Assembly (NCBI GenBank): GCA_028279555.1
Contig: JANQNO010000002.1
Coordinates: 310,001 to 374,000, forward strand
Reading direction: 5' to 3'
DNA length: 64,000 nt
DNA from: Sphingorhabdus sp.
GTDB taxonomy: Bacteria > Pseudomonadota > Alphaproteobacteria > Sphingomonadales > Sphingomonadaceae
Numbering within the stretch: the first letter of the stretch is position 1; the number at the start of each line of letters is the position of its first letter. Made by a program: the position numbers and the translations under genes. Positions 1 to 64,000 of this stretch are shown here, piece by piece. Under the pieces are notes generated by a model. The model had not been told where the DNA came from. It saw nothing but the letters and a program-made list of their open reading frames with translations, and did no database searches.

Positions 1-2
1 GC

Positions 3-743
3 GGCTTTCACGGGCTGGTCAATATGGACTTTGCCGACGTTACCCAAAATCCCGTCTGGCTCGCCAACGCGCTGATCACCACCATGTTCGTGGTCGATGT
101 CCAGTTCGCCACTGTCGGCTATCTGCTCACCATGAAGCCGCTGGATGCGCATATCCGCACCGCCAATCCCTATATGTCCGGCTGGGTCGCCGCACTCATT
201 TGCTACCCGCCCTTCATTCTGATGAATTCGGGCGGTCCGCTCGATTATCATGTTGCGACCAGCGACTGGGCGCACTGGTTTGCCGGGTATGAATGGCTGC
301 TCTATATCTGGGGCGGCATTCTGGTTTTCCTGACCGGCATCTATGCCTGGGCTACGGTTGCCTTCGGCCTGCGCTTTTCCAATCTGACGCATCGCGGAAT
401 CCTGACCCACGGCCCCTATGCCTGGACCAAGCATCCCGCTTATCTTTCCAAGAATGCCTATTGGTGGCTTGCCACCATGCCCTTCCTGGTGACCAGCGGT
501 TCGGGTTGGGATGCATTGCGCAACACCATGATCCTGCTCGCCGTTTCGGGCGTCTACTATTGGCGCGCACGCACCGAGGAGAAGCATCTGCTCGCAGATC
601 GCGACTATAAGGACTATGCCGAATGGATGGACCGCAATGCGGCGATCCCGCGCTTCTTTCAGTGGCTGAAGGGCTTTGCCGGGAACCGGCTTTATGGCAA
701 CCGGCCGAAGGTGGATGAGGGGGCCGTCCAGCCTGCGGAGTAA
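3..743 (+). CDS. Isoprenylcysteine carboxyl methyltransferase (ICMT)-like integral membrane methyltransferase, truncated at left window edge
   Basis: Frame is open to base 3 upstream of the listed ATG; C-terminal HGPYAWTKHPAYLSKNAYWWL and EEKHLLADRDYKDYAEW motifs typical of ICMT/NnrU-like methyltransferases; multiple TM segments. Confidence 0.7.
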   Translation, partial: GFHGLVNMDFADVTQNPVWLANALITTMFVVDVQFATVGYLLTMKPLDAHIRTANPYMSGWVAALICYPPFILMNSGGPLDYHVATSDWAHWFAGYEWLLYIWGGILVFLTGIYAWATVAFGLRFSNLTHRGILTHGPYAWTKHPAYLSKNAYWWLATMPFLVTSGSGWDALRNTMILLAVSGVYYWRARTEEKHLLADRDYKDYAEWMDRNAAIPRFFQWLKGFAGNRLYGNRPKVDEGAVQPAE

Positions 744-746
744 CAA

Positions 747-1529
747 CTATTCGGCAGCGGTAATTGCCAGAATTCTGAAGCCAGTAATCGCGTGACCGGT
801 TCTCAGCTGCAAAGCAAGATCCTTAGCTTCCTGAGGCGTGAAGTTGCCGGAAACCAGAACGACGCCGTCCAAGATGGGTTCGCGAATTACGGGCGTGGTG
901 AGCACCTCTCCATCCAAAATGATTGCAATCATGCTTCCGACATTCTTTGAAGTCAGTTCTGAAAGTCTCTTTTTTCCAACCTCGTCAAAGCTGATTTGCA
1001 CCGCCGCTTCTTCAGTGTAGATGTCAAAAATATGGTTGGCGTATGTAATGTGGTTCCCGACCAGCCAACCATGACGTTTAACTTCGATGCTTCCACTGCC
1101 ATCCGCCATCGGCAAAACCTGGTTGCCCGGGGATGCCTTGCCCGTATCGATATTGGCAGGGTCAGCATCGTCATCGGTCAGCCTAATCTCCAGAGTGCCT
1201 TTTCCCATGACCAGTGTTCGTACCGGCTCAATGTCTTCCGCCGTCAAGAATTCAAGTTTAATCGTGCTTTGCCCCGCTAGCGTGACCTTGATGTGATCCA
1301 GACCGGACAGCTTCAATCGTTCGCGGATCACCTCTATTCCGGTGTTCATGGCCTGATCTACTGAGGTGCCAGAATCCTCGATCTTGGACAGCGCTTCAGG
1401 AACGGCTTCGATAATCATAGTGTTGGTTGGTGGTAAATTGACAGTAGATTGACCACCTGCCGAATTCACGCCGCCCATAATTGAGACAGAGATGAAAGTA
1501 GTAAATAGTATCCGCCAGAGGATTGTCAT
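747..1529 (-). CDS. SecD-like P1 head-domain protein (stand-alone, signal peptide, no SecD TM bundle)
   Basis: Translation resembles the SecDF P1 head subdomain (AVQISFDEVGKKRLSELTSKNVGSMIAIILDGEVLTTPVIREPI...GNFTPQEAKDLALQLRTG); only 260 aa. Confidence 0.75.
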   Translation of the reverse strand: MTILWRILFTTFISVSIMGGVNSAGGQSTVNLPPTNTMIIEAVPEALSKIEDSGTSVDQAMNTGIEVIRERLKLSGLDHIKVTLAGQSTIKLEFLTAEDIEPVRTLVMGKGTLEIRLTDDDADPANIDTGKASPGNQVLPMADGSGSIEVKRHGWLVGNHITYANHIFDIYTEEAAVQISFDEVGKKRLSELTSKNVGSMIAIILDGEVLTTPVIREPILDGVVLVSGNFTPQEAKDLALQLRTGHAITGFRILAITAAE

Positions 1530-1649
1530 CTTTGCAAAGCCCTTTCAACCGACTAGCTACCTTAAATCCCAACCGCCCTTCTTGCACCACCTATCTTTAA
1601 CCGTTCAGTTAAACATGCTATCGGCATCCCCTGAACAAGGAGAGATTCG

Positions 1650-3392
1650 ATGCATGATATGGTCATCCGCGGCGGCAATGTGGTCGACGGCACGGGCAGC
1701 GAGGCTTTCGCCGCCGATATCGCAATCGATAATGGCTTGATCACCGCGGTGGGCGATATCGAGGCAAAGGGCCGCGAAGAGATTGATGCATCGGGCAAGA
1801 CGGTCACGCCCGGCTTTGTCGATATCCACACGCATTATGACGGGCAGGCGACTTGGGATGCGGAAATGGCCCCATCGAGCTGGCATGGCATTACCACGGT
1901 CGTGATGGGTAATTGCGGCGTCGGCTTTGCGCCTGCACGGCCCGACCGGCATGATTGGCTCATCGGCCTGATGGAAGGCGTCGAGGATATCCCCGGCACT
2001 GCGCTGGCCGAAGGGATCACCTGGAACTGGGAGAGCTTTCCCGAGTATCTCGACGAGCTTGAGCGCATGCCGCGCAGCGTCGATGTCGCAACCCATGTGC
2101 CGCATGGCGCGGTGCGCGCCTATGTGCTGGGCGATCGGGAAAAGCCGGGCGCGGAGCCCACCGAGGATGACATCAAGAAGATGGCCGATATCGTCGAGGA
2201 AGGCGTGCGCGCCGGTGCGCTGGGCTTCTCGACCTCGCGCACCATCCTGCATCGCAGCGTCGATGGCGAGCTGGTGCCGGGCACCACGGCGACCAAGGAA
2301 GAGCTGATCGAGATCGGCCGCGCAATGGGCAAGGTCGGACATGGCGTTTTCGAAATGGCCAGCGACCTCAACAAGGAATGGGACGAGTTTGGCTGGATGG
2401 GCGCGCTCAGCCGCGAAACCGGCCTTCCAGTGACCTTCGCCGCGCTCCAGTCGATTGCGAAGGACCTGCCGCTCGAGGAGCAGATTTCCACGATGCGCGC
2501 GGAAAATGACAATGGCGCAAACATCGTCGCGCAGATCGCGCTGCGCGGCAATGGCATCATCATGGCCTGGGAGGGAACTGTGCATCCCTTCATCAAAAAA
2601 CCAAGCTGGGAGGCGATGGCCGGCCTGCCCTGGGAAGAGAAATATGCGAAGCTGAAGGATCCTGAATTCAAGGCGCAGCTGATCGCAGAGGACAGCTTGC
2701 CGGCGGATAATGTCGATATGGCACCGATCCAATTTATCGTGACCAATGGCTGGGCGATGCAATATCAGATGGACGATCGTTTCAACTATGAGCCAACGGC
2801 GGAAGAAAGCATCAACGCAAGGGCCAATGCAGCGGGCGTAACGCCGGAGGAATATGCCTATGACCTGCTGATGGCTGACGATGGCAAGGGCATGATCTAC
2901 CTTCCCATCCTCAACTATATCGATGGCAATCTCGATTTTCTGCATGATTTGCAGCAGGCCGACGACACGGTGAACTCGCTGTCCGATGGCGGCGCGCATT
3001 GCGGCACAATCTGCGATGCGGCGAGCCCGACCTTTATGCTTGAGCATTGGGTGAAGAAACGGACGCGCGGTACGCTGCCGCTCGAGCATGCTATAAAGCG
3101 GCAATGCCAGGATACGGCGCGGCTCTACGGGCTGAATGATCGCGGCGTCATTGCGCCGGGCTATCTCGCCGACATTAACATCATTGATATGGACGCGATC
3201 AGGCTCGACAAGCCCTGGCTCGCCTTCGACCTGCCCGCGGGCGGCAAGCGGCTGTTGCAGCGCGCCGAGGGTTACATCGCTACCATCAAATCCGGCAAGG
3301 TCACGTTCAAGGATGGGAAATGGACGGGCGAGACTCCCGGCGGCCTGATCCGCGGTCCGCAGCAGGTGGCAATGCTGGAAGCGGCGGAATAA
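1650..3392 (+). CDS. N-acyl-D-amino-acid deacylase / D-aminoacylase family amidohydrolase
   Basis: 580 aa; [36 protein letters not shown] motifs of the D-aminoacylase amidohydrolase family. Confidence 0.85.
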
Positions 3393-3403
3393 CAGATGAA
3401 GCA

Positions 3404-3430
3404 GCAATCCCCGGACAAGCCGGGGATTGC
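3404..3430. terminator. Perfect 11-bp inverted repeat (GCAATCCCCGG-ACAAG-CCGGGGATTGC) between convergent genes; possible bidirectional terminator or REP-like element
   Basis: Direct reading of sequence; lies between the stops of two convergent CDSs; no strong T-tract. Confidence 0.55.
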
Positions 3431-3443
3431 GCAATCTACAGCA

Positions 3444-5528
3444 TTATCGAAAACTCCATCTGAGCCGAATGAATGCTGAGCGGCCCGGACCTGGGATGCG
3501 GGCACCGAGTGGTATGTCCGAACCGCTGACCCGATTGTAACCTGCCAGATGATCGACATAGTTCTCGTTGAGAATGTTATCGATACGGGCATCAAGCAGT
3601 ATGTTGTCGATCACGGCGATCTGCCCGAACAGGCCTGCGACCAGATAGCCCTCGGTTGCCTGTTCGCTGTTGGTGAGCGACACGTCATTCTGATCGGCGA
3701 AGGCCTGCGCCTCCAACCCAAATGACCATCTTTCCGCTTGCCAGGAAAGCGCCAGCCGCGCGTTGGGCGGAGCGATACGATAGAGATTGTCGTCGATATC
3801 GCGCCTTTTCCCACGAACATAATTGAGTGTGCCGTCCATGTGCAGGGGCCCTGCAATCTGCCAACCGAAATCCATGTCGAAACCATAAATTTCCGCATCG
3901 ACATTCGCGAAACGCAGCGGGGTTGGGTCGCCATTCATGTTTGCGACCATCTCGACCGGGCTGTCGATTATTCCGGGCGTAGCGTCAAAAGGGACGCCCT
4001 GAATGAAATTGTCGATCCTGCGATAGTAGATGTTGGGCCGCGCATAAAATCCGTCACTTTCATAGTCGACGCCGATCTCAGCGATCCATGCGGTTTCGGC
4101 TTTCAGGTTCAGGTCGCCGACGTAGATGTTGCCGTCGGCAAGCCCGCCGCTCGCGCCTGTGGGTAGCCAGGAAAACCGCTCAACCGCATTCGGAACGCGG
4201 GTCTTTCGCGCCAGGGTCAGTCGCGGCGTCCATGCACCGTTCTTGTTCCAGAAGCGTCCGACAACATCCAGCGTCGTATCAGTCCCGGAGCGGTCTGAGG
4301 ACGCAAAAGCGCTGGCCAGCATGCGGGGCCCCATCGGAACCGCGCTTCCAAGCAGAGGAGCTGCCGCATCCATCCGGTGCCGGTCGATACGTATGCCGAC
4401 CTCGCTTTCCACCGAGCCGAAAGCGAAGCGCCCCTCCGCATATCCGCCAATGCGGCTGCCCTGGATGTTATTGAGTGACGTGATGAAAAACAGCGCATTG
4501 GCCGGGTTTGTGATGCGTACATCCTTGTCGCTTGTTTCGATATCGGCACCGATCTTCAGATAGCGGTCTGCATCGCCAAAACGAAATGCAACTGCTGCTG
4601 TTGCGCTGTCGGCATCTGCGAAGGTGGCCCGCCGTCTTGCCGGATTGGCGGGCGGTGGGCGCAAGCTGAAATTATTCATGAGGTGGCGGACAGCTGCATA
4701 GCCGAGGTCAAGCTCCAGCGTTAGTTTATCGGATAGCGGACCGGAAAAACTGGCGTTCAGAAAATCGGTGTCAAAATACTGGATATCCATGGGAAAAGGC
4801 GGGTTTCCTGTGGGATCGGTTTCTTGTCGCCGGTAGGACAGGGCAAGCGTGCTCTCGCCCATTCGCAGGGCTGCATTTCCGCCGAAGTTTATCCGCTCGA
4901 AACTGCTGGAGGCTATCTGTCCGCCGGGAAAGCGCTGGTTGTCTCCTTCCTCCTGGGAGGCGAGGAGAGAAAGGGCGATATTCTCATTCGAAAGGCCTGC
5001 AATACCGCCCAAAAAATAGCTGTCATTGCTGCTATTATAGCCGGCGGTAATATCGGCAACCGGCGCGAGACTGTTGCCGCTGCCAAAATCAACCTGTTTG
5101 AGCACGGCATTGATCCCGCCGCCTAACCCCGGACCTTTGCGTACTGGGCTGACCCCGCGGTCAACCTCAATCCTGTCAACAAGCGGCATGGGCGCATAGT
5201 GCAGCGGCGGATCCATCAGGTTCGGCCCGCCCGAGGCAAAGCGCTGACCATTGACGCGAACGAGCAGCCGTTCGCCAAAAAGGCCGCGATACTGGACCTG
5301 GCCGGAAATGGCACCATTGTCGATGACCGCTGCACCGGGAATACGCGCAGCCAGATCGGCAGCATCTGCCGCCGGAAGGGCGACATCCTCGCTGCTGATC
5401 TCGTCTGAGTTTTCCGCCGTGGGCTGGCCGGTGACGATGATGTAGGTCAGCGGGTCATCTTCCGCCTGTACCGGGGCTGCAAGCGCGGCGAAGCCGGTGC
5501 CCAGCAGCATGATAATCTTCTTTTGCAT
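3444..5528 (-). CDS. TonB-dependent outer-membrane receptor (OprC/NosA-like, possibly copper)
   Basis: Plug domain (PGAAVIDNGAISGQVQYRGLFGERLLVRVNGQRF) and C-terminal beta-barrel ending in F-R; start placed at MQKKIIMLLGTGFAALAAPVQA signal peptide. Confidence 0.85.
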   Translation of the reverse strand: MQKKIIMLLGTGFAALAAPVQAEDDPLTYIIVTGQPTAENSDEISSEDVALPAADAADLAARIPGAAVIDNGAISGQVQYRGLFGERLLVRVNGQRFASGGPNLMDPPLHYAPMPLVDRIEVDRGVSPVRKGPGLGGGINAVLKQVDFGSGNSLAPVADITAGYNSSNDSYFLGGIAGLSNENIALSLLASQEEGDNQRFPGGQIASSSFERINFGGNAALRMGESTLALSYRRQETDPTGNPPFPMDIQYFDTDFLNASFSGPLSDKLTLELDLGYAAVRHLMNNFSLRPPPANPARRRATFADADSATAAVAFRFGDADRYLKIGADIETSDKDVRITNPANALFFITSLNNIQGSRIGGYAEGRFAFGSVESEVGIRIDRHRMDAAAPLLGSAVPMGPRMLASAFASSDRSGTDTTLDVVGRFWNKNGAWTPRLTLARKTRVPNAVERFSWLPTGASGGLADGNIYVGDLNLKAETAWIAEIGVDYESDGFYARPNIYYRRIDNFIQGVPFDATPGIIDSPVEMVANMNGDPTPLRFANVDAEIYGFDMDFGWQIAGPLHMDGTLNYVRGKRRDIDDNLYRIAPPNARLALSWQAERWSFGLEAQAFADQNDVSLTNSEQATEGYLVAGLFGQIAVIDNILLDARIDNILNENYVDHLAGYNRVSGSDIPLGARIPGPGRSAFIRLRWSFR

Positions 5529-5630
5529 TTGGAATTTCCTGAATCTGAATAACATGCATGAGCCGCCGCCTTGAGGCGCGGACATGCGATCGTAGATATT
5601 TATGAGGTGGAGCCTGCCCTGGCCGGGCAA

Positions 5631-6059
5631 TCAGCTATTCAGGACAGTTGGCGGGCCGGTCGATGGAGGCAAGTGCAGAGTGCGCGCGACCGGTAGCGCC
5701 AGCGCGATAAGTTCTGTTTTTGCGTTATGAAGAAAAGGGCTTGGAACCGTTACCGCCGATGGCAGCAATGCATGCCCTGCAACCATCCCGGCAAAGGCGC
5801 AGCTTTCATTCAGCGATTCCTGCGAATGATCCGATGGCGGGTCGCCATGAGCCGCATGATGGCTCATCTCATCATGCTGCATCGGTTCGGCATGGTGCTC
5901 ATGTCCGTCCGCGTGCTGTTGAGATTGGCCATTGTGACAGATGATGATGGCGAAACCATCCTCACCCCAATGCGGCATCATGCCCGGCGGTATGGCAGCA
6001 AGCGACAGAATCGCAAACAGGGCGATCGCAAAGGCGGGAAAGGAAGAATGATATCTCAT
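5631..6059 (-). CDS. DUF2946-like small His/Met-rich protein
   Basis: 142 aa with signal/TM segment, IICHNGQ motif, HADGHEHHAEPMQHDEMSHHAAHGDPPSDHSQ metal-ligand-rich stretch; directly upstream of the TonB receptor on the same strand. Confidence 0.6.
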   Translation of the reverse strand: MRYHSSFPAFAIALFAILSLAAIPPGMMPHWGEDGFAIIICHNGQSQQHADGHEHHAEPMQHDEMSHHAAHGDPPSDHSQESLNESCAFAGMVAGHALLPSAVTVPSPFLHNAKTELIALALPVARTLHLPPSTGPPTVLNS

Positions 6060-6149
6060 TACTTTGGCAGGGCGACCATATCAGCCCGCTCTTCGAGATC
6101 AAGTATGCCATTGTGCCAAACTGCGATAGTAGTTTGATAGCCCCGTTTC

Positions 6150-7115
6150 TCAGCGGCTGCGCCGCCCGACGCCGCATGTTCCTTCTGCGGGCAGGCGATT
6201 TTCGCTGGCAAGCGCTTTGGCAGCGGCCCGGGCGCGATCTGTCGCGATGATGTCGACGCCCGCTTCGCCCAGCTCGGCATAGCGCGCATCATTGCCGAGG
6301 CGATCGAGCTTCCTGTCGATAGAGTTCGGGCCGCCCAGCGTGCCGAAAATGACCTCGACATCGGCCCGCTCGAGAAAGGCATAAAGACCCGGCTTCGCGC
6401 TTCGCGTCCCCGTAAAGGCCAGCAGGCGGTCTGCTGCTATTCCGGCAGCGATCGCTTCATCCAGCGCTCCAGGGCGATCGATCGAGAGCGAGATCATCAT
6501 TTCCGGCGCAAGCTGGTGCAGCTTGGTCGCGGCGCTTAACGAATAGGCGATCAGGATGACATTGTGCCGGTTACCGGTCGACCGGATGAGTTCGATCACA
6601 TCCTCATATTTCGCCGACCGCTTGAAATCGATCTGGAGCACGGTGCGATCCTTCGCCCAGTCTAGCGCCGACTTCAGCGTGGGAATGCCGTAGGGCGTGG
6701 TCCAGCCATCGGCATCGCGTAAACGCAGCTGCTGCAGGTCGCTCCAGTCTAGCGCCGCCGCCTCTCCGCTGCCATTTGTGGTCCTGTCCAGTGTGTTGTC
6801 ATGCAGCAGGAAAGGCACGCCGTCGCGGCTTCTGGCTACGTCGATCTCCATGATAGCGGGGGTCGCATAGAGCATGGCATCCATCGCCTCGATGGAGTTT
6901 TCCGGCAGGCCGGGAGTCGGCCCGCCGCGATGCGCCGAGATCAGCGTTTTTTCCTCGCGCTCGAAACAGTCGAGCATAGCGGAGAGGTTGCCGCTATTGT
7001 CGATCGTCCATTGTCCCTTGGCTGCGGATTGCGCCGCAGCGGAAGGAGCGGCAATTGTGGTCGACGCCGCGACAATCGCAAAAGCGGTAAAGACCGGAAC
7101 AGACTTGCGCAGCAT
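6150..7115 (-). CDS. Glycerophosphodiester phosphodiesterase family protein
   Basis: SAHRGGPTPGLPENSIEAMDA ... EIDVARSRDGVPFLLHDNTLDRTTNGSG GDPD motifs; signal peptide. Confidence 0.85.
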   Translation of the reverse strand: MLRKSVPVFTAFAIVAASTTIAAPSAAAQSAAKGQWTIDNSGNLSAMLDCFEREEKTLISAHRGGPTPGLPENSIEAMDAMLYATPAIMEIDVARSRDGVPFLLHDNTLDRTTNGSGEAAALDWSDLQQLRLRDADGWTTPYGIPTLKSALDWAKDRTVLQIDFKRSAKYEDVIELIRSTGNRHNVILIAYSLSAATKLHQLAPEMMISLSIDRPGALDEAIAAGIAADRLLAFTGTRSAKPGLYAFLERADVEVIFGTLGGPNSIDRKLDRLGNDARYAELGEAGVDIIATDRARAAAKALASENRLPAEGTCGVGRRSR

Positions 7116-7195
7116 GATGGGTAACCTTGCCCTGGATACTGGAAACGTATCTTACTTTGCCCAACGCTCAGTGAATATCAACAGCTGACCCAAGC

Positions 7196-7447
7196 CTAAC
7201 GAACGAATGAAGCCATGATTGCCATCAGCACGAGCAGAATAACAATCACGATCACGAACAGGATGGCGAGCGGAAGGAAGGTGCCTGTATCATTGTCATA
7301 GCGGGCGACCACGACCAGCAAGCAAAGAACCGCCAATAGCGTGACCGCCATGGGCGGCAGGAAAAAGCTCGAAAGCGCCACCAGCAATATGGCCGCCAGC
7401 GGAACGCCAAATCGGGACTGCCAAAATCTGAGCAGTCCGGCTTTCAT
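7196..7447 (-). CDS. Small membrane protein, uncharacterised
   Basis: 83 aa with two or three hydrophobic segments, directly downstream of dnaN on the same strand. Confidence 0.5.
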   Translation of the reverse strand: MKAGLLRFWQSRFGVPLAAILLVALSSFFLPPMAVTLLAVLCLLVVVARYDNDTGTFLPLAILFVIVIVILLVLMAIMASFVR

Positions 7448-7464
7448 CTACCAGGGTCCTGACC

Positions 7465-8580
7465 CTAAACCCGCATCGGCATCAATACATAGAGCGCGGG
7501 CGATTTGTCATCTTCGCGGATCAGCGTCGGCGCGCTGGCATCGGCAAGATGAAGCTCGACAATATCGCTTTCGATCTCACCCAATATTTCGAGCAGATAG
7601 CGAGCGTTGAAGCCGATCTCGAAGCCGTCGCTTTTATACTCGCCGGGAACCTCTTCCTGCGCCGTGCCATTTTCCGGGCTGGTGACGGAGAGCGTGATCT
7701 TGTCGGTATCGAGCGCCATCTTGACCGCGCGGGTCTTTTCGGTGGCAATAGTGGCGACGCGATCCACGCCGTCGCTGAAGCTCTTGGGATCGATCTTGAG
7801 CAGCTTGTCGTTCCCCGTTGGAATCACGCGGTTATAATCGGGGAAAGTACCATCGATGAGCTTGCTGGTGAGCACGGCATTGTCGAAGGTAAACCGGATT
7901 TTGCTCGCGCTCAAATTGATCTGGATGTTGGCGTCGCTGCTTTCATCCAGAAGTTTGCGGACTTCCGCGATGCATTTGCGCGGCACGATAATGTCCGGCA
8001 TGCCCTCCGCGCCGCCGGGGCGCGGCAGCGTCACGCGTGCAAGACGGTGGCCGTCGGTCGCAGCGGCTTTCAGCACCGGATCACCCTCATCGGTGACATG
8101 GAAGAAGATGCCGTTCAAATAATAGCGGGTTTCCTCGGTCGAAATGGCAAAACGCGTCTTGTCGATGATCTGGATGAGCGAGGCAGCCGGAAGCTCGAAG
8201 CTGGTCGGCAGTTCGCCTTCGGCAATCATCGGGAAATCGTCGCGGGGAAGGGTTGCCAGGCTAAAACGCGCGCGGCCTGCATTGACCGCCATCCGGCCAT
8301 CGGCTGCGTTCAGCGAAACCTGCGATCCTTCGGGAAGCTTGCGGGCAATTTCGAACAGCGTATGTGCGCTGACGGTGGTCGATCCGGCGGTTTCCACCTC
8401 GGCGGCGAAAGTCTCGACTATTTGCAGATCGAGATCGGTCGCGGTCACCTTGATCGCGCCGCTATCGTCTGCTTCGATCAGGACATTGGACAGGATGGGG
8501 ATGGTATTGCGCCGCTCCACCACCGACTGCACATGGCCCAGGCTCTTCAGCAGAGTCGCGCGTTCGACTGTCGCCTTCAT
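7465..8580 (-). CDS. dnaN: DNA polymerase III subunit beta (sliding clamp)
   Basis: Start at MKATVERATLLKSLGHVQSVVERRNTIPILSNVLIEA; C-terminus YVLMPMRV; full DnaN fold motifs. Confidence 0.97.
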   Translation of the reverse strand: MKATVERATLLKSLGHVQSVVERRNTIPILSNVLIEADDSGAIKVTATDLDLQIVETFAAEVETAGSTTVSAHTLFEIARKLPEGSQVSLNAADGRMAVNAGRARFSLATLPRDDFPMIAEGELPTSFELPAASLIQIIDKTRFAISTEETRYYLNGIFFHVTDEGDPVLKAAATDGHRLARVTLPRPGGAEGMPDIIVPRKCIAEVRKLLDESSDANIQINLSASKIRFTFDNAVLTSKLIDGTFPDYNRVIPTGNDKLLKIDPKSFSDGVDRVATIATEKTRAVKMALDTDKITLSVTSPENGTAQEEVPGEYKSDGFEIGFNARYLLEILGEIESDIVELHLADASAPTLIREDDKSPALYVLMPMRV

Positions 8581-8737
8581 GATAACTCTTTCTTCCCACT
8601 GCTTGCGTTCGGGCAGGCCAGCATCCAGCCGGGCCACGGAAAAACGCGATTTTGGGCATCTTCCTTAACAATAATGCGCTTGGTGGCAAGATGATAGGCT
8701 TTGCAAGCGTCAATAATCTGTGGAAGAAGCGCGATTT

Positions 8738-9382
8738 ATGGGGATTTCAACCAATGGGAAGCGGCTGTTTATCGCGCGGCATGGCGAAACCGTTTTCAAT
8801 GTCGCCGGACGCATGCAGGGGATGACGGCGCATACTCCGCTGACATGGGCGGGCTGCGAACAGGCGTCGCGTATGGGTGTGGCCCTGCGCGAACATGTAA
8901 CCGACCCGGCTGCATTGCGGCTGGTCGCCTCCCCGAGCGGGCGGGCGCTCCAGACTTTGGCCTTGATTTCAGAGGAAATTCATGCCGATTGGCATAGTCA
9001 TGTCACCGACGACAGGCTGCGCGAAATCGACATTGGCGGCTGGGAAGGGCGCTATTATTCCGATATTCGTGCAGAGGTTGGCGAATTCGTCGATAGCGAG
9101 CATCGGCTATTTACCCGCAAAGCCCCGCAAGGCGAGGATTATCGCGATATTGCCACGCGGCTTACCGAATGGATCGGTGAGCAGCCTTTTGACCGTGACA
9201 TGCTGATCATCAGCCATGGCATGACGGCCCGGGTGCTGCGCGGTTTGCTGGCTGACATGGAACCGCTGGAGGGTTTCGGCGCGCCTATCGCGCCGAGCCT
9301 CTCGCAAGGCAGCATGGTGATGATCCGGGACGGGAGCGAGAGCCTTGTCATCAGCGGCGATGGCAGCGGAGAACGGGCGTGA
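8738..9382 (+). CDS. Histidine phosphatase family (phosphoglycerate mutase-like) protein
   Basis: FIARHGETVFN RHG motif, GWEGRYYSDI, LIISHGMTARVLRGLL; start chosen at MGISTNGKRL. Confidence 0.88.
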   Translation: MGISTNGKRLFIARHGETVFNVAGRMQGMTAHTPLTWAGCEQASRMGVALREHVTDPAALRLVASPSGRALQTLALISEEIHADWHSHVTDDRLREIDIGGWEGRYYSDIRAEVGEFVDSEHRLFTRKAPQGEDYRDIATRLTEWIGEQPFDRDMLIISHGMTARVLRGLLADMEPLEGFGAPIAPSLSQGSMVMIRDGSESLVISGDGSGERA

Positions 9383-9864
9383 AACGCTTGCTTGCCTTTC
9401 TCGCGCTTGTGGCGGTTGCATTTCCTGTTGCCGCGAAGGACCGGCTGGGTGTCTACCAACGCTGGGCGGCATTCAAGGACCCTGAAATTCCGCGCTGCTA
9501 TGCGATTGCCGCGCCGGATGAAACGGTGGGGCGGCAGTCGATAAAACCCTATTTCTCGATCGGGTTTTGGCCCGAGCGCGGCGTAACGCATCAGATTTAT
9601 GTTCGCCTCTCCAGGGAGCGTTCGAATAATAGCGGCGTCACGCTTTCCGCGGGCGGCAGGCGCTTTCGGCTCGAAGCGGATGGTCGCGGTGCATGGGCGA
9701 AGGACAGGCGGATGGATCTCGCCATCATCGCTGCCATTCGCAGCTCCCGGTCTTTGAGCATCGAGAGCATCGGCCGCGATGGCCGCACGATCGTCGATGC
9801 CTATGCGCTGCGCGGCGCGCCCAGCGCTATCGATGCAGCGGCTTTGGGGTGCCGGCGGAAATAG
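9379..9864 (+). CDS. Hypothetical secreted protein
   Basis: 161 aa with signal peptide MKRLLAFLALVAVAFPVAAKD; 4-nt overlap with upstream CDS. Confidence 0.65.
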   Translation: MKRLLAFLALVAVAFPVAAKDRLGVYQRWAAFKDPEIPRCYAIAAPDETVGRQSIKPYFSIGFWPERGVTHQIYVRLSRERSNNSGVTLSAGGRRFRLEADGRGAWAKDRRMDLAIIAAIRSSRSLSIESIGRDGRTIVDAYALRGAPSAIDAAALGCRRK

Positions 9865-9906
9865 CGGAACTGGCAATTCGCGCGCTGGCTGCCTATATCG
9901 CGCGGC

Positions 9907-11151
9907 ATGCAGATTCCAGGCCATATAGACCCCGTCGTCACGCCGCGCAGTATCACACCGCGCGAGGACGGGCGTATTGACCTGTTGGGGCTGTCTGTGC
10001 CGCAAATTCGCGAATGCCTGACCGAAGCCGGTCTCGATGAAAAGGCCGCCAAGCTCCGCGCTAAACAGATTTTCCACTGGATATATCACCGCGGAGTCAC
10101 CGAATTCGATGCGATGACCGACATTGCAAAGACGCAGCGGCCTTTCCTGGCCGAGCGTTTCGTGATCGGACGTCCGGACATTGTCGAAGCGCAAGTCAGT
10201 GAGGATGGTACGCGTAAATGGCTGCTCAAAAGCGGCGACGGCCATGACTATGAGATGGTCTTCATTCCCGACGCAGACCGCGGAACGCTGTGCGTGTCGT
10301 CGCAGGTTGGCTGCACATTGAATTGCCGATTTTGCCACACCGGCACGATGCGGCTGGTGCGCAATCTGACGCCTGGTGAGATTGTCGGGCAAGTCATGCT
10401 CGCGCGCGACGCGCTGGGCGAATGGCCGAAGGGCAATATGGCAGGGTTCGGCGATGACGAAGCTGCGGATGAAGACCCTGCCGCCCAATATTCCTCCGAT
10501 GGCCGTATTCTCACCAATATCGTGATGATGGGGATGGGAGAGCCGCTCTATAACTTCGAAAATGTCCGCGATGCGCTGGGTATTGTCATGGATGGAGCCG
10601 GGCTTGCCCTTTCCAAGCGGCGGATTACGCTGTCGACCAGCGGCGTCGTCCCGATGATGGAAAAGGCCGGCGAAGAGATCGGCGTCAATCTGGCCGTAAG
10701 CCTGCATGCCGTGAGCAAGGATATCCGTGACGAGATCGTGCCGCTCAACAAGAAATACGGTATCGAGGAATTGCTGGAGGCCTGTGCCGCCTATCCCGGC
10801 GCGAATAATGCGCGGCGGATTACCTTCGAATATGTCATGCTGAAAGACAAAAATGACAGCGATGAAGATGCGCGCGAACTTGTGCGGTTGATCCGGAAAT
10901 TCAAATTGCCCGCAAAGGTGAACCTGATCCCCTTCAATCCTTGGGAGGGTGCGCCCTATGAATGCTCATCGCCCGACCGTATCCGCGCATTTAGCAACAT
11001 CATCTTCGAAGCAGGGATCAGCGCGCCGATCCGGACGCCGCGTGGCCGAGATATCGATGCCGCTTGCGGGCAGCTGAAGACGGCAGCGAAGAAGCCGAGC
11101 AGGGCCGAACGCGACCGGCTGGATGAGGAAAAACGGACCGTTCTATCCTAA
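9907..11151 (+). CDS. rlmN: 23S rRNA (adenine(2503)-C(2))-methyltransferase
   Basis: Radical SAM CRFCHTG motif, MGMGEPLYNFENV, RRITLSTSGVVP, PFNPWEGAPYECS. Confidence 0.96.
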   Translation: MQIPGHIDPVVTPRSITPREDGRIDLLGLSVPQIRECLTEAGLDEKAAKLRAKQIFHWIYHRGVTEFDAMTDIAKTQRPFLAERFVIGRPDIVEAQVSEDGTRKWLLKSGDGHDYEMVFIPDADRGTLCVSSQVGCTLNCRFCHTGTMRLVRNLTPGEIVGQVMLARDALGEWPKGNMAGFGDDEAADEDPAAQYSSDGRILTNIVMMGMGEPLYNFENVRDALGIVMDGAGLALSKRRITLSTSGVVPMMEKAGEEIGVNLAVSLHAVSKDIRDEIVPLNKKYGIEELLEACAAYPGANNARRITFEYVMLKDKNDSDEDARELVRLIRKFKLPAKVNLIPFNPWEGAPYECSSPDRIRAFSNIIFEAGISAPIRTPRGRDIDAACGQLKTAAKKPSRAERDRLDEEKRTVLS

Positions 11152-11320
11152 GTCTTTTCCTTTCATTTCAATGAACAAGCTGTGTTAAATAAGCAACACA
11201 GATGGTAAAGTTGCACGAGTTTGCAAATTTAATTTGGTATTCATCTTTGCAGCCATATCTCCCCGATATCCGAAGCGGGCGACCCTCTTCGGTGAAGTAA
11301 ACAGAAAGAAAGAAAACATC

Positions 11321-11773
11321 ATGCGTAAATTGATGATCGCAGCCGCTGCGGCTGCCACCCTCTCCGCAACTCCTGCCTTTGCCGAAACAAGCGGCGAAGG
11401 CCGGATCGAGGCTCGCGGCGGTATCGCCTGGGCCAATGGCGCAGAAGAAGCCATTGCCGGTGTTGCCGCCGGTTACGACTTCGATCTGGGCGATAGCGCT
11501 TTTGCCGGCGTTGAAGCTTCGGCTGACAAAATCCTTGCCGGCGGAACCGACGTTGTGTTCGGCGCAACCGCACGTCTTGGCGTAAAGGCTGGCAGCAACG
11601 GCAAAGCCTATGTCACCGCTGGTTACAGCTTCAACGATGGCGACGCTTTTCACGCCGGTGCGGGTTACCAGCACAAGGTTGGAAACAATGTCTATCTGAA
11701 GGCCGAGTATCGCCGTTTCTTCGACACGGTCGATGTCAATACCGCAGCGGTCGGCGTTGGCATAACCTTCTAA
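11321..11773 (+). CDS. Small outer-membrane beta-barrel-like protein
   Basis: Signal peptide MRKLMIAAAAAATLSATPAFAE; alternating beta pattern, terminal GVGITF; ATG at 11321 preceded by AGAAAGAAA. Confidence 0.7.
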   Translation: MRKLMIAAAAAATLSATPAFAETSGEGRIEARGGIAWANGAEEAIAGVAAGYDFDLGDSAFAGVEASADKILAGGTDVVFGATARLGVKAGSNGKAYVTAGYSFNDGDAFHAGAGYQHKVGNNVYLKAEYRRFFDTVDVNTAAVGVGITF

Positions 11774-11796
11774 AACCTCTCCCGTTTTGCGAGAAG

Positions 11797-11835
11797 AAAA
11801 GGCGTCCTGTTCGGGGCGCCTTTTCCTTATTTTTG
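11797..11835 (+). terminator. Rho-independent terminator
   Basis: AAAAGGCG-TCCTGTTCGGGG-CGCCTTTT hairpin followed by T-rich tract, after the OMP-like gene. Confidence 0.75.
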
Positions 11836-11915
11836 CGCGAATGGCGTCTTGTCATTCACGTCGGTGAGATTGTAACGCAAGGCCAGAGGCTTGCGAAGTT
11901 GGTTTCGGAGGAAAT

Positions 11916-13190
11916 ATGGCGCTGATCGACCGTCTTCTTGAAGGACGCCTGCATAGCGGGCAATTGACGATAATCCGGCCAGACGGATCGGAACGGATTT
12001 TCGGCAACGCCGTCGCGGGATGGCCGGCGGTCACCCTGCGGATCAATGCTGCCAATGCGGAGCGGCGCATCCTTACCAATCCGCGGCTAGGCCTCGGCGA
12101 ATGCTATATGGACGGCGCTGTCAGTATCGATGATGACGATATTATGGGTTTTGTTGAGCTCGTGCGGCGTAACAATCTCTGGGAGAATGGTGGCGAGATT
12201 GGCGACCCCTCGGCAACGAAGGCGCTTTTCAAGAAGATGGCGAAACCCTTTCAGCAGCTCAATTCGCTGGCGCGCTCGAAAGACAATGTCGCACATCACT
12301 ATGATCTGTCGAATGATTTTTACCGGCTCTGGCTCGACGAGGACATGCAGTATAGCTGCGCCTATTGGCCCGATGCCGATGTCGGGGACGGCGGCTCGCC
12401 GCTTTCGAATATCACGCTGGATCAGGCGCAGACGGCAAAAAAGGCGCATATCGCGGCCAAGCTGGCGCTAACGCCGGGGCAGCGCGTGCTCGATATCGGC
12501 TGCGGCTGGGGCGGGATGGCGCTCTATCTCAATCGCGTGGCCGATGTTGACGTGCTCGGAATAACGCTATCGGAAGAGCAGCTCAAACTTGCGCAGGAGC
12601 GATCGGCGAAAGCCGGTGTTTCGGGCCGCGTCAAATTCGAGCTGATCGATTATCGCGATCTTGCCAGGCGCGAACCGCAGGGCTTCGACCGCATCGTTTC
12701 GGTCGGGATGTTCGAACATGTCGGCGTGCCGCAATTCGAGACTTTCTTTCGCGCCTCGGCCAATTTGATGAAAGATGACGGGGTGATGCTGCTCCACACG
12801 ATTGGGCGGATGGGACAGCCGGGCGCAACCGATGCCTTCACGCGCAAATATATCTTTCCGGGCGGCTATATTCCGGCCTTGTCGGAAACCCTACGTGCGA
12901 GCGAGAAGGTCAAGCTCATTGCCAGCGATATCGAGAATTGGCGGATGCATTATGCGCTGACCCTGCGGGCTTGGTATGATCGCGTGCGCTCTCACCGCGA
13001 TGCCGTGATCGCGCAATATGACGAGAAATTCTTCCGGATGTGGATTTTCTATCTGTCGGGCGCGGCAGCGGCCTTCGAAAGCGGCGGCATGTGCAACCAT
13101 CAATATCAATTTGTCCGCAACCGCCGTGCACTCCCCATGGCGCGCGACTATATGGCGCAGGCGGAAAAGGACTATGTCGCAAAAGGGTGA
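11916..13190 (+). CDS. cfa: Cyclopropane-fatty-acyl-phospholipid synthase family protein
   Basis: HHYDLSNDFYRLWLDEDMQYSCAYW, VLDIGCGWGG, MFEHVG motifs. Confidence 0.9.
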   Translation: MALIDRLLEGRLHSGQLTIIRPDGSERIFGNAVAGWPAVTLRINAANAERRILTNPRLGLGECYMDGAVSIDDDDIMGFVELVRRNNLWENGGEIGDPSATKALFKKMAKPFQQLNSLARSKDNVAHHYDLSNDFYRLWLDEDMQYSCAYWPDADVGDGGSPLSNITLDQAQTAKKAHIAAKLALTPGQRVLDIGCGWGGMALYLNRVADVDVLGITLSEEQLKLAQERSAKAGVSGRVKFELIDYRDLARREPQGFDRIVSVGMFEHVGVPQFETFFRASANLMKDDGVMLLHTIGRMGQPGATDAFTRKYIFPGGYIPALSETLRASEKVKLIASDIENWRMHYALTLRAWYDRVRSHRDAVIAQYDEKFFRMWIFYLSGAAAAFESGGMCNHQYQFVRNRRALPMARDYMAQAEKDYVAKG

Positions 13191-13196
13191 GCGAAG

Positions 13197-13982
13197 TCAG
13201 CTGAAAATTGCGACCGATTGCATACCTGTCATCATCGGCTCGCCGTCTGCGTTCCAGACGCTCATAAACTGGCTTGATGCGCCGTTTCTTGCATGGTGTG
13301 TGTGGCTTTCCAGATGCCACCACCCCTCACGCGTTTCCGGCGTCTCGGACAGAATATTGAACTGCCAGTTGATCGAGCTGACCATGCCTGCTTCGGTCAT
13401 CAGTCCCATGGCCGATGGCGGAAGCGCGTCGGAAATGCAGACTAACTCTGCCATCGGATCTAGCCCCTCACGCTCGATAAGGCGTTGCCAGCCATGCATC
13501 CGCGGTGTTCCTCGGCCCAGCTCGAGCCGCTTGCCGACATAGTGCATATTGTTGGTGAAAAATTCCGGCGGCCCGCTCCGCAGCGCGTCATCCTTGGGCC
13601 AATCGTCAAATTCCGGTTTTTCCAGATCGGCATAATCGACATGGCTGTCGCGGCCATGCATGAAGACGAAGCTGCAAGACAGGGCGGTTTCGGGTCCGTT
13701 TTTACCCTCGGCGATGATCTCCGACCTGACAAAGGCCGAGTTGCGTCCGCGCCGCAGCAGGCTGGCGCGAATTTCCACCTCGCCCGCGACAGGCCCGACG
13801 AAAGCCACTTGTCCCGATTTTAGCGGCGGCAAATCATCGCCGACCAGTTTCGCCGTTTGATAGGCCAGGGCCGAACTCAGCCCGCCATAGGATGTGCGCC
13901 CCTGAAGCCAGTTGGCGGGGATGGCGATCCGGTGAGTTTCGGCTCCGGCTTCGAACTGATCCAGAATTTCCGCAAGATTCAT
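13197..13982 (-). CDS. Acyl-CoA thioesterase family protein (TesB-like double hotdog)
   Basis: WLQGRTSYGGLSSALAYQTA; double-hotdog pattern; C-terminal LESHTHHARNGASSQFMSVWNADGE. Confidence 0.8.
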   Translation of the reverse strand: MNLAEILDQFEAGAETHRIAIPANWLQGRTSYGGLSSALAYQTAKLVGDDLPPLKSGQVAFVGPVAGEVEIRASLLRRGRNSAFVRSEIIAEGKNGPETALSCSFVFMHGRDSHVDYADLEKPEFDDWPKDDALRSGPPEFFTNNMHYVGKRLELGRGTPRMHGWQRLIEREGLDPMAELVCISDALPPSAMGLMTEAGMVSSINWQFNILSETPETREGWWHLESHTHHARNGASSQFMSVWNADGEPMMTGMQSVAIFS

Positions 13983-14030
13983 GGTTGAGGGCGTTAGCCA
14001 AGCGATTAATGCTTGTCATCCCATCTTATC

Positions 14031-14043
14031 TGACAAATTGTCA
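14031..14043. promoter_or_regulatory. Palindrome TGACAA-A-TTGTCA in a divergent intergenic region (putative operator)
   Basis: Perfect 13-nt palindrome between thioesterase (-) and AraC-type regulator (+); a further TTGTCA half-site at 14013. Confidence 0.45.
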
Positions 14044-14075
14044 TCGATCGTGCGGATCGGGCAGGAGGAAGAATT

Positions 14076-15104
14076 TTGGATCAGATTTTGCCTCTCCTGA
14101 CGCAAGATGAAGGCCCGGCAGCCGATACCGTTTCGAACGCCTTGATCGCGCAAATATTGCGGGCGGCAGAAGGCCTGCGCGCGCCTGTTGCGCAAATCTT
14201 GCGTGAAACTGGATTGGACGAGGCCAGGATCCGCCATCCGCTGGGGGGTGTTGCATTCCCGGTGCTGGTGCGGCTCTTGCAGCAACTGGAGGATCATTTC
14301 GACAATCCTGCCGCATCTGTCCGCCTGGCCAGCTTGACTATTCCGGCCAGTTTTTCCGATCCCGGCTATGCATGCAGACTGGTACCCCGGCTGGAAGATG
14401 GCATCCAGTCCTGGCTGAAATTGTTGGCGGGGCAGCAAAATTCACTCTCATCCAACTATGACCAAGCGACGGCCCAGATCGAGTGGAAGCTGAAGGGCAC
14501 AGATCCCATGCTGGCGGCTCCGTTCGTCGAATTTGTCGTTGCCGCCCAGATCGAATTTTCAAGGCGGGTTATGATGGAACCGCTGCATTTGCAACGCCTG
14601 TCGTTGCAACATGCGCCGCGTTTCGATCCGGCCCTCTATACCTCGCTTTTCGGTCTGGATGTGCGGTTTGGAGCAAGTAGTAGCGCGGTTCGCTTCGAGC
14701 TGTCACAGCTCGTGTTGCCGACACGAATGGCGAATGCGCGGTTGCGCTCCGCCATGACCGGTCTTTACGGCAAGCCGCGAAAGCTCGCGGCGCGCGGCAA
14801 GCCGCTGACTGCGCAAAGCTTTTTGTTCCTTCTCACCCAGATGGACAAGCCTTCGGTGACGCTGGATCGCATGGCTGCCGCTTTTGGGATGACCGAGCGG
14901 ACGTTGCGCCGAAAACTGACCAGCGAAGGATACCCTTTCCGCAAGCTGATGGACGAGGTGCGGCAAGACCTGTTCGCCCTCTACCGGATGGAAGCGAAGC
15001 GGTCCTTGGGCGAGATCGCCCTGCTTCTGGGCTATTCGTCGCTAAGCGCCTTCACCCGGGCAAAGCAGCGCTGGACGAAGGTCAAGCCGGCAGCATCTCT
15101 TTGA
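14076..15104 (+). CDS. AraC family transcriptional regulator
   Basis: C-terminal AraC HTH ([33 protein letters not shown]...[24 protein letters not shown]). Confidence 0.88.
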
Positions 15105-16305
15105 GCATAATATTGGTGTCGGCCAGTGTCTCGGTGGGTATTTCGGCCCGCGCCTCGACAAGCTTGCGGCCCTGGGCGTAGTCCTTCACAGCGTTGACGC
15201 AATCGAGCGCGATGACCTTGCCCCGCTTTAGATAGACGACCGAAAAGCTGTTTTGAGCAGGGTCACCGCGCAGGACAGTTCGGTCATGCCCGATAGACAG
15301 GCCAACTGTCTGCAATTTCAGATCGTACTGGTTGGACCAAAACCACGGCGTTGCCTCATAAGGCTTGGGATTGCCGCAAATATGCGCGGCTGCAATTTTG
15401 GCCTGATCATTGGCATTCTGAACCGATTCCAGCCTGATTTCTGCGCCGCCGGCAAAGCCATTGGCATGGAGCGCGCAGTCGCCAACCGCGTAAATATCGG
15501 GCAGCGACGTCTGGCAAAATGCGTCAACGCGAACGCCGTTCTCTCCCGCCGCACCTGCAGCGATCAAGGGCCCGACCGATGGGACTATTCCGATGCCAAC
15601 GACAACAATGTCGGCAGGCAACATCTCGCCGCTTTGCAGCTTTACGCCTTCTGCATGTTCGTCACCAATAATCGAATCGATTGTTACGCCGGTGCGAAGG
15701 TCGACGCCTTGCGCCCGGTGATAACCTTCGTAGAAACGCGACAATTCCGCGCCAGCAACGCGCGCCAGAACCCGGTCCAGCGCTTCCAGCAAAGTCACCT
15801 GCCTGCCCAGTTTGGTGAAAACGGCGGCTGCTTCCAGTCCGATATAGCCGCCCCCGACAATGACAATTCTGTCAATCTCTTTTAGCCGGGACATGATCGG
15901 ATCGACATCGCCGCGCGCGCGGATTGCATATACGCCATCCAGATCGCCACCCGGGATGGGCAGTTGCCGCGGTTCGCCGCCTGCTGCCCAGACGAGCTTC
16001 CCAAACGAAATTCTGCTTCCGTCTGAAAGACTTACCGCATGCTCTGCGGCATCGACCGCAACAACCTCTTTGCCTGCAAGCAAGGTGATTTCATTCTTTT
16101 CCCAATAATCCGCAGGACGCAGCAGCAGCTTTTCGAAGGGCTTATCACCGCTTAGATATTCTTTCGATAGCGGCGGGCGCTCATAGGGTAGCTGGTCTTC
16201 ACGGCCAATGATCGTGATCGATCCGGCAAATTTTTGCTGACGCAAGCTGATGGCAGCCTGCGCACCCGCATGGCCGGAACCAACGATCACGACGTCATAG
16301 TGCAT
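15082..16305 (-). CDS. NAD(P)/FAD-dependent ferredoxin reductase (rhodocoxin/putidaredoxin reductase type)
   Basis: [55 protein letters not shown]; 407 aa. Confidence 0.9.
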
Positions 16306-16327
16306 TTCAAGCGCCCCGGGGAAGGAA

Positions 16328-16402
16328 TGGTGGGCGTAGCAAGGATTGAACTTGCGACCCCTACGATGTCAACATAGTGCTCTACCACTGAGCTATACGC
16401 CC
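16328..16402 (-). tRNA. tRNA-Val(GAC), CCA encoded
   Basis: Reverse complement GGGCGTA-TA-GCTCAGTGGTAGAGC-A-CTATG-TTGACAT-CGTAG-GGGTC-GCAAG-TTCAATC-CTTGC-TACGCCC-A-CCA; complete cloverleaf, anticodon GAC. Confidence 0.95.
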
Positions 16403-16448
16403 ACTCCGGATGCTCGCCTCTAGCGCCAGCCTTGCGGCCTTTCAAGTC

Positions 16449-16826
16449 TCATTTGACTTCGCCGAAACTTTCCCGGTTGAACAGCCTCTCAACTTCGAGC
16501 ACGAGATCGCGCAAGTGGAATGGCTTGGAGAGAATTTTGGCATTTGGAACCGATTCTCCGGCTTTCAGGACAACTCCGGAAAAACCGGTAATGAACATAA
16601 CCTCGGTCCGCGGGGAAACCTTGCTGCAATGGCGGGCCAGTTCGATCCCGTCCATTTCGGGCATAACGATATCGGTCAGGAGCAAGTCGAATTCTTCATT
16701 TTCAAGCAGCGGGACGGCCTCGGTTCCGCACTCGACGGAAACGACGTCATATCCGGATTTTTCAAGCGCGCGCGCCAGATATTCGCGCATCGCCAATTCG
16801 TCTTCAGCCAGCAGAATTCGAGGCAT
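16449..16826 (-). CDS. cpdR: Single-domain response regulator, CpdR-type
   Basis: MPRILLAEDELAMREYLARALEKSGYDV...DLLLTDIVMPEMDGIELA...SKPFHLRDLVLEVERLF; stand-alone receiver. Confidence 0.85.
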   Translation of the reverse strand: MPRILLAEDELAMREYLARALEKSGYDVVSVECGTEAVPLLENEEFDLLLTDIVMPEMDGIELARHCSKVSPRTEVMFITGFSGVVLKAGESVPNAKILSKPFHLRDLVLEVERLFNRESFGEVK

Positions 16827-16937
16827 AATTGTTCCCATCCGCGCTCATTGTGGCAAATTGCCGCCCCTGCGCAAGGGCATTAACCGGATATCTTTAATAT
16901 TTTGCTGATCCGGCAATATTCTGCCAGAAAAGCCTAG

Positions 16938-17831
16938 ATGGCGGAATCGATCAGCAAAATGCCGCAAAATTCGGTCTGCGCCTTCGGGTTCGAGGCTTTC
17001 GGCTGCGAAATGCCGAACTGGCCGGTGTTGCTGGCCGTTCCACATGCGGGCCGGGATTATCCCGCCGAGCTGACTGCCAATCTTCGCGTCGATCCTTCTG
17101 CCATTGTGAAGCTGGAAGATCGCTATGCCGACCTTTTGACGAAAGCGGCCCGGGAGACAGGGTTTTCAGCAATTATCGCAAGCAGGCCCCGTGCATGGAT
17201 GGATCTGAACCGGGCCGAGAATGATCTTGACCCGGCTATGCTGCGCGATGTGCCAGCTGAATTTACGTCGCTGAACAGCCCCAAACAGCGTGGCGGCCTC
17301 GGCCTGGTTCCGCGCCGACTGACAGGTGTTGGCGAGATTTGGAAAGCGCGATTTCCCTTTGCCGATGTTACGCGGCGGATAAGCGAGTTCCACAAGCCCT
17401 ATCATGATGCGGTAGATCGCGTGCTGAGACAGATGCGGGCCAAATTCGGTGCTGCTATTCTTCTGGATGTACACAGCATGCCGCCTGTCAAAACCGCGCA
17501 TGGCAATAGTCCAGATTTCGTTGTCGGGGACCGTTTCGGGAGCAGCGCGGCCAGTTGCCATGCGGATCTGCTGCGTGGACGGATCGAGGCCAGCGGATAT
17601 CGCTGCGCGCTCAACAGCCCCTATCCTGGAGACTATATCCTGCGCAGGCATGGCCGTCCGGAGCGCGGCATTCACGCCATTCAGCTCGAGGTGGACAGAA
17701 GGCTGTATCTCGATGAAGCGATGCGTGAACCCGGACCGGGGTTGGCGAAGATCTCGGCTCTGGTTGCGGAGTTGGCAGGGCTGCTTGGTGATGCAATCGC
17801 AGGCGGAGGCGAATTGCTCGCTGCCGAATAA
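16938..17831 (+). CDS. N-formylglutamate amidohydrolase family protein
   Basis: VPHAGRDYPAEL, RPRAWMDLNRAENDLDP, LDVHSMPP, IQLEVDRRLYLDE motifs. Confidence 0.88.
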   Translation: MAESISKMPQNSVCAFGFEAFGCEMPNWPVLLAVPHAGRDYPAELTANLRVDPSAIVKLEDRYADLLTKAARETGFSAIIASRPRAWMDLNRAENDLDPAMLRDVPAEFTSLNSPKQRGGLGLVPRRLTGVGEIWKARFPFADVTRRISEFHKPYHDAVDRVLRQMRAKFGAAILLDVHSMPPVKTAHGNSPDFVVGDRFGSSAASCHADLLRGRIEASGYRCALNSPYPGDYILRRHGRPERGIHAIQLEVDRRLYLDEAMREPGPGLAKISALVAELAGLLGDAIAGGGELLAAE

Positions 17832-17937
17832 AAAACCACCCCGAATTTCTTCGGGGTGGCCAAGGTTCAGGGAGGGGCACCGTAGAGCGGGTGCCCACAG
17901 CGGGGCAGAAGGGAGGGGAGATATCCGCCCCGCAACA
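17830..17937 (-). ncRNA. Putative structured trans-acting sRNA with C-rich (anti-SD-like) loop and Rho-independent terminator
   Basis: On the minus strand: stem GCGGGGC/GCCCCGC with loop GGATATCTCCCCTCCCTTCT (17900-17933), stem GGGCACC/GGTGCCC (17875-17896), then CCACCCCGAA/TTCGGGGTGG terminator plus T6 (17830-17859); lies in the 3' intergenic region of sapC. Confidence 0.6.
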
Positions 17938-18059
17938 ATAAGAATGGGTACTATCTAAGGCAAAATCAATAGCTGCAGTCCAACGGGCTGTTTTCCCGGA
18001 TCAGGCCGCGGCTATCCGGGCCGATGCGCCTCTTTTCTGCCGAATCGGTCGATTTACGA

Positions 18060-18842
18060 TCAAGCCGCGGGTGCTTCTGTAACTTCGGGGACTTTGCCTT
18101 GTTGTACCTGCTGCGCAAAAATGTCCCGCATCAATTGTAGCGAGAAGAGATGGGCATGCATCAACGGCAGCATGCCATTCTGGTTCATTTTCCTCAGCTT
18201 TTCTCCTGTCAATTCGCGCAGTTTGTTCTCGTCGATCATTTTGAAGCCGCGATAGACGAAAGGCTTCTCAACGCCCGTCTGCTGAATCGAGACCTCGCCT
18301 TCCATCAGCAGGTCTTCTTTCTTCAGCTCTTCCATAAAGGCCTGTGTTTGCGCGCCAGCCTGTTCGAAGTCCTCGCAGAATTTGAGAATATTCTTGGTAT
18401 TCTCGGTCGGCTGGTCACCATCGAAAAGCGGCTCCGCATTCTTCTTGTAATTGCCCACAGCTTTCGATGTGGGATCAAAGCAAAGCGACATTTCGTCGCT
18501 ATCGGGCTGCAATCGCGCGAGCAGAAATGGATAGCGGCGCACATAAGCAGGAATGTACACTTGGGTGGTAAACTTGCCCTTGTCGTCCATGAAGATGTTG
18601 ACGCCCTCATTCAATCCCATCAGCGCCAGCGGCACCGGGTTGTCTCCAGCGGAGAAAATGATGGGAAAGTTGCGCGATGCCATCACGAACTCCTCGATCG
18701 TCAAAGGAATAGCATGCGCACCTTCCATGAATTTGGCGTTGTCGATACCGCGTGTGGACCATTTTGCGTGTTCCTTGCTGTTGAGGGGAACCAGGTCCTT
18801 GTAAAACATCGGAAGGGGATTTGCTGTGGGCGCGGTGGCCAT
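18060..18842 (-). CDS. SapC family protein
   Basis: FYKDLVPLNSKEHAKW, GDNPVPLALMGLNEGVNIFMDDKGKF...YIPAYVRRYPFLLA characteristic of SapC family. Confidence 0.92.
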   Translation of the reverse strand: MATAPTANPLPMFYKDLVPLNSKEHAKWSTRGIDNAKFMEGAHAIPLTIEEFVMASRNFPIIFSAGDNPVPLALMGLNEGVNIFMDDKGKFTTQVYIPAYVRRYPFLLARLQPDSDEMSLCFDPTSKAVGNYKKNAEPLFDGDQPTENTKNILKFCEDFEQAGAQTQAFMEELKKEDLLMEGEVSIQQTGVEKPFVYRGFKMIDENKLRELTGEKLRKMNQNGMLPLMHAHLFSLQLMRDIFAQQVQQGKVPEVTEAPAA

Positions 18843-18904
18843 GATCTGAAACTCCGTAGGGTGTGATTCAATTGCTGGCGGCGGCTTTAGGCAGATCGGC
18901 GAAA

Positions 18905-20326
18905 CTAGGCAAGAGGAACAAGCTTTCCGGGGTTCATGATATTGTCCGGATCGAAGGCCGCCTTGATCGCGCGTAGCGCATATAGCCGTGCAGGGTCCGA
19001 CAATCGCCGGAGATCATCGAGCTTGAGCTGGCCTATGCCATGCTCGGCCGAAATCGAGCCGTTATAACTGACGACCCGTTCATAGACATGGCGGCTGATG
19101 TCCTTGCCTTGATCGGCATACCACGCCTGTGCTTCGACAGCGTCGGGTGCTTTAACATGAAAATGGATATTGCCGTCGCCCATATGCCCGAACGCGATCA
19201 CCTGGCTGCCCGGAAAGGCGGCTTCGATTTTTGGCGATTCATCCTCGATAAATCGCGCCATATCTGCCACTGGAACGCTGATGTCATGCTGCATCGCGGG
19301 GCCTTCTGCCCGTTCGGCCTCGGCGATCGAATCGCGAATCTTCCAGAACGCCTCGGCCTGCGTCTCGCTCACGGCCAGCGCTGCGTCCCGCAACAGATCT
19401 ATTTCGCTGGCCTGGGCCAGCAGCCGCTCGGCCAAGGCGGCAGGGGATTCCTGCTCGGCGGAGTCCTGCACAAACTCCATCAGCACATGCCATTTATGCT
19501 CCTGCGCAAGCGGCGACCGCGTTCCATCGATATGTTTGAGGACATTTGTGAGCGCCAGCGCCGGAAGAATTTCAAATCCTTCAAGCGCGCCGCCCGCATT
19601 CTTTTCGACATGGCGGAGCAGGTGATAGGCGGTTTGCGGATTTTCAACACCCGCCCATGCAACGCAGCGATCTTTGAGCGCCGGTACGGTCTTGAGGACG
19701 GCTGCCGTGGTGATGCCTATCGTGCCTTCGGAGCCGATCAAAAGCTCCTTGATATCGAATCCGCGATTATCCTTTTTGAGCGGTGACAGCCCGTCAAAAA
19801 TACTGCAATCGGGCATCACCGCTTCTATGCTTTCGACCAGCGCGCGCATCGTCCCGTGGCGCAGAACCTGCGTGCCGCCGGCATTGGTGGAGACCAGCCC
19901 GCCGATGGTCGCGCTGCCTTTTCCGCCCAGCGTCAGTGGGAACCGCCTCCCATATTTCGCCGCTTCCTCATGCAAATTTTGCAGGATCACGCCAGCCTGG
20001 CAGGTAATATGACCGCTATCCTCGTCAAACCCCGTGATTTTGTTCATCCGGCGCAGCGAGAGCAGTATGGCCTGCCCGCTTTGATCGGGCGTCGCGCCTG
20101 CAACCATGCCGCTATTCCCGCCCTGCGGCACCAGCGCAATCTTTTCCCGCGCGGCGACCTTTACGATTCTGGAAACCTCATCCGTGCTGGAGGGAGACAG
20201 CAGCGCGGCTGCCTTGCCTGTGAAACGCCCGCGCCAATCGGTGAGCCAGGGTTCCATGTCCTCTGGCGAGGTTGTGAAACCTTTGGGTCCGGCAATGGCT
20301 TCGAATTCAGAAAGAGCATTTTGCAT
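18905..20326 (-). CDS. FAD-binding oxidase (D-lactate / D-2-hydroxyglutarate dehydrogenase-like)
   Basis: VPQGGNSGMVAGATPD, RFPLTLGGKGSATIGGLVSTNAGG, HMGDGNIHFH, EHGIGQLK; start at MQNALSEFEA. Confidence 0.9.
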   Translation of the reverse strand: MQNALSEFEAIAGPKGFTTSPEDMEPWLTDWRGRFTGKAAALLSPSSTDEVSRIVKVAAREKIALVPQGGNSGMVAGATPDQSGQAILLSLRRMNKITGFDEDSGHITCQAGVILQNLHEEAAKYGRRFPLTLGGKGSATIGGLVSTNAGGTQVLRHGTMRALVESIEAVMPDCSIFDGLSPLKKDNRGFDIKELLIGSEGTIGITTAAVLKTVPALKDRCVAWAGVENPQTAYHLLRHVEKNAGGALEGFEILPALALTNVLKHIDGTRSPLAQEHKWHVLMEFVQDSAEQESPAALAERLLAQASEIDLLRDAALAVSETQAEAFWKIRDSIAEAERAEGPAMQHDISVPVADMARFIEDESPKIEAAFPGSQVIAFGHMGDGNIHFHVKAPDAVEAQAWYADQGKDISRHVYERVVSYNGSISAEHGIGQLKLDDLRRLSDPARLYALRAIKAAFDPDNIMNPGKLVPLA

Positions 20327-20359
20327 CTTGTTACATTCCATCGATCAGAATAGCGCAGA

Positions 20360-20965
20360 TTGACAGGCTTCCGCGCAGGCGCTTTACTCCCAAATTCATG
20401 CCATGTTCAATCATTCAGGCTAGTTTGCTACTATAAATTCTCTTTATTTTCCGGATTCGAAAATTTGCGTCTTTTTGCCAGCCTGTTGTTGTTGCTCGCC
20501 GGATTGCTCTCAGCAAGCTATGTCATGACGGCGCAGGCACGGGGCGATCCGCGTCCCGCGGCGGCATCGGTGGTCGAACATTCGCCGCATGGCTGGTTCC
20601 AGGTTCGCGTGCGCCAGCGGGTAGTTGTGCGGGTGCCGAGCCGCGTTCCAAGGCCGCAAGCCGGACGGGTTCCGAAATCGTCGAACCGCTTCAAGGAAAA
20701 GAAGATCGGTAAATGCGTTATGCTGAACCAGATCGTCGCAGCGCGTCCGGGCAGCAGCAAAAACCAGAATCTGGAGCTTGTGACAAAGAGCGGACGTCTC
20801 GTTCGTGCCTATTTGGGCAATGGCTGCCTTGCCCGCGAATTCTATGCCGGGGCCTATATTGAAAAGCCGCTGGACGGGAAACTGTGCATCGACCGGGACC
20901 TTGTCCATGCACGCACAGGGGCCAAATGCGAGATCGACAAATTTCGCCAGCTTGTGCCGCGCTAG
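20360..20965 (+). CDS. Hypothetical secreted basic protein (true start probably a TTG near 20466)
   Basis: Hydrophobic LRLFASLLLLLAGLLSASYVMTAQA signal-like segment; remainder no recognised domain. Confidence 0.5.
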   Translation: MTGFRAGALLPNSCHVQSFRLVCYYKFSLFSGFENLRLFASLLLLLAGLLSASYVMTAQARGDPRPAAASVVEHSPHGWFQVRVRQRVVVRVPSRVPRPQAGRVPKSSNRFKEKKIGKCVMLNQIVAARPGSSKNQNLELVTKSGRLVRAYLGNGCLAREFYAGAYIEKPLDGKLCIDRDLVHARTGAKCEIDKFRQLVPR

Positions 20966-21074
20966 GGCAGCCTCATTCGCCGGACATTCCTTGACATTCG
21001 CAGCCTGAGCCCGCAAAGCGCCGCCACTGCATAATCAAGCCATTTGCGTTTCCCATTTTCCGGAACACAGTTGT

Positions 21075-22403
21075 ATGCCCTTTGCCGATCTCGGCCTTTC
21101 AGATGAATTGTTAAAAGCGGTCGGCGAAGCCGGCTATGAGGAGCCGACACCGATCCAGGCTCAGGCGATCCCGCCGATTTTGATGATGAAGGATCTGATC
21201 GGGATCGCGCAGACAGGGACGGGCAAGACCGCCTCTTTTGTTCTGCCGATGATCGATATCTTGTCGCATGGCCGCGCACGGGCGCGGATGCCGCGATCGC
21301 TGATCCTCGAGCCAACCCGTGAACTCGCCGCGCAGGTGGCGGAGAATTTCGACAAATATGGCAAATATACCGGGCTCTCCAAAGCGCTGCTGATTGGCGG
21401 GGTTTCGATGGGCGACCAAGTCAAGGCGCTGGAAAAGGGCGTCGATGTGCTGATCGCAACGCCGGGCCGGCTCATGGATTTGTTCGACCGCGGAAATATC
21501 CTGCTCAATGGGTGCGACTTGCTGGTGATAGACGAGGCCGACCGGATGCTCGATATGGGTTTCATCCCCGATATCGAGCATATCTGCACCAAGCTGCCGG
21601 CGACGCGCCAGACGATGCTGTTCTCGGCAACCATGCCGCCGCCGATTAAGAAGCTCACCGACCGGTTTCTCGACAATCCCAAATATATAGAGGTCGCAAG
21701 GCCGGCCACGGCCAACAAGAATATCGAGCAGCGTATCGTGCATGTCGCGCCCAACCGCAAAAGAGAGTTGCTGCGCAAATTGCTGAAGTCCGAAGAGGTC
21801 GAGACCGGCATCATATTCTGCAATCGCAAGACGACGGTGCGCGAGCTCAACAAGAGCCTGAAACGACACGGCTTTGCGGCAGGTGAGATTCATGGCGATA
21901 TCGATCAGGCGGCCAGACAGGCCGAGCTGAGTGCCTTCAAGAATGGCGATATTAATCTGCTTGTCGCTTCTGATGTCGCAGCGCGCGGGCTCGATATCAA
22001 GGGCGTCAGCCATGTCTTCAATTTCGATGCACCCTGGCATCCCGATGACTATGTCCACCGCATCGGCCGCACCGGCCGGGCAGGGGCGAACGGCAAGGCC
22101 TTCACTTTTGTGACGCGCGCCGATGAAGAGGCGCTGGACAATATCCAGAAGCTGATCGGTTACAAGATCGAGGTGCTTGGCAAGGATGCTGGGTCAAAGA
22201 AGACGGCAAAAGGTGAGGCAGACCGCAAGGCGTCGGAGAAGAAAAAGAAGCAGCCGGTAGAGCGGTCAGACAAACCAAAGCCGGAAAAAGCGCCGAAGTC
22301 CAAGGCGAAAGCTAGGGAGGCACAGGCTAAAGATGAGAGCGATGACGGCGAGGGCTGGAATGGGCCGGTTCCCGGTTTCCTGGGGGCAGGTTTCAAGAAG
22401 TAG
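21075..22403 (+). CDS. DEAD-box ATP-dependent RNA helicase (RhlE-like)
   Basis: AQTGTGKTASFVLP, PTRELAAQV, DEADRMLDMGF, SAT, VATDVAARGLDI-like, HRIGRTGRAG; lysine-rich C-terminal tail. Confidence 0.94.
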   Translation: MPFADLGLSDELLKAVGEAGYEEPTPIQAQAIPPILMMKDLIGIAQTGTGKTASFVLPMIDILSHGRARARMPRSLILEPTRELAAQVAENFDKYGKYTGLSKALLIGGVSMGDQVKALEKGVDVLIATPGRLMDLFDRGNILLNGCDLLVIDEADRMLDMGFIPDIEHICTKLPATRQTMLFSATMPPPIKKLTDRFLDNPKYIEVARPATANKNIEQRIVHVAPNRKRELLRKLLKSEEVETGIIFCNRKTTVRELNKSLKRHGFAAGEIHGDIDQAARQAELSAFKNGDINLLVASDVAARGLDIKGVSHVFNFDAPWHPDDYVHRIGRTGRAGANGKAFTFVTRADEEALDNIQKLIGYKIEVLGKDAGSKKTAKGEADRKASEKKKKQPVERSDKPKPEKAPKSKAKAREAQAKDESDDGEGWNGPVPGFLGAGFKK

Positions 22404-22866
22404 CCTGCTCTTGAAGCGCATATCTGAGGAACGGCAATTTGCGGCCTGGCACTGTGGCCGAGGCTCTTTCGCCAATCCGTTTCGCGCCCATGCGCAGATA
22501 GAATTTTTCTGCACCCGGGTCCGCCTCGATCAGAAGCACTTCCGCGCCCAGCTCGCGGCACCGCTTTGCGGACCATTCGAACAGAAGGCGTCCTGCACCT
22601 AGCCCCATATATGTCGGATCGACGAAAAGCTTTTCGAGTGACCCTTCCTGCCTGTCGACCGCTATCTCGGCAACACCGACCGGTCGCCCACCATCGAAGG
22701 CGGCCATAAGATTGCCCGACGCTATCATATCCGCGCTGACGGTCAGTTCGGGCTCCCAAATCTGCATATATTTCTCAGGATATCCCCAATGCGCCTTCGA
22801 GCGCAGGCAGATCGATGTCAGAGCTTCCGCCATATCTGTATCCGGGACTGCAATCTGGATCTTCAC
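22393..22866 (-). CDS. GNAT family N-acetyltransferase
   Basis: Acetyl-CoA binding segment LFVDPTYMGLGAGRLLFEWSAKRC, LLIEADPGAEKFYLRMGAKRIGE. Confidence 0.85.
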   Translation of the reverse strand: MKIQIAVPDTDMAEALTSICLRSKAHWGYPEKYMQIWEPELTVSADMIASGNLMAAFDGGRPVGVAEIAVDRQEGSLEKLFVDPTYMGLGAGRLLFEWSAKRCRELGAEVLLIEADPGAEKFYLRMGAKRIGERASATVPGRKLPFLRYALQEQATS

Positions 22867-22877
22867 TGCCCCAAAAC

Positions 22878-24578
22878 CTACCTTCCGATTGGCTCAGTTC
22901 GGTCGGTGTCAGCGCTTGTTGCCTTGTCCTTCTGAAAGACGGGGCGGCCCCCAACCCATGTCTCATGGACTGTCGTTCGGCGAATGGCGCTCGGGCTTGC
23001 CAGCAAGGGATCGGTATCGATTAGGAGAAAATCGGCCCGTTTGCCGGGCGTGAGCGATCCGATCTTGGCCTCAGCAAATGCAGCATGGGCCCCGCCAATC
23101 GTAAAACCGGCAAGCGCCTGCTCGCGCGTCACCCGTTCTTCTGGCCGCCATCCGCCGAAGGGCTGCCCCTTGGCATCTTCGCGCGTGATCGCGGTCGCAA
23201 TACCGGCGAAGGGATCGGCGCTTTCCACCGGCACATCCGACCCGAAGGCCAATCTGCCGCCAGCCTTCAGGATGCTGTTCCAGGCATAAGCGCCCTCCAG
23301 CCGCTCCGGCCCCAGCCGCGCTTCGGCCATGACCCGGTCCGAAGTCTGGTGGACCGGCTGCATGGATGAGATAATGCCATGCTTGCCGAGCCGCAGCAGA
23401 TCGGCAGGATCGACGATCTGGACATGCTCTATCCGCCAGCGCCGGTCCCCTGGGAAGGTCTCAGCCAGATCCTCGATTGCGCCGATGGCATCCGCATTGG
23501 CCGCATCGCCGATCGCATGGATGGCCGTCTGGAACTGATCCATCGAGGCGCGCACCATCGTGTTGCGCAATTCGGCATAGCTTAAAAGACGCAGGCCGGT
23601 TTCGCCTGGCGCGTCGGTGTAGGGCTGTTTGAGCCAGGCCCCGCGGCTGCCGAGCGCGCCATCGAGGAAGATTTTTACGCCACCAAGACGCAGCTTGTCA
23701 TCATAGAGCCAGGGCGTCGGGCGCGGCCCGGCAATCATCTCCATCTGTTCGATCCCGGCGGCATAGGCGAAGATCCGAATGGACAGCCATCCTGCATCGC
23801 CGGCGCGGCGGTAGCTTTGCCAATCCTCGATGCTTGTCCCCATGTCGGCAATTGCGGTGATGCCCTGTGACAGCAAGATTTCCTGCGCCTTGGCGAGCGC
23901 GATATCGCGGTCGGCAGCGCGCGGTTTTGGCACATGCTTGCCAACAAGCTCGGCGGCTGCATCGACAAATATACCGCTGGGTTCGCCCGCCAGCACAATG
24001 ATCTTTCCGCCCGGTGGCGATTGGGTTTTTGCCGTTAACCCGGCAATTTCCATCGCCTTGAAATTGGCCCAGCTGGCATGGCCATCGACGCGGCCCAGCC
24101 AGATCGGCCTGCCCGCCGCGGCCTGCTTGATGGCGGGTGTTTCCAGATCGCCAGCATTGGGGAAGCGGCCAAGCGCCCATTTCTCCTGATTCCATCCGCT
24201 ACCGATGATCCAGCGCCGGTCCGGATATTCTGCGGCATAGGCAGCGATAGCCGCCTGGGCCTCGGCGAGGCTGTTTGTTGCCGACAAATCGAGCGTCAAC
24301 GCCTGAAAGCCCATGGCCATGACATGGCCATGGGCATCGATCAGCCCCGGTATCATGGTCTTGCCTTTGCCATCGGTCCGGAAATCCAGCTGTCCGGGCA
24401 GCTTTTCGTTGCCTGTGATCAGCTTGCTGACCTTGCCCTCCCGGTCGATCAATATGCCCGAGAAACGGATGACATTGCCTTCCTCGTCGAGCGTGATGCC
24501 ATTCACATTTTCGATCAGCCCGTCGGCAAGCAGGGGAGACGCTGCCGCAAGCGCGGCCAGTGCGACTATCTTCTTCAT
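22878..24578 (-). CDS. YtcJ-like amidohydrolase family protein with signal peptide
   Basis: PGLIDAHGHVMAMG, IGDAANADAI, EHVQIVDPADLLRLGKHGIISSMQPVH, FGSDVPVESADPFAGI. Confidence 0.88.
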   Translation of the reverse strand: MKKIVALAALAAASPLLADGLIENVNGITLDEEGNVIRFSGILIDREGKVSKLITGNEKLPGQLDFRTDGKGKTMIPGLIDAHGHVMAMGFQALTLDLSATNSLAEAQAAIAAYAAEYPDRRWIIGSGWNQEKWALGRFPNAGDLETPAIKQAAAGRPIWLGRVDGHASWANFKAMEIAGLTAKTQSPPGGKIIVLAGEPSGIFVDAAAELVGKHVPKPRAADRDIALAKAQEILLSQGITAIADMGTSIEDWQSYRRAGDAGWLSIRIFAYAAGIEQMEMIAGPRPTPWLYDDKLRLGGVKIFLDGALGSRGAWLKQPYTDAPGETGLRLLSYAELRNTMVRASMDQFQTAIHAIGDAANADAIGAIEDLAETFPGDRRWRIEHVQIVDPADLLRLGKHGIISSMQPVHQTSDRVMAEARLGPERLEGAYAWNSILKAGGRLAFGSDVPVESADPFAGIATAITREDAKGQPFGGWRPEERVTREQALAGFTIGGAHAAFAEAKIGSLTPGKRADFLLIDTDPLLASPSAIRRTTVHETWVGGRPVFQKDKATSADTDRTEPIGR

Positions 24579-25444
24579 CTTTTCGGCAATCTCCGGATCA
24601 ACGAACTGGTATCCTGCCGCTGACCGCCCATAAACTGAATATCGGAATAATATTGATCGACCATCGCGGCGAGCGGAATTGATGCGCCATTGGCCCGCGC
24701 TTCTTCCAGTGCCAGACCCAGATCCTTTCGCATCCAGTCCACGGCAAAGCCGAAATCGAACTCTCCCTTGGCCATCGTATCCCAGCGGTTATCCATCTGC
24801 CAGCTTTGCGCCGCACCGCCCGAAATGGCCTCGAATACCTTGTCCAGATCGACTTCGGCACATTGCGCAAAATGCAGCGCTTCTGACAGCCCCTGCAGCA
24901 CGCCCGCAATGGCGATCTGGTTGACCATCTTTGTCGTCTGGCCAGCACCGGCACTGCCCACATGCACCATCCGCGCGGCATAATTCTGCATCAACGGTTC
25001 GGCAGCGGCAAAGGCGTCAGTGGTTCCGCCGCACATGATCGATAGCTTGCCATTTTCTGCGCCGGCCTGGCCGCCGGAGACCGGCGCGTCGAGAACATGA
25101 ATACCATGCGACTTGCCCTCGACGGCGAGCTGCCGCGCGATGCGCGCCGACACAGTTGTGTGGTCTAAAAAGAGCGTGCCCTTTGCCATCGCGGCAAACG
25201 CGCCTTCGCGGCCAAGCGTAATGGTCGCAAGATCGTCGTCTGTGCCGACGCAGCTGATAGCGGCCTCGGCCCCTGCGGCTGCCTCAGCCGGGGATTCAGC
25301 CACCTTGCCGCCATGCTTTTCCGCCCATTTTTCGGCCTTTGAAGCGGTCCGGTTGTAGACGACCAGATCATGTCCAGCTGCTTTCAGGTGGCCAGCCATT
25401 GGGCCACCCATCACGCCCAGTCCGATAAATGCAATCCTCGCCAT
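24575..25444 (-). CDS. NAD(P)-dependent oxidoreductase (3-hydroxyisobutyrate dehydrogenase family)
   Basis: ARIAFIGLGVMGGPMAGHL, LDAPVSGGQAGAENGKLSIMCGG, AGAGQTTKMVNQ. Confidence 0.92.
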   Translation of the reverse strand: MARIAFIGLGVMGGPMAGHLKAAGHDLVVYNRTASKAEKWAEKHGGKVAESPAEAAAGAEAAISCVGTDDDLATITLGREGAFAAMAKGTLFLDHTTVSARIARQLAVEGKSHGIHVLDAPVSGGQAGAENGKLSIMCGGTTDAFAAAEPLMQNYAARMVHVGSAGAGQTTKMVNQIAIAGVLQGLSEALHFAQCAEVDLDKVFEAISGGAAQSWQMDNRWDTMAKGEFDFGFAVDWMRKDLGLALEEARANGASIPLAAMVDQYYSDIQFMGGQRQDTSSLIRRLPKR

Positions 25445-25503
25445 ATTCGCGCTATCCCTATCCTGTGTTTGCATGATTGGCCAGATGGGTTAGGGCATTT
25501 CGC

Positions 25504-26724
25504 ATGAGCGATCTTCTGAGCCTGGAACATATCCGCGCGGCGCATGACCGGGTGCGCGATGCGATCATCGCAACCCCGACGCTGCACAGCAAGACCCTGT
25601 CGGAACTGGCGGGCGCGGAGATTTGGCTCAAATTCGAAAATCTCCAATTTACCGCTGCATACAAGGAGCGCGGCGCGCTCAACGCATTGCTATTGCTCAG
25701 GGAAGAGCAACGAAAACGCGGCGTGATAGCGGCATCGGCGGGGAATCATGCGCAGGGATTGAGCTATCATGGAACCCGGCTTGGCGTGCCTGTGACGATT
25801 GTCATGCCGGTGCCCACACCATCGGTCAAAATCATGCAAACCGAAAGCGTTGGCGGCACAGTCGTGCTTCACGGCGAGACTTTCGATGAAGCCTACGCCC
25901 ATGCGCGCGAGCTTGAAGAGCAGCAGGGGCTGACCTTCGTGCATCCTTTTGACGATCCCGATGTTGCTGCAGGGCAGGGGACCGTTGCGCTCGAAATGCT
26001 GGAGGCGGCTCCAGAACTTGATTGCCTGGTCATTCCGATCGGTGGCGGCGGGCTCATGTCCGGGATGGGCACGGCGGCTCGCGCCCTCAAGCCGGGCATC
26101 GAACTAATCGGCGTAGAGGCCGAGCTGTTTCCGTCGATGTATGCGCGCCTCAATGGCAAAGACATGCCGTGTGCCGGGGACACGCTAGCCGAAGGCATCG
26201 CCGTCAAGGAGCCGGGGAAATTTACCTCCCAAGTGATTGAGGAACTGCTCGGCGAAATTTTGCTGGTGTCCGAAGGTCAGCTTGAAAGCGCGGTGAGCTT
26301 GCTTTTGCAGATAGAAAAGACCGTCGTAGAGGGTGCCGGCGCGGCCGGGCTTGCAGCGGTACTGGCCCACCGGGAGAAATTTGCAGGCAAAAAGGTCGGC
26401 ACGGTGCTGTGTGGCGGCAACATCGATACGCGGCTACTCGCAAATGTTCTGCTGCGCGATCTGGCAAGATCCGGCCGGCTGGCACGGCTGCGACTCACTT
26501 TGCAGGACAGGCCGGGCGCGCTCTTCAAGGTTATGCGTCTGTTCAATGAGCATCAGGTCAATATCATCGAAATCTACCACCAGCGGATATTTACCACGCT
26601 TCCGGCCAAGGGCCTGATCACCGACATCGAATGCGAAGCGCGCGATGCCGGGCAGCTTGACGGGCTCATTGCCGCGCTTTCGGGCGCAGGCTATGCGGTC
26701 GAGAAGGTCGAGTTGAACCGGTAA
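25504..26724 (+). CDS. Threonine ammonia-lyase (PLP fold type II, C-terminal ACT domain)
   Basis: KFENLQFTAAYKERGALNAL, SAGNHAQGLSYH, IGGGGLMSGMGTA, C-terminal LTLQDRPGALFKVMRLFNEHQVNIIEI ACT. Confidence 0.92.
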   Translation: MSDLLSLEHIRAAHDRVRDAIIATPTLHSKTLSELAGAEIWLKFENLQFTAAYKERGALNALLLLREEQRKRGVIAASAGNHAQGLSYHGTRLGVPVTIVMPVPTPSVKIMQTESVGGTVVLHGETFDEAYAHARELEEQQGLTFVHPFDDPDVAAGQGTVALEMLEAAPELDCLVIPIGGGGLMSGMGTAARALKPGIELIGVEAELFPSMYARLNGKDMPCAGDTLAEGIAVKEPGKFTSQVIEELLGEILLVSEGQLESAVSLLLQIEKTVVEGAGAAGLAAVLAHREKFAGKKVGTVLCGGNIDTRLLANVLLRDLARSGRLARLRLTLQDRPGALFKVMRLFNEHQVNIIEIYHQRIFTTLPAKGLITDIECEARDAGQLDGLIAALSGAGYAVEKVELNR

Positions 26725-26876
26725 CCTGCTGGCCGGATCGCCAGTTGACATGCCGAGCGGCCCACAAATTTTCGTGGTAAACACCCTTTTCACAATGACG
26801 ATGCTGAGTCATAATGGAGGCTTGTTCTTGAAGCAGATTCTCGCGCGCCAACAGGCAGCGCCAATACGGATGGACG

Positions 26877-27614
26877 ATGACGGCACCGGTTAGATTTCCC
26901 CGCTTTTTTGTGACCAATCCGTCACCTTGCCCCTATTTGCCGGGCAAGACCGAGCGCAAAGTCTTCACAGAACTGAATGGAACACATGCGACGGAATTGA
27001 ACGATGCGCTCAGTCGTATCGGCTTTCGCCGTAGTCAGAATGTCGCCTACCGGCCCAGCTGTATCGACTGCAAGGCTTGCGTTTCTGTGCGCGTATTGTG
27101 CCAGGAATTTGAGCCAAGCGCCTCGCAGCGGCGAATTCTGCGCCGCAATAGCGATTTGGAAGTCAATGACTGCCGTCCCTGGTCAACCTCCGAACAGTAT
27201 GAGTTGCTGCGCCGTTACTTGCGCCAGCGTCATCCTAATGGTGGCATGACCAATATGGACGAGATGGACTATGCCGACATGATCGAGCAATCGCCGGTCA
27301 ACAGCCGGGTGGTGGAGTATCGTGGGCCCTCCCAATCATCGCGGCCCGGCCAGTTGCTCGGGGCTTGCCTGACGGATCATCAGGGCGATGGCCTTTCGAT
27401 GATATACAGCTTCTATGATGCCGAGGCCGAAGGGCGCCCGGGACTTGGTAATTTCATCATCATGGACCATATTTTGCGGGCGCGTGATGCGGGCCTTCCC
27501 TATGTTTATCTCGGCTATTGGGTAGATGGATCGCCGCGCATGCAATACAAGACGCGCTACCGGCCGATCGAGAGGCTTGGACCCGATGGATGGGAGCGCT
27601 TCGCCCCAGCCTGA
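26877..27614 (+). CDS. bpt: Aspartate/glutamate leucyltransferase (arginyltransferase family, N-end rule)
   Basis: [63 protein letters not shown]. Confidence 0.93.
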
Positions 27615-27639
27615 GCCGCTCGTCTTCAAACCCTATGCG

Positions 27640-27675
27640 AAAAAAAAGCCCCGCCGGTTGGCAGGGCTCTTTTTG
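27640..27675. terminator. Bidirectional Rho-independent terminator between convergent bpt and RcnB-like gene
   Basis: AAAAAAAAGCCCCGCCGGTTGGCAGGGCTCTTTTT, A-tract and T-tract flanking the hairpin. Confidence 0.85.
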
Positions 27676-27691
27676 TCTGATGGCTATTCTA

Positions 27692-29137
27692 CTAGCAGCG
27701 GCAGCCTGGCTTGCGCAGCCTTTTTGACTTCGGTTTGACCAACCGCTTGCCGGGCCGTTTCACATAGACATCCTCATACACATATTCGGTTGTCGTTGTG
27801 GTGGTCGTGCTTCCAGGGATGATCGTAACAGTTGTTTGCTGGGGCGGATGATAATAGCCGCCGGGCACCCAGTAATAACCGCTGCTCCAGCCATAACCGA
27901 CCTGGTGATAGGCAGGGCGCTGCGCGACAGGATAGCGGGGTGCTGGTGCGGGATAGGCAGGTCCATGCGCAACCGGTCGCTGCGGGACGGGAAGGAAGCG
28001 CTCGCATTTGTCGAGCGCCTTTTCGATGCCCAGACCAGCCAGAGCGCCAATACCTCCGCCGATCAACGAACCTTCGAGGCGGTTGCCGCGTCCAGCGATG
28101 CGATTGCCTGCGACTGCTCCGATGACGGCGCCGATTACGCCGCCCTTGACGCCGCGCCCTTTCAGGCAGCGCTCATAGGATTCAAACCCATGCGGCGTCT
28201 GGTAGGCCGGGGCTTGAGGATATGCGGGTGCAGGATAAGTTGTAGCATGCGGCGCCGGCGCTGCATGGTGAACCTTCGGCGCATGATGCACCGCCTTGGG
28301 GGCATGGTGCCGCGGATACGGGACAGCGGTATGACCGGTGCCAGCCCGGTAAACAGGATCGCCGATCGACGTTCCGCGATAGGTGCCCTGATAGACTTTG
28401 CCCTGTTCATTGGTGTAGGTGCCTTGCCATTCACCGCGATAGACGCGATTTTCGGGATCGACATATTGTCCCGTCCATGCACCGTCATAGACACCGCGTT
28501 CGGTCGGTCCTTCTGGAGCCGGAGCATTGTAGGTCTCTTCGCCCCACCCATAGACGCCGCGATCCGCGCTGATCGAAGGGCCATATTCAGCTTCTGCTCC
28601 GGCATCGTGGTAGTAACCATTCGGCGCATATGCGCCGCCGCCCTGGCTCCAGTCGATATTCTGGCGGTAGTCATAGACCATGCCACGTTGGTCGCGCAGA
28701 ACCGCATCATCGTAATAACGCGACCAGCTATAGCCTGGCTGCGGAGCGCTCAGGCCAAATGTGCCATAGTTGGCAATGCCGAAGCTGGGCGCAATCCAGT
28801 AGGAAGGAAGCGAGAAGCCATAATAGGGACGCTGGTAAAAACCAACGAAGCCGCCGCGAAATCCACCGCGATTAAACTTGCGGTGACCGCGCATTTTCAT
28901 ACCGCGCATCCCCTTACCGCCGTGCATTTTCATACCACGCATGCCTTTGCCGCCGCGCATTTTCATGCCGCCACCACGCATCTTCATGCCGCCGCCCTTG
29001 GCACCATTGACGGTCATATCCAGCTTCCCGACTGCTATATTGGCTGGTTGCGGAGCGATTGAGTCGCTCGCTGCTGCCGGGCTGCTGGCGAAGGCAAGCG
29101 CAGTGACTGCAATGCCTGAAAATACTATGCTCTTCAT
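27692..29137 (-). CDS. Mosaic secreted protein: Met/Gly/Lys-rich repeat + RcnB-like motif + MORN-like repeats + glycine-zipper 2TM
   Basis: Signal peptide; GGKGMRGMKMH repeats; YSWSRYYDDAVLRDQRGMVYD (RcnB-like); VYDGAWTGQY/VYRGEWQGTY/VYQGTYRGT; GVKGGVIGAVIGAVAGNRIAGRGNRLEGSLIGGGIGALAG. Confidence 0.8.
   Translation of the reverse strand: MKSIVFSGIAVTALAFASSPAAASDSIAPQPANIAVGKLDMTVNGAKGGGMKMRGGGMKMRGGKGMRGMKMHGGKGMRGMKMRGHRKFNRGGFRGGFVGFYQRPYYGFSLPSYWIAPSFGIANYGTFGLSAPQPGYSWSRYYDDAVLRDQRGMVYDYRQNIDWSQGGGAYAPNGYYHDAGAEAEYGPSISADRGVYGWGEETYNAPAPEGPTERGVYDGAWTGQYVDPENRVYRGEWQGTYTNEQGKVYQGTYRGTSIGDPVYRAGTGHTAVPYPRHHAPKAVHHAPKVHHAAPAPHATTYPAPAYPQAPAYQTPHGFESYERCLKGRGVKGGVIGAVIGAVAGNRIAGRGNRLEGSLIGGGIGALAGLGIEKALDKCERFLPVPQRPVAHGPAYPAPAPRYPVAQRPAYHQVGYGWSSGYYWVPGGYYHPPQQTTVTIIPGSTTTTTTTEYVYEDVYVKRPGKRLVKPKSKRLRKPGCRC
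28889..28998 (-). repeat. In-frame tandem repeat encoding (G)GKGMRGMKMR/H and GGGMKMR units
   Basis: Protein GGGMKMR GGGMKMR GGKGMRGMKMH GGKGMRGMKMR; repeated 33-nt and 21-nt DNA units visible. Confidence 0.75.
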
Positions 29138-29199
29138 GATACTCGGGCTCCTCGTGCAATTCGCGCCACCGGCCCGCTCGCGCTGCGATGGTCCGATAG

Positions 29200-29214
29200 T
29201 TAAGAAAACCTTAA
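29200..29214. promoter_or_regulatory. CtrA-box-like site TTAA-GAAAACC-TTAA
   Basis: Exact TTAA-N7-TTAA, about 63 bp upstream of the RcnB-like gene start. Confidence 0.55.
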
Positions 29215-29307
29215 CATTTAATGCCGTTTAAAGCCAATCGCCGGAATGTAAAATGGACACACTTTCCGGGCTCTGTCCCAATTTGGCGCAGTTTGATGGA
29301 AAATGCC

Positions 29308-29790
29308 TTACAGCCGCATAGCCAACAGCGAAGCCAATGCCTCGATCCCGGCCCTGTCTTCCGCATCGAAGCGGGCGATTCCCGGGCTGTCCAGATCGAT
29401 TACACAGCTTACTTCGCCATAGCGTTTGACCGGTACGACCAGTTCTGACCGGCTGTCGGCGTCGCAGACAATATGCCCCGGATAGGCATGAACATCGTCA
29501 ACCAGCCGTGTCTCGCCGCTTTTGGCGGCCTTGCCGCATACGCCTTCGCCAAGGGCGATACGAATGCATGCGGCCTTGCCCTGAAACGGGCCAAGCACCA
29601 GTTCTTCATCGGCCATCCGGTAAAAACCGGCCCAGTTGATGTTGGGCAGAAACTGCCAGAGAAGCGATGCGACATTGGCCATATTGGCAATCGGATCAGG
29701 CTCTCCGTCGGTGATGGCATCGGCGGCTTTCAACAGCTCTTCATAGAGTTCGGGTTTGGGCAGTGAATGATCAATTTCAAAAGTATACAT
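29308..29790 (-). CDS. msrC: GAF-domain free methionine-(R)-sulfoxide reductase (fRMsr-like)
   Basis: NWAGFYRMADEELVLGPFQGKAACIRIALGEGVCGKAA...DVHAYPGHIVCDADSRSELVVPV; conserved cysteines. Confidence 0.85.
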   Translation of the reverse strand: MYTFEIDHSLPKPELYEELLKAADAITDGEPDPIANMANVASLLWQFLPNINWAGFYRMADEELVLGPFQGKAACIRIALGEGVCGKAAKSGETRLVDDVHAYPGHIVCDADSRSELVVPVKRYGEVSCVIDLDSPGIARFDAEDRAGIEALASLLAMRL

Positions 29791-29804
29791 GCCGAATTTC
29801 CTAT

Positions 29805-30206
29805 TCAGTCGTAGCTGACTTTGCCACGATTTTTCTTGATCTGCGAGCGCGCCTTCTTCCTGTCCACGCGCCGCGCTTTCGCTGCCCGGCTCGGCTTCGT
29901 TTTGACGCGTCTGGCCCGGCGCTCATGCGCCTTTTCGATCAGCTCGCTCACACGCCGCCTTGCTTCGTCGCGGTTGGCTTCACGGGTCCGGTGGCTGCGC
30001 GCCGTCACCACCAGCTTGCCGGCGGCGGTTAGCTTGCTGCCCGCGAGCTCTTTGAGCTTTCGATATGCATAGGGTGCGAGACCCAGCGCATGGATATCGA
30101 CCCGAAGCTGGCAGGCAGTGGCGACCTTGTTCACATTCTGCCCGCCCGGCCCGGTCGAGGCGAGAAAAGATTCTTCGATCACGTCTTCTGGAAGATTGAA
30201 CGCCAT
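29805..30206 (-). CDS. arfB: Alternative ribosome-rescue peptidyl-tRNA hydrolase ArfB
   Basis: FLASTGPGGQNVNKVATACQLR GGQ motif and basic C-terminal tail. Confidence 0.92.
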   Translation of the reverse strand: MAFNLPEDVIEESFLASTGPGGQNVNKVATACQLRVDIHALGLAPYAYRKLKELAGSKLTAAGKLVVTARSHRTREANRDEARRRVSELIEKAHERRARRVKTKPSRAAKARRVDRKKARSQIKKNRGKVSYD

Positions 30207-30278
30207 AGCGATGCTAATGGCAGGGCAGCCTCGCGCTGTCGAGCGAGCGAAGCGCGAGACTGCTCAAAAGGCGGGTTT

Positions 30279-30860
30279 TCAGGCGGCCAACCGTTCGATT
30301 TCTGCTGAGGCCTTGGCCATCGCTTCGTCGCCGATCACCATCTGCTGTCCTCCATCGATTACGGTAACGCCGGTGATGCCGACAAAGCCAAGAATGAATT
30401 TCAGATATCCGGACGCAAAGTCTGCATCGCTGCCCAGCTCGGTTCCGCCAGACGTGATGATGAGGAAAGCTCTTTTGCTTTCGAGCAGCCCGGCAGGGCC
30501 ATTCTCGGTATATTGAAATGTCAGCTTTGCACGGACAATCTGGTCGATCCATGCCTTGAGCGCGGCAGGCACACCGAAATTGTAGATCGGCGTTGCAATC
30601 AGGAGCGCGTCGGCGTCCTGTAGCTCCTCGACCAGCGCATCGGAAGCGGCAAGCTTCGCATTCTGTTCCGCGCTTCTTTCGCTCGCATCGGTGAAATTTG
30701 CACCGATCCAGTCCTGGTCCACAAAGGCGGGCGCATCATCAGCGAGATCGCGGTGGACAAGTTTTTCCGGTGCCAGTTTGGCAACCAGTTCATTGGCAAG
30801 CGCGCGGGAAGTCGATCCATCCTTGCGGCCGCTGGCATCGATGCGAAGTAGAGTAGTCAT
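30279..30860 (-). CDS. azoR: FMN-dependent NADH:quinone oxidoreductase / azoreductase
   Basis: LLRIDASGRKDGSTSRALANELV, ADALLIATPIYNFGVPAALKAWIDQIVRAKLTFQYTENGPAGLL. Confidence 0.92.
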   Translation of the reverse strand: MTTLLRIDASGRKDGSTSRALANELVAKLAPEKLVHRDLADDAPAFVDQDWIGANFTDASERSAEQNAKLAASDALVEELQDADALLIATPIYNFGVPAALKAWIDQIVRAKLTFQYTENGPAGLLESKRAFLIITSGGTELGSDADFASGYLKFILGFVGITGVTVIDGGQQMVIGDEAMAKASAEIERLAA

Positions 30861-30941
30861 TGAAGTTTCCTTTCAGAAGATTGGTTGGGAAAGAAGGAGG
30901 GCGCGCCGCGATTTAGGGGCTGCGGCGCGCCCTTTTAGGAA

Positions 30942-31661
30942 TCAGGCGGCGTCCACGAGGATGATCTCGCTGTCGTCAAGCGCGGTGATAACCACCTCGC
31001 CTTCGCGCATGGCGACGCCGTCGCGGGCATTGGCCTGCTTGCCATTCACCTCGATCGCTCCGGTGGCTGCGACGAGATAGGCATGGCGATGCGCGCCGAT
31101 TTCATGCGTTACGCTTTCGCCAGCGTGCAGCGTTGCACCCATCACACGGGCCGGGGTGCGGATAGGCAGCGCGCCATCATCCGTCTCGAAACCGCTGGCC
31201 AGTATTTGCAGGCTGCCTGCACGATTGCCTTTGGGAAAAGGCTTCGCGCCCCAGCTGGGCGAACCGCCGCGCCGATCGGGAATGATCCAGATCTGGAAGA
31301 TTGCGGTGTCTTCGTCTTCGAGATTATATTCCGAATGGCGTAGGCCGCTGCCAGCGCTCATCACCTGGACATCGCCAGCCTCCGTGCGGCCCTTGTTGCC
31401 CATACTGTCCTCATGGGTGATCGCGCCGCTGCGGACATAGGTGATGATTTCCATATCCTGGTGCGGATGAGGCGGGAAACCGCTCTGCGGCTGGATGATG
31501 TCGTCATTCCACACGCGGATTGATCCCCAGCCCATGCGCGATTGGTCATAATAGTCGGCGAAGGAAAAATGATGATGCGCATCGAGCCAGCCATGGTTCG
31601 CCGCGCCGAGCGAAGCGAAGGGGCGAATATCGATGTCTGCTCTCGTCTTGGTATCTGCCAT
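30942..31661 (-). CDS. Pirin family protein
   Basis: GAANHGWLDAHHHFSFADYYDQSRMGWGSIRVWNDD, GFPPHPHQDMEIITYV; start at MADTKTRAD. Confidence 0.93.
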   Translation of the reverse strand: MADTKTRADIDIRPFASLGAANHGWLDAHHHFSFADYYDQSRMGWGSIRVWNDDIIQPQSGFPPHPHQDMEIITYVRSGAITHEDSMGNKGRTEAGDVQVMSAGSGLRHSEYNLEDEDTAIFQIWIIPDRRGGSPSWGAKPFPKGNRAGSLQILASGFETDDGALPIRTPARVMGATLHAGESVTHEIGAHRHAYLVAATGAIEVNGKQANARDGVAMREGEVVITALDDSEIILVDAA

Positions 31662-31741
31662 TGGATGTCTCCTGGTCGTCGCGGGGCAGGGGCCCTGCTT
31701 GTTGTTGCCATCCATATGGGCGGTATCGATAAGCCTTGAAA

Positions 31742-31769
31742 TAGAAACATTGGAAACATATTGTTTCTA
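31742..31769. promoter_or_regulatory. Perfect 8-bp inverted repeat TAGAAACA-N12-TGTTTCTA between pirin and LysR genes (putative LysR operator)
   Basis: Direct reading; lies between divergent starts. Confidence 0.65.
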
Positions 31770-31787
31770 CAATTGATCTAATAGGAG

Positions 31788-32690
31788 ATGGTCTTGACCT
31801 TGCCCGATTTCGAAGCCTGGGCGATTTTTGCGAGCGTCGTCGAACATGATAGCTTTACCGGCGCAGCGCGCGCGCTCGGCATGTCGAAGGCAACCATATC
31901 GAAGGCCGTCACGCGGCTGGAGAACGATATCGGTGCGCCGCTTTTCCACCGTAGTTCGCGCCGGCTGACGTTGACAGAAACGGGCAAGGAGCTCGTTGAT
32001 CATGCACGCCGGATTGTCGTCGAGGGCGAAGCAGCCATGGATGCCGCGCGTGAAGAGGCGGGCGAGCTGTCGGGCATGATCCGCCTGGCGGCACCGATGA
32101 GCTTTGGCATCGGGCAAGTCGCACCGATACTTGGCGAGTTTCTCTGCGCGCATCGGGGCGTCAATATCGATCTGCAGCTCAGCGATGCCCAGACCGATCT
32201 GATCGGCGAGGGCTATGATCTAGCTCTGCGCATCGCCGAGATGCCGGACAGTTCGCTGCGCGCACGCAAATTGCGCGATGTGACGCTGCATACAGTGGCC
32301 AGTCCGGCCTATCTGTCGCAATATGGCGAGCCGACACATCCCGCGCAGCTGGGCGAGCATCGCTGTCTCAGCTATTCCTTCTCTCGCAAGGCTGAAATCT
32401 GGGATTATGGCCATGCGGATGGCAGCAAGATATCGGTCCGCGCCGAAGGCCCGCTGCAAATCAACAATGGAGAGGCGATGCTGCCGACCATCTGCGATGG
32501 CGTTGGAATAGCGCGCCTCCCGGATTTTATTGCCGACAGGGAGATTTCGGCCGGCAGGATAAAACCGATCCTGGCCGACTGGTCGCCCGGCCGCCTTGCG
32601 CTGCATCTTGTGACGCCGCCAAGTCGCTTGCGAACGCGCCGCGTTGCCGCACTGATCGACTATCTGGCGGAGAAGCTGTCGGCGAAATAG
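31788..32690 (+). CDS. LysR family transcriptional regulator
   Basis: LPDFEAWAIFASVVEHDSFTGAARALGMSKATISKAVTRLENDIGAPLFHRSSRRLTLTETG. Confidence 0.94.
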   Translation: MVLTLPDFEAWAIFASVVEHDSFTGAARALGMSKATISKAVTRLENDIGAPLFHRSSRRLTLTETGKELVDHARRIVVEGEAAMDAAREEAGELSGMIRLAAPMSFGIGQVAPILGEFLCAHRGVNIDLQLSDAQTDLIGEGYDLALRIAEMPDSSLRARKLRDVTLHTVASPAYLSQYGEPTHPAQLGEHRCLSYSFSRKAEIWDYGHADGSKISVRAEGPLQINNGEAMLPTICDGVGIARLPDFIADREISAGRIKPILADWSPGRLALHLVTPPSRLRTRRVAALIDYLAEKLSAK

Positions 32691-32700
32691 CTGTGAGAAA

Positions 32701-33315
32701 TCACAGCTTTTGCGCGACGGCTTTCTTCAATGCCGGCAGAACATCTTCTTCAAACCATGGGTTTCGCTTCATCCAACCAACCACGCGCCATGATGGGTGG
32801 GGCAGGGGAAAGACATTCGTGCCAAATGCAGCAAAATTGCGAACCCGCTCGGAGAGCGATTCCTTCTTCGCCTCCGGCAGATAATGGTTCTGCGCATAGC
32901 TGCCGACGAGCAGCGTCAACCTGTCATCAGGCAGGACGTCCAATATGCGCTCATGCCAGAGCGGTGCGCATTCGTTGCGCGGCGGCAGGTCGCCGCTCTT
33001 GCCTTTGCCCGGATAGCAAAAGCCCATGGGCATCAATGCAACCTTCTTCTCGTCGTAGAAATCTTGAGGAGCAATGCCGGTCCATTCGCGCAGTCGCTCG
33101 CCGCTAGGATCGTCCCAGGGAACTCCCGTTGCATGCACCTTGCTGCCCGGGGCTTGGCCGATGATCAGGATTCTGGCGGTGGAACCGAATTGCACAACGG
33201 GACGCGGTCCAGCCGGCAGATGCTCGGCGCAATGGGTGCAGGCCGATATTTCCTTTCGCAACTTTGGGGCTGCATCAGGCAACGACGGGTTCCAGCATGG
33301 TGATGGTTCCCGCAT
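32701..33315 (-). CDS. Uracil-DNA glycosylase superfamily protein (start uncertain)
   Basis: ILIIGQAPGSKVHATGVPWDDPSGERLREW, MPMGFCYPGKGKSGDLPPR, LPHPSWR. Confidence 0.9.
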   Translation of the reverse strand: MREPSPCWNPSLPDAAPKLRKEISACTHCAEHLPAGPRPVVQFGSTARILIIGQAPGSKVHATGVPWDDPSGERLREWTGIAPQDFYDEKKVALMPMGFCYPGKGKSGDLPPRNECAPLWHERILDVLPDDRLTLLVGSYAQNHYLPEAKKESLSERVRNFAAFGTNVFPLPHPSWRVVGWMKRNPWFEEDVLPALKKAVAQKL

Positions 33316-34357
33316 CGGCATCAATTTCAGCGGCGACGCCCACCGGGATACAATATTGATTGCGGACATGGCCAAAATTGGCTCCGGTGAAAGCCGGAAT
33401 GCCGAGCGGAGCGATTTTTTGCTGCAGCACCGCCTCTAGTGAGAAGCTTCCCGGCACGTCTGGATCGCGATTGCTGCAGCGGGTACATTGTCCGAAAACG
33501 AAACCCGACAGCTGCCGCAATATACCGGCCTGCCCCAGCTGGGTGAGCATTCGGTCTATCCGGTATTCGGCCTCGTCGATATCTTCGAGGAAAAGGATCG
33601 CGCCTTTGAAATCGGGGAGCCAGCCGGTTCCGACCAATGCATTGAGCACGGTAAGATTGCCGCCGAGCAAAGTTCCTCTGGCTTTACCCACGCCAATGGT
33701 CAGTTTGGGCCAAGCGGGTTCGGCCTTCTCGATTTCCGGTTCCCCGTCCGGCGGCTGCAAATCCGGCAAGCTACCTGGCGGTAGCGGCGGCCGGCCCAAC
33801 GCCGGTGTTCCTGCATCAAAGGCCAGGGAGCGAAAGCTGTTTTCGCTGTTCTCCCACCAGCTGCTGGTCGCATTGGGACCGTGAATCGTGGCAAATCCGC
33901 ATTTGGTCTGAATGGCCATATGGAGCGCGGTGATGTCGCTATAGCCGACAAGCAGTTTGGGATTGGCGCGAATGGCATCCCAATCGAGATAGGGTAAGAT
34001 ACGCGCTGCGCCCCAACCGCCGCGCAGCGCAAACAATGCCTTGATATTGTTGTCGGCAAACATGGCATTGATATCGGCGGCGCGCGCATGATCACCGCCA
34101 GCCAGATAGCCGAACTGCCTGTTTACATTCGCGCCGCGTATTGGATCGAGGCCGAGTGCGCGTATCGCTTCTTCGGCGCGGGCAATGTCGCTTTCACCGT
34201 CCACTGGAGAGGCCGGAGCGACAATCCCCACCCGGTCTCCGGCTTGCAATCTTGCTGGCTTGCGGATGCGGGGCTGGGCAGCGGTTTCGAAAGCTGCCAT
34301 CTGGCTGGCAAGGATACCGCCTGCCATTGCCGCCATTATCTGCCGGCGCGTCGTCAT
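33275..34357 (-). CDS. S66 family LD-carboxypeptidase, probable Tat substrate
   Basis: Twin-arginine-like MTTRRQIMAAMAGGILASQ; VGIVAPASP, FALRGGWGAARILPYLDWD, VGYSDITALH, FLEDIDEAEYRIDRML. Confidence 0.9.
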   Translation of the reverse strand: MTTRRQIMAAMAGGILASQMAAFETAAQPRIRKPARLQAGDRVGIVAPASPVDGESDIARAEEAIRALGLDPIRGANVNRQFGYLAGGDHARAADINAMFADNNIKALFALRGGWGAARILPYLDWDAIRANPKLLVGYSDITALHMAIQTKCGFATIHGPNATSSWWENSENSFRSLAFDAGTPALGRPPLPPGSLPDLQPPDGEPEIEKAEPAWPKLTIGVGKARGTLLGGNLTVLNALVGTGWLPDFKGAILFLEDIDEAEYRIDRMLTQLGQAGILRQLSGFVFGQCTRCSNRDPDVPGSFSLEAVLQQKIAPLGIPAFTGANFGHVRNQYCIPVGVAAEIDADAGTITMLEPVVA

Positions 34358-34484
34358 CCTTACTCTGCTTCCCATCGGCCTATCTTGCCGCGAATTTTAC
34401 AAAATTGCTTGTCATTTTTCGCAAATTGCATCCAACTGACGTTCAAACGGGCGCTCGCGTGAATTTTTTTTCGCAGCATCAAGC

Positions 34485-34548
34485 GACTCTGAAACCCGCA
34501 GAATTGAGTCGTTTCAGCGTTTTTTGATGTCGAGCGACTCGCGGATTC
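34485..34548. promoter_or_regulatory. Cluster of four GANTC (CcrM methylation) sites upstream of ctrA
   Basis: GACTC 34485, GAGTC 34506, GACTC 34536, GATTC 34544. Confidence 0.7.
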
Positions 34549-34555
34549 TCTAAGG

Positions 34556-34599
34556 TTAACCCCAAATTAACCTTTTCAGTTCATCTCCCTTATGGTTAA
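34556..34599. promoter_or_regulatory. CtrA-box-like sites: TTAA-CCCCAAA-TTAA (34556-34570) plus inverted half-site ATGGTTAA (34592-34599)
   Basis: Exact TTAA-N7-TTAA and TTAACCAT half-site upstream of ctrA. Confidence 0.65.
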
Positions 34600-34675
34600 T
34601 AAATGCCGAAGCGCGTCGTTACCAATTTGAAAGACGGGTTTCGGGGGACTTAAATTTTCAAGAGGGGTTTGCCTC

Positions 34676-35371
34676 ATGCGGGTGCTTTTAATCGAAGATG
34701 AACCGACAACTGCGAAGGCCATCGAAATGATGCTCGCGACAGAGGGCTTCAATGTATACACCACCGATCTGGGCGAAGAAGGCCTCGATCTCGGCAAGCT
34801 GTATGATTACGACATCATTCTGCTCGATCTGAATCTACCCGACATGCATGGTTATGATGTTCTCAAAAAACTGCGCGTGGCCAAGGTGCAAACACCCGTA
34901 CTTATTCTTTCCGGTATCAGCGAAATGGACAGCAAGGTTCGGTCCTTCGGCTTCGGTGCCGATGATTATGTGACCAAGCCATTTCACCGTGAAGAACTGG
35001 TTGCCCGCATTCATGCCGTTGTTCGCCGCTCGAAAGGGCATTCGCAGTCGGTCATCCGTACCGGCAAGCTCGCCGTCAATCTCGATGCCAAGACCGTCGA
35101 AGTCGATGGTGCCCGTGTGCATCTAACCGGCAAGGAATATGCAATGCTCGAGCTACTGAGCCTGCGCAAGGGCACGACGCTGACCAAGGAAATGTTCCTG
35201 AACCACCTGTATGGCGGCATGGACGAACCGGAACTGAAAATCATCGACGTCTTCATCTGCAAACTGCGCAAGAAACTGGCGCTGGCCTGTGGCGGCGACA
35301 ACTATATCGAAACGGTTTGGGGGCGCGGCTATGTGTTGCGCGATGTTGAGGAAGAAGCCAAAGTCGCCTGA
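34676..35371 (+). CDS. ctrA: Cell-cycle response regulator CtrA
   Basis: [67 protein letters not shown]...GYVLRD closely matches CtrA. Confidence 0.97.
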
Positions 35372-35413
35372 GGCGGCCAAAGTGATTTAACGCAATACAC
35401 CCGCGAATAGGAA

Positions 35414-35450
35414 GGGAGCGTTGTCAGATGGCGGCGCTCCCTTACTTTTA
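35414..35450 (+). terminator. Putative terminator of ctrA
   Basis: GGGAGCG...CGCTCCC hairpin followed by TTACTTTTATTT. Confidence 0.6.
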
Positions 35451-35460
35451 TTTGGTCGGG

Positions 35461-35689
35461 CTAACGATTCCGTTGCGGCAGGCCGGCAAAGGTTACGATA
35501 CTTTCCCGGCCATCCTGTGATATGGCCGCAACGCCGAAGAAATGATCGTCAACGACGATGCCGGATTCTTGTTTGCAGGTGCAAGCGGCTGGACGAATTC
35601 GGCTCTGCTGTCCTGTTTTTGTGCCTGTGCCAACACAGGCGAAGCGAATGCAAACATGATGCTGCTTGCGGCAGAGCGATCTTTTCCAT
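35461..35689 (-). pseudogene. Frameshifted remnant of a small secreted protein
   Basis: Three-frame read: MEKIALPQAA / SSIMFAFASPVLAQAQKQDSRAEFVQPLAPAN / KQESGIVVDDHFFGVAAISQDGRESIVTFAGLPQRNR*; length 229 nt (3n+1), needing two same-direction frame shifts. Confidence 0.35.
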
Positions 35690-35708
35690 TAGCAGTGGGA
35701 CTAACGCC

Positions 35709-36485
35709 TCAGGTCTGCAAATACCAGCGTTCTCCGCCTTCCAGGCCAACAGCGGTTAGCTTGCCGGTATCCCAGGCGCCGGTGTCGATGCCGATCCTGC
35801 TGCGTTTTTCGCGAACCTTCTTGTAGATCGTATGGCCGTAGACAACGACCTTCTCAAAGTCGCCGCGATAGTTGAGGAATTCACCGCGGATCCAGCGCAG
35901 ATCCTCCGCTTCCTGTTGCGGCAAGGGAACTTCGGGCCGGATTCCGGCATGCACGAATAGATAGTCGCCAACGACGATCTGATCTTCGAAACTCTCGATG
36001 AATTCCAGATGTTCCTCGGGAACGATTTCTGGCAGTTTTTTGGTGAGCTGCTTCATATCCAGTTCGCGATACTCCTTCTTCGAAATCGGATAGCTCAAAA
36101 TCGTTTCTTCGCCGCCGATGCGCAGGAAGAAGCGGGTCACTTTTTTGTCTTGTCTCCGGCAGGCTTTCAAGAAAACCTCTTCATGATTGCCCATAAGAAA
36201 CCGGACATTGTGCGGCTGCTTTTTTTTGAGCTTGATCGCCTTTTCGATCACCCCTGCGCTGTCGGGGCCGCGATCCACCAGATCGCCCAGAAAAATTATG
36301 TGCGTGCTGGCCGGACCGCGTTCTTCATCATCTGCCTCGATCTGCTTCAGCAATTTTTTAAGCAGGTCTTTGCGCCCATGAATGTCGCCGATGGCATATA
36401 CGCGCATCCCGTCTGGCACGCGCGCAGCATCGAGCGGCTTCTTCTTTTTTCCTTTGCGAGACAACAGTCCGAACATGACGCCCAC
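35709..36485 (-). CDS. Metallophosphoesterase (PP1/PP2A-type serine/threonine phosphatase fold)
   Basis: VYAIGDIHGRKDLL, IFLGDLVDRGPDSAGVI, FLMGNHEEVFL, VVVYGHT. Confidence 0.93.
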   Translation of the reverse strand: MGVMFGLLSRKGKKKKPLDAARVPDGMRVYAIGDIHGRKDLLKKLLKQIEADDEERGPASTHIIFLGDLVDRGPDSAGVIEKAIKLKKKQPHNVRFLMGNHEEVFLKACRRQDKKVTRFFLRIGGEETILSYPISKKEYRELDMKQLTKKLPEIVPEEHLEFIESFEDQIVVGDYLFVHAGIRPEVPLPQQEAEDLRWIRGEFLNYRGDFEKVVVYGHTIYKKVREKRSRIGIDTGAWDTGKLTAVGLEGGERWYLQT

Positions 36486-36625
36486 CCTCTAGGCAGATCA
36501 TCTTTCCAGCACAAGCCAGCTTTGACTGCCGAAGGAGATCAAGAGCGATCTTCACAATTGGACAAGTTTTGCGAAATATATATGCTGCCCGTTAAGTCCG
36601 AGTCTTTCACTACAAGGAGAGAAAT

Positions 36626-36793
36626 GTGAGCAGCAGCCATTTGGTCGCCCTGAAACAAAAACATGCTGAGCTGGAAAGCCGGCTCGAACAGGAAGAAGCA
36701 AGACCAATGCCCGATGAGTTGCTGATCCATGATCTCAAAAAACAAAAACTGAAACTGAAAGACGCAATGGTTCGGGAAGCCCAACCGGCCTGA
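36626..36793 (+). CDS. YdcH family protein (DUF465), GTG start; below the ORF track length cutoff
   Basis: VSSSHLVALKQKHAELESRLEQEEARPMPDELLIHDLKKQKLKLKDAMVREAQPA*; AAGGAGAG RBS upstream; DUF465 pattern. Confidence 0.85.
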   Translation: MSSSHLVALKQKHAELESRLEQEEARPMPDELLIHDLKKQKLKLKDAMVREAQPA

Positions 36794-36874
36794 CAAATCC
36801 GGCTTTCGTCAAAAAGGCGAAAATCCGATTCGTGATACTCGCGATGGCGAACTTGTTCTGCTAGGCAAGGCGCT

Positions 36875-39139
36875 ATGGAAAGCGCAGCCGTAGCAGCAAG
36901 GGAAATCCTAACTGGCCTCCATGACGTGATGGCGGCCAGAGGAAATGCTCAGTCCAAACTGGACCGTGTCGTGGACATTATCGGCGAAGCGCTAAACAGC
37001 GAGGTCTGTTCGATCTACCTTTTGCGCGATGGCGCGCTTGAGCTTTGCGCCACCCGCGGCCTTAATGAAAGCGCGGTACATGTCACCCGCCTCGGATTGG
37101 GCGAGGGTCTTGTTGGTACCATTGCCCAGAATGTCGAAACGCTCAATCTAGACGAAGCGGCAGCCCATCCGGCCTTTCTCTACAAGCCCGAAACCGGCGA
37201 AGAAAGCTTCCACAGTTTTGCCGGGGTCCCGATTGTCCGATCGGAAAATGCCGTCGGCGTGGTCAGCGTCCAGCATGCCGATCCGCGGCGCTATGACGAT
37301 GTCGAGATCGAGGCGCTCCAAACTGTCGCAATGGTGCTATCCGAACTGATTGCCAATGCCGAGATGATCGATGACCTCGCGCTTGGCGGGGCATTCGACG
37401 AGAGCACTGCGATATTGTCGGGCCAGCCTCTCGTCAGCGGTATGGCTTCGGGACAAGCTATTTTCCACCAGCCCCATGTGCGAGTCGAGCATGTCATGGC
37501 CCAGGATATCGAGGCCGAGCGACAGCGGGTCTATTCGGCATTCGACAAAATGCGCGAGCAGATTGACGATATGGCCCGGCAAGCGGATTTCGGCGTGGGA
37601 ACCGAACATGAAGAGATTCTCGAAACCTACAAGATGTTTGCGTATGACGAAGGCTGGTCGAGGCGCATCAACGCGGCGATCGATAGCGGGCTGACAGCCG
37701 AAGCGGCCATCGAACGGGTTCAGCAGCGCACCCGCATGCGGATGCGACAGATTGATGACCCGCTGCTCGCCGACCGGATGCATGATCTGGAAGATTTGTC
37801 GAACCGCCTGCTGCGCATCGTGTCAGGGCAAATGGGCACGGCGGCGCAATTGGGTCTGAAGAAAGACTCGATTCTGATCGCACGCAATCTGGGGCCAGCC
37901 GAGCTTCTGGAATATGATAAAAGGCGATTGCGCGGCGTCATACTGGAAGAAGGCTCGCTCACCGCGCATGTGACGATCGTGGCGCGCGCGATGGGCATCC
38001 CGGTGCTGGGCCGGGTTGCAGACATTCGTCACAGGGTGCGCGATGGTGACATCCTGCTGCTCAATGTGGATGAGAAAAGCGTCATCGCGCGGCCACAGCC
38101 GACGGCACTTGAACTTTTTGAATCGGAGCTTGAGGACCGACTCAGGAAAAAGGCGCGTTTTGCCGAATTGCGCGATGAAGAAGCGATCACCAGGGATGGC
38201 CAGAAGATAGAGCTCCTGATCAATGCTGGCTTGCGCGATGATGTGTCCGCGCTTTCGCTTGCCGGCGCGGATGGGGTCGGTCTTTTTCGCACCGAATTCC
38301 AGTTCCTGATCTCGGCAACGCTTCCCCAGCGCGAGCGACAACAGCGTTTTTACCGAGAGATAATGGATGCAGCGGGGGAGAAACCGGTTATTTTCCGCAC
38401 CGTCGATGTGGGTGGAGACAAGGCCTTGCCCTATCTCAAGAACCAACCATTGAGAGAGGAAAACCCGGCGCTGGGCTGGCGCGCTCTGCGGCTAGCGCTG
38501 GACCAGGAAGGATTGATGAAAGCGCAGGCCCGTGCCTTGCTGGAGGCGGCGGCAGGTCGAACATTGAATGTCATGTTTCCCATGGTGTCCCAGCATTGGG
38601 AATTCGATCAGGCGAAGGCCATTTTTGATGCACAGATCGCATATCTCACCGGGCGTAAGCGTCAGTTGCCGACGCGTATTCGCTATGGTGTTATGCTCGA
38701 GGTGCCTGCGCTGGCCGAAACGCTCGACCTTGTCCTGCCAAAGATCGATTTCATCTCCATCGGAACCAATGACCTTACCCAGTTCCTGTTTGCGGCCGAC
38801 CGCTCCGATCCGCGGCTTGCCGACCGCTATGACTGGCTGAGCCCCGAGATATACCGGTTCATCCGGCGCGTGATTGACAATTGTGGCACCCAGGATATCG
38901 ATATTACCGTGTGCGGCGAAATGGGTGGCCGCGCGCTGGAAGCCTTGGGGCTGATAGGTGCGGGTGTCCGGAGGCTGTCGATCACGCCAGCAGCCATCGG
39001 GAGTATCAAGGCGATGGTCCGCTCGGTCGATCTGTCGCGACTGCAATCACAGATGGAAGCAATGCTGGCAAAGCCGCCTGCCGATTTGCGAGCCGAATTG
39101 TCTCAGTGGGCCAATGCAGAAGGCGTTGAAACAGGTTGA
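36875..39139 (+). CDS. ptsP: Phosphoenolpyruvate-protein phosphotransferase PtsP (EI-Ntr; GAF + PEP-utiliser domains)
   Basis: N-terminal GAF, GGxTAH-equivalent GSLTAHVTIVARAMGIPVLG, FRTEFQFL, FRTVDVGGDKALPYL, VCGEMGG. Confidence 0.95.
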   Translation: MESAAVAAREILTGLHDVMAARGNAQSKLDRVVDIIGEALNSEVCSIYLLRDGALELCATRGLNESAVHVTRLGLGEGLVGTIAQNVETLNLDEAAAHPAFLYKPETGEESFHSFAGVPIVRSENAVGVVSVQHADPRRYDDVEIEALQTVAMVLSELIANAEMIDDLALGGAFDESTAILSGQPLVSGMASGQAIFHQPHVRVEHVMAQDIEAERQRVYSAFDKMREQIDDMARQADFGVGTEHEEILETYKMFAYDEGWSRRINAAIDSGLTAEAAIERVQQRTRMRMRQIDDPLLADRMHDLEDLSNRLLRIVSGQMGTAAQLGLKKDSILIARNLGPAELLEYDKRRLRGVILEEGSLTAHVTIVARAMGIPVLGRVADIRHRVRDGDILLLNVDEKSVIARPQPTALELFESELEDRLRKKARFAELRDEEAITRDGQKIELLINAGLRDDVSALSLAGADGVGLFRTEFQFLISATLPQRERQQRFYREIMDAAGEKPVIFRTVDVGGDKALPYLKNQPLREENPALGWRALRLALDQEGLMKAQARALLEAAAGRTLNVMFPMVSQHWEFDQAKAIFDAQIAYLTGRKRQLPTRIRYGVMLEVPALAETLDLVLPKIDFISIGTNDLTQFLFAADRSDPRLADRYDWLSPEIYRFIRRVIDNCGTQDIDITVCGEMGGRALEALGLIGAGVRRLSITPAAIGSIKAMVRSVDLSRLQSQMEAMLAKPPADLRAELSQWANAEGVETG

Positions 39140-39234
39140 TGTAAAAGCGCTGAATCGCGGCCTTTTGCCATTGACTTTGCAAATGCGATAATCATTGTGC
39201 CGATTCAGCCCGGAAGAGGCGTGGGAGAAGGGTC

Positions 39235-40092
39235 GTGTCCGAAGAAGCCGAGGAAACTGAAGAAGGCGAAGCTGGTGAGACACCGGAAAACAAGGAATTT
39301 GCCTTTGACAAGGTTGGTGAAAAACTGGCCGCCGAACGGAAGGCGCAGGGGCTGGATTTGACGACGATTGCAGAGCGGACCCGTGTACCCATTCGGCATC
39401 TGGAAGCGATAGAACGATCGGATTTTGCTGCCTTGCCCGGTTCGACATATACGCTTGGTTTTGCGCGGAGTTATGCAAGGTCGTTGGGACTCGATGCTGT
39501 TGCGATTGGAAGCGAGTTGCGCAGCGAACTCTCCGAAACGGGCCATGATGGTTATCAGGCACCATCGCAAAGCTATGAACCCACCGATCCAGCGCGCGTG
39601 CCGCCCAAGGCACTGGCCTGGACAGCAGCGGGCATCGCCGGGTTGCTGCTGGTTGGGTACCTGATTTGGCGCAGCGTCACGCTGGATGGTGGCGCGGTTT
39701 CCGAAGGCGAGGATGCAAGTGCGACCGCTGGCGAAGTGGCAGCAGAAGGAAAGGTTGAGGCCGGAACGCAGGCCGCCTCCAACGCCCCCACGCCCAGTGG
39801 CGCAGTGGTTTTGACAGCTACGGATACCGTATGGCTACGGATCTATGATGCCGGTAATAACCGGCTCTTTGAAAAAGAAATGCAAGAAGGTGAAAGCTAT
39901 ACCGTGCCTGCCGATGCCAATGACCCGATGATCAATACTGGCCGCGCGCAGTCGATTGAAGTGACGATCGGTGGGCAAAGGGTTGATCCGCTGGGGCCGG
40001 CCGACTTGCCGATCCTCGATGTCGGGGTCAGCGCAGAGGCTCTTTTGGCGCGTGAAAATTCCGGGCGATCTTCCGAAGAGAGTAGCCAATAG
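39235..40092 (+). CDS. Cytoskeletal protein RodZ-like (HTH + TM + DUF4115)
   Basis: GTG start; VGEKLAAERKAQGLDLTTIAERTRVPIRHLEAIERSDFAALPGSTYTLGFARSYAR; single TM; C-terminal DTVWLRIYDAGNNRLFEKEMQEGESYTVP. Confidence 0.88.
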   Translation: MSEEAEETEEGEAGETPENKEFAFDKVGEKLAAERKAQGLDLTTIAERTRVPIRHLEAIERSDFAALPGSTYTLGFARSYARSLGLDAVAIGSELRSELSETGHDGYQAPSQSYEPTDPARVPPKALAWTAAGIAGLLLVGYLIWRSVTLDGGAVSEGEDASATAGEVAAEGKVEAGTQAASNAPTPSGAVVLTATDTVWLRIYDAGNNRLFEKEMQEGESYTVPADANDPMINTGRAQSIEVTIGGQRVDPLGPADLPILDVGVSAEALLARENSGRSSEESSQ

Positions 40093-40195
40093 ACCTTGAA
40101 TAACAACTATCTAGCTTATTTCCTGGCCTCGACTCTTTATTGCGCGACTCGGGGTCGGTATAGTGCCGCATATAAGGTGGTTTCGGGAGGATAAA

Positions 40196-41062
40196 ATGTT
40201 GAAATTTCGGCTTCTCTTGCTTGCGGTGGCGCTTACATTGCCGCCTGTTGCGGCACAGGCGCAGAGCGACGCCAATGTCGAGGGCCGCGTCAAGAAACTG
40301 GAGAAGGAAGTTCGCGCTATCCAGCGACAGGTTTTCCCGGGCGGAGATGGCCGGTATTTTGAGCCTGAAATAACCGCCGACGATACGGCTGCGCAGGACA
40401 AAAAAGCACCGGCTACGACGGCTGTAACCGATCTGATCGGCAGGGTCGATGCTCTGGAAGCACAGTTGGCTGCTCTCACTGGGCAGGTCGAGCAGAATGG
40501 TAACAGTATCCGGCAAATCGAGGCGCGCCTTGCTGCGCTCGAAACGGGCAATGCTGCGGTTGACGTGGCCAGCGACGCGGCCGCCGCAGCCGACAATTCA
40601 TCGACATCTTCGGCCAGTGCGGACAATGCGCGCGTTCAGGCCATTGCTGCCGTCGAGCGCCCCGATACCGGCGATGCGTTCGAAGACAGCTACACTTATG
40701 GATATCGTCTCTGGGCGGCCAAATTTTATCCTGAAGCACAGGCACAGCTGCAATCGACTGTCGACGAATTTCCCAGCCATTCGCGCGCCAGCTTTGCACG
40801 AAACCTGCTTGGTAGGGCTTGGCTTGACGAGGGCAAGCCGGCCACAGCCGCCAAGATATTCTACGCCAATTACAAGGATATCCCCACCGGCGGCCGCGCA
40901 GCGGACAGCCTCTATTTCCTGGGCGTCGCGCTGACGCGCATGAATCAGAGCGACAATGCCTGCAAGACCTTCGCACAGCTTGAGTCGGCTTTTCCGCAAA
41001 CAGCATCGGGCAGGCTGGCCAATCGCTTGGCGAGCGGGCGCTCGAATGCCAACTGCAGCTAG
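40196..41062 (+). CDS. CpoB/YbgF-like tetratricopeptide periplasmic protein
   Basis: Signal peptide, coiled coil, then TPR: YGYRLWAAKFYPEAQAQLQSTVDEFPSHSRASFARNLLGRAWLDEGKPATAAKIFY. Confidence 0.85.
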   Translation: MLKFRLLLLAVALTLPPVAAQAQSDANVEGRVKKLEKEVRAIQRQVFPGGDGRYFEPEITADDTAAQDKKAPATTAVTDLIGRVDALEAQLAALTGQVEQNGNSIRQIEARLAALETGNAAVDVASDAAAAADNSSTSSASADNARVQAIAAVERPDTGDAFEDSYTYGYRLWAAKFYPEAQAQLQSTVDEFPSHSRASFARNLLGRAWLDEGKPATAAKIFYANYKDIPTGGRAADSLYFLGVALTRMNQSDNACKTFAQLESAFPQTASGRLANRLASGRSNANCS

Positions 41063-41075
41063 GGCGCTGACCTAG

Positions 41076-42017
41076 TTGGGTGCGCCTATCGATGTATGTT
41101 CGGCTTTTGCCGAAGCCGTCGACCGGCTGACAGGAGACATTGGCGGCAAGATATGTTTGGCCGTTTCCGGCGGCCCGGATAGCTTGGCGCTTTTGCTCCT
41201 TTCGCGGCGGGCTTTTGCGGATCGGATTGTCGCCGCAACGGTCGATCATGGGTTGCGCCCGGAATCAGCCGAAGAAGCGCAATTTGTTGCAGAGCAATGC
41301 GAAAAACTGGTGGTCCAACACGCGATTTTACGGCCCGCAAAGCCGATCGAGGGCAACATTCAATCAAAAGCGCGCGAGGCGCGTTATGCCTTGCTAAGCG
41401 CGCATGCTGCCGCAGCCGATTGCAAATGGATAGCGACAGCGCATCATGCCGACGACCAGATGGAGACCTTCCTGATGCGGCTTTCGCGGGGTAGCGGCGT
41501 TGACGGACTGGCCGGAATCCGCAGCCGGAACGGAAACATCATCCGGCCTCTATTGCAGTTTGGCAAGGGCGAGCTGGAGGCGATTTGTGCAGAAGCGCGC
41601 ATTGAGCCCATTCGCGACCCGAGCAATGAAGACCCTGCATTCGACCGCGTGCTTATCAGGAAATGGCTGTCGGAAACCGAACTTCCTTTTGACTCCGCTG
41701 CTGTTGCGACAAGCAGCGCGGCTTTGGCAGATGCAGCCGAAGCACTGGATTGGATGAGTGAGCGTTTGGAACAGGAGCGTATCGATCAGGATGGCACAAC
41801 CGCCCGTATTTCGGTTCAAGGGCTTCCGGCTGAAATTCGGCGGCGCCTTTTGCAATCGGCATTGCGCCGGCTGGATCCGGCCATCCAGCTACGCGGCAGC
41901 GCGCTAGCCCGCGCTAACGGGCAGCTGGCCCGGGGCGAAACGACTATGCTGGGCGACTGGAAAATTGCGCCCGGAGAAAAATGGATGATAACGCGCGCAC
42001 CGGATCGGCGCGGCTGA
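41076..42017 (+). CDS. tilS: tRNA(Ile)-lysidine synthase
   Basis: AVSGGPDSLALLLL PP-loop; ATAHHADDQMETFLMRLSRGSGVDGLAGI. Confidence 0.95.
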   Translation: MGAPIDVCSAFAEAVDRLTGDIGGKICLAVSGGPDSLALLLLSRRAFADRIVAATVDHGLRPESAEEAQFVAEQCEKLVVQHAILRPAKPIEGNIQSKAREARYALLSAHAAAADCKWIATAHHADDQMETFLMRLSRGSGVDGLAGIRSRNGNIIRPLLQFGKGELEAICAEARIEPIRDPSNEDPAFDRVLIRKWLSETELPFDSAAVATSSAALADAAEALDWMSERLEQERIDQDGTTARISVQGLPAEIRRRLLQSALRRLDPAIQLRGSALARANGQLARGETTMLGDWKIAPGEKWMITRAPDRRG

Positions 42018-42122
42018 CCGAGATTTCCGCTAACCGAAAAAATATAGTATATGTTGCCATTCGACCATTCGCTCCTACATTGGAGCAATATGGCGAGAGC
42101 GCCCCAGGACAAGGTATGAGTG

Positions 42123-44075
42123 ATGGATAACGACGAACAGGATCCGCAGCCCAATCCGATGATGCGTAATTTGATGATTTGGGCCGGTGTTATTGTTGCC
42201 TTGCTGCTGATGGCATCGATTTTCAGCGGTAGCGGAGCGGATGCCGGGCAAGGCATGACCTATTCGAAATTTCGTCAGGATGTCGCCGCTGGTAAGGTGG
42301 AGAGCGTTTCCATCGCGCCAGACAGGATCACCGGCAAGATGAAGGATGGAGAGATTTTCTCCACCGTTCCGGTTGGCAACGATACCGAATTGACCAAGCT
42401 GCTCGATGAAAATGGCGTCGAATATCAGGGGCAGCAGGCCGATCAGCCCAGCATTCTTACTTATTTGTTGATCCAGGCGCTCCCCTTCCTCCTGATTTTG
42501 GCCGTTGCATTTTTCGTGCTCAGGCAAATGCAAAAGGGCGGCGGCGCAGGCGGCGCAATGGGCTTCGGCAAATCAAAGGCAAAATTGCTCACCGAAAAGC
42601 ATGGAAAGGTGACCTTCGAGGATGTCGCTGGCATCGACGAAGCGCGCGAGGAACTCCAGGAAGTTGTGGAGTTTCTAAAGGATCCGCAAAAATTCTCCAG
42701 GCTCGGCGGCAAGATTCCCAAAGGCGCGCTGCTTGTCGGATCGCCGGGTACCGGTAAGACCTTGCTGGCGCGGGCCATTGCCGGCGAGGCGGGAGTGCCC
42801 TTCTTCACCATTTCCGGTTCCGATTTCGTCGAGATGTTTGTTGGCGTGGGCGCATCGCGGGTGCGCGACATGTTTGAGCAGGCGAAAAAGAACTCGCCCT
42901 GCATTGTCTTTATCGACGAGATCGATGCCGTGGGCCGCTCGCGCGGTGCCGGCCTGGGCAATCAAAATGACGAGCGCGAACAGACCTTGAACCAGCTGCT
43001 GGTTGAGATGGATGGTTTCGAAGCCAATGAAGGCATCATCATCATCGCCGCCACCAACCGGCCCGATGTGCTGGACCCGGCCCTGCTTCGGCCGGGCCGT
43101 TTCGATCGTCAGGTCGTGGTTCCGCGCCCAGATATCGAGGGCCGCGTCAAGATTCTCGAAGTACACATGCGCAAGGTTCCGCTTGCACCCGATGTCGATG
43201 GCCGCGTGATCGCGCGCGGCACCCCCGGATTTTCGGGTGCCGACCTCGCCAACCTGGTCAATGAGGCGGCCCTGCTCGCGGCGCGCCGCGGCAAACGGCT
43301 GGTTGCCATGCAGGAGTTCGAGGATGCCAAAGACAAGGTGATGATGGGCACCGAGCGCAAGTCGATGGTGATGACCGAAGACGAGAAGAAGATGACCGCT
43401 TATCACGAGGCGGGCCATGCCATTGTCGCCGTTCACGAGGAAGCATCCGATCCGATCCACAAGGCCACGATCATTCCGCGTGGCCGCGCGCTCGGCATGG
43501 TTATGCGTTTGCCCGAACGCGACAATTACAGTTACCACCGCGACAAGATGCATGCCAATCTTGCCGTGTCGATGGGCGGCCGCGTGGCGGAAGAGCTGGT
43601 GTTCGGCTATGACAAGGTTTCTTCTGGTGCCTCTGGCGATATCGAATATGCGACTAAGCTTGCCCGCGACATGGTCACACAGTGGGGTATGTCGGACGAG
43701 ATTGGTCCGCTGCAATATGAAGAGCAGCAGCAAAGCTATCTCGGCTATGGTGGAACCCAGCGGGCACCGATGTCGGACGATATGGCCAAAAAGATCGATG
43801 CCGAAATTCGCGGCCTGGTCGAAGGCGGCTATGAGCGGGCGAAAAAGCTGCTCAAAAAGCATCGCAAGCAGCTCAATCTGCTGGCCGAGGCATTGCTCGA
43901 ATTCGAGACATTGACCGGCGACGAGATCAAAAAGCTGCTCGATACCGGCAAGTTTGAGCGCGACGATGGAGAAACCGTGACGCAGGGAAATATCCCGACG
44001 GCGGGCACGATGATCCCCAAAGCAGGCCGCGGGAAAAAGGGTGGTATTGGCGATGCCAAACCGCAGGGTGCCTGA
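42123..44075 (+). CDS. ftsH: ATP-dependent zinc metalloprotease FtsH
   Basis: [27 protein letters not shown] region, HEAGHAIVA zinc motif. Confidence 0.98.
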
Positions 44076-44099
44076 GGCAAGCTGGCGGCGAGGCACCAC

Positions 44100-44741
44100 A
44101 TGCCGATCTATTGCGACGAAAGCGGCGGGGTTTCGCGGGGGGTGATGACGCTTGCCGCGCTGTTTATCGAGGAAGACAGGGCCGAGTCTATCTTATCGCG
44201 GTTTCGCGAGGTCACCGGCCTGCGCGGCGAGCTAAAGGGCAGCCGGATCGATCTCGCCGAACGCGCACTGACCATAGAACTTCTGGAAAAATCTGATGCC
44301 AAAGCTGTGATTTCTATTGCGCTGTCGGCAACAACAACGAAAAAAGGCGAAAATCGCGGTGCGCATGACATTGCGGTCTATGCCTCGCTCATGGACGATG
44401 CGGTGGCGGCATTGCTGCCAGCGACCAAAGGATGCTCCAGCGTGGTCATGGATGATGGCCGCTATGGCGACAAGGTTCTGGAATATGTGCGCCGGGAAAT
44501 TGCGGAAATTGCCGGCCCGTGGAATACGAGCCAGCTCATTGAAAGCGACAAGCTTGCTGGCCTTCAGCTTGCCGATGTGCTGGCCAACAGCTTTTACAAT
44601 CGCGCTAGGGTTTCCGGCAAGCAGGCGCGGATCGCGGCCATGCTGCAGCCGATGCTTGATGACAGTCGGATCGAAATGCGGATTTTGGAAGGCAGCGATG
44701 TCGAACCGCTGCCCGCGGGTCTCAAACCAACCCGGGCTTAG
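44100..44741 (+). CDS. DUF3800 domain-containing protein
   Basis: [20 protein letters not shown] ... VVMDDGRYG ... [21 protein letters not shown]. Confidence 0.75.
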
Positions 44742-45073
44742 TCGCGGGCAACGCCGGCGCTGCGCGTTGGCGCAGCAGCTGTCAGGCGAAGCGCTTCTGC
44801 CGAACGGCTCAGCGAACCAATCTCATCGGCGTCTTCGTCGTCATCGATCTGCACCTTCTGCAGCGACTGGATCAGACCTTCTTCCAGATGTTTGGGCTTG
44901 ATCGTTTCTTCGGCAATTTCGCGCAGGGCAACGACGGGATTCTTGTCGCGGTCGCGGTCGATCGTGAGCTCGCCACCACCCGAAATTTCGCGAGCGCGCT
45001 CGGCAGCGAGCAGCACCAGGTCAAAACGGTTGGTGACTTTATCAATACAATCTTCAACGGTAACGCGTGCCAT
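44738..45073 (-). CDS. rpoZ: DNA-directed RNA polymerase subunit omega
   Basis: [58 protein letters not shown]. Confidence 0.96.
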
Positions 45074-45138
45074 GCCGGCTCCTGAACAATGAGATTCGAT
45101 GTCGGAAAGAGCAGCGCAGATAGGGCGCGCGTCGCTTT

Positions 45139-46368
45139 TTGTCAATGCAAGAGCGATTGCGCATCATCGCTCGCCTGCCTATTTGGCACAACATGCCGAC
45201 CAAAGCCGAATTCAATGTCGATGGCCATTATCTGCGCCCGGTGCATGCGCCCGAAGACCGGCTTTCCGCATTGCTTGGGCTGATCAACAAAGCGCAAAGT
45301 TCGATCCAGCTGGTCATCTATATCTATGAGACGGACAGGACGGGGCGCCAAATTCGCGATGCGCTGATAGCTGCGGCGCGGCGCGGTGTTGCCGTACAGC
45401 TCCTCATCGACAGCTTTGGCTCGGCGACGATGAGCAGGGACTTTTTTTCCGGTCTGGAGGATGCAGGAGGCAGCTACAGCTGGTTCAGCTCGCGCTGGAA
45501 TATCGGCTATTTCATTCGCAATCATCAGAAAATGATCATAGCCGACAGGCGGCGCGCATTGATCGGCGGCTTCAATATCGGCGATTCCTATTTTGGCCGC
45601 GCAGGTGATGCCAGCTGGGAAGATTTCGGGCTTTTGATCGAGGGTAAAAAAGTTGCCGAAATATCGGCACATGGCGACCGGTTGTTCGAAAACAGTGCCG
45701 ATGGCGGCGTAAGATTTCTCGCCCTGCGCCGCGCGATCAACAGTTGGCCGGAAGGATCCGGGCCACTGAGATGGCTGCTCGGCGGTCCCACCAACCGGAT
45801 ATCACCCTGGGCAAGGCGCCTCAAAAATGATCTGGAGAATGGCGAGCGGCTCGATATGGTCTGCGCCTATTTCTCACCCACTCAGGCCATTCTGCGCCGC
45901 ATTTCCAAAATCACACGCAAAGAAAATGGCGGCGCTATCGTGCTTCCTGGAAAGACCGACAATGGCGCGACGATTGGCGCGTCGCGTTCGCTCTACTCTT
46001 ATCTGGTCAAGCGCGGGGCCAGGCTGTTCGAATTTGAACCCAGGCCGCTGCACATGAAGCTGCTGATCATCGATGACGCCGTCTATGTCGGTTCTGCAAA
46101 TCTCGATGTGCGCAGCCTGTTTATCAATATGGAGATCATGCTCAGAATAAAGGACAGGGTGCTCGCAGACTATCTCAGGCAGCTTGTCGCTCGGCTTAGC
46201 GAACAGTCGGAGGAGCAGACCCTCGAGCGGCATAGCGCACGCCGAAGCTGGTTCAACCGCCTTCGCTGGGGGCTGGCTTATCTGCTGGTCAGCGGCATCG
46301 ATTTTACGATCGGACGACGCGTCCGCTTTCGCCGGTTGCGCAGCAAGCAGAAATCGCTGCCGCGTTGA
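45139..46368 (+). CDS. Phospholipase D-like / cardiolipin synthase family protein
   Basis: Two HxK motifs: [26 protein letters not shown] and [23 protein letters not shown]. Confidence 0.9.
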
Positions 46369-47001
46369 TCAGTCCGATTGGCGCTTCCATCCCCAGAACA
46401 GATGACAGGGGAGAATATTCCACCATTCGAAGCCATGATCGATGAAATCGAAATGCGGTGCCATGAAATCGCGCGCGCGTTTGCGGAACTGATAGACCAG
46501 AAATGCACCGCCAGGGCGGATCGCCTTTCCGGTTTCAGCAGCGATTGTCGTGCCAAGATCATCGGGCAAAGTAGAGAATGGCAGGCCGGACAGAATATAG
46601 TCTGCGTGCTCGAACCCGGCTTCCTGTATAATGCTGTTCACATCGGCTGCCGAGCCATGCACGGCAACAAAGCGGCTGTCCCTGATGTTTTTTTGCAGAA
46701 AGGCAATGAAATCCGGGTTGAGATCAATCACGAGCAGCGTTGCGCCCGGTTTCATCTGGTCGAGCACTGGTTGGCAGAAGGTTCCCACGCCCGGGCCATA
46801 TTCGACAAACAAATCACATTCTTCCCAATCCACTTTGGAAAGCATCTTGTTCACCGTCCGGGATGAGGAGGGAATAATCGACCCCACCATGACCGGATGT
46901 TTCACAAAGCCCTTGAAGAACACACCCCATGGACCGAGCAGGCGTTTTGCACGCTGTTTGAGCCGCTCGATTGGATGCTGTTTCGCTACTGAAGACGTCA
47001 T
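46369..47001 (-). CDS. Class I SAM-dependent methyltransferase, phospholipid N-methyltransferase-like
   Basis: KHPVMVGSIIPSSSRTVNKM, LFVEYGPGVGTF, ILSGLPFSTLP, VYQFRKRARDF. Confidence 0.85.
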   Translation of the reverse strand: MTSSVAKQHPIERLKQRAKRLLGPWGVFFKGFVKHPVMVGSIIPSSSRTVNKMLSKVDWEECDLFVEYGPGVGTFCQPVLDQMKPGATLLVIDLNPDFIAFLQKNIRDSRFVAVHGSAADVNSIIQEAGFEHADYILSGLPFSTLPDDLGTTIAAETGKAIRPGGAFLVYQFRKRARDFMAPHFDFIDHGFEWWNILPCHLFWGWKRQSD

Positions 47002-47143
47002 GCACGATCCCGTGTCAAATTTCTGCAATATTCTGCCTAGGTCGCAAATGCAGGATCGATATGCAAGCTTCCGTAAGTTGTTTTCGAATTGCAAATTGCA
47101 ACCTGTCTTGTTTTGTCCTGCCAAAAGGCGCAAGGGGAGCGGC

Positions 47144-47467
47144 ATGTCCACGCATCCCAAAGGCAGTATTGCGGTTATCTTCATAGCGCAGCGCACTGAA
47201 AGGGATGAGGCAGGCTATGCCGCCGCCGCCCAGCGTATGGAAGAACTGGCCGGCGAACAGCCGGGCTATCTGGATATGGATCATACGCGCGGCGGCGATG
47301 GTCTCGGGATCACCGTCAGCTACTGGGCCGATGAAGGCAGCGCAAAAGCCTGGCGCGACCACAACGAGCATGCCGCCATCCGCGACCAGGGCCGCGACAA
47401 ATGGTATTCGCATTATAGCCTGCATGTGGCCGAGATTACCCGCAGCTATGACTGGACGAAGCGTTGA
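47144..47467 (+). CDS. Antibiotic biosynthesis monooxygenase-like (ABM fold) protein
   Basis: MSTHPKGSIAVIFIAQRTERDEAGYAAAAQRMEELAGEQPGYLDMD...GITVSYWADEGSAKAWRDHNEH. Confidence 0.75.
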   Translation: MSTHPKGSIAVIFIAQRTERDEAGYAAAAQRMEELAGEQPGYLDMDHTRGGDGLGITVSYWADEGSAKAWRDHNEHAAIRDQGRDKWYSHYSLHVAEITRSYDWTKR

Positions 47468-48753
47468 AGGCTGAGCGAAGGTCGATAGCGCCAGACCGGG
47501 TCGCGATCCTGTTTACGGTGATGCTTGTCGCGGCCGCTGGCAACACCGCCATGCAATCGATTTTACCTGCGATTTCGAGCGAACTCAAAATAGCCGATGT
47601 TTGGGTCAGTCTGGCCTTCAGCTGGTCTGCGCTGCTCTGGGTATACACTGCGCCGCGCTGGGCGCGGCTGTCGGACCGTCGCGGTCGCAAGGCGCTCATG
47701 AAGCTGGGCACGATGGGCTTTATCGCATCCATGTCGCTTTGTGCTGCCGCCTTGTGGCTGGGGTTGAATGGCTTGATGAGCGCGGCATTGGCCTTTGTCT
47801 TCTTTGCCGTCTTCCGCAGCCTTTATGGCGGCCTCGGTTCTGCTGCGCCGCCGGCGGTCCAGGCCTATGTCGCGGCAAGAACGGAGCGGGAAGAACGAAC
47901 AAAAGCGTTGTCGCTGCTTGCCTCTTCCTTCGGACTGGGAACCGTCATCGGCCCCGCCATAGCGCATTATCTGGTTTTTGATCCAGTTGGGCTGGCCGGC
48001 CCGATGATTATTTTCGCCCTGTTCGGATTGGTGGTTCTGATTGCCCTGCAATTTCGTCTTCCCAATGACGAACCGAAATATGCGGTTCGCGGAGCGGTAA
48101 CATCCTATCCGAGTGCTGCCTCCATCGCCCAGCCGGATATGGATGCGGAGGATCGGGCCGAGGCGAAAGCGGCGGCACCAGATATCCGCCTTTCCTGGCG
48201 GGACAGTCGCTTTGTCGCCTGGCTTTATGCAGGATTGGTCGGCGGCCATGCGCAGGCTATCATGATGGGCGTCGTCGGCTTTCTGGTAAGGGACAGGCTG
48301 GGGTTGCAGGGTCAGCCGGCGGAGGCAGTGCAGGCAATTGGCTCGGTGATGTTTATGGGCGCAATGGCAACCTTGCTGGCGCAATGGGGACTCATCCCGA
48401 TATTGTCATTGCAGCCGCGCGCATCCGTCCTCTGGGGCGCGATGCTGGCGCTGGCCGGGACCGTTATCGTCGGTGTCAGCCATGATTTCTACAGTATCGG
48501 TTTGGGCTTTGCGATCGCCAGCCTCGGTTTTGGCCTGTTCCGGCCAGGCTTCACAGCCGGGGCATCGATCGCGGTGAGCCGGGCGGAGCAAGGCGATGTT
48601 GCCGGCAAGATCGCAAGCGTCAACGGCATGGCCTATATATTCGCGCCGGCAGCGGGGGTCGCGCTATTCAACTGGTGGGAACCGGCGACTTTCCTTCTAA
48701 TGGGGCTGGCGCTGTTGTGGCTCCTCATTTGGGGGCGGAAAACTCTGGTCTAG
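47464..48753 (+). CDS. MFS transporter
   Basis: 12-TM pattern; APRWARLSDRRGRKALMKLG motif A; 4-nt overlap with upstream CDS. Confidence 0.9.
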   Translation: MKAERRSIAPDRVAILFTVMLVAAAGNTAMQSILPAISSELKIADVWVSLAFSWSALLWVYTAPRWARLSDRRGRKALMKLGTMGFIASMSLCAAALWLGLNGLMSAALAFVFFAVFRSLYGGLGSAAPPAVQAYVAARTEREERTKALSLLASSFGLGTVIGPAIAHYLVFDPVGLAGPMIIFALFGLVVLIALQFRLPNDEPKYAVRGAVTSYPSAASIAQPDMDAEDRAEAKAAAPDIRLSWRDSRFVAWLYAGLVGGHAQAIMMGVVGFLVRDRLGLQGQPAEAVQAIGSVMFMGAMATLLAQWGLIPILSLQPRASVLWGAMLALAGTVIVGVSHDFYSIGLGFAIASLGFGLFRPGFTAGASIAVSRAEQGDVAGKIASVNGMAYIFAPAAGVALFNWWEPATFLLMGLALLWLLIWGRKTLV

Positions 48754-51068
48754 CCCTCATGCTTTTCGGCATTGACCGGCTTGACCATGCCCGGCGAAAC
48801 GAAACCGATCCCCTCGGGCTCCAATGCTGCTTGTTTCAGCTTGGCCTCGATCGATTTATATTCCTCTTCCATTTCCGGTGTCACCGTTGCGCGGCTCGCA
48901 TTCAGCGCCTGCGAGAAGTGATTCATTTGAACTTCCTTCACAGCGTTGCCGCCTTCGCGAAGCGCGAAAAGGCCTGCTCGCCGCACCAGATCTTCCAGGT
49001 CAGCGCCTGAATAGCGGTCGGTGCGCTCGGCAATCTCGTCGAGATCCACATCCTTCGATAGCGGCATTTCAGAGGTATGGATGGCAAGGATACGCCGTCG
49101 CCCCGCCTTGTCTGGCACGGTGACATATACCAGTTCGTCGAACCGGCCCGGGCGAAGCAGGGCCGGGTCGAGCAAAGTCGGGCGATTGGTCGCCCCGATC
49201 AGCACGACGGAATTGAGATCTTCAAGCCCGTCCATTTCGGCAAGGATCGTGTTGACCACACGCTCGGTAACCTGCGGCTCTCCGATCCCGCGACCGCGCG
49301 CTGGAGCTAGGCTGTCGATTTCGTCGATGAAGATGATACAGGGCGCAACCTGCCGCGCCCTAGCGAAGAGCCGGGCAATCTGCTGTTCGCTCTCGCCATA
49401 CCATTTTGAGAGCAGATCGGATGATTTCGTGGCAATGAAATTGGCGTTGGACTCGCGCGCCGCCGCCTTGGCGAGCAGCGTTTTACCGGTGCCCGGCGGG
49501 CCATAAAGCAGAAAGCCCTTGGCGGGCCGGATGCCCAAATGCGAAAATGCCTCGGGGCTTTTGAGCGGCAGCTCTATGCCTTCTTTGAGGCGCATCTGGG
49601 CTTCGTCGAGGCCGCCAATATCAGCCCAGCCCACCTGGGGTGCCTGCACCATGACCTCGCGCATCGCCGATGGCTGGACGCGTTTGATGGCTTCGAGAAA
49701 ATCCTCACGGCGGACTTCAAGTTGCTCAAGGACGTCTGGCGGGATCGTGCCGCTTTCCAGATCCAGCTTGGGCATGATCCGGCGAACGGCTTCTATCGCC
49801 GCTTCTCTTGTGAGCGCGGATAGGTCGGCACCAACAAAACCGTAGGTTGTGCGCGCCAGCTCCTTGAGCGAAATATCCTGCGCCAGCGGCATGCCGCGCG
49901 TATGGATGGCCAGTATTTCCCGGCGTCCGCTTTCGTCGGGCACCCCGATAATGATCTCGCGGTCGAAACGTCCCGGCCTACGCAGCGCCTCGTCTATCGC
50001 TTCCGGGCGGTTGGTGGCGGCAATAACCACCAGATTCGTGCGCGGTTCGAGACCGTCCATCAGCGTGAGCAGCTGCGCCACAAGCCGCTTCTCCGCTTCA
50101 CCCTGCACCTGCCCACGCTTGGGCGCGATCGAGTCTATTTCGTCGATAAACAGGATCGAAGGCGCGGCTTTTGTTGCTGCTTCGAAAACCTCGCGCAGCT
50201 TTTTCTCCGATTCGCCATAGGTGCTACCCATAATTTCCGGGCCGTTGATCAGGAAAAACTCGGCATCGCTTTCATTGGCGACAGCCCGGGCTAGCCTTGT
50301 CTTGCCCGTTCCAGGCGGACCATGGAGCAGGACACCGCGTGGCGGATCGACGCCGAGGCGCGTAAAAAGTTCAGGATAGCGCAGCGGAAGCTCGACCATT
50401 TCGCGCAGGGACTCAATGGTTTCCGCCATTCCGCCCAGATCATCATAGGTGACATCCGCACGCCTTGCATCTTTGGCTTCAGTATAGTCGGAGCGCAACT
50501 CGATCTCCGTCTCTGCATCCACATGGACGATTCCCTTGGGCATCGTCGAAACAACGGTCAGACGGATCTCAGCCAGCGCAAAAGCCGGCGCTGCCAGCAT
50601 CTGACGCAGCTGCGGCGGCATGTCATCGGGAGCGACGCGCTGCTGCCCATGTGTTGCGGTGATGTCCCCGGCGACGAGCACGCGCCCGGCGAAACTGCGG
50701 CGCAGAGCTTCTGGCGAACCCTGGAGTTTGAGATTTTGCTGGGCAGGCGCAAAAACCACCTTCTTGGCTGGCTGCGATTCAGCCTTGCGAATTTCAACCT
50801 GATCGCCCGCACCGGCCCCGGCATTGGCGCGCTGCAGGCCATCGAGGCGAATGATCTCCAATCCTTCGTCTTCCGAATAGGGGTCGAGCACGCGCGCCGC
50901 AGTCGCTCTTTTCCCCACTATCTCCACCACGTCGCCTTGCATGACGCCGAGCGCTTTCATGAAATCGCGGGAGAGCCGGGCCAGACCCCGTCCGGAATCT
51001 TCAGGCTTGGCATTGGCGACCTGTAATTTGGCTGGGACAGCAGTATCGGCTGGGGAGGCGTCGGCCAT
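48750..51068 (-). CDS. CDC48/VAT-type double AAA ATPase
   Basis: N-domain (LQVANAKPEDSGRGLARLSRDFMKALGVMQGDVVEI); two Walker A/B sets GPPGTGKTRLARAVANES / [18 protein letters not shown]. Confidence 0.95.
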   Translation of the reverse strand: MADASPADTAVPAKLQVANAKPEDSGRGLARLSRDFMKALGVMQGDVVEIVGKRATAARVLDPYSEDEGLEIIRLDGLQRANAGAGAGDQVEIRKAESQPAKKVVFAPAQQNLKLQGSPEALRRSFAGRVLVAGDITATHGQQRVAPDDMPPQLRQMLAAPAFALAEIRLTVVSTMPKGIVHVDAETEIELRSDYTEAKDARRADVTYDDLGGMAETIESLREMVELPLRYPELFTRLGVDPPRGVLLHGPPGTGKTRLARAVANESDAEFFLINGPEIMGSTYGESEKKLREVFEAATKAAPSILFIDEIDSIAPKRGQVQGEAEKRLVAQLLTLMDGLEPRTNLVVIAATNRPEAIDEALRRPGRFDREIIIGVPDESGRREILAIHTRGMPLAQDISLKELARTTYGFVGADLSALTREAAIEAVRRIMPKLDLESGTIPPDVLEQLEVRREDFLEAIKRVQPSAMREVMVQAPQVGWADIGGLDEAQMRLKEGIELPLKSPEAFSHLGIRPAKGFLLYGPPGTGKTLLAKAAARESNANFIATKSSDLLSKWYGESEQQIARLFARARQVAPCIIFIDEIDSLAPARGRGIGEPQVTERVVNTILAEMDGLEDLNSVVLIGATNRPTLLDPALLRPGRFDELVYVTVPDKAGRRRILAIHTSEMPLSKDVDLDEIAERTDRYSGADLEDLVRRAGLFALREGGNAVKEVQMNHFSQALNASRATVTPEMEEEYKSIEAKLKQAALEPEGIGFVSPGMVKPVNAEKHEG

Positions 51069-51270
51069 TCTTTTTGTCTCCTAGGGCTCTTGTGGCAGGA
51101 GATAGGATGCCGAGCGAAGAATTGCCACCGCAGAACAAGAATTGCCGCAAAAAAATGGCGCGGTTTTGCCACCGATCCTGCAAAGATCATTGAAGCGGAG
51201 ATGCCTAAAAGACCGGATTGATTTCTGCCGCCTGCTTCCCAGATAAGCATAACGATCAATTTTTTTTGTT

Positions 51271-51289
51271 AGTTGCGCCTTTTGCAACT
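51271..51289. promoter_or_regulatory. AGTTGC-N7-GCAACT inverted repeat (LysR T-N11-A type) upstream of LysR gene
   Basis: Direct reading, about 45 bp upstream of probable GTG start at 51333. Confidence 0.45.
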
Positions 51290-51332
51290 GGCCCGCTATA
51301 GCTATGATCCGGGAAGGACAGGAGAAAACCCC

Positions 51333-52208
51333 GTGAGACGATTACCGCCTTTGCGCTCTCTGGAGGCCTTTGTCCGAGTGGCAAAGCTTGGCTCGGCAAA
51401 GGCTGCGGCGAGCGAACTTGCCTTGTCTCCGCCGGCGCTGAGCCGTCGTATCAAGGCGCTCGAAGACTTTATGGACAAACCGCTTTTTGATCGCAAAGCG
51501 CAGGCGATGGTGCTCAACAGCGACGGCAAGGAACTCCTCGAAGCCATCGAACCGGCGATGGATACGATGGCCGAAGCGATCGAGCAGCTGTCCGGTCAGG
51601 GCGGCGAATACCGTCTAAGGCTGGGCGTTTTGCCCCTGTTCGGAACGCAGCGGCTGATCCCCCGCCTTCCCGAGCTTCGCAAGATGTTTCCAAAGCTGCA
51701 TATCGACGTCGATACATCGCATAATGCGCAAAATTTGCTTGGCGACGTTGTCGACGCGGCAATTGTGATCGCATCTGACATCGATCCCAAATTATACAGC
51801 GTCCGCCTGGATCATAACACCGTCTATGCGATTGCCTCGGCCAAGCTTGCCGAGGATCAGAAGCTTGACGACCCTGCTGATCTCAAGGATCAGACGGTGC
51901 TGGTGCATAGCGACATGCCGCAAATCTGGGAGAAATGGCGCGAAGCGGTCGGCCATCCGAAGCTGAAGCCGCTCGCCGTCGACCAGATCGACAGCGGGCC
52001 CCTGATGCTCGAGGCGGCAGCCAATGGGCTGGGCGTCGCCATCATGCATGGCAGCCATCTGTCCGATGCGAAAGATCCGCGGCTGACCCGGCTGTTCGAT
52101 GTCGAGGTGGAAAGCCCCTACAGCTATTGGTTCGTGTGCAGACAAAGCGCCTTCAAACGGCGCGCTGTCAAGATATTCCACGACTGGCTTTTGAAGGCTG
52201 GTGTTTAG
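51333..52208 (+). CDS. LysR family transcriptional regulator (GcvA-like)
   Basis: VRRLPPLRSLEAFVRVAKLGSAKAAASELALSPPALSRRIKALEDFMDKPLFDRKAQAMVL; GTG start chosen. Confidence 0.88.
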   Translation: MRRLPPLRSLEAFVRVAKLGSAKAAASELALSPPALSRRIKALEDFMDKPLFDRKAQAMVLNSDGKELLEAIEPAMDTMAEAIEQLSGQGGEYRLRLGVLPLFGTQRLIPRLPELRKMFPKLHIDVDTSHNAQNLLGDVVDAAIVIASDIDPKLYSVRLDHNTVYAIASAKLAEDQKLDDPADLKDQTVLVHSDMPQIWEKWREAVGHPKLKPLAVDQIDSGPLMLEAAANGLGVAIMHGSHLSDAKDPRLTRLFDVEVESPYSYWFVCRQSAFKRRAVKIFHDWLLKAGV

Positions 52209-52218
52209 GGTCCTGATC

Positions 52219-53037
52219 CTAGCTCACGCCAAAGGGAACCACCTTGTTGTCGATATCATGGCCGATATCGGCGCTGCCCAGATAGGCTATTCCGCTTCTT
52301 TCGCACCAGCGCCGCACGATGGCTTCCGCATCCTCGCCGAACGGCCGGTCATTGTCGGGAACATCGCTGACGCGGCCTAGCCTGACTCCTGTCAGACCGG
52401 CATCGGCCAGATGGGCCGTGACGTGGAACAGTGCACGGTCAAATGCATACAGATACTCGCTGACCTCTTCCAGCATCAGCACATGCCCTTCGAGATCGGG
52501 CATGATCGGGGTGCCCACCATCATGGCCAGCGTCATCACATTAAAGGCAGCAAAGTTCTGATTGGGCACAATGCTGGTGTCGAGCGATGCAGCATCGCGG
52601 TGGACGAGCCAGTCGAGCGCCCGCTTTATCGCCGCATCGCCGCCCGCCCTTCGGATATCTGCGGGCATTGGGCCATGGGCAGGAAACCCGATGCCTGCCC
52701 TATATAGCCCGCCCAGCAGGTTTCCGGCATCGCTGTAGCCAAGATAGGCTTTGTCGCGCGCCGTATCACCGAGATGCTTCACACAATATTCGGCTATCCG
52801 CGCTGCGCCATATCCGCCGCGGACAAACCAGATCGCATCGATGCTGCTGTCGTTGGCCAGATTGACAAATGCCTCGCGCCGCAACGCGTCGCTTCCGGCA
52901 AAATGGCCTTCTTCGGCAAAACATTGTTCGTCGAAAATCAGGTCCGCCGATGGATGGCTTTTTGCAGCGGTCTGGATTACCCGCTCAGCGTCTTCGCGCA
53001 AAAAAGGCGTAGAGGGCGCGCAGATTCCGATCTTCAT
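52219..53037 (-). CDS. S66 family peptidase (LD-carboxypeptidase / MccF-like)
   Basis: MKIGICAPSTPF, IWFVRGGYGAARI, YLGYSDAGNLLGGL, MLEEVSEYLYAFDRALFH. Confidence 0.85.
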   Translation of the reverse strand: MKIGICAPSTPFLREDAERVIQTAAKSHPSADLIFDEQCFAEEGHFAGSDALRREAFVNLANDSSIDAIWFVRGGYGAARIAEYCVKHLGDTARDKAYLGYSDAGNLLGGLYRAGIGFPAHGPMPADIRRAGGDAAIKRALDWLVHRDAASLDTSIVPNQNFAAFNVMTLAMMVGTPIMPDLEGHVLMLEEVSEYLYAFDRALFHVTAHLADAGLTGVRLGRVSDVPDNDRPFGEDAEAIVRRWCERSGIAYLGSADIGHDIDNKVVPFGVS

Positions 53038-53089
53038 TTTTCTGCCCCATGCAATTGCCAAATTCTGCCCGAAGCAATAGCGGGGAAGA

Positions 53090-54490
53090 ATGAAAAATGA
53101 CAATTCCTATTTCTTTTGCGGCATTGGCGGATCCGGCATGCTCCCCCTTGCCACAATTCTGGCGGAGCAGGGCGCGAAGGTTTCGGGATCGGATCGGGCA
53201 CTGGATCAGGGCCGGCTCGCGACCAAGTTCGATACGCTGCGCGCCAAGGGGATGGCGCTTTTCCCGCAGGATGGCAGCGGCCTGACGAATGGCGATCAGA
53301 TACTGGTCGCCAGCGCCGCGATCGAAGACACGGTGCCGGATATCCGCCGCGCCAACGACCTGGGCTGCGAAAGGGTGACGCGCGCCGAGTTACTGGCAGA
53401 ACTGCTGAACGCCAGCCCGCGCAGCGTCGTTATCGGCGGCACCAGCGGAAAATCCACTGTCACAGGCATGACCGGCTGGATAGCTGCGGAAGCCGGGAAA
53501 GACCCGACCATCATGAATGGCGCGGTGATGAAGAACTTTGTGGGCAGCGATGCTCCTTATGCATCCAGCCGTGTCGGAAGCGGAGGGCTTTTTATCAGCG
53601 AGGTCGACGAGAGCGATGGTTCAATTGCACTGTTTCGACCGGAAGTGGCCGTGCTGAACAATATCAGTCTGGATCACAAGAGCATGGAGGAACTTCGGCA
53701 TCTTTTTGCCCGGTTTGTCGAGGTGGCAAGCCGCGCGGTTTACAATGCTGATGACGACGAGACACGATTGCTTATGGCGGGTTTGTCGCTTCCCGATGCA
53801 ACGAGCTTTGGCACGGCTGAAGGCGCGGATTTCCGCGCGACCCATATCGTCGAAGCGCCGCATTCGATACGCTTCAATCTGGTAGCGCGTGGGCAAAGCT
53901 GGCAGGTGGGATTGCAGGTGCCCGGCAAGCATAATGTGATGAATGCGCTCGCGGCGCTGGCTGCCAGCGATGCACTCGGTATCGCTTTGCAGGATACGGT
54001 TCCGGCTATAGAGGGGTATACAGGGCTGGCGCGGCGCTTTGACATTGTCGGGACCGAGAATGACATAACCGTGATCGATGATTTCGGGCACAATCCGGAC
54101 AAGATCGCCGCGACGCTTTCCACAATGCGCGCCTTTCCGGGGCGTATCATCGCATTTTTCCAGCCGCATGGTTTCGGTCCGCTCAACAAGATGGGCAAAC
54201 AGCTGGCCGCGACATTTGCGGAAAATCTTGCTGCAGATGACAGGGTGTTTCTGTGCGATCCGGTCTATTTCGGCGGAACGGTGGATCGCAGCACGGGCAG
54301 CGACGATATGGCTGAATGGATCAATGATGCTGGCGGCGTTGCCGAACATCTCGCCGAGCGTGAAGATTGCGGAAAGGCGATGGCCGATATGGCGCGGCCC
54401 GGGGACAGGATAGTCGTCATGGGCGCAAGGGACGATACATTGCGCAGTTTCGCTTCGGGTTTGCTGGCCAGTCTGGGCGAAACGGTTTGA
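53090..54490 (+). CDS. Divergent Mur ligase family protein (MurC/Mpl-like)
   Basis: FCGIGGSGMLPLATIL, GGTSGKSTVTGM P-loop, VDESDGSIALFRPEVAVLNNISLDHKSMEEL, IDDFGHNPDKI. Confidence 0.85.
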   Translation: MKNDNSYFFCGIGGSGMLPLATILAEQGAKVSGSDRALDQGRLATKFDTLRAKGMALFPQDGSGLTNGDQILVASAAIEDTVPDIRRANDLGCERVTRAELLAELLNASPRSVVIGGTSGKSTVTGMTGWIAAEAGKDPTIMNGAVMKNFVGSDAPYASSRVGSGGLFISEVDESDGSIALFRPEVAVLNNISLDHKSMEELRHLFARFVEVASRAVYNADDDETRLLMAGLSLPDATSFGTAEGADFRATHIVEAPHSIRFNLVARGQSWQVGLQVPGKHNVMNALAALAASDALGIALQDTVPAIEGYTGLARRFDIVGTENDITVIDDFGHNPDKIAATLSTMRAFPGRIIAFFQPHGFGPLNKMGKQLAATFAENLAADDRVFLCDPVYFGGTVDRSTGSDDMAEWINDAGGVAEHLAEREDCGKAMADMARPGDRIVVMGARDDTLRSFASGLLASLGETV

Positions 54491-56031
54491 CGCAGCCAGC
54501 CGATAACAGGGTGCGGAGCATCGTTATTGTCGGCGGGGGAACGGCTGGCTGGATGACTGCCGCTGCGCTGGCCAGCAGGCTTGACGGGTTGGGCTGCGAA
54601 ATCACGCTGGTGGAGTCGGCAGAAATCGGGACGGTTGGTGTTGGTGAAGCGACCTTGCCCAATATCCGCGCCTTCAACCGGATGCTCGGCATCGATGAAG
54701 CGGAATTGATGGCACGGACTAGCGCCACCATAAAGCTGGGCATCGAATTTTGCGATTGGGGACAAGTCGGCGACAGCTACATCCATCCTTTCGGCGATTT
54801 CGGCGACGCCATAGGCGCCGCCGACTTTCATCAATACTGGCTGCAACAACGAGATGCCGAAAACACAAAGGATTTTGGCGACTATTGCCTGGCGATCAGG
54901 GCTGCAAAGGCTGGTCGTTTTGATCTGCCCGCACCAAACCCTGCTTCGCGCCGCCATGCATTTGCCTACGCATTCCAGTTCGATGCGAGCCTGTATGGTG
55001 CCTTTCTGGCCGATTATGCGCAAGCGCGCGGTGTGCAGCGGATCGAAGGCAAAATCACCGATGCCCGCTGCGATGGCGAGACCGGCTTTGTCCGGTCGGT
55101 GATGCTGGAAGATGGCCGCAAGATGGAAGGCGATTTGTGGATCGACTGTTCAGGCTTTCGCGGACTGCTGATAGAGCAACATTTGCAGACCGGCTATGAT
55201 GACTGGAGCGAGTATCTTTGGTCCAACCGCGCCTGGGCCGTGCCCTGTGAAACAGTGGCTCCGGTCCACCCCTATACACGTGCGACCGCGCGCGAAGCCG
55301 GGTGGCAATGGCGCATTCCATTGCAGCACCGGGTTGGCAATGGCCTGGTATATTGCGACCGCTATATCGACGACCAGGCCGCGGTGGACCTCCTGATGGC
55401 CAATCTTGAAGGTGAGGCGCTGGCCGATCCCAAACAGCTTTTCTTCAAGACCGGCAAACGCCGCAAATTGTGGAACAGGAATGTCGTTGCGATCGGCCTT
55501 TCGGGCGGATTTCTAGAGCCGCTAGAATCGACCAGTATCGACCTGATCCAGAACGGGATCATGAATCTGATCGAACTGTTCCCCGGAAGGGAATGTGCCG
55601 AGGGCGATGCCGGGGAATATAACCGGCTCATGGATCTGGAGTTTGGACGGGTGCGCGATTTCCTGATGCTGCATTATGCCGCCAATCAGCGCGAAGAAGA
55701 TGATATGTGGCGCGAATATCGGGAAATGGAACTGCCAGATAGCCTGCAGGCCAAGATCGACGCCTTTAGGCAGCGCGGGCTGGTCCCTCAATATGCAAAT
55801 GGCCTTTTTCAGCCGCCTAGTTGGCTTTCGGTCTTCATCGGCCAGAATATTTTTCCAGAGAGCTATGATCCACGCGCTGAGACAATACCGGAAAAGAACC
55901 TAAGCGCGCATTTTGTCGAGATCGATGCCGACCTGGAAAAGCTGGTTGCGGCGATGCCGGAGCATCGAGAATTTATCGAAACCTATGGCGCGGCATTCGA
56001 TGCCGGTGCCGTGGGCATGCCGGCGCAATGA
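54487..56031 (+). CDS. Flavin-dependent tryptophan-halogenase family protein
   Basis: IVIVGGGTAGWMTAAAL, VGVGEATLPNIRAFNRMLGI, GWQWRIPLQHRVGNGLVY, FLEPLESTSIDLIQNGI; start probably TTG 54487 overlapping the Mur ligase stop. Confidence 0.92.
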   Translation: MTQPADNRVRSIVIVGGGTAGWMTAAALASRLDGLGCEITLVESAEIGTVGVGEATLPNIRAFNRMLGIDEAELMARTSATIKLGIEFCDWGQVGDSYIHPFGDFGDAIGAADFHQYWLQQRDAENTKDFGDYCLAIRAAKAGRFDLPAPNPASRRHAFAYAFQFDASLYGAFLADYAQARGVQRIEGKITDARCDGETGFVRSVMLEDGRKMEGDLWIDCSGFRGLLIEQHLQTGYDDWSEYLWSNRAWAVPCETVAPVHPYTRATAREAGWQWRIPLQHRVGNGLVYCDRYIDDQAAVDLLMANLEGEALADPKQLFFKTGKRRKLWNRNVVAIGLSGGFLEPLESTSIDLIQNGIMNLIELFPGRECAEGDAGEYNRLMDLEFGRVRDFLMLHYAANQREEDDMWREYREMELPDSLQAKIDAFRQRGLVPQYANGLFQPPSWLSVFIGQNIFPESYDPRAETIPEKNLSAHFVEIDADLEKLVAAMPEHREFIETYGAAFDAGAVGMPAQ

Positions 56032-57494
56032 CACAAGAAAGCCGACCGCTGGCCAGTATTGCCTTATTCGGGAAGCCGCATGGAGTCTGGCCGGCCGCCG
56101 CAGTGCTGCAAAAGCAGCTGCCCGAGCGGATCAGCCTGACGATTGTAGAGGACAATGCAGGTGCCGGGCACAGAACCGCATGCCTGCTTCCGGCAAAGTC
56201 ACCGCTCCATGACCTTTTGGACATCCGGCTCGAAGAATTAGCCGAGCAATGCCATGGCCGCTATTCGCTGGCACTGGAATGGCAGGGATGGCCGAATGAA
56301 AGCAGCCGCTTTTTCTCTGCTCCCTCGGGTGGGTTGCCACTTATCGAAGGACTGGAACTGCATCATATCCTGCTGCGCGCAGCCAGGATGCACGGAAAAC
56401 CATCCGATCTGGGCCATCTATATGAACCATTCCGCTTTGCTGCCCGGGCCGCCAGTGCAGGCAAATTTGCCTGGCCCGACACGTCGGGGCTGTCGCCCGC
56501 TGCGATGCTGGGGCCGGCTGCGCATGTCGAATCGAGCGCCTACGCAGAATTGCTGAAAGGCAAGGTCGATCTGGGCAGGGTGATTGTCCACCATGCTGTA
56601 CCGCATGAGGTTAGACAGGAGAAAGACGGTGGCGGGATCAGATCGGTCAAGCTGGACAATGGCATTTCGATCGCTGCCGATTTCTTTGTCGATGTGTCAG
56701 GGCAATTGTCTGATCTGGTCGGCGAAAAACTGGACAGCGGCCGGCAATCGCTGGCACCATTACTACCATTTGATCGTGTTATCTCCGGAGCAAGGTCCGC
56801 AAAGAGCGGCAGTCTAGCATCACATCCGGTCATTCGAGCGCTGCCGGGCGGCGTATTGTCCGAAATACCGCTGGCCGACAAGATTGCCTCTGAGTTTCTA
56901 TTTGTCTCCTCACTGGTGGACGAAGAGGGGGCTAAAAATGCAATCGGAATTGACAAGAAGAGTGCGGCTTTCGAGGCCTTCTTCCTGGATCGTCCCTGGA
57001 CGGAAAATCTCGTACGGATTGGCGAGGCGGCAACCAGATTGGGTTCGCAATTTGACTCCGATCAACGATTGCTGGCAGAAGAAATTATTCTGCTGGCAAG
57101 TCATTTGCCGGCCCGCAACCGGATGCAGGCAGAAGCCGCAACCTATAACGCGCAGCAAGCGGCTCGGTGCGAAGAAATCCGCGATTTTGCATTGCTGCCT
57201 TTCACATTGAGCCGCAGCGACGGTGATTTTCTGGATATTGCCCGAAGCGGGGAAATCCCCGAAAGCCTCAAATTACGGATCGATCAATTCAAAAGCCGGG
57301 GGCGCTTCGTCCCTTACGACCATGAGTTAATCGATCGCCAGCAATGGCTCGAAATGCTGATCGGCTTCGGTTTGGTGCCGGCGCGCCATGATCCATTGGC
57401 CGATGCGCTGGACATGCACAAAATCCAGCCCGCGCTGAAACGGCTGGCCGATAGTTTCAATCGGGCAATCGCCGGCATGGATGACCACCGCTAG
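56028..57494 (+). CDS. Divergent tryptophan-halogenase-like protein lacking canonical motifs
   Basis: 488 aa; ATGA overlap with upstream halogenase; colinear resemblance (e.g. ESLKLRIDQFKSRGRFVPYDHELIDRQQWLEMLIGFGLVPARHDPLAD) but no GxGxxG or WxWxIP. Confidence 0.7.
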   Translation: MTQESRPLASIALFGKPHGVWPAAAVLQKQLPERISLTIVEDNAGAGHRTACLLPAKSPLHDLLDIRLEELAEQCHGRYSLALEWQGWPNESSRFFSAPSGGLPLIEGLELHHILLRAARMHGKPSDLGHLYEPFRFAARAASAGKFAWPDTSGLSPAAMLGPAAHVESSAYAELLKGKVDLGRVIVHHAVPHEVRQEKDGGGIRSVKLDNGISIAADFFVDVSGQLSDLVGEKLDSGRQSLAPLLPFDRVISGARSAKSGSLASHPVIRALPGGVLSEIPLADKIASEFLFVSSLVDEEGAKNAIGIDKKSAAFEAFFLDRPWTENLVRIGEAATRLGSQFDSDQRLLAEEIILLASHLPARNRMQAEAATYNAQQAARCEEIRDFALLPFTLSRSDGDFLDIARSGEIPESLKLRIDQFKSRGRFVPYDHELIDRQQWLEMLIGFGLVPARHDPLADALDMHKIQPALKRLADSFNRAIAGMDDHR

Positions 57495-57636
57495 CTGCTG
57501 AGCGAAATCGAGCATTTCTCTTGCAATTTGGTGCGATCCTGCCTATCCGCGCGCTTCCCGCAAGGGAATCGAAGAAAGCCGGAGGGGCGTTACGCATGGT
57601 GCGGCGTCAGCGATCGGCAACATAAAGGAAGTGCCA

Positions 57637-57993
57637 ATGGCTCTCTATGAGCACACATTCTTGGCGCGTCAGGACCTGTCGCAGGCGCAGGTAGACGCGC
57701 TGGCGGAAGCCGCCACCAAGATCGTCGAGGACAATAAGGGAAAGGTTGTAAAGACCGAAACCTGGGGTCTTCGCACGCTTGCCTACAAAATTCAGAAAAA
57801 CCGCAAGGCGCATTATGTCATGCTCGATATTGATGCTCCGGGCGACACTATTGCCGAGCTCGAGCGTCAGACCCGCATGAATGAAGATGTGCTGCGCTAT
57901 CTGACCATCCGCGTCGATGAGCATGAGAAAGGCCCGTCGGTGATGATGCGCAAGAATGAGCGCAAAGGCCGCGGCCGGGATGGGGAGAATTAA
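57637..57993 (+). CDS. rpsF: 30S ribosomal protein S6
   Basis: [24 protein letters not shown]...[30 protein letters not shown]. Confidence 0.98.
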
Positions 57994-57995
57994 TC

Positions 57996-58220
57996 ATGGC
58001 AAAACCATTTTTCCGTCGCCGCAAGGGCTGTCCATTCTCGGGCAAGGATGCGCCGAAGATCGATTACAAGGATGTACGTCTGCTTCAGGGCTACATTTCC
58101 GAGCGCGGCAAGATCGTGCCTTCCCGCATTACCGCCGTTTCCGCAAAGAAGCAGCGCGAGCTGAGCCAGGCGATCAAGCGCGCCCGGCATCTCGGCCTGC
58201 TGCCCTATATTGTGCGCTAA
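57996..58220 (+). CDS. rpsR: 30S ribosomal protein S18
   Basis: [71 protein letters not shown]. Confidence 0.98.
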
Positions 58221-58232
58221 GGGAGAAGAGAC

Positions 58233-58934
58233 ATGGAAATCATACTTCTCGAACGCGTGGAGAAACTGGGTGGCATAGGCGATGTCGTGACCGTCAAGGA
58301 CGGCTATGCACGCAACTTCCTGCTACCCAACAAAAAGGCGCTGCGCGCCAATGAGGCAAACAAGAAGGTCTTTGAAGCCAACCGGGCGAAAATCGAAGCC
58401 GACAATGAAGCCAAGCGCAAGGATGCGGAATCCGCATCGAAGAATGTCGACGGCAAACAGATCGTGCTTATCCGCGCGGCTTCCAACGCTGGGCAGCTCT
58501 ACGGCTCGGTGACGGTGCGCGATATTGTCGAGGGGCTGAACGCTGATGGCGCGGACATTACCAAGAAAATGATTATCCTCGAACGTCCGATCAAGACGCT
58601 GGGCGTTTTCGATGTGAAAGTCGTTCTCCATCCGGAAGTTTCGATCACGGTTCAGGTGAATGTGGCACGCTCCGATGACGAGGCCGAACTGCAGAAGGAC
58701 GGCGTCGATGTGATCGCGCAGATGTTTGAAGACGAGCAGGCGGAAATTGCCGCTGCCGCCATTGAGCAGGCTGAGGAAGCCGAAGTTGCTGCCGATGAAG
58801 CGGAAGAGGCCGAGAAAGAACGCCTTGCCAAGCTTCAGGAAGAGGCCGAGGAAGCCCGCGCCGCTGAGGCCGCTGTTGAAGGCGATGATGGCCTGTCGGG
58901 CGAAGCGCCTGCAGAGGATAGCGCGGAAAACTAG
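58233..58934 (+). CDS. rplI: 50S ribosomal protein L9 with extended acidic C-terminus
   Basis: [37 protein letters not shown]; acidic tail after the usual end. Confidence 0.97.
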
Positions 58935-58935
58935 T

Positions 58936-60111
58936 TCAGGAGGCTTTCCTGGCCGATAAAGAAGAGATGGCCGTTCGCGCTTTGGCGCGAGCGGCCGTTT
59001 TTCTTTCGGTCAGCATCTCGAAAAGCTCTTCATAGTCCCGGGCCATACGGCTGGCGCTGTAACTGTGTTCAATGTGGCGGCGGGCCGCAACAGCCATATC
59101 TGCGGATTGTCCTTTCATTGCCTTTCGCATCAACGCTGCCAGCTGCCGGGCATTGCGAGGCTCGAACAGACGGCCGGTCTTTCCGTCGACTACAAGATCG
59201 GTACTGCCCGGAATATTTGAAGCGATCACGGGAATTCTGGCCGCCATTGCCTCCATAAGGCAGCGCGGTATGCCTTCTTCCAGCGACGGCAAAATGAATA
59301 GATCGAAATCGCCGAGCAATGCGATCCGGTCGTTTCGGAAGCCAGTGAATTGCGTTCTCCGGGAGATATTCAGCTGGCTTGCCATTTTTTCCAGCGCTGC
59401 TTTTTCTGGTCCTTCGCCGACCACGACAAGTTCGCAAGATGGCTCGTCCAGCAGCGCAAAAGCATGGAGCAGGGTCCGCACATCCTTGCGCGCGATAAGC
59501 TGGCCGATATATCCAATGGTAAAGGCCTGCCGCTCATACTGCCTGTCTTTTGCCGCCATTGCCGCGTCAATCTCGTCGATGTCCACGCCGTTGGAGATCA
59601 GCTGCACATGGTTCGACTGTCCCAATCCGGCGGGAAGGTTCCCGAGTAATTCCTGCGAGAGAGGCGCTACCGCATCGAAAAAGCGAAACAAGAAGCGATC
59701 GGCTCTTTCGTATGCGGCGAGCTTCCAGCCGGCCCCGCGGCTCCAGCCATGCGGCGTTGCGAGTGTTTTGACCGGGAGTCCGAGACAGGCTGCCAAAGTA
59801 ACCACATCCGCCTTGTAACCATGGCTGTGCACAATATCGATTTGCTTGTCCCGAATGACATTTCGCAGCGAGCGGATAGTACCAAGAATCGAGCTACTTG
59901 GTCTGCCGATCGAATGCCCTGGAATACACGCTGCCTTCGCAGCAGCTAGCAATGGTGGGGGATGGTTCTCGTCATCATCAATGGCGGCGATGCGGCAATC
60001 GAATTTTCTGGCATCGAGATTTCTGCACAAAGCCAATATCCATCGCTCAGCGCCATAGAGCGGACCTGAAGTGCCCAGTTGCAGAACGCGAATTTTGCGG
60101 TCACCGGTCAT
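58936..60111 (-). CDS. Glycosyltransferase family 4-like
   Basis: IVHSHGYKADVVTLAA, LISNGVDIDEIDAAM, GYIGQLIARKDVRTLLHAFALL, LPSLEEGIPRCLMEAMAARIPVIAS. Confidence 0.92.
   Translation of the reverse strand: MTGDRKIRVLQLGTSGPLYGAERWILALCRNLDARKFDCRIAAIDDDENHPPPLLAAAKAACIPGHSIGRPSSSILGTIRSLRNVIRDKQIDIVHSHGYKADVVTLAACLGLPVKTLATPHGWSRGAGWKLAAYERADRFLFRFFDAVAPLSQELLGNLPAGLGQSNHVQLISNGVDIDEIDAAMAAKDRQYERQAFTIGYIGQLIARKDVRTLLHAFALLDEPSCELVVVGEGPEKAALEKMASQLNISRRTQFTGFRNDRIALLGDFDLFILPSLEEGIPRCLMEAMAARIPVIASNIPGSTDLVVDGKTGRLFEPRNARQLAALMRKAMKGQSADMAVAARRHIEHSYSASRMARDYEELFEMLTERKTAARAKARTAISSLSARKAS
58968..59002 (+). terminator. Rho-independent terminator of the rpsF-rpsR-rplI operon
   Basis: TGGCCGTTCGCGC-TTT-GGCGCGAGCGGCCGTTTTT hairpin plus T-tract. 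Confidence 0.75.
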
Positions 60112-61346
60112 TTCTGCCCTGCTGGAAATTGCTTCACTGGGGATTGGATCTTGTTGCTCGCGCCGCTGCGCATCATCCGCTGCAGGGCAGCAACATAGTT
60201 GCCTGAAATCATCTGCTCACAATAATCTGCATATTGCCTTTGCCACAGCCTGTTTGCATTGCGCCCCATTTCGCGGCAGCCCTCTGGATTACGATTGGCT
60301 TCGGTCAAAGCGGCTTCGATACTTTCCTGATCTTCCGATACTGCCCAGCCGGTTATGTGCTTTTCGACGCGGTCACCCGGCGGCGATCCTTTGGTGGTCA
60401 GCATCGGCATGCCAAGCAAAAGATGCTCGAAATATTTGTTGGGAGCCGCGAAGGGGTGGTTGGGCTGGGTAAGATAATACAGCCCCGCCAATATATGGCA
60501 TTCCCGCATCAGCTTCAGCCCGGAATAGTGGGATTGGGGACCATGAAACACTATCCTGCTGCACGCAGCAGCTTCGCGCCTGATGGCAGGTTCGAGCGCA
60601 CCCGTTCCGGCTATGTGCAATTCCACGAATGGCAGTTTCCTTATGGCGGCACACAGATGCTCAAGTCCGCGAAATTGCGGCTCCAGCGTGCCCAAATAGC
60701 CGACTTTCAATCGCCGCCCCAGGTCATGTGCCGCGAAAGGGTGCTCTGCTGGCGGCCTGGCTATGTCGGGCACATTTTCAACTATGAGCAGCTTCTGCGG
60801 GTCGATCCGTGCATGTTGCCGGAGGCGGCATTCGTCGGCGATGATGACGAGATTAGCATGGCGAATAGTCAGGGCATCTGCCCAGTCTGCGGCTTTCTTC
60901 AGCCAGCCCACCAGGCCGCGGCTGTCAGAATAATGGTCATAAATATCATAGATGAAGGGGCGTCCGGTCAGTTTGCTAGCCACCATTGCCGGCAGGGCCG
61001 TCTCGAGGTCGACGGCATGGATGACCGCAGCTTTCTCTGATCGTATCAAGAGATAGTGGAGAAGAAAGAGATTGAAGCAGGCAAGTTTCAGGGCGAATAT
61101 GAACTTGTTCCCATAAGTGGCGGGCAGGATGAATGTGCGTCGGCTGGAATCTGCTCGCCTCGCATTTTTTCCTTTTGCCGAGCGGTCCCAATCGATGACC
61201 TGGTTTTCGATCTTGGATTTATGCATCGCACGCAGATACCTGCCAAGGCGGGCATCGATGTCCGCGTCGCTGGCGCGCAAGAAGACAACAGATGACCGAT
61301 TCTTTTCCACCGATCTGAAGTTAAGTTTGGCCGAATATCGGGTCAA
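60108..61346 (-). CDS. Glycosyltransferase family 4-like
   Basis: VIHAVDLETALPAMVASKLTGRPFIYDIYDHYSDSRG, VGYLGTLEPQFRGLEHLCAAI; 4-nt overlap with the next GT. Confidence 0.85.
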   Translation of the reverse strand: MTRYSAKLNFRSVEKNRSSVVFLRASDADIDARLGRYLRAMHKSKIENQVIDWDRSAKGKNARRADSSRRTFILPATYGNKFIFALKLACFNLFLLHYLLIRSEKAAVIHAVDLETALPAMVASKLTGRPFIYDIYDHYSDSRGLVGWLKKAADWADALTIRHANLVIIADECRLRQHARIDPQKLLIVENVPDIARPPAEHPFAAHDLGRRLKVGYLGTLEPQFRGLEHLCAAIRKLPFVELHIAGTGALEPAIRREAAACSRIVFHGPQSHYSGLKLMRECHILAGLYYLTQPNHPFAAPNKYFEHLLLGMPMLTTKGSPPGDRVEKHITGWAVSEDQESIEAALTEANRNPEGCREMGRNANRLWQRQYADYCEQMISGNYVAALQRMMRSGASNKIQSPVKQFPAGQK

Positions 61347-61611
61347 AGCCTTTAACCAAGGCTGTTAATCCCGGTTTGGATAAACTAACTCTGCAGCACT
61401 ATGGTTGACTGGAAAGACGCCTTTACCCGATTGCCCGAGTTTTTTCCCTTTATGTGGGATGCCGGGGCCGATCAGCTTATGCTCATGCGGCTGTGGATGG
61501 GCGACTAGGCGGCTGGCAAAAGCGCGTTTTCGGTGTTGTTACACCTAGCCTCTTGTCACAAGGTCCGCGACAATTATGATGTAAAGCCAGTAACTTCTGG
61601 GGAATATCACG

Positions 61612-63591
61612 ATGATCAGGAAAGTTTTCGCTTTTTTGGCCGCGGTCGCATGGGCATTCGCTACGGTTCATGCGGTGCCGGCATCATCTGCATCGACCAA
61701 CGCGCCCGAGGAGATGCCCGCGCTATCAGAGTATGGGAAGTTGCCTGGTTTTGAAGATGCTGCGATTTCATCCAGCGGCACTCGTCAAGCACTGCTTGCA
61801 ACGGTCAAAGACAAGCGCGTAATTATCATTGTCGACGGAGGCACGGCAAAGCTGCAATACAATATCGGCGAAGCCAAAATACGAAACTTGCAGTGGGCCG
61901 GTGACCACTATCTGTTGGTACGGAAATCGGAAACTGTAAGATTAGGTTTCGATTATATAGGAGACAAAGGCGAATTTTCATCAATATTGGTCATTCCTAT
62001 GGATGGGAGCGAGCCATGGCATGTCTTTGACCAACAGCGAGATATCTTTAACGCCACGATCGGAAATTTCGGTACCCGGCAAATCGGCGACGATATGTAT
62101 GTCTTCTTGGGCGGCTTTGAGCTTTCACGCGAGAAGGTAAATTCCAACATTGTCACCTTCGGCCTCAAAGATGGAAAGCGAGACCTGTTCAGATTAAATT
62201 TGCGTAGTAGGGATGCCAAAATGTTGTCGCGAAATGACGACTATAACATCGGTAAGGACTGGCTGGTCGGCGCCGATGGCGAAATTTCCGCCACCATGGA
62301 GGTCGACCAGCGAAGCGGCAAATTTGTAATTAGGGGCGTTAGCGGCAAGAACATCATTGAAGGAGAAGCAAAATATGGTGCTTCCCTGGTCGCATTCAGC
62401 CAGGATGGCAGTAAGGCCATCTATTATGTGAATGCTGAAAATGATGAGCGGGGCAAATATCTGCAGGTGCCGCTTTCTGGAGGGCAAGCGGAAGAAATTT
62501 TTCCCGAGACCAGAATAGCTCACTTTTATACGGATCGCCGCACAGGTAGGATTGTCGGCTATCGTCAGGGTGATCAGGCGAAAACTCGATATTTTTTCGA
62601 TCCTTTGTTGCGCAAGGATATGAGTAAAATCGGCAAGGCATTCCCGAACCTCAATGTCAGGCTACAGGACTGGACGGACAATTACCGCGCAGTGATCGCC
62701 AGAACCGATGGAAACAAGGATTCCGGAACTTGGTATAAGATAAACCTAGAGAATCTAAGCGCAGAAGCCATTGGTTATGAACGCATGAAAATCGGCCCGA
62801 ATTCAGTTGGGCCGATAAGCACATTTCCATATACAGCATCAGATGGACTGCAAATGGACGGAATATTGACTCTGCCCATTGGATTGAAGCCCGAAAACCT
62901 GCCTGTGATCATACTGCCTCATGGCGGGCCTCACAATCATGACGAAGAGGGGTTCGACTGGTGGGCACAGGCGTTTGCCTCGCGCGGATACGCCGTTTTC
63001 CAGCCCAATTTCCGGGGGTCTACCAACCGGGATGCGGCTTTCAAGCGGGCAGGATATGGCGAATGGGGCCGCAAGATGCAGACCGACATATCAGACGGCC
63101 TGGCCGCTCTGGCGGACCAGGGAACAGTTGATCCGGATCGCGCATGTATCGTCGGTGCAAGCTACGGTGGTTATGCCGCGCTAGCGGGAGTTACGTTGCA
63201 GCAGGGGCTGTATCGCTGTGCAGTTTCCGTAAACGGAGTTAGCGATCTGAAAATGATGGTAAGTACTGATATCAAGGAAAGTGGGAACAATCCCATGTTG
63301 AAAAGATCCTTGGAACGGCAAGTTGGCGCTGGAAGCGATTTGCGCGATGTTTCGCCGCGCCGCTTTGCGGAGAAGGCCGACGCGCCGGTGCTACTTATTC
63401 ATGGCAAGGACGACGTCGTCGTTCCCTTTAAACAGAGCGCAGTCATGGCAGATGCCCTGAAAGACGCGGGCAAACCTTATGAGTTTGTCGAACTGGACGG
63501 CGAAGATCACTGGCTCTCGCGCGGCGAGACGCGGCTGGAAATGCTGAAGGCTGCCGTGGCCTTTATCGAGAAATACAATCCGCCGGAATGA
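61612..63591 (+). CDS. S9 family prolyl oligopeptidase-type peptidase
   Basis: LPHGGPHNHDEEGFDWWAQAFASRGYAVFQPNFRGS, IVGASYGGYAAL nucleophile, LLIHGKDDVVVPFKQS, ELDGEDHWLS. Confidence 0.93.
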   Translation: MIRKVFAFLAAVAWAFATVHAVPASSASTNAPEEMPALSEYGKLPGFEDAAISSSGTRQALLATVKDKRVIIIVDGGTAKLQYNIGEAKIRNLQWAGDHYLLVRKSETVRLGFDYIGDKGEFSSILVIPMDGSEPWHVFDQQRDIFNATIGNFGTRQIGDDMYVFLGGFELSREKVNSNIVTFGLKDGKRDLFRLNLRSRDAKMLSRNDDYNIGKDWLVGADGEISATMEVDQRSGKFVIRGVSGKNIIEGEAKYGASLVAFSQDGSKAIYYVNAENDERGKYLQVPLSGGQAEEIFPETRIAHFYTDRRTGRIVGYRQGDQAKTRYFFDPLLRKDMSKIGKAFPNLNVRLQDWTDNYRAVIARTDGNKDSGTWYKINLENLSAEAIGYERMKIGPNSVGPISTFPYTASDGLQMDGILTLPIGLKPENLPVIILPHGGPHNHDEEGFDWWAQAFASRGYAVFQPNFRGSTNRDAAFKRAGYGEWGRKMQTDISDGLAALADQGTVDPDRACIVGASYGGYAALAGVTLQQGLYRCAVSVNGVSDLKMMVSTDIKESGNNPMLKRSLERQVGAGSDLRDVSPRRFAEKADAPVLLIHGKDDVVVPFKQSAVMADALKDAGKPYEFVELDGEDHWLSRGETRLEMLKAAVAFIEKYNPPE

Positions 63592-63874
63592 TCCGTTACC
63601 GCTGGTCGCAATGTCTAACAGCCTTCCAGTGGGAAAAAAGTAATGAAAATGACAAAAGCACCGTTGCCGTTCATCGAAAAATACTGAGCACTGGGCTCTT
63701 TGTCGAAACGCATTGGTCCCTGAACCAATGGGTGCTTGTCTGGCCCCGGCTTCGAAGCTCTGATCACCGCCATTGCGAGCAGTTGACTGCGCGGCTTGGA
63801 CTGGATCAATGTTTTTTGCCAATTCGGTGACACCATACCAACACTTACTCGACGTTCCCAGAGACCGAATTTTA

Positions 63875-64000
63875 ATGAGCGTACTTTCGGAGGAAGAATT
63901 CCGGAATGCGAGTTTTTTGGATCAGCGAATTTTTACGCCGCATCAAAAACGTTGGTGGGCGAGCTGGTTAGAAGTCGAAGGCCACGCAGTAGAAAACAAA
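63875..64000 (+). CDS. Uncharacterised protein, truncated at right window edge
   Basis: Open frame MSVLSEEEFRNASFLDQRIFTPHQKRWWASWLEVEGHAVENK to the end of the window. Confidence 0.4.
   Translation, partial: MSVLSEEEFRNASFLDQRIFTPHQKRWWASWLEVEGHAVENK

Follow-up and report, generated by a model that had tools for sequence, protein, structure and literature searches.

The window analysed here, a stretch of 64,000 nucleotides from a Sphingorhabdus sp., contains a 228-bp gap between two convergent genes, and the question it raises is whether a small regulatory RNA is encoded there and, if so, to which family it belongs. The plus-strand gene for an N-formylglutamate amidohydrolase (FGase or NFGA; 16938..17831) ends at position 17831, and a sapC-family gene on the minus strand (18060..18842) ends at 18060, so the gap of about 230 bp given in the first-pass annotation was accurate. 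A further minus-strand gene at 16449..16838, for a probable cpdR-like response regulator, belongs to the conserved context. The first-pass annotation had described three consecutive stem-loops on the minus strand of the gap, ending in an intrinsic terminator, and its reading of that strand was reproduced exactly. We conclude that the minus strand from 17935 to 17830 is a strongly conserved small regulatory RNA gene. Fold, conservation, covariation and a covariance model, R1, mark it as a predicted sRNA of the alphaR8 (MmgR/SuhB/SisA) type, approximately 106 nt long with a 5' end placed to within a few nucleotides, and present as a single copy in its own genome. The sapC-family gene lies upstream on the same strand, as context and not as part of the RNA.

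From its 5' end, the RNA begins with hairpin H1, GCGGGGCGGA-TATCTCCCCTCCCT-TCTGCCCCGC (17900..17933), which is defined by the minimum free energy (MFE) fold and by compensatory changes. Its C-rich apical loop carries a first anti-Shine-Dalgarno (anti-SD)-like seed, CTCCCCTCCC (17911..17920), whose C-run is unpaired in the MFE folds of 41 of 42 non-redundant orthologues. Hairpin H2, GGGCACC-CGCTCTAC-GGTGCCC (17875..17896), shows compensatory change at 6/6 pairs, and is followed by the linker CTCCCTGAACCTT (17862..17874), the second anti-SD-like seed, which occupies the position of the alphaR8 10-mer UUUCCUCCCU. The gene closes with an intrinsic terminator, GGCCACCCCGAA-GAAA-TTCGGGGTGGTT (17830..17861), with a 12-bp stem, a GAAA loop and T6; this rho-independent terminator at the RNA 3' end is present both in the fold and in the terminator scan, its inner pairs covary, and its U-tail overlaps the stop codon of the amidohydrolase gene. 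In the predicted fold both seeds are exposed (H1 loop CUCCCCUCCC, linker CUCCCUGAACC), while neither the H2 loop CGCUCUAC nor the GAAA loop carries an anti-SD motif. The two C-rich stretches earlier proposed to pair with ribosome-binding sites are thus both present, but the second had been drawn too long: the CCC of GGTGCCC is paired within H2, and the free linker starts at CTCCCTG.

The fold is far more stable than expected by chance, with an MFE of -57.3 kcal/mol against -35.2 +/- 3.5 in dinucleotide shuffles (z -6.3; 0/200 as stable). Across 28 distinct congeneric sequences, 12 of the 26 pairs show compensatory changes (5/8 in H1, 5/6 in H2, 2/12 in the terminator). The observed number of pairs changed on both sides was reached by 0/500 shuffles, and the covariation score was 0.245, compared with 0.142 +/- 0.008 for shuffles and 0.02–0.08 for slid controls. 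The three stem-loops described in the first-pass annotation, and the covariation it had proposed to check in homologous intergenic regions, are therefore borne out in all stems. Across the Sphingomonadaceae, compensatory change extends to 18/26 pairs, including 8/8 in H1 and 6/6 in H2; the corresponding family-wide score of 0.493 against 0.160 comes from a covariance-model alignment, which is fitted to the model and hence biased towards it. That model was used because MAFFT with RNAalifold missed H1 and H2 in the order-wide set, owing to length differences. H1 and H2 together were more stable than shuffles in 42/42 non-redundant sequences (mean z -5.1), and nearly all of these folds leave the C-run of H1 and the linker single-stranded. 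Loop and linker letters are kept where stem letters vary: in an alignment of 30 congeners the stem letters are variable and the linker letters constant, with CTCCCTGA invariant in all 30. One further congeneric copy (L179, G005:C1:2170653-2170749) reads CTCCCTGAACCTTACCACCCCC over linker and terminator, and the letters GGCCACCC are thus not a strict requirement.

Upstream of the RNA, the promoter suggested by the first-pass annotation (TTGGAC...TAGATA) proved not to be conserved; the conserved boxes lie instead at 17970-17942, with ATTGAT (17970-17965) separated by 16 nt from CCCATTC (17948-17942) on the minus strand. Among 42 non-redundant loci the family consensus is CTTGAA-N16-CC(T/C)A(T/A)(T/A)TT, and in 30 congeners the spacing from TTGA to the -10 box (CCCAT) is a constant 17 nt. 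The consensus closely resembles that of S. meliloti RpoH1, CTTGAA-N15-16-CCTATAT, and Sphingomonadales retain rpoH1 only (PMC4843759). The groES and dnaK genes of the same genome are preceded by similar boxes, CTTGAC...CCCTATTT and CTTGTG...CCTATAT. We therefore consider the conserved boxes to be probably an RpoH (sigma-32)-type promoter, an argument from consensus and not a proof; the window's own copy, ATTGATT...CCCATTC, is a weaker match than the CTTGAAA of its relatives. Expression of an alphaR8 RNA by the housekeeping sigma factor, with no link to heat shock, is a possible reading that we find somewhat doubtful. For some relatives the boxes may be those of a sigma-70 promoter (TTGAAA-N17-TATTTT), and the Sphingobium boxes, TTGAAA-N17-TAT(C/T)TA, can be read in that way; moreover, the promoters listed for MmgR in S. 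meliloti are of the RpoD and RpoN types (PMC7143759), and expression of SisA in Caulobacter is nearly constitutive (PMC12559287). TTG is found in 42/42 loci and the -10 A in 37/42. On the other hand, the letters that distinguish RpoH promoters are kept, namely the C preceding TTGAA (36/42) and the two leading Cs of the -10 box (31/42 and 34/42), and the window's CCCATTC would be a poor -10 box for sigma-70.

As to the family of the RNA, Rfam at gathering scores returns only a tRNA in the window and no accepted family at the RNA itself. The first-pass annotation had likened it to suhB, ar14 and cuckoo-type RNAs and had proposed a check against suhB (RF00519) and the alpha-r families. Under a relaxed threshold, RF00519 matches the RNA with 22.0 bits (E 0.032), below the gathering score of 41, and no Rfam match to alpha-r14, alpha-r15 or cuckoo appeared up to E 10. 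Other matches at E<=10 (HTT-AS1, sR30, isrG) were set aside as chance, and anti-hemB, with 22.1 bits at the relaxed threshold on the terminator half, is not an accepted family here either. The suhB likeness nevertheless held at the level of the locus: RNAs at the same locus in sister families of the order pass RF00519 with 42–67 bits, and two congeneric orthologues (L027 and L019) come close to the cut-off of 41 with 39.0 and 38.9 bits. Based on these same-locus RNAs and near-threshold congeners, we regard the window RNA as a diverged alphaR8 RNA.

In Caulobacter, alphaR8 RNAs are described as a terminator preceded by a 10-nt single-stranded UUUCCUCCCU that follows a weak hairpin, and most species have one copy beside the N-formylglutamate amidohydrolase gene (PMC12559287). 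Both the single-stranded CCUCCCU core 3' of a hairpin and the location next to the amidohydrolase gene are found here. The window reads GCCCCUCCCU where the 10-mer is expected, with 7/10 letters identical; the exact 10-mer occurs in several orthologues, for example as ATTTCCTCCCTG in L036. Because the window copy stays below the Rfam cut-off and lacks the exact 10-mer, we count it as a variant and not as a plain alphaR8 member.

The neighbourhood points the same way. Across 109 loci, the amidohydrolase gene was found at 78, convergent with the RNA in 78/78 and with a median of 23.5 nt between the 3' ends. It is common to the loci of 30 genomes except L030, where only sapC was found, and sapC and cpdR are likewise common to nearly all of them. 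The RF00519-positive RNAs of sister families in the order likewise face the amidohydrolase gene tail to tail, often beside cpdR. The amidohydrolase locus beside cpdR is the ancestral locus of the alphaR8 family (MmgR, SuhB, SisA), and the window RNA is orthologous to alphaR8 in position and apparently also in descent. At several Sphingobium loci (L034, L042, L045, L048 and others) sapC and the RNA are retained with no match to the amidohydrolase or cpdR in the 8-kb stretch, which suggests that the amidohydrolase gene was lost or relocated there.

The window RNA thus shares with alphaR8 (MmgR of S. meliloti, SisA-D of C. crescentus, SuhB of Sphingopyxis granuli; RF00519) its locus, the order of hairpin, single-stranded CCUCCCU(G/A)AAC and intrinsic terminator, and the predicted anti-SD action. 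It differs in being larger (~106 nt against 61–77 nt), in having an additional 5' hairpin whose loop forms a second C-rich stretch and a strong H2 stem in place of a weak hairpin, and in its RpoH-type promoter and its score under the Rfam cut-off. The 61-nt SuhB of Sphingopyxis may represent either a further copy or a product of processing. In the portions of the literature available to us we found no description of the two-seed form or of the RpoH-type promoter, and a 2016 phylogenetic study of alphaR8 may already list some sphingomonad loci.

The 5' hairpin itself is not confined to the family of the window, since at the amidohydrolase locus of sister families, too, a hairpin precedes the core; its loop, however, is not C-rich in the folded examples from three of them (f4, f7, f8), while C-rich loops are seen in f6, another sister family (L147, L149), and in the Sphingomonadaceae. 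From this distribution the second anti-SD-like seed looks like a clade-specific gain. Relatives do keep the C-rich loop, on which the first-pass annotation had staked its proposal, in all 42 non-redundant sphingomonad copies. The two f6 copies are RF00519-positive, with CCCCCC in the H1 loop, and the stretch fetched for them contains no match to the amidohydrolase.

Could the RNA instead be a separately arisen sRNA, for instance of the AbcR (alpha-r15) or alpha-r14 kind, that resembles alphaR8 and lies beside the amidohydrolase gene by chance? The sub-threshold RF00519 score would fit such an origin, as would the design of AbcR1/AbcR2, which likewise have three stem-loops in about 114–120 nt and two CU-rich unpaired anti-SD motifs (PMC7143759). 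AbcR genes, however, lie beside lsrB, in tandem, and the window RNA is found at another locus and has no AbcR match in Rfam. NfeR1 (alpha-r14) shows a similar architecture of three hairpins with sequence-variable stems and exposed anti-SD motifs, but carries the motif in all loops and has six copies in S. meliloti (PMC7143759), whereas the H2 and terminator loops of the window RNA lack it. Rhodobacter CcsR1-4, the cuckoo RNAs, are transcribed from an RpoHI/RpoHII promoter, but they are four RNAs processed from the DUF1127 (ccaF1) operon (PMC10253847), compared with one independent RNA beside the amidohydrolase gene here, where the gene upstream is sapC and not one for a DUF1127 protein. A likeness at the level of the loops also exists. 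CcsR/cuckoo RNAs have C-rich loops.

A separate origin could further be suspected from another RF00519-type RNA, with the core CCTCTCC(T/C)AAAGACTT, that many Sphingorhabdus genomes encode elsewhere. That congeners have this separate match had led us to consider the window RNA unrelated to suhB, an idea dropped once the amidohydrolase synteny emerged. What makes a chance resemblance improbable in our view is that the window RNA agrees with the RF00519-positive RNAs of sister families in locus and orientation, in the order of its core elements (hairpin, CCUCCCU(A/G)AAC, terminator) and in where its promoter lies, and that congeners have intermediate scores of up to 39 bits. The second RNA was sampled in five relatives (L155-L159), at a locus lacking the amidohydrolase, where four copies score 44–49 bits and the fifth (G006) 40.7; none above threshold was detected in the window's own genome. 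There, the best candidate for a second alphaR8 copy (20.6 bits; L185 1500-1570, G000:C6:186033-186112) lies immediately 3' of an ORF stop codon and has the exact 10-mer, TTTCCTCCCT, with an intrinsic terminator; it was rejected as probably a chance match, being absent from that place in relatives.

The first-pass annotation had left two origins side by side, an independent sRNA or one derived from the sapC 3'-UTR. The gene order would suit an RNA cut from the sapC mRNA, as 105/109 loci have sapC 5' of the RNA in the same orientation and, in the window, the stretch between the two yielded no terminator. Yet the fixed-spacing promoter boxes stand immediately 5' of H1, and the distance from sapC to the RNA ranges from 84 to 3118 nt across orthologues, with sapC up to 3.1 kb away in several and not found nearby in four; sister-family RNAs, too, are retained with no sapC match in the stretch fetched. 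The independent gene is therefore favoured, and a 3'-UTR origin seems very improbable. Equally slight are the chances of a mere terminator with decorative hairpins and no regulatory function, for although a gap between convergent genes is expected to hold a terminator and the RNA 3' end overlaps the amidohydrolase stop codon, covariation is seen in H1 and H2, the letters of loop and linker are kept while those of the stems are not, and a conserved promoter lies upstream.

The RNA is widespread within its order. DNA matches were found in 36/61 relatives, nearly all of the strong ones in the same genus. The pattern CTCCCTGAACCTNGGCCACCC, scanned across ~85,000 species, gave 113 stretches, and all record titles that name a taxon at order level or below point to Sphingomonadales (Sphingobium, Sphingorhabdus, Erythrobacter, Qipengyuania, Novosphingobium, Sphingomonas, Croceicoccus, Stakelama and others). 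R1, which scores 76.5 bits in the window's own genome, matches 208/301 genomes of the order, strongly in the same family and weakly (E about 1e-6 at best) in the remaining families; RF00519 also has matches at the two weak places compared (G060, G048). Sphingobium SYK-6 is among the strains that carry the RNA. Beyond the order, the class sample yielded no more than 4 matches, all of them weak. Even with lax filters, R1 found no match in four genomes of the same genus (G011, G013, G023, G036).

Taken together, we estimate a probability of roughly three in four that this is a trans-acting, alphaR8-descended sRNA with two anti-SD seeds, Hfq-assisted repression at ribosome-binding sites and a dedicated RpoH-type promoter. 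What the comparison shows directly is the structure of the gene, its covariation and family range, the identity of the locus, a conserved promoter and an Hfq gene in the genome; that the RNA is transcribed, depends on RpoH, binds Hfq, represses its targets and works through both seeds is inferred. Transcription would start from the dedicated RpoH-type promoter ~7 nt upstream of the RNA, which would couple it to proteotoxic or heat stress; Hfq would bind at the U-tail, and the linker, the H1 loop or both would base-pair with the purine-rich ribosome-binding sites of a number of mRNAs, which would prevent their translation and promote their decay. Among the related RNAs, SisA represses many mRNAs via the alphaR8 10-mer motif, MmgR, its relative in S. 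meliloti, is Hfq-dependent (PMC7143759), and binding of Sphingopyxis SuhB to the thnR 5'-UTR depends on Hfq (PMC6563040). The window's own genome has an Hfq gene (L203; G000:C5:531643-532077), a single open frame of 176 aa with two Hfq (Sm-like) domains in tandem. Duplex energies with 50 putative start regions of the window, taken as longest-ORF starts, a choice that limits what the comparison can show, differed little from those inside genes (linker mean -9.8 vs -9.6, loop -7.6 vs -6.8 kcal/mol). Apart from the RNA itself, the 3' end of one small ORF was the sole match to the long complement GTTCAGGGAG in the same genome, a count not exceeding that of the reversed control pattern.

More tentatively, alphaR8, ancestrally linked to nutrition, may have been rewired in sphingomonads into an RNA of the heat-shock regulon that gained an independent second anti-SD seed from its C-rich 5' loop, thereby acting as a broad two-seed silencer of translation in protein-folding stress. 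We regard this as a possibility on the doubtful side; if it is true, each seed could have its own targets. One of the most widespread sRNA families of the Alphaproteobacteria, alphaR8, reaches across the sphingomonads in a form not recognised by Rfam, and the promoter boxes, the covarying hairpins and the amidohydrolase locus provide anchors for annotating it. With the loop C-rich in some families and not in the examples folded from others, the clade is a natural experiment on the value of the second seed, and a heat-shock-type promoter on an alphaR8 RNA would tie a family known from carbon storage and nutrient control to protein-folding stress.
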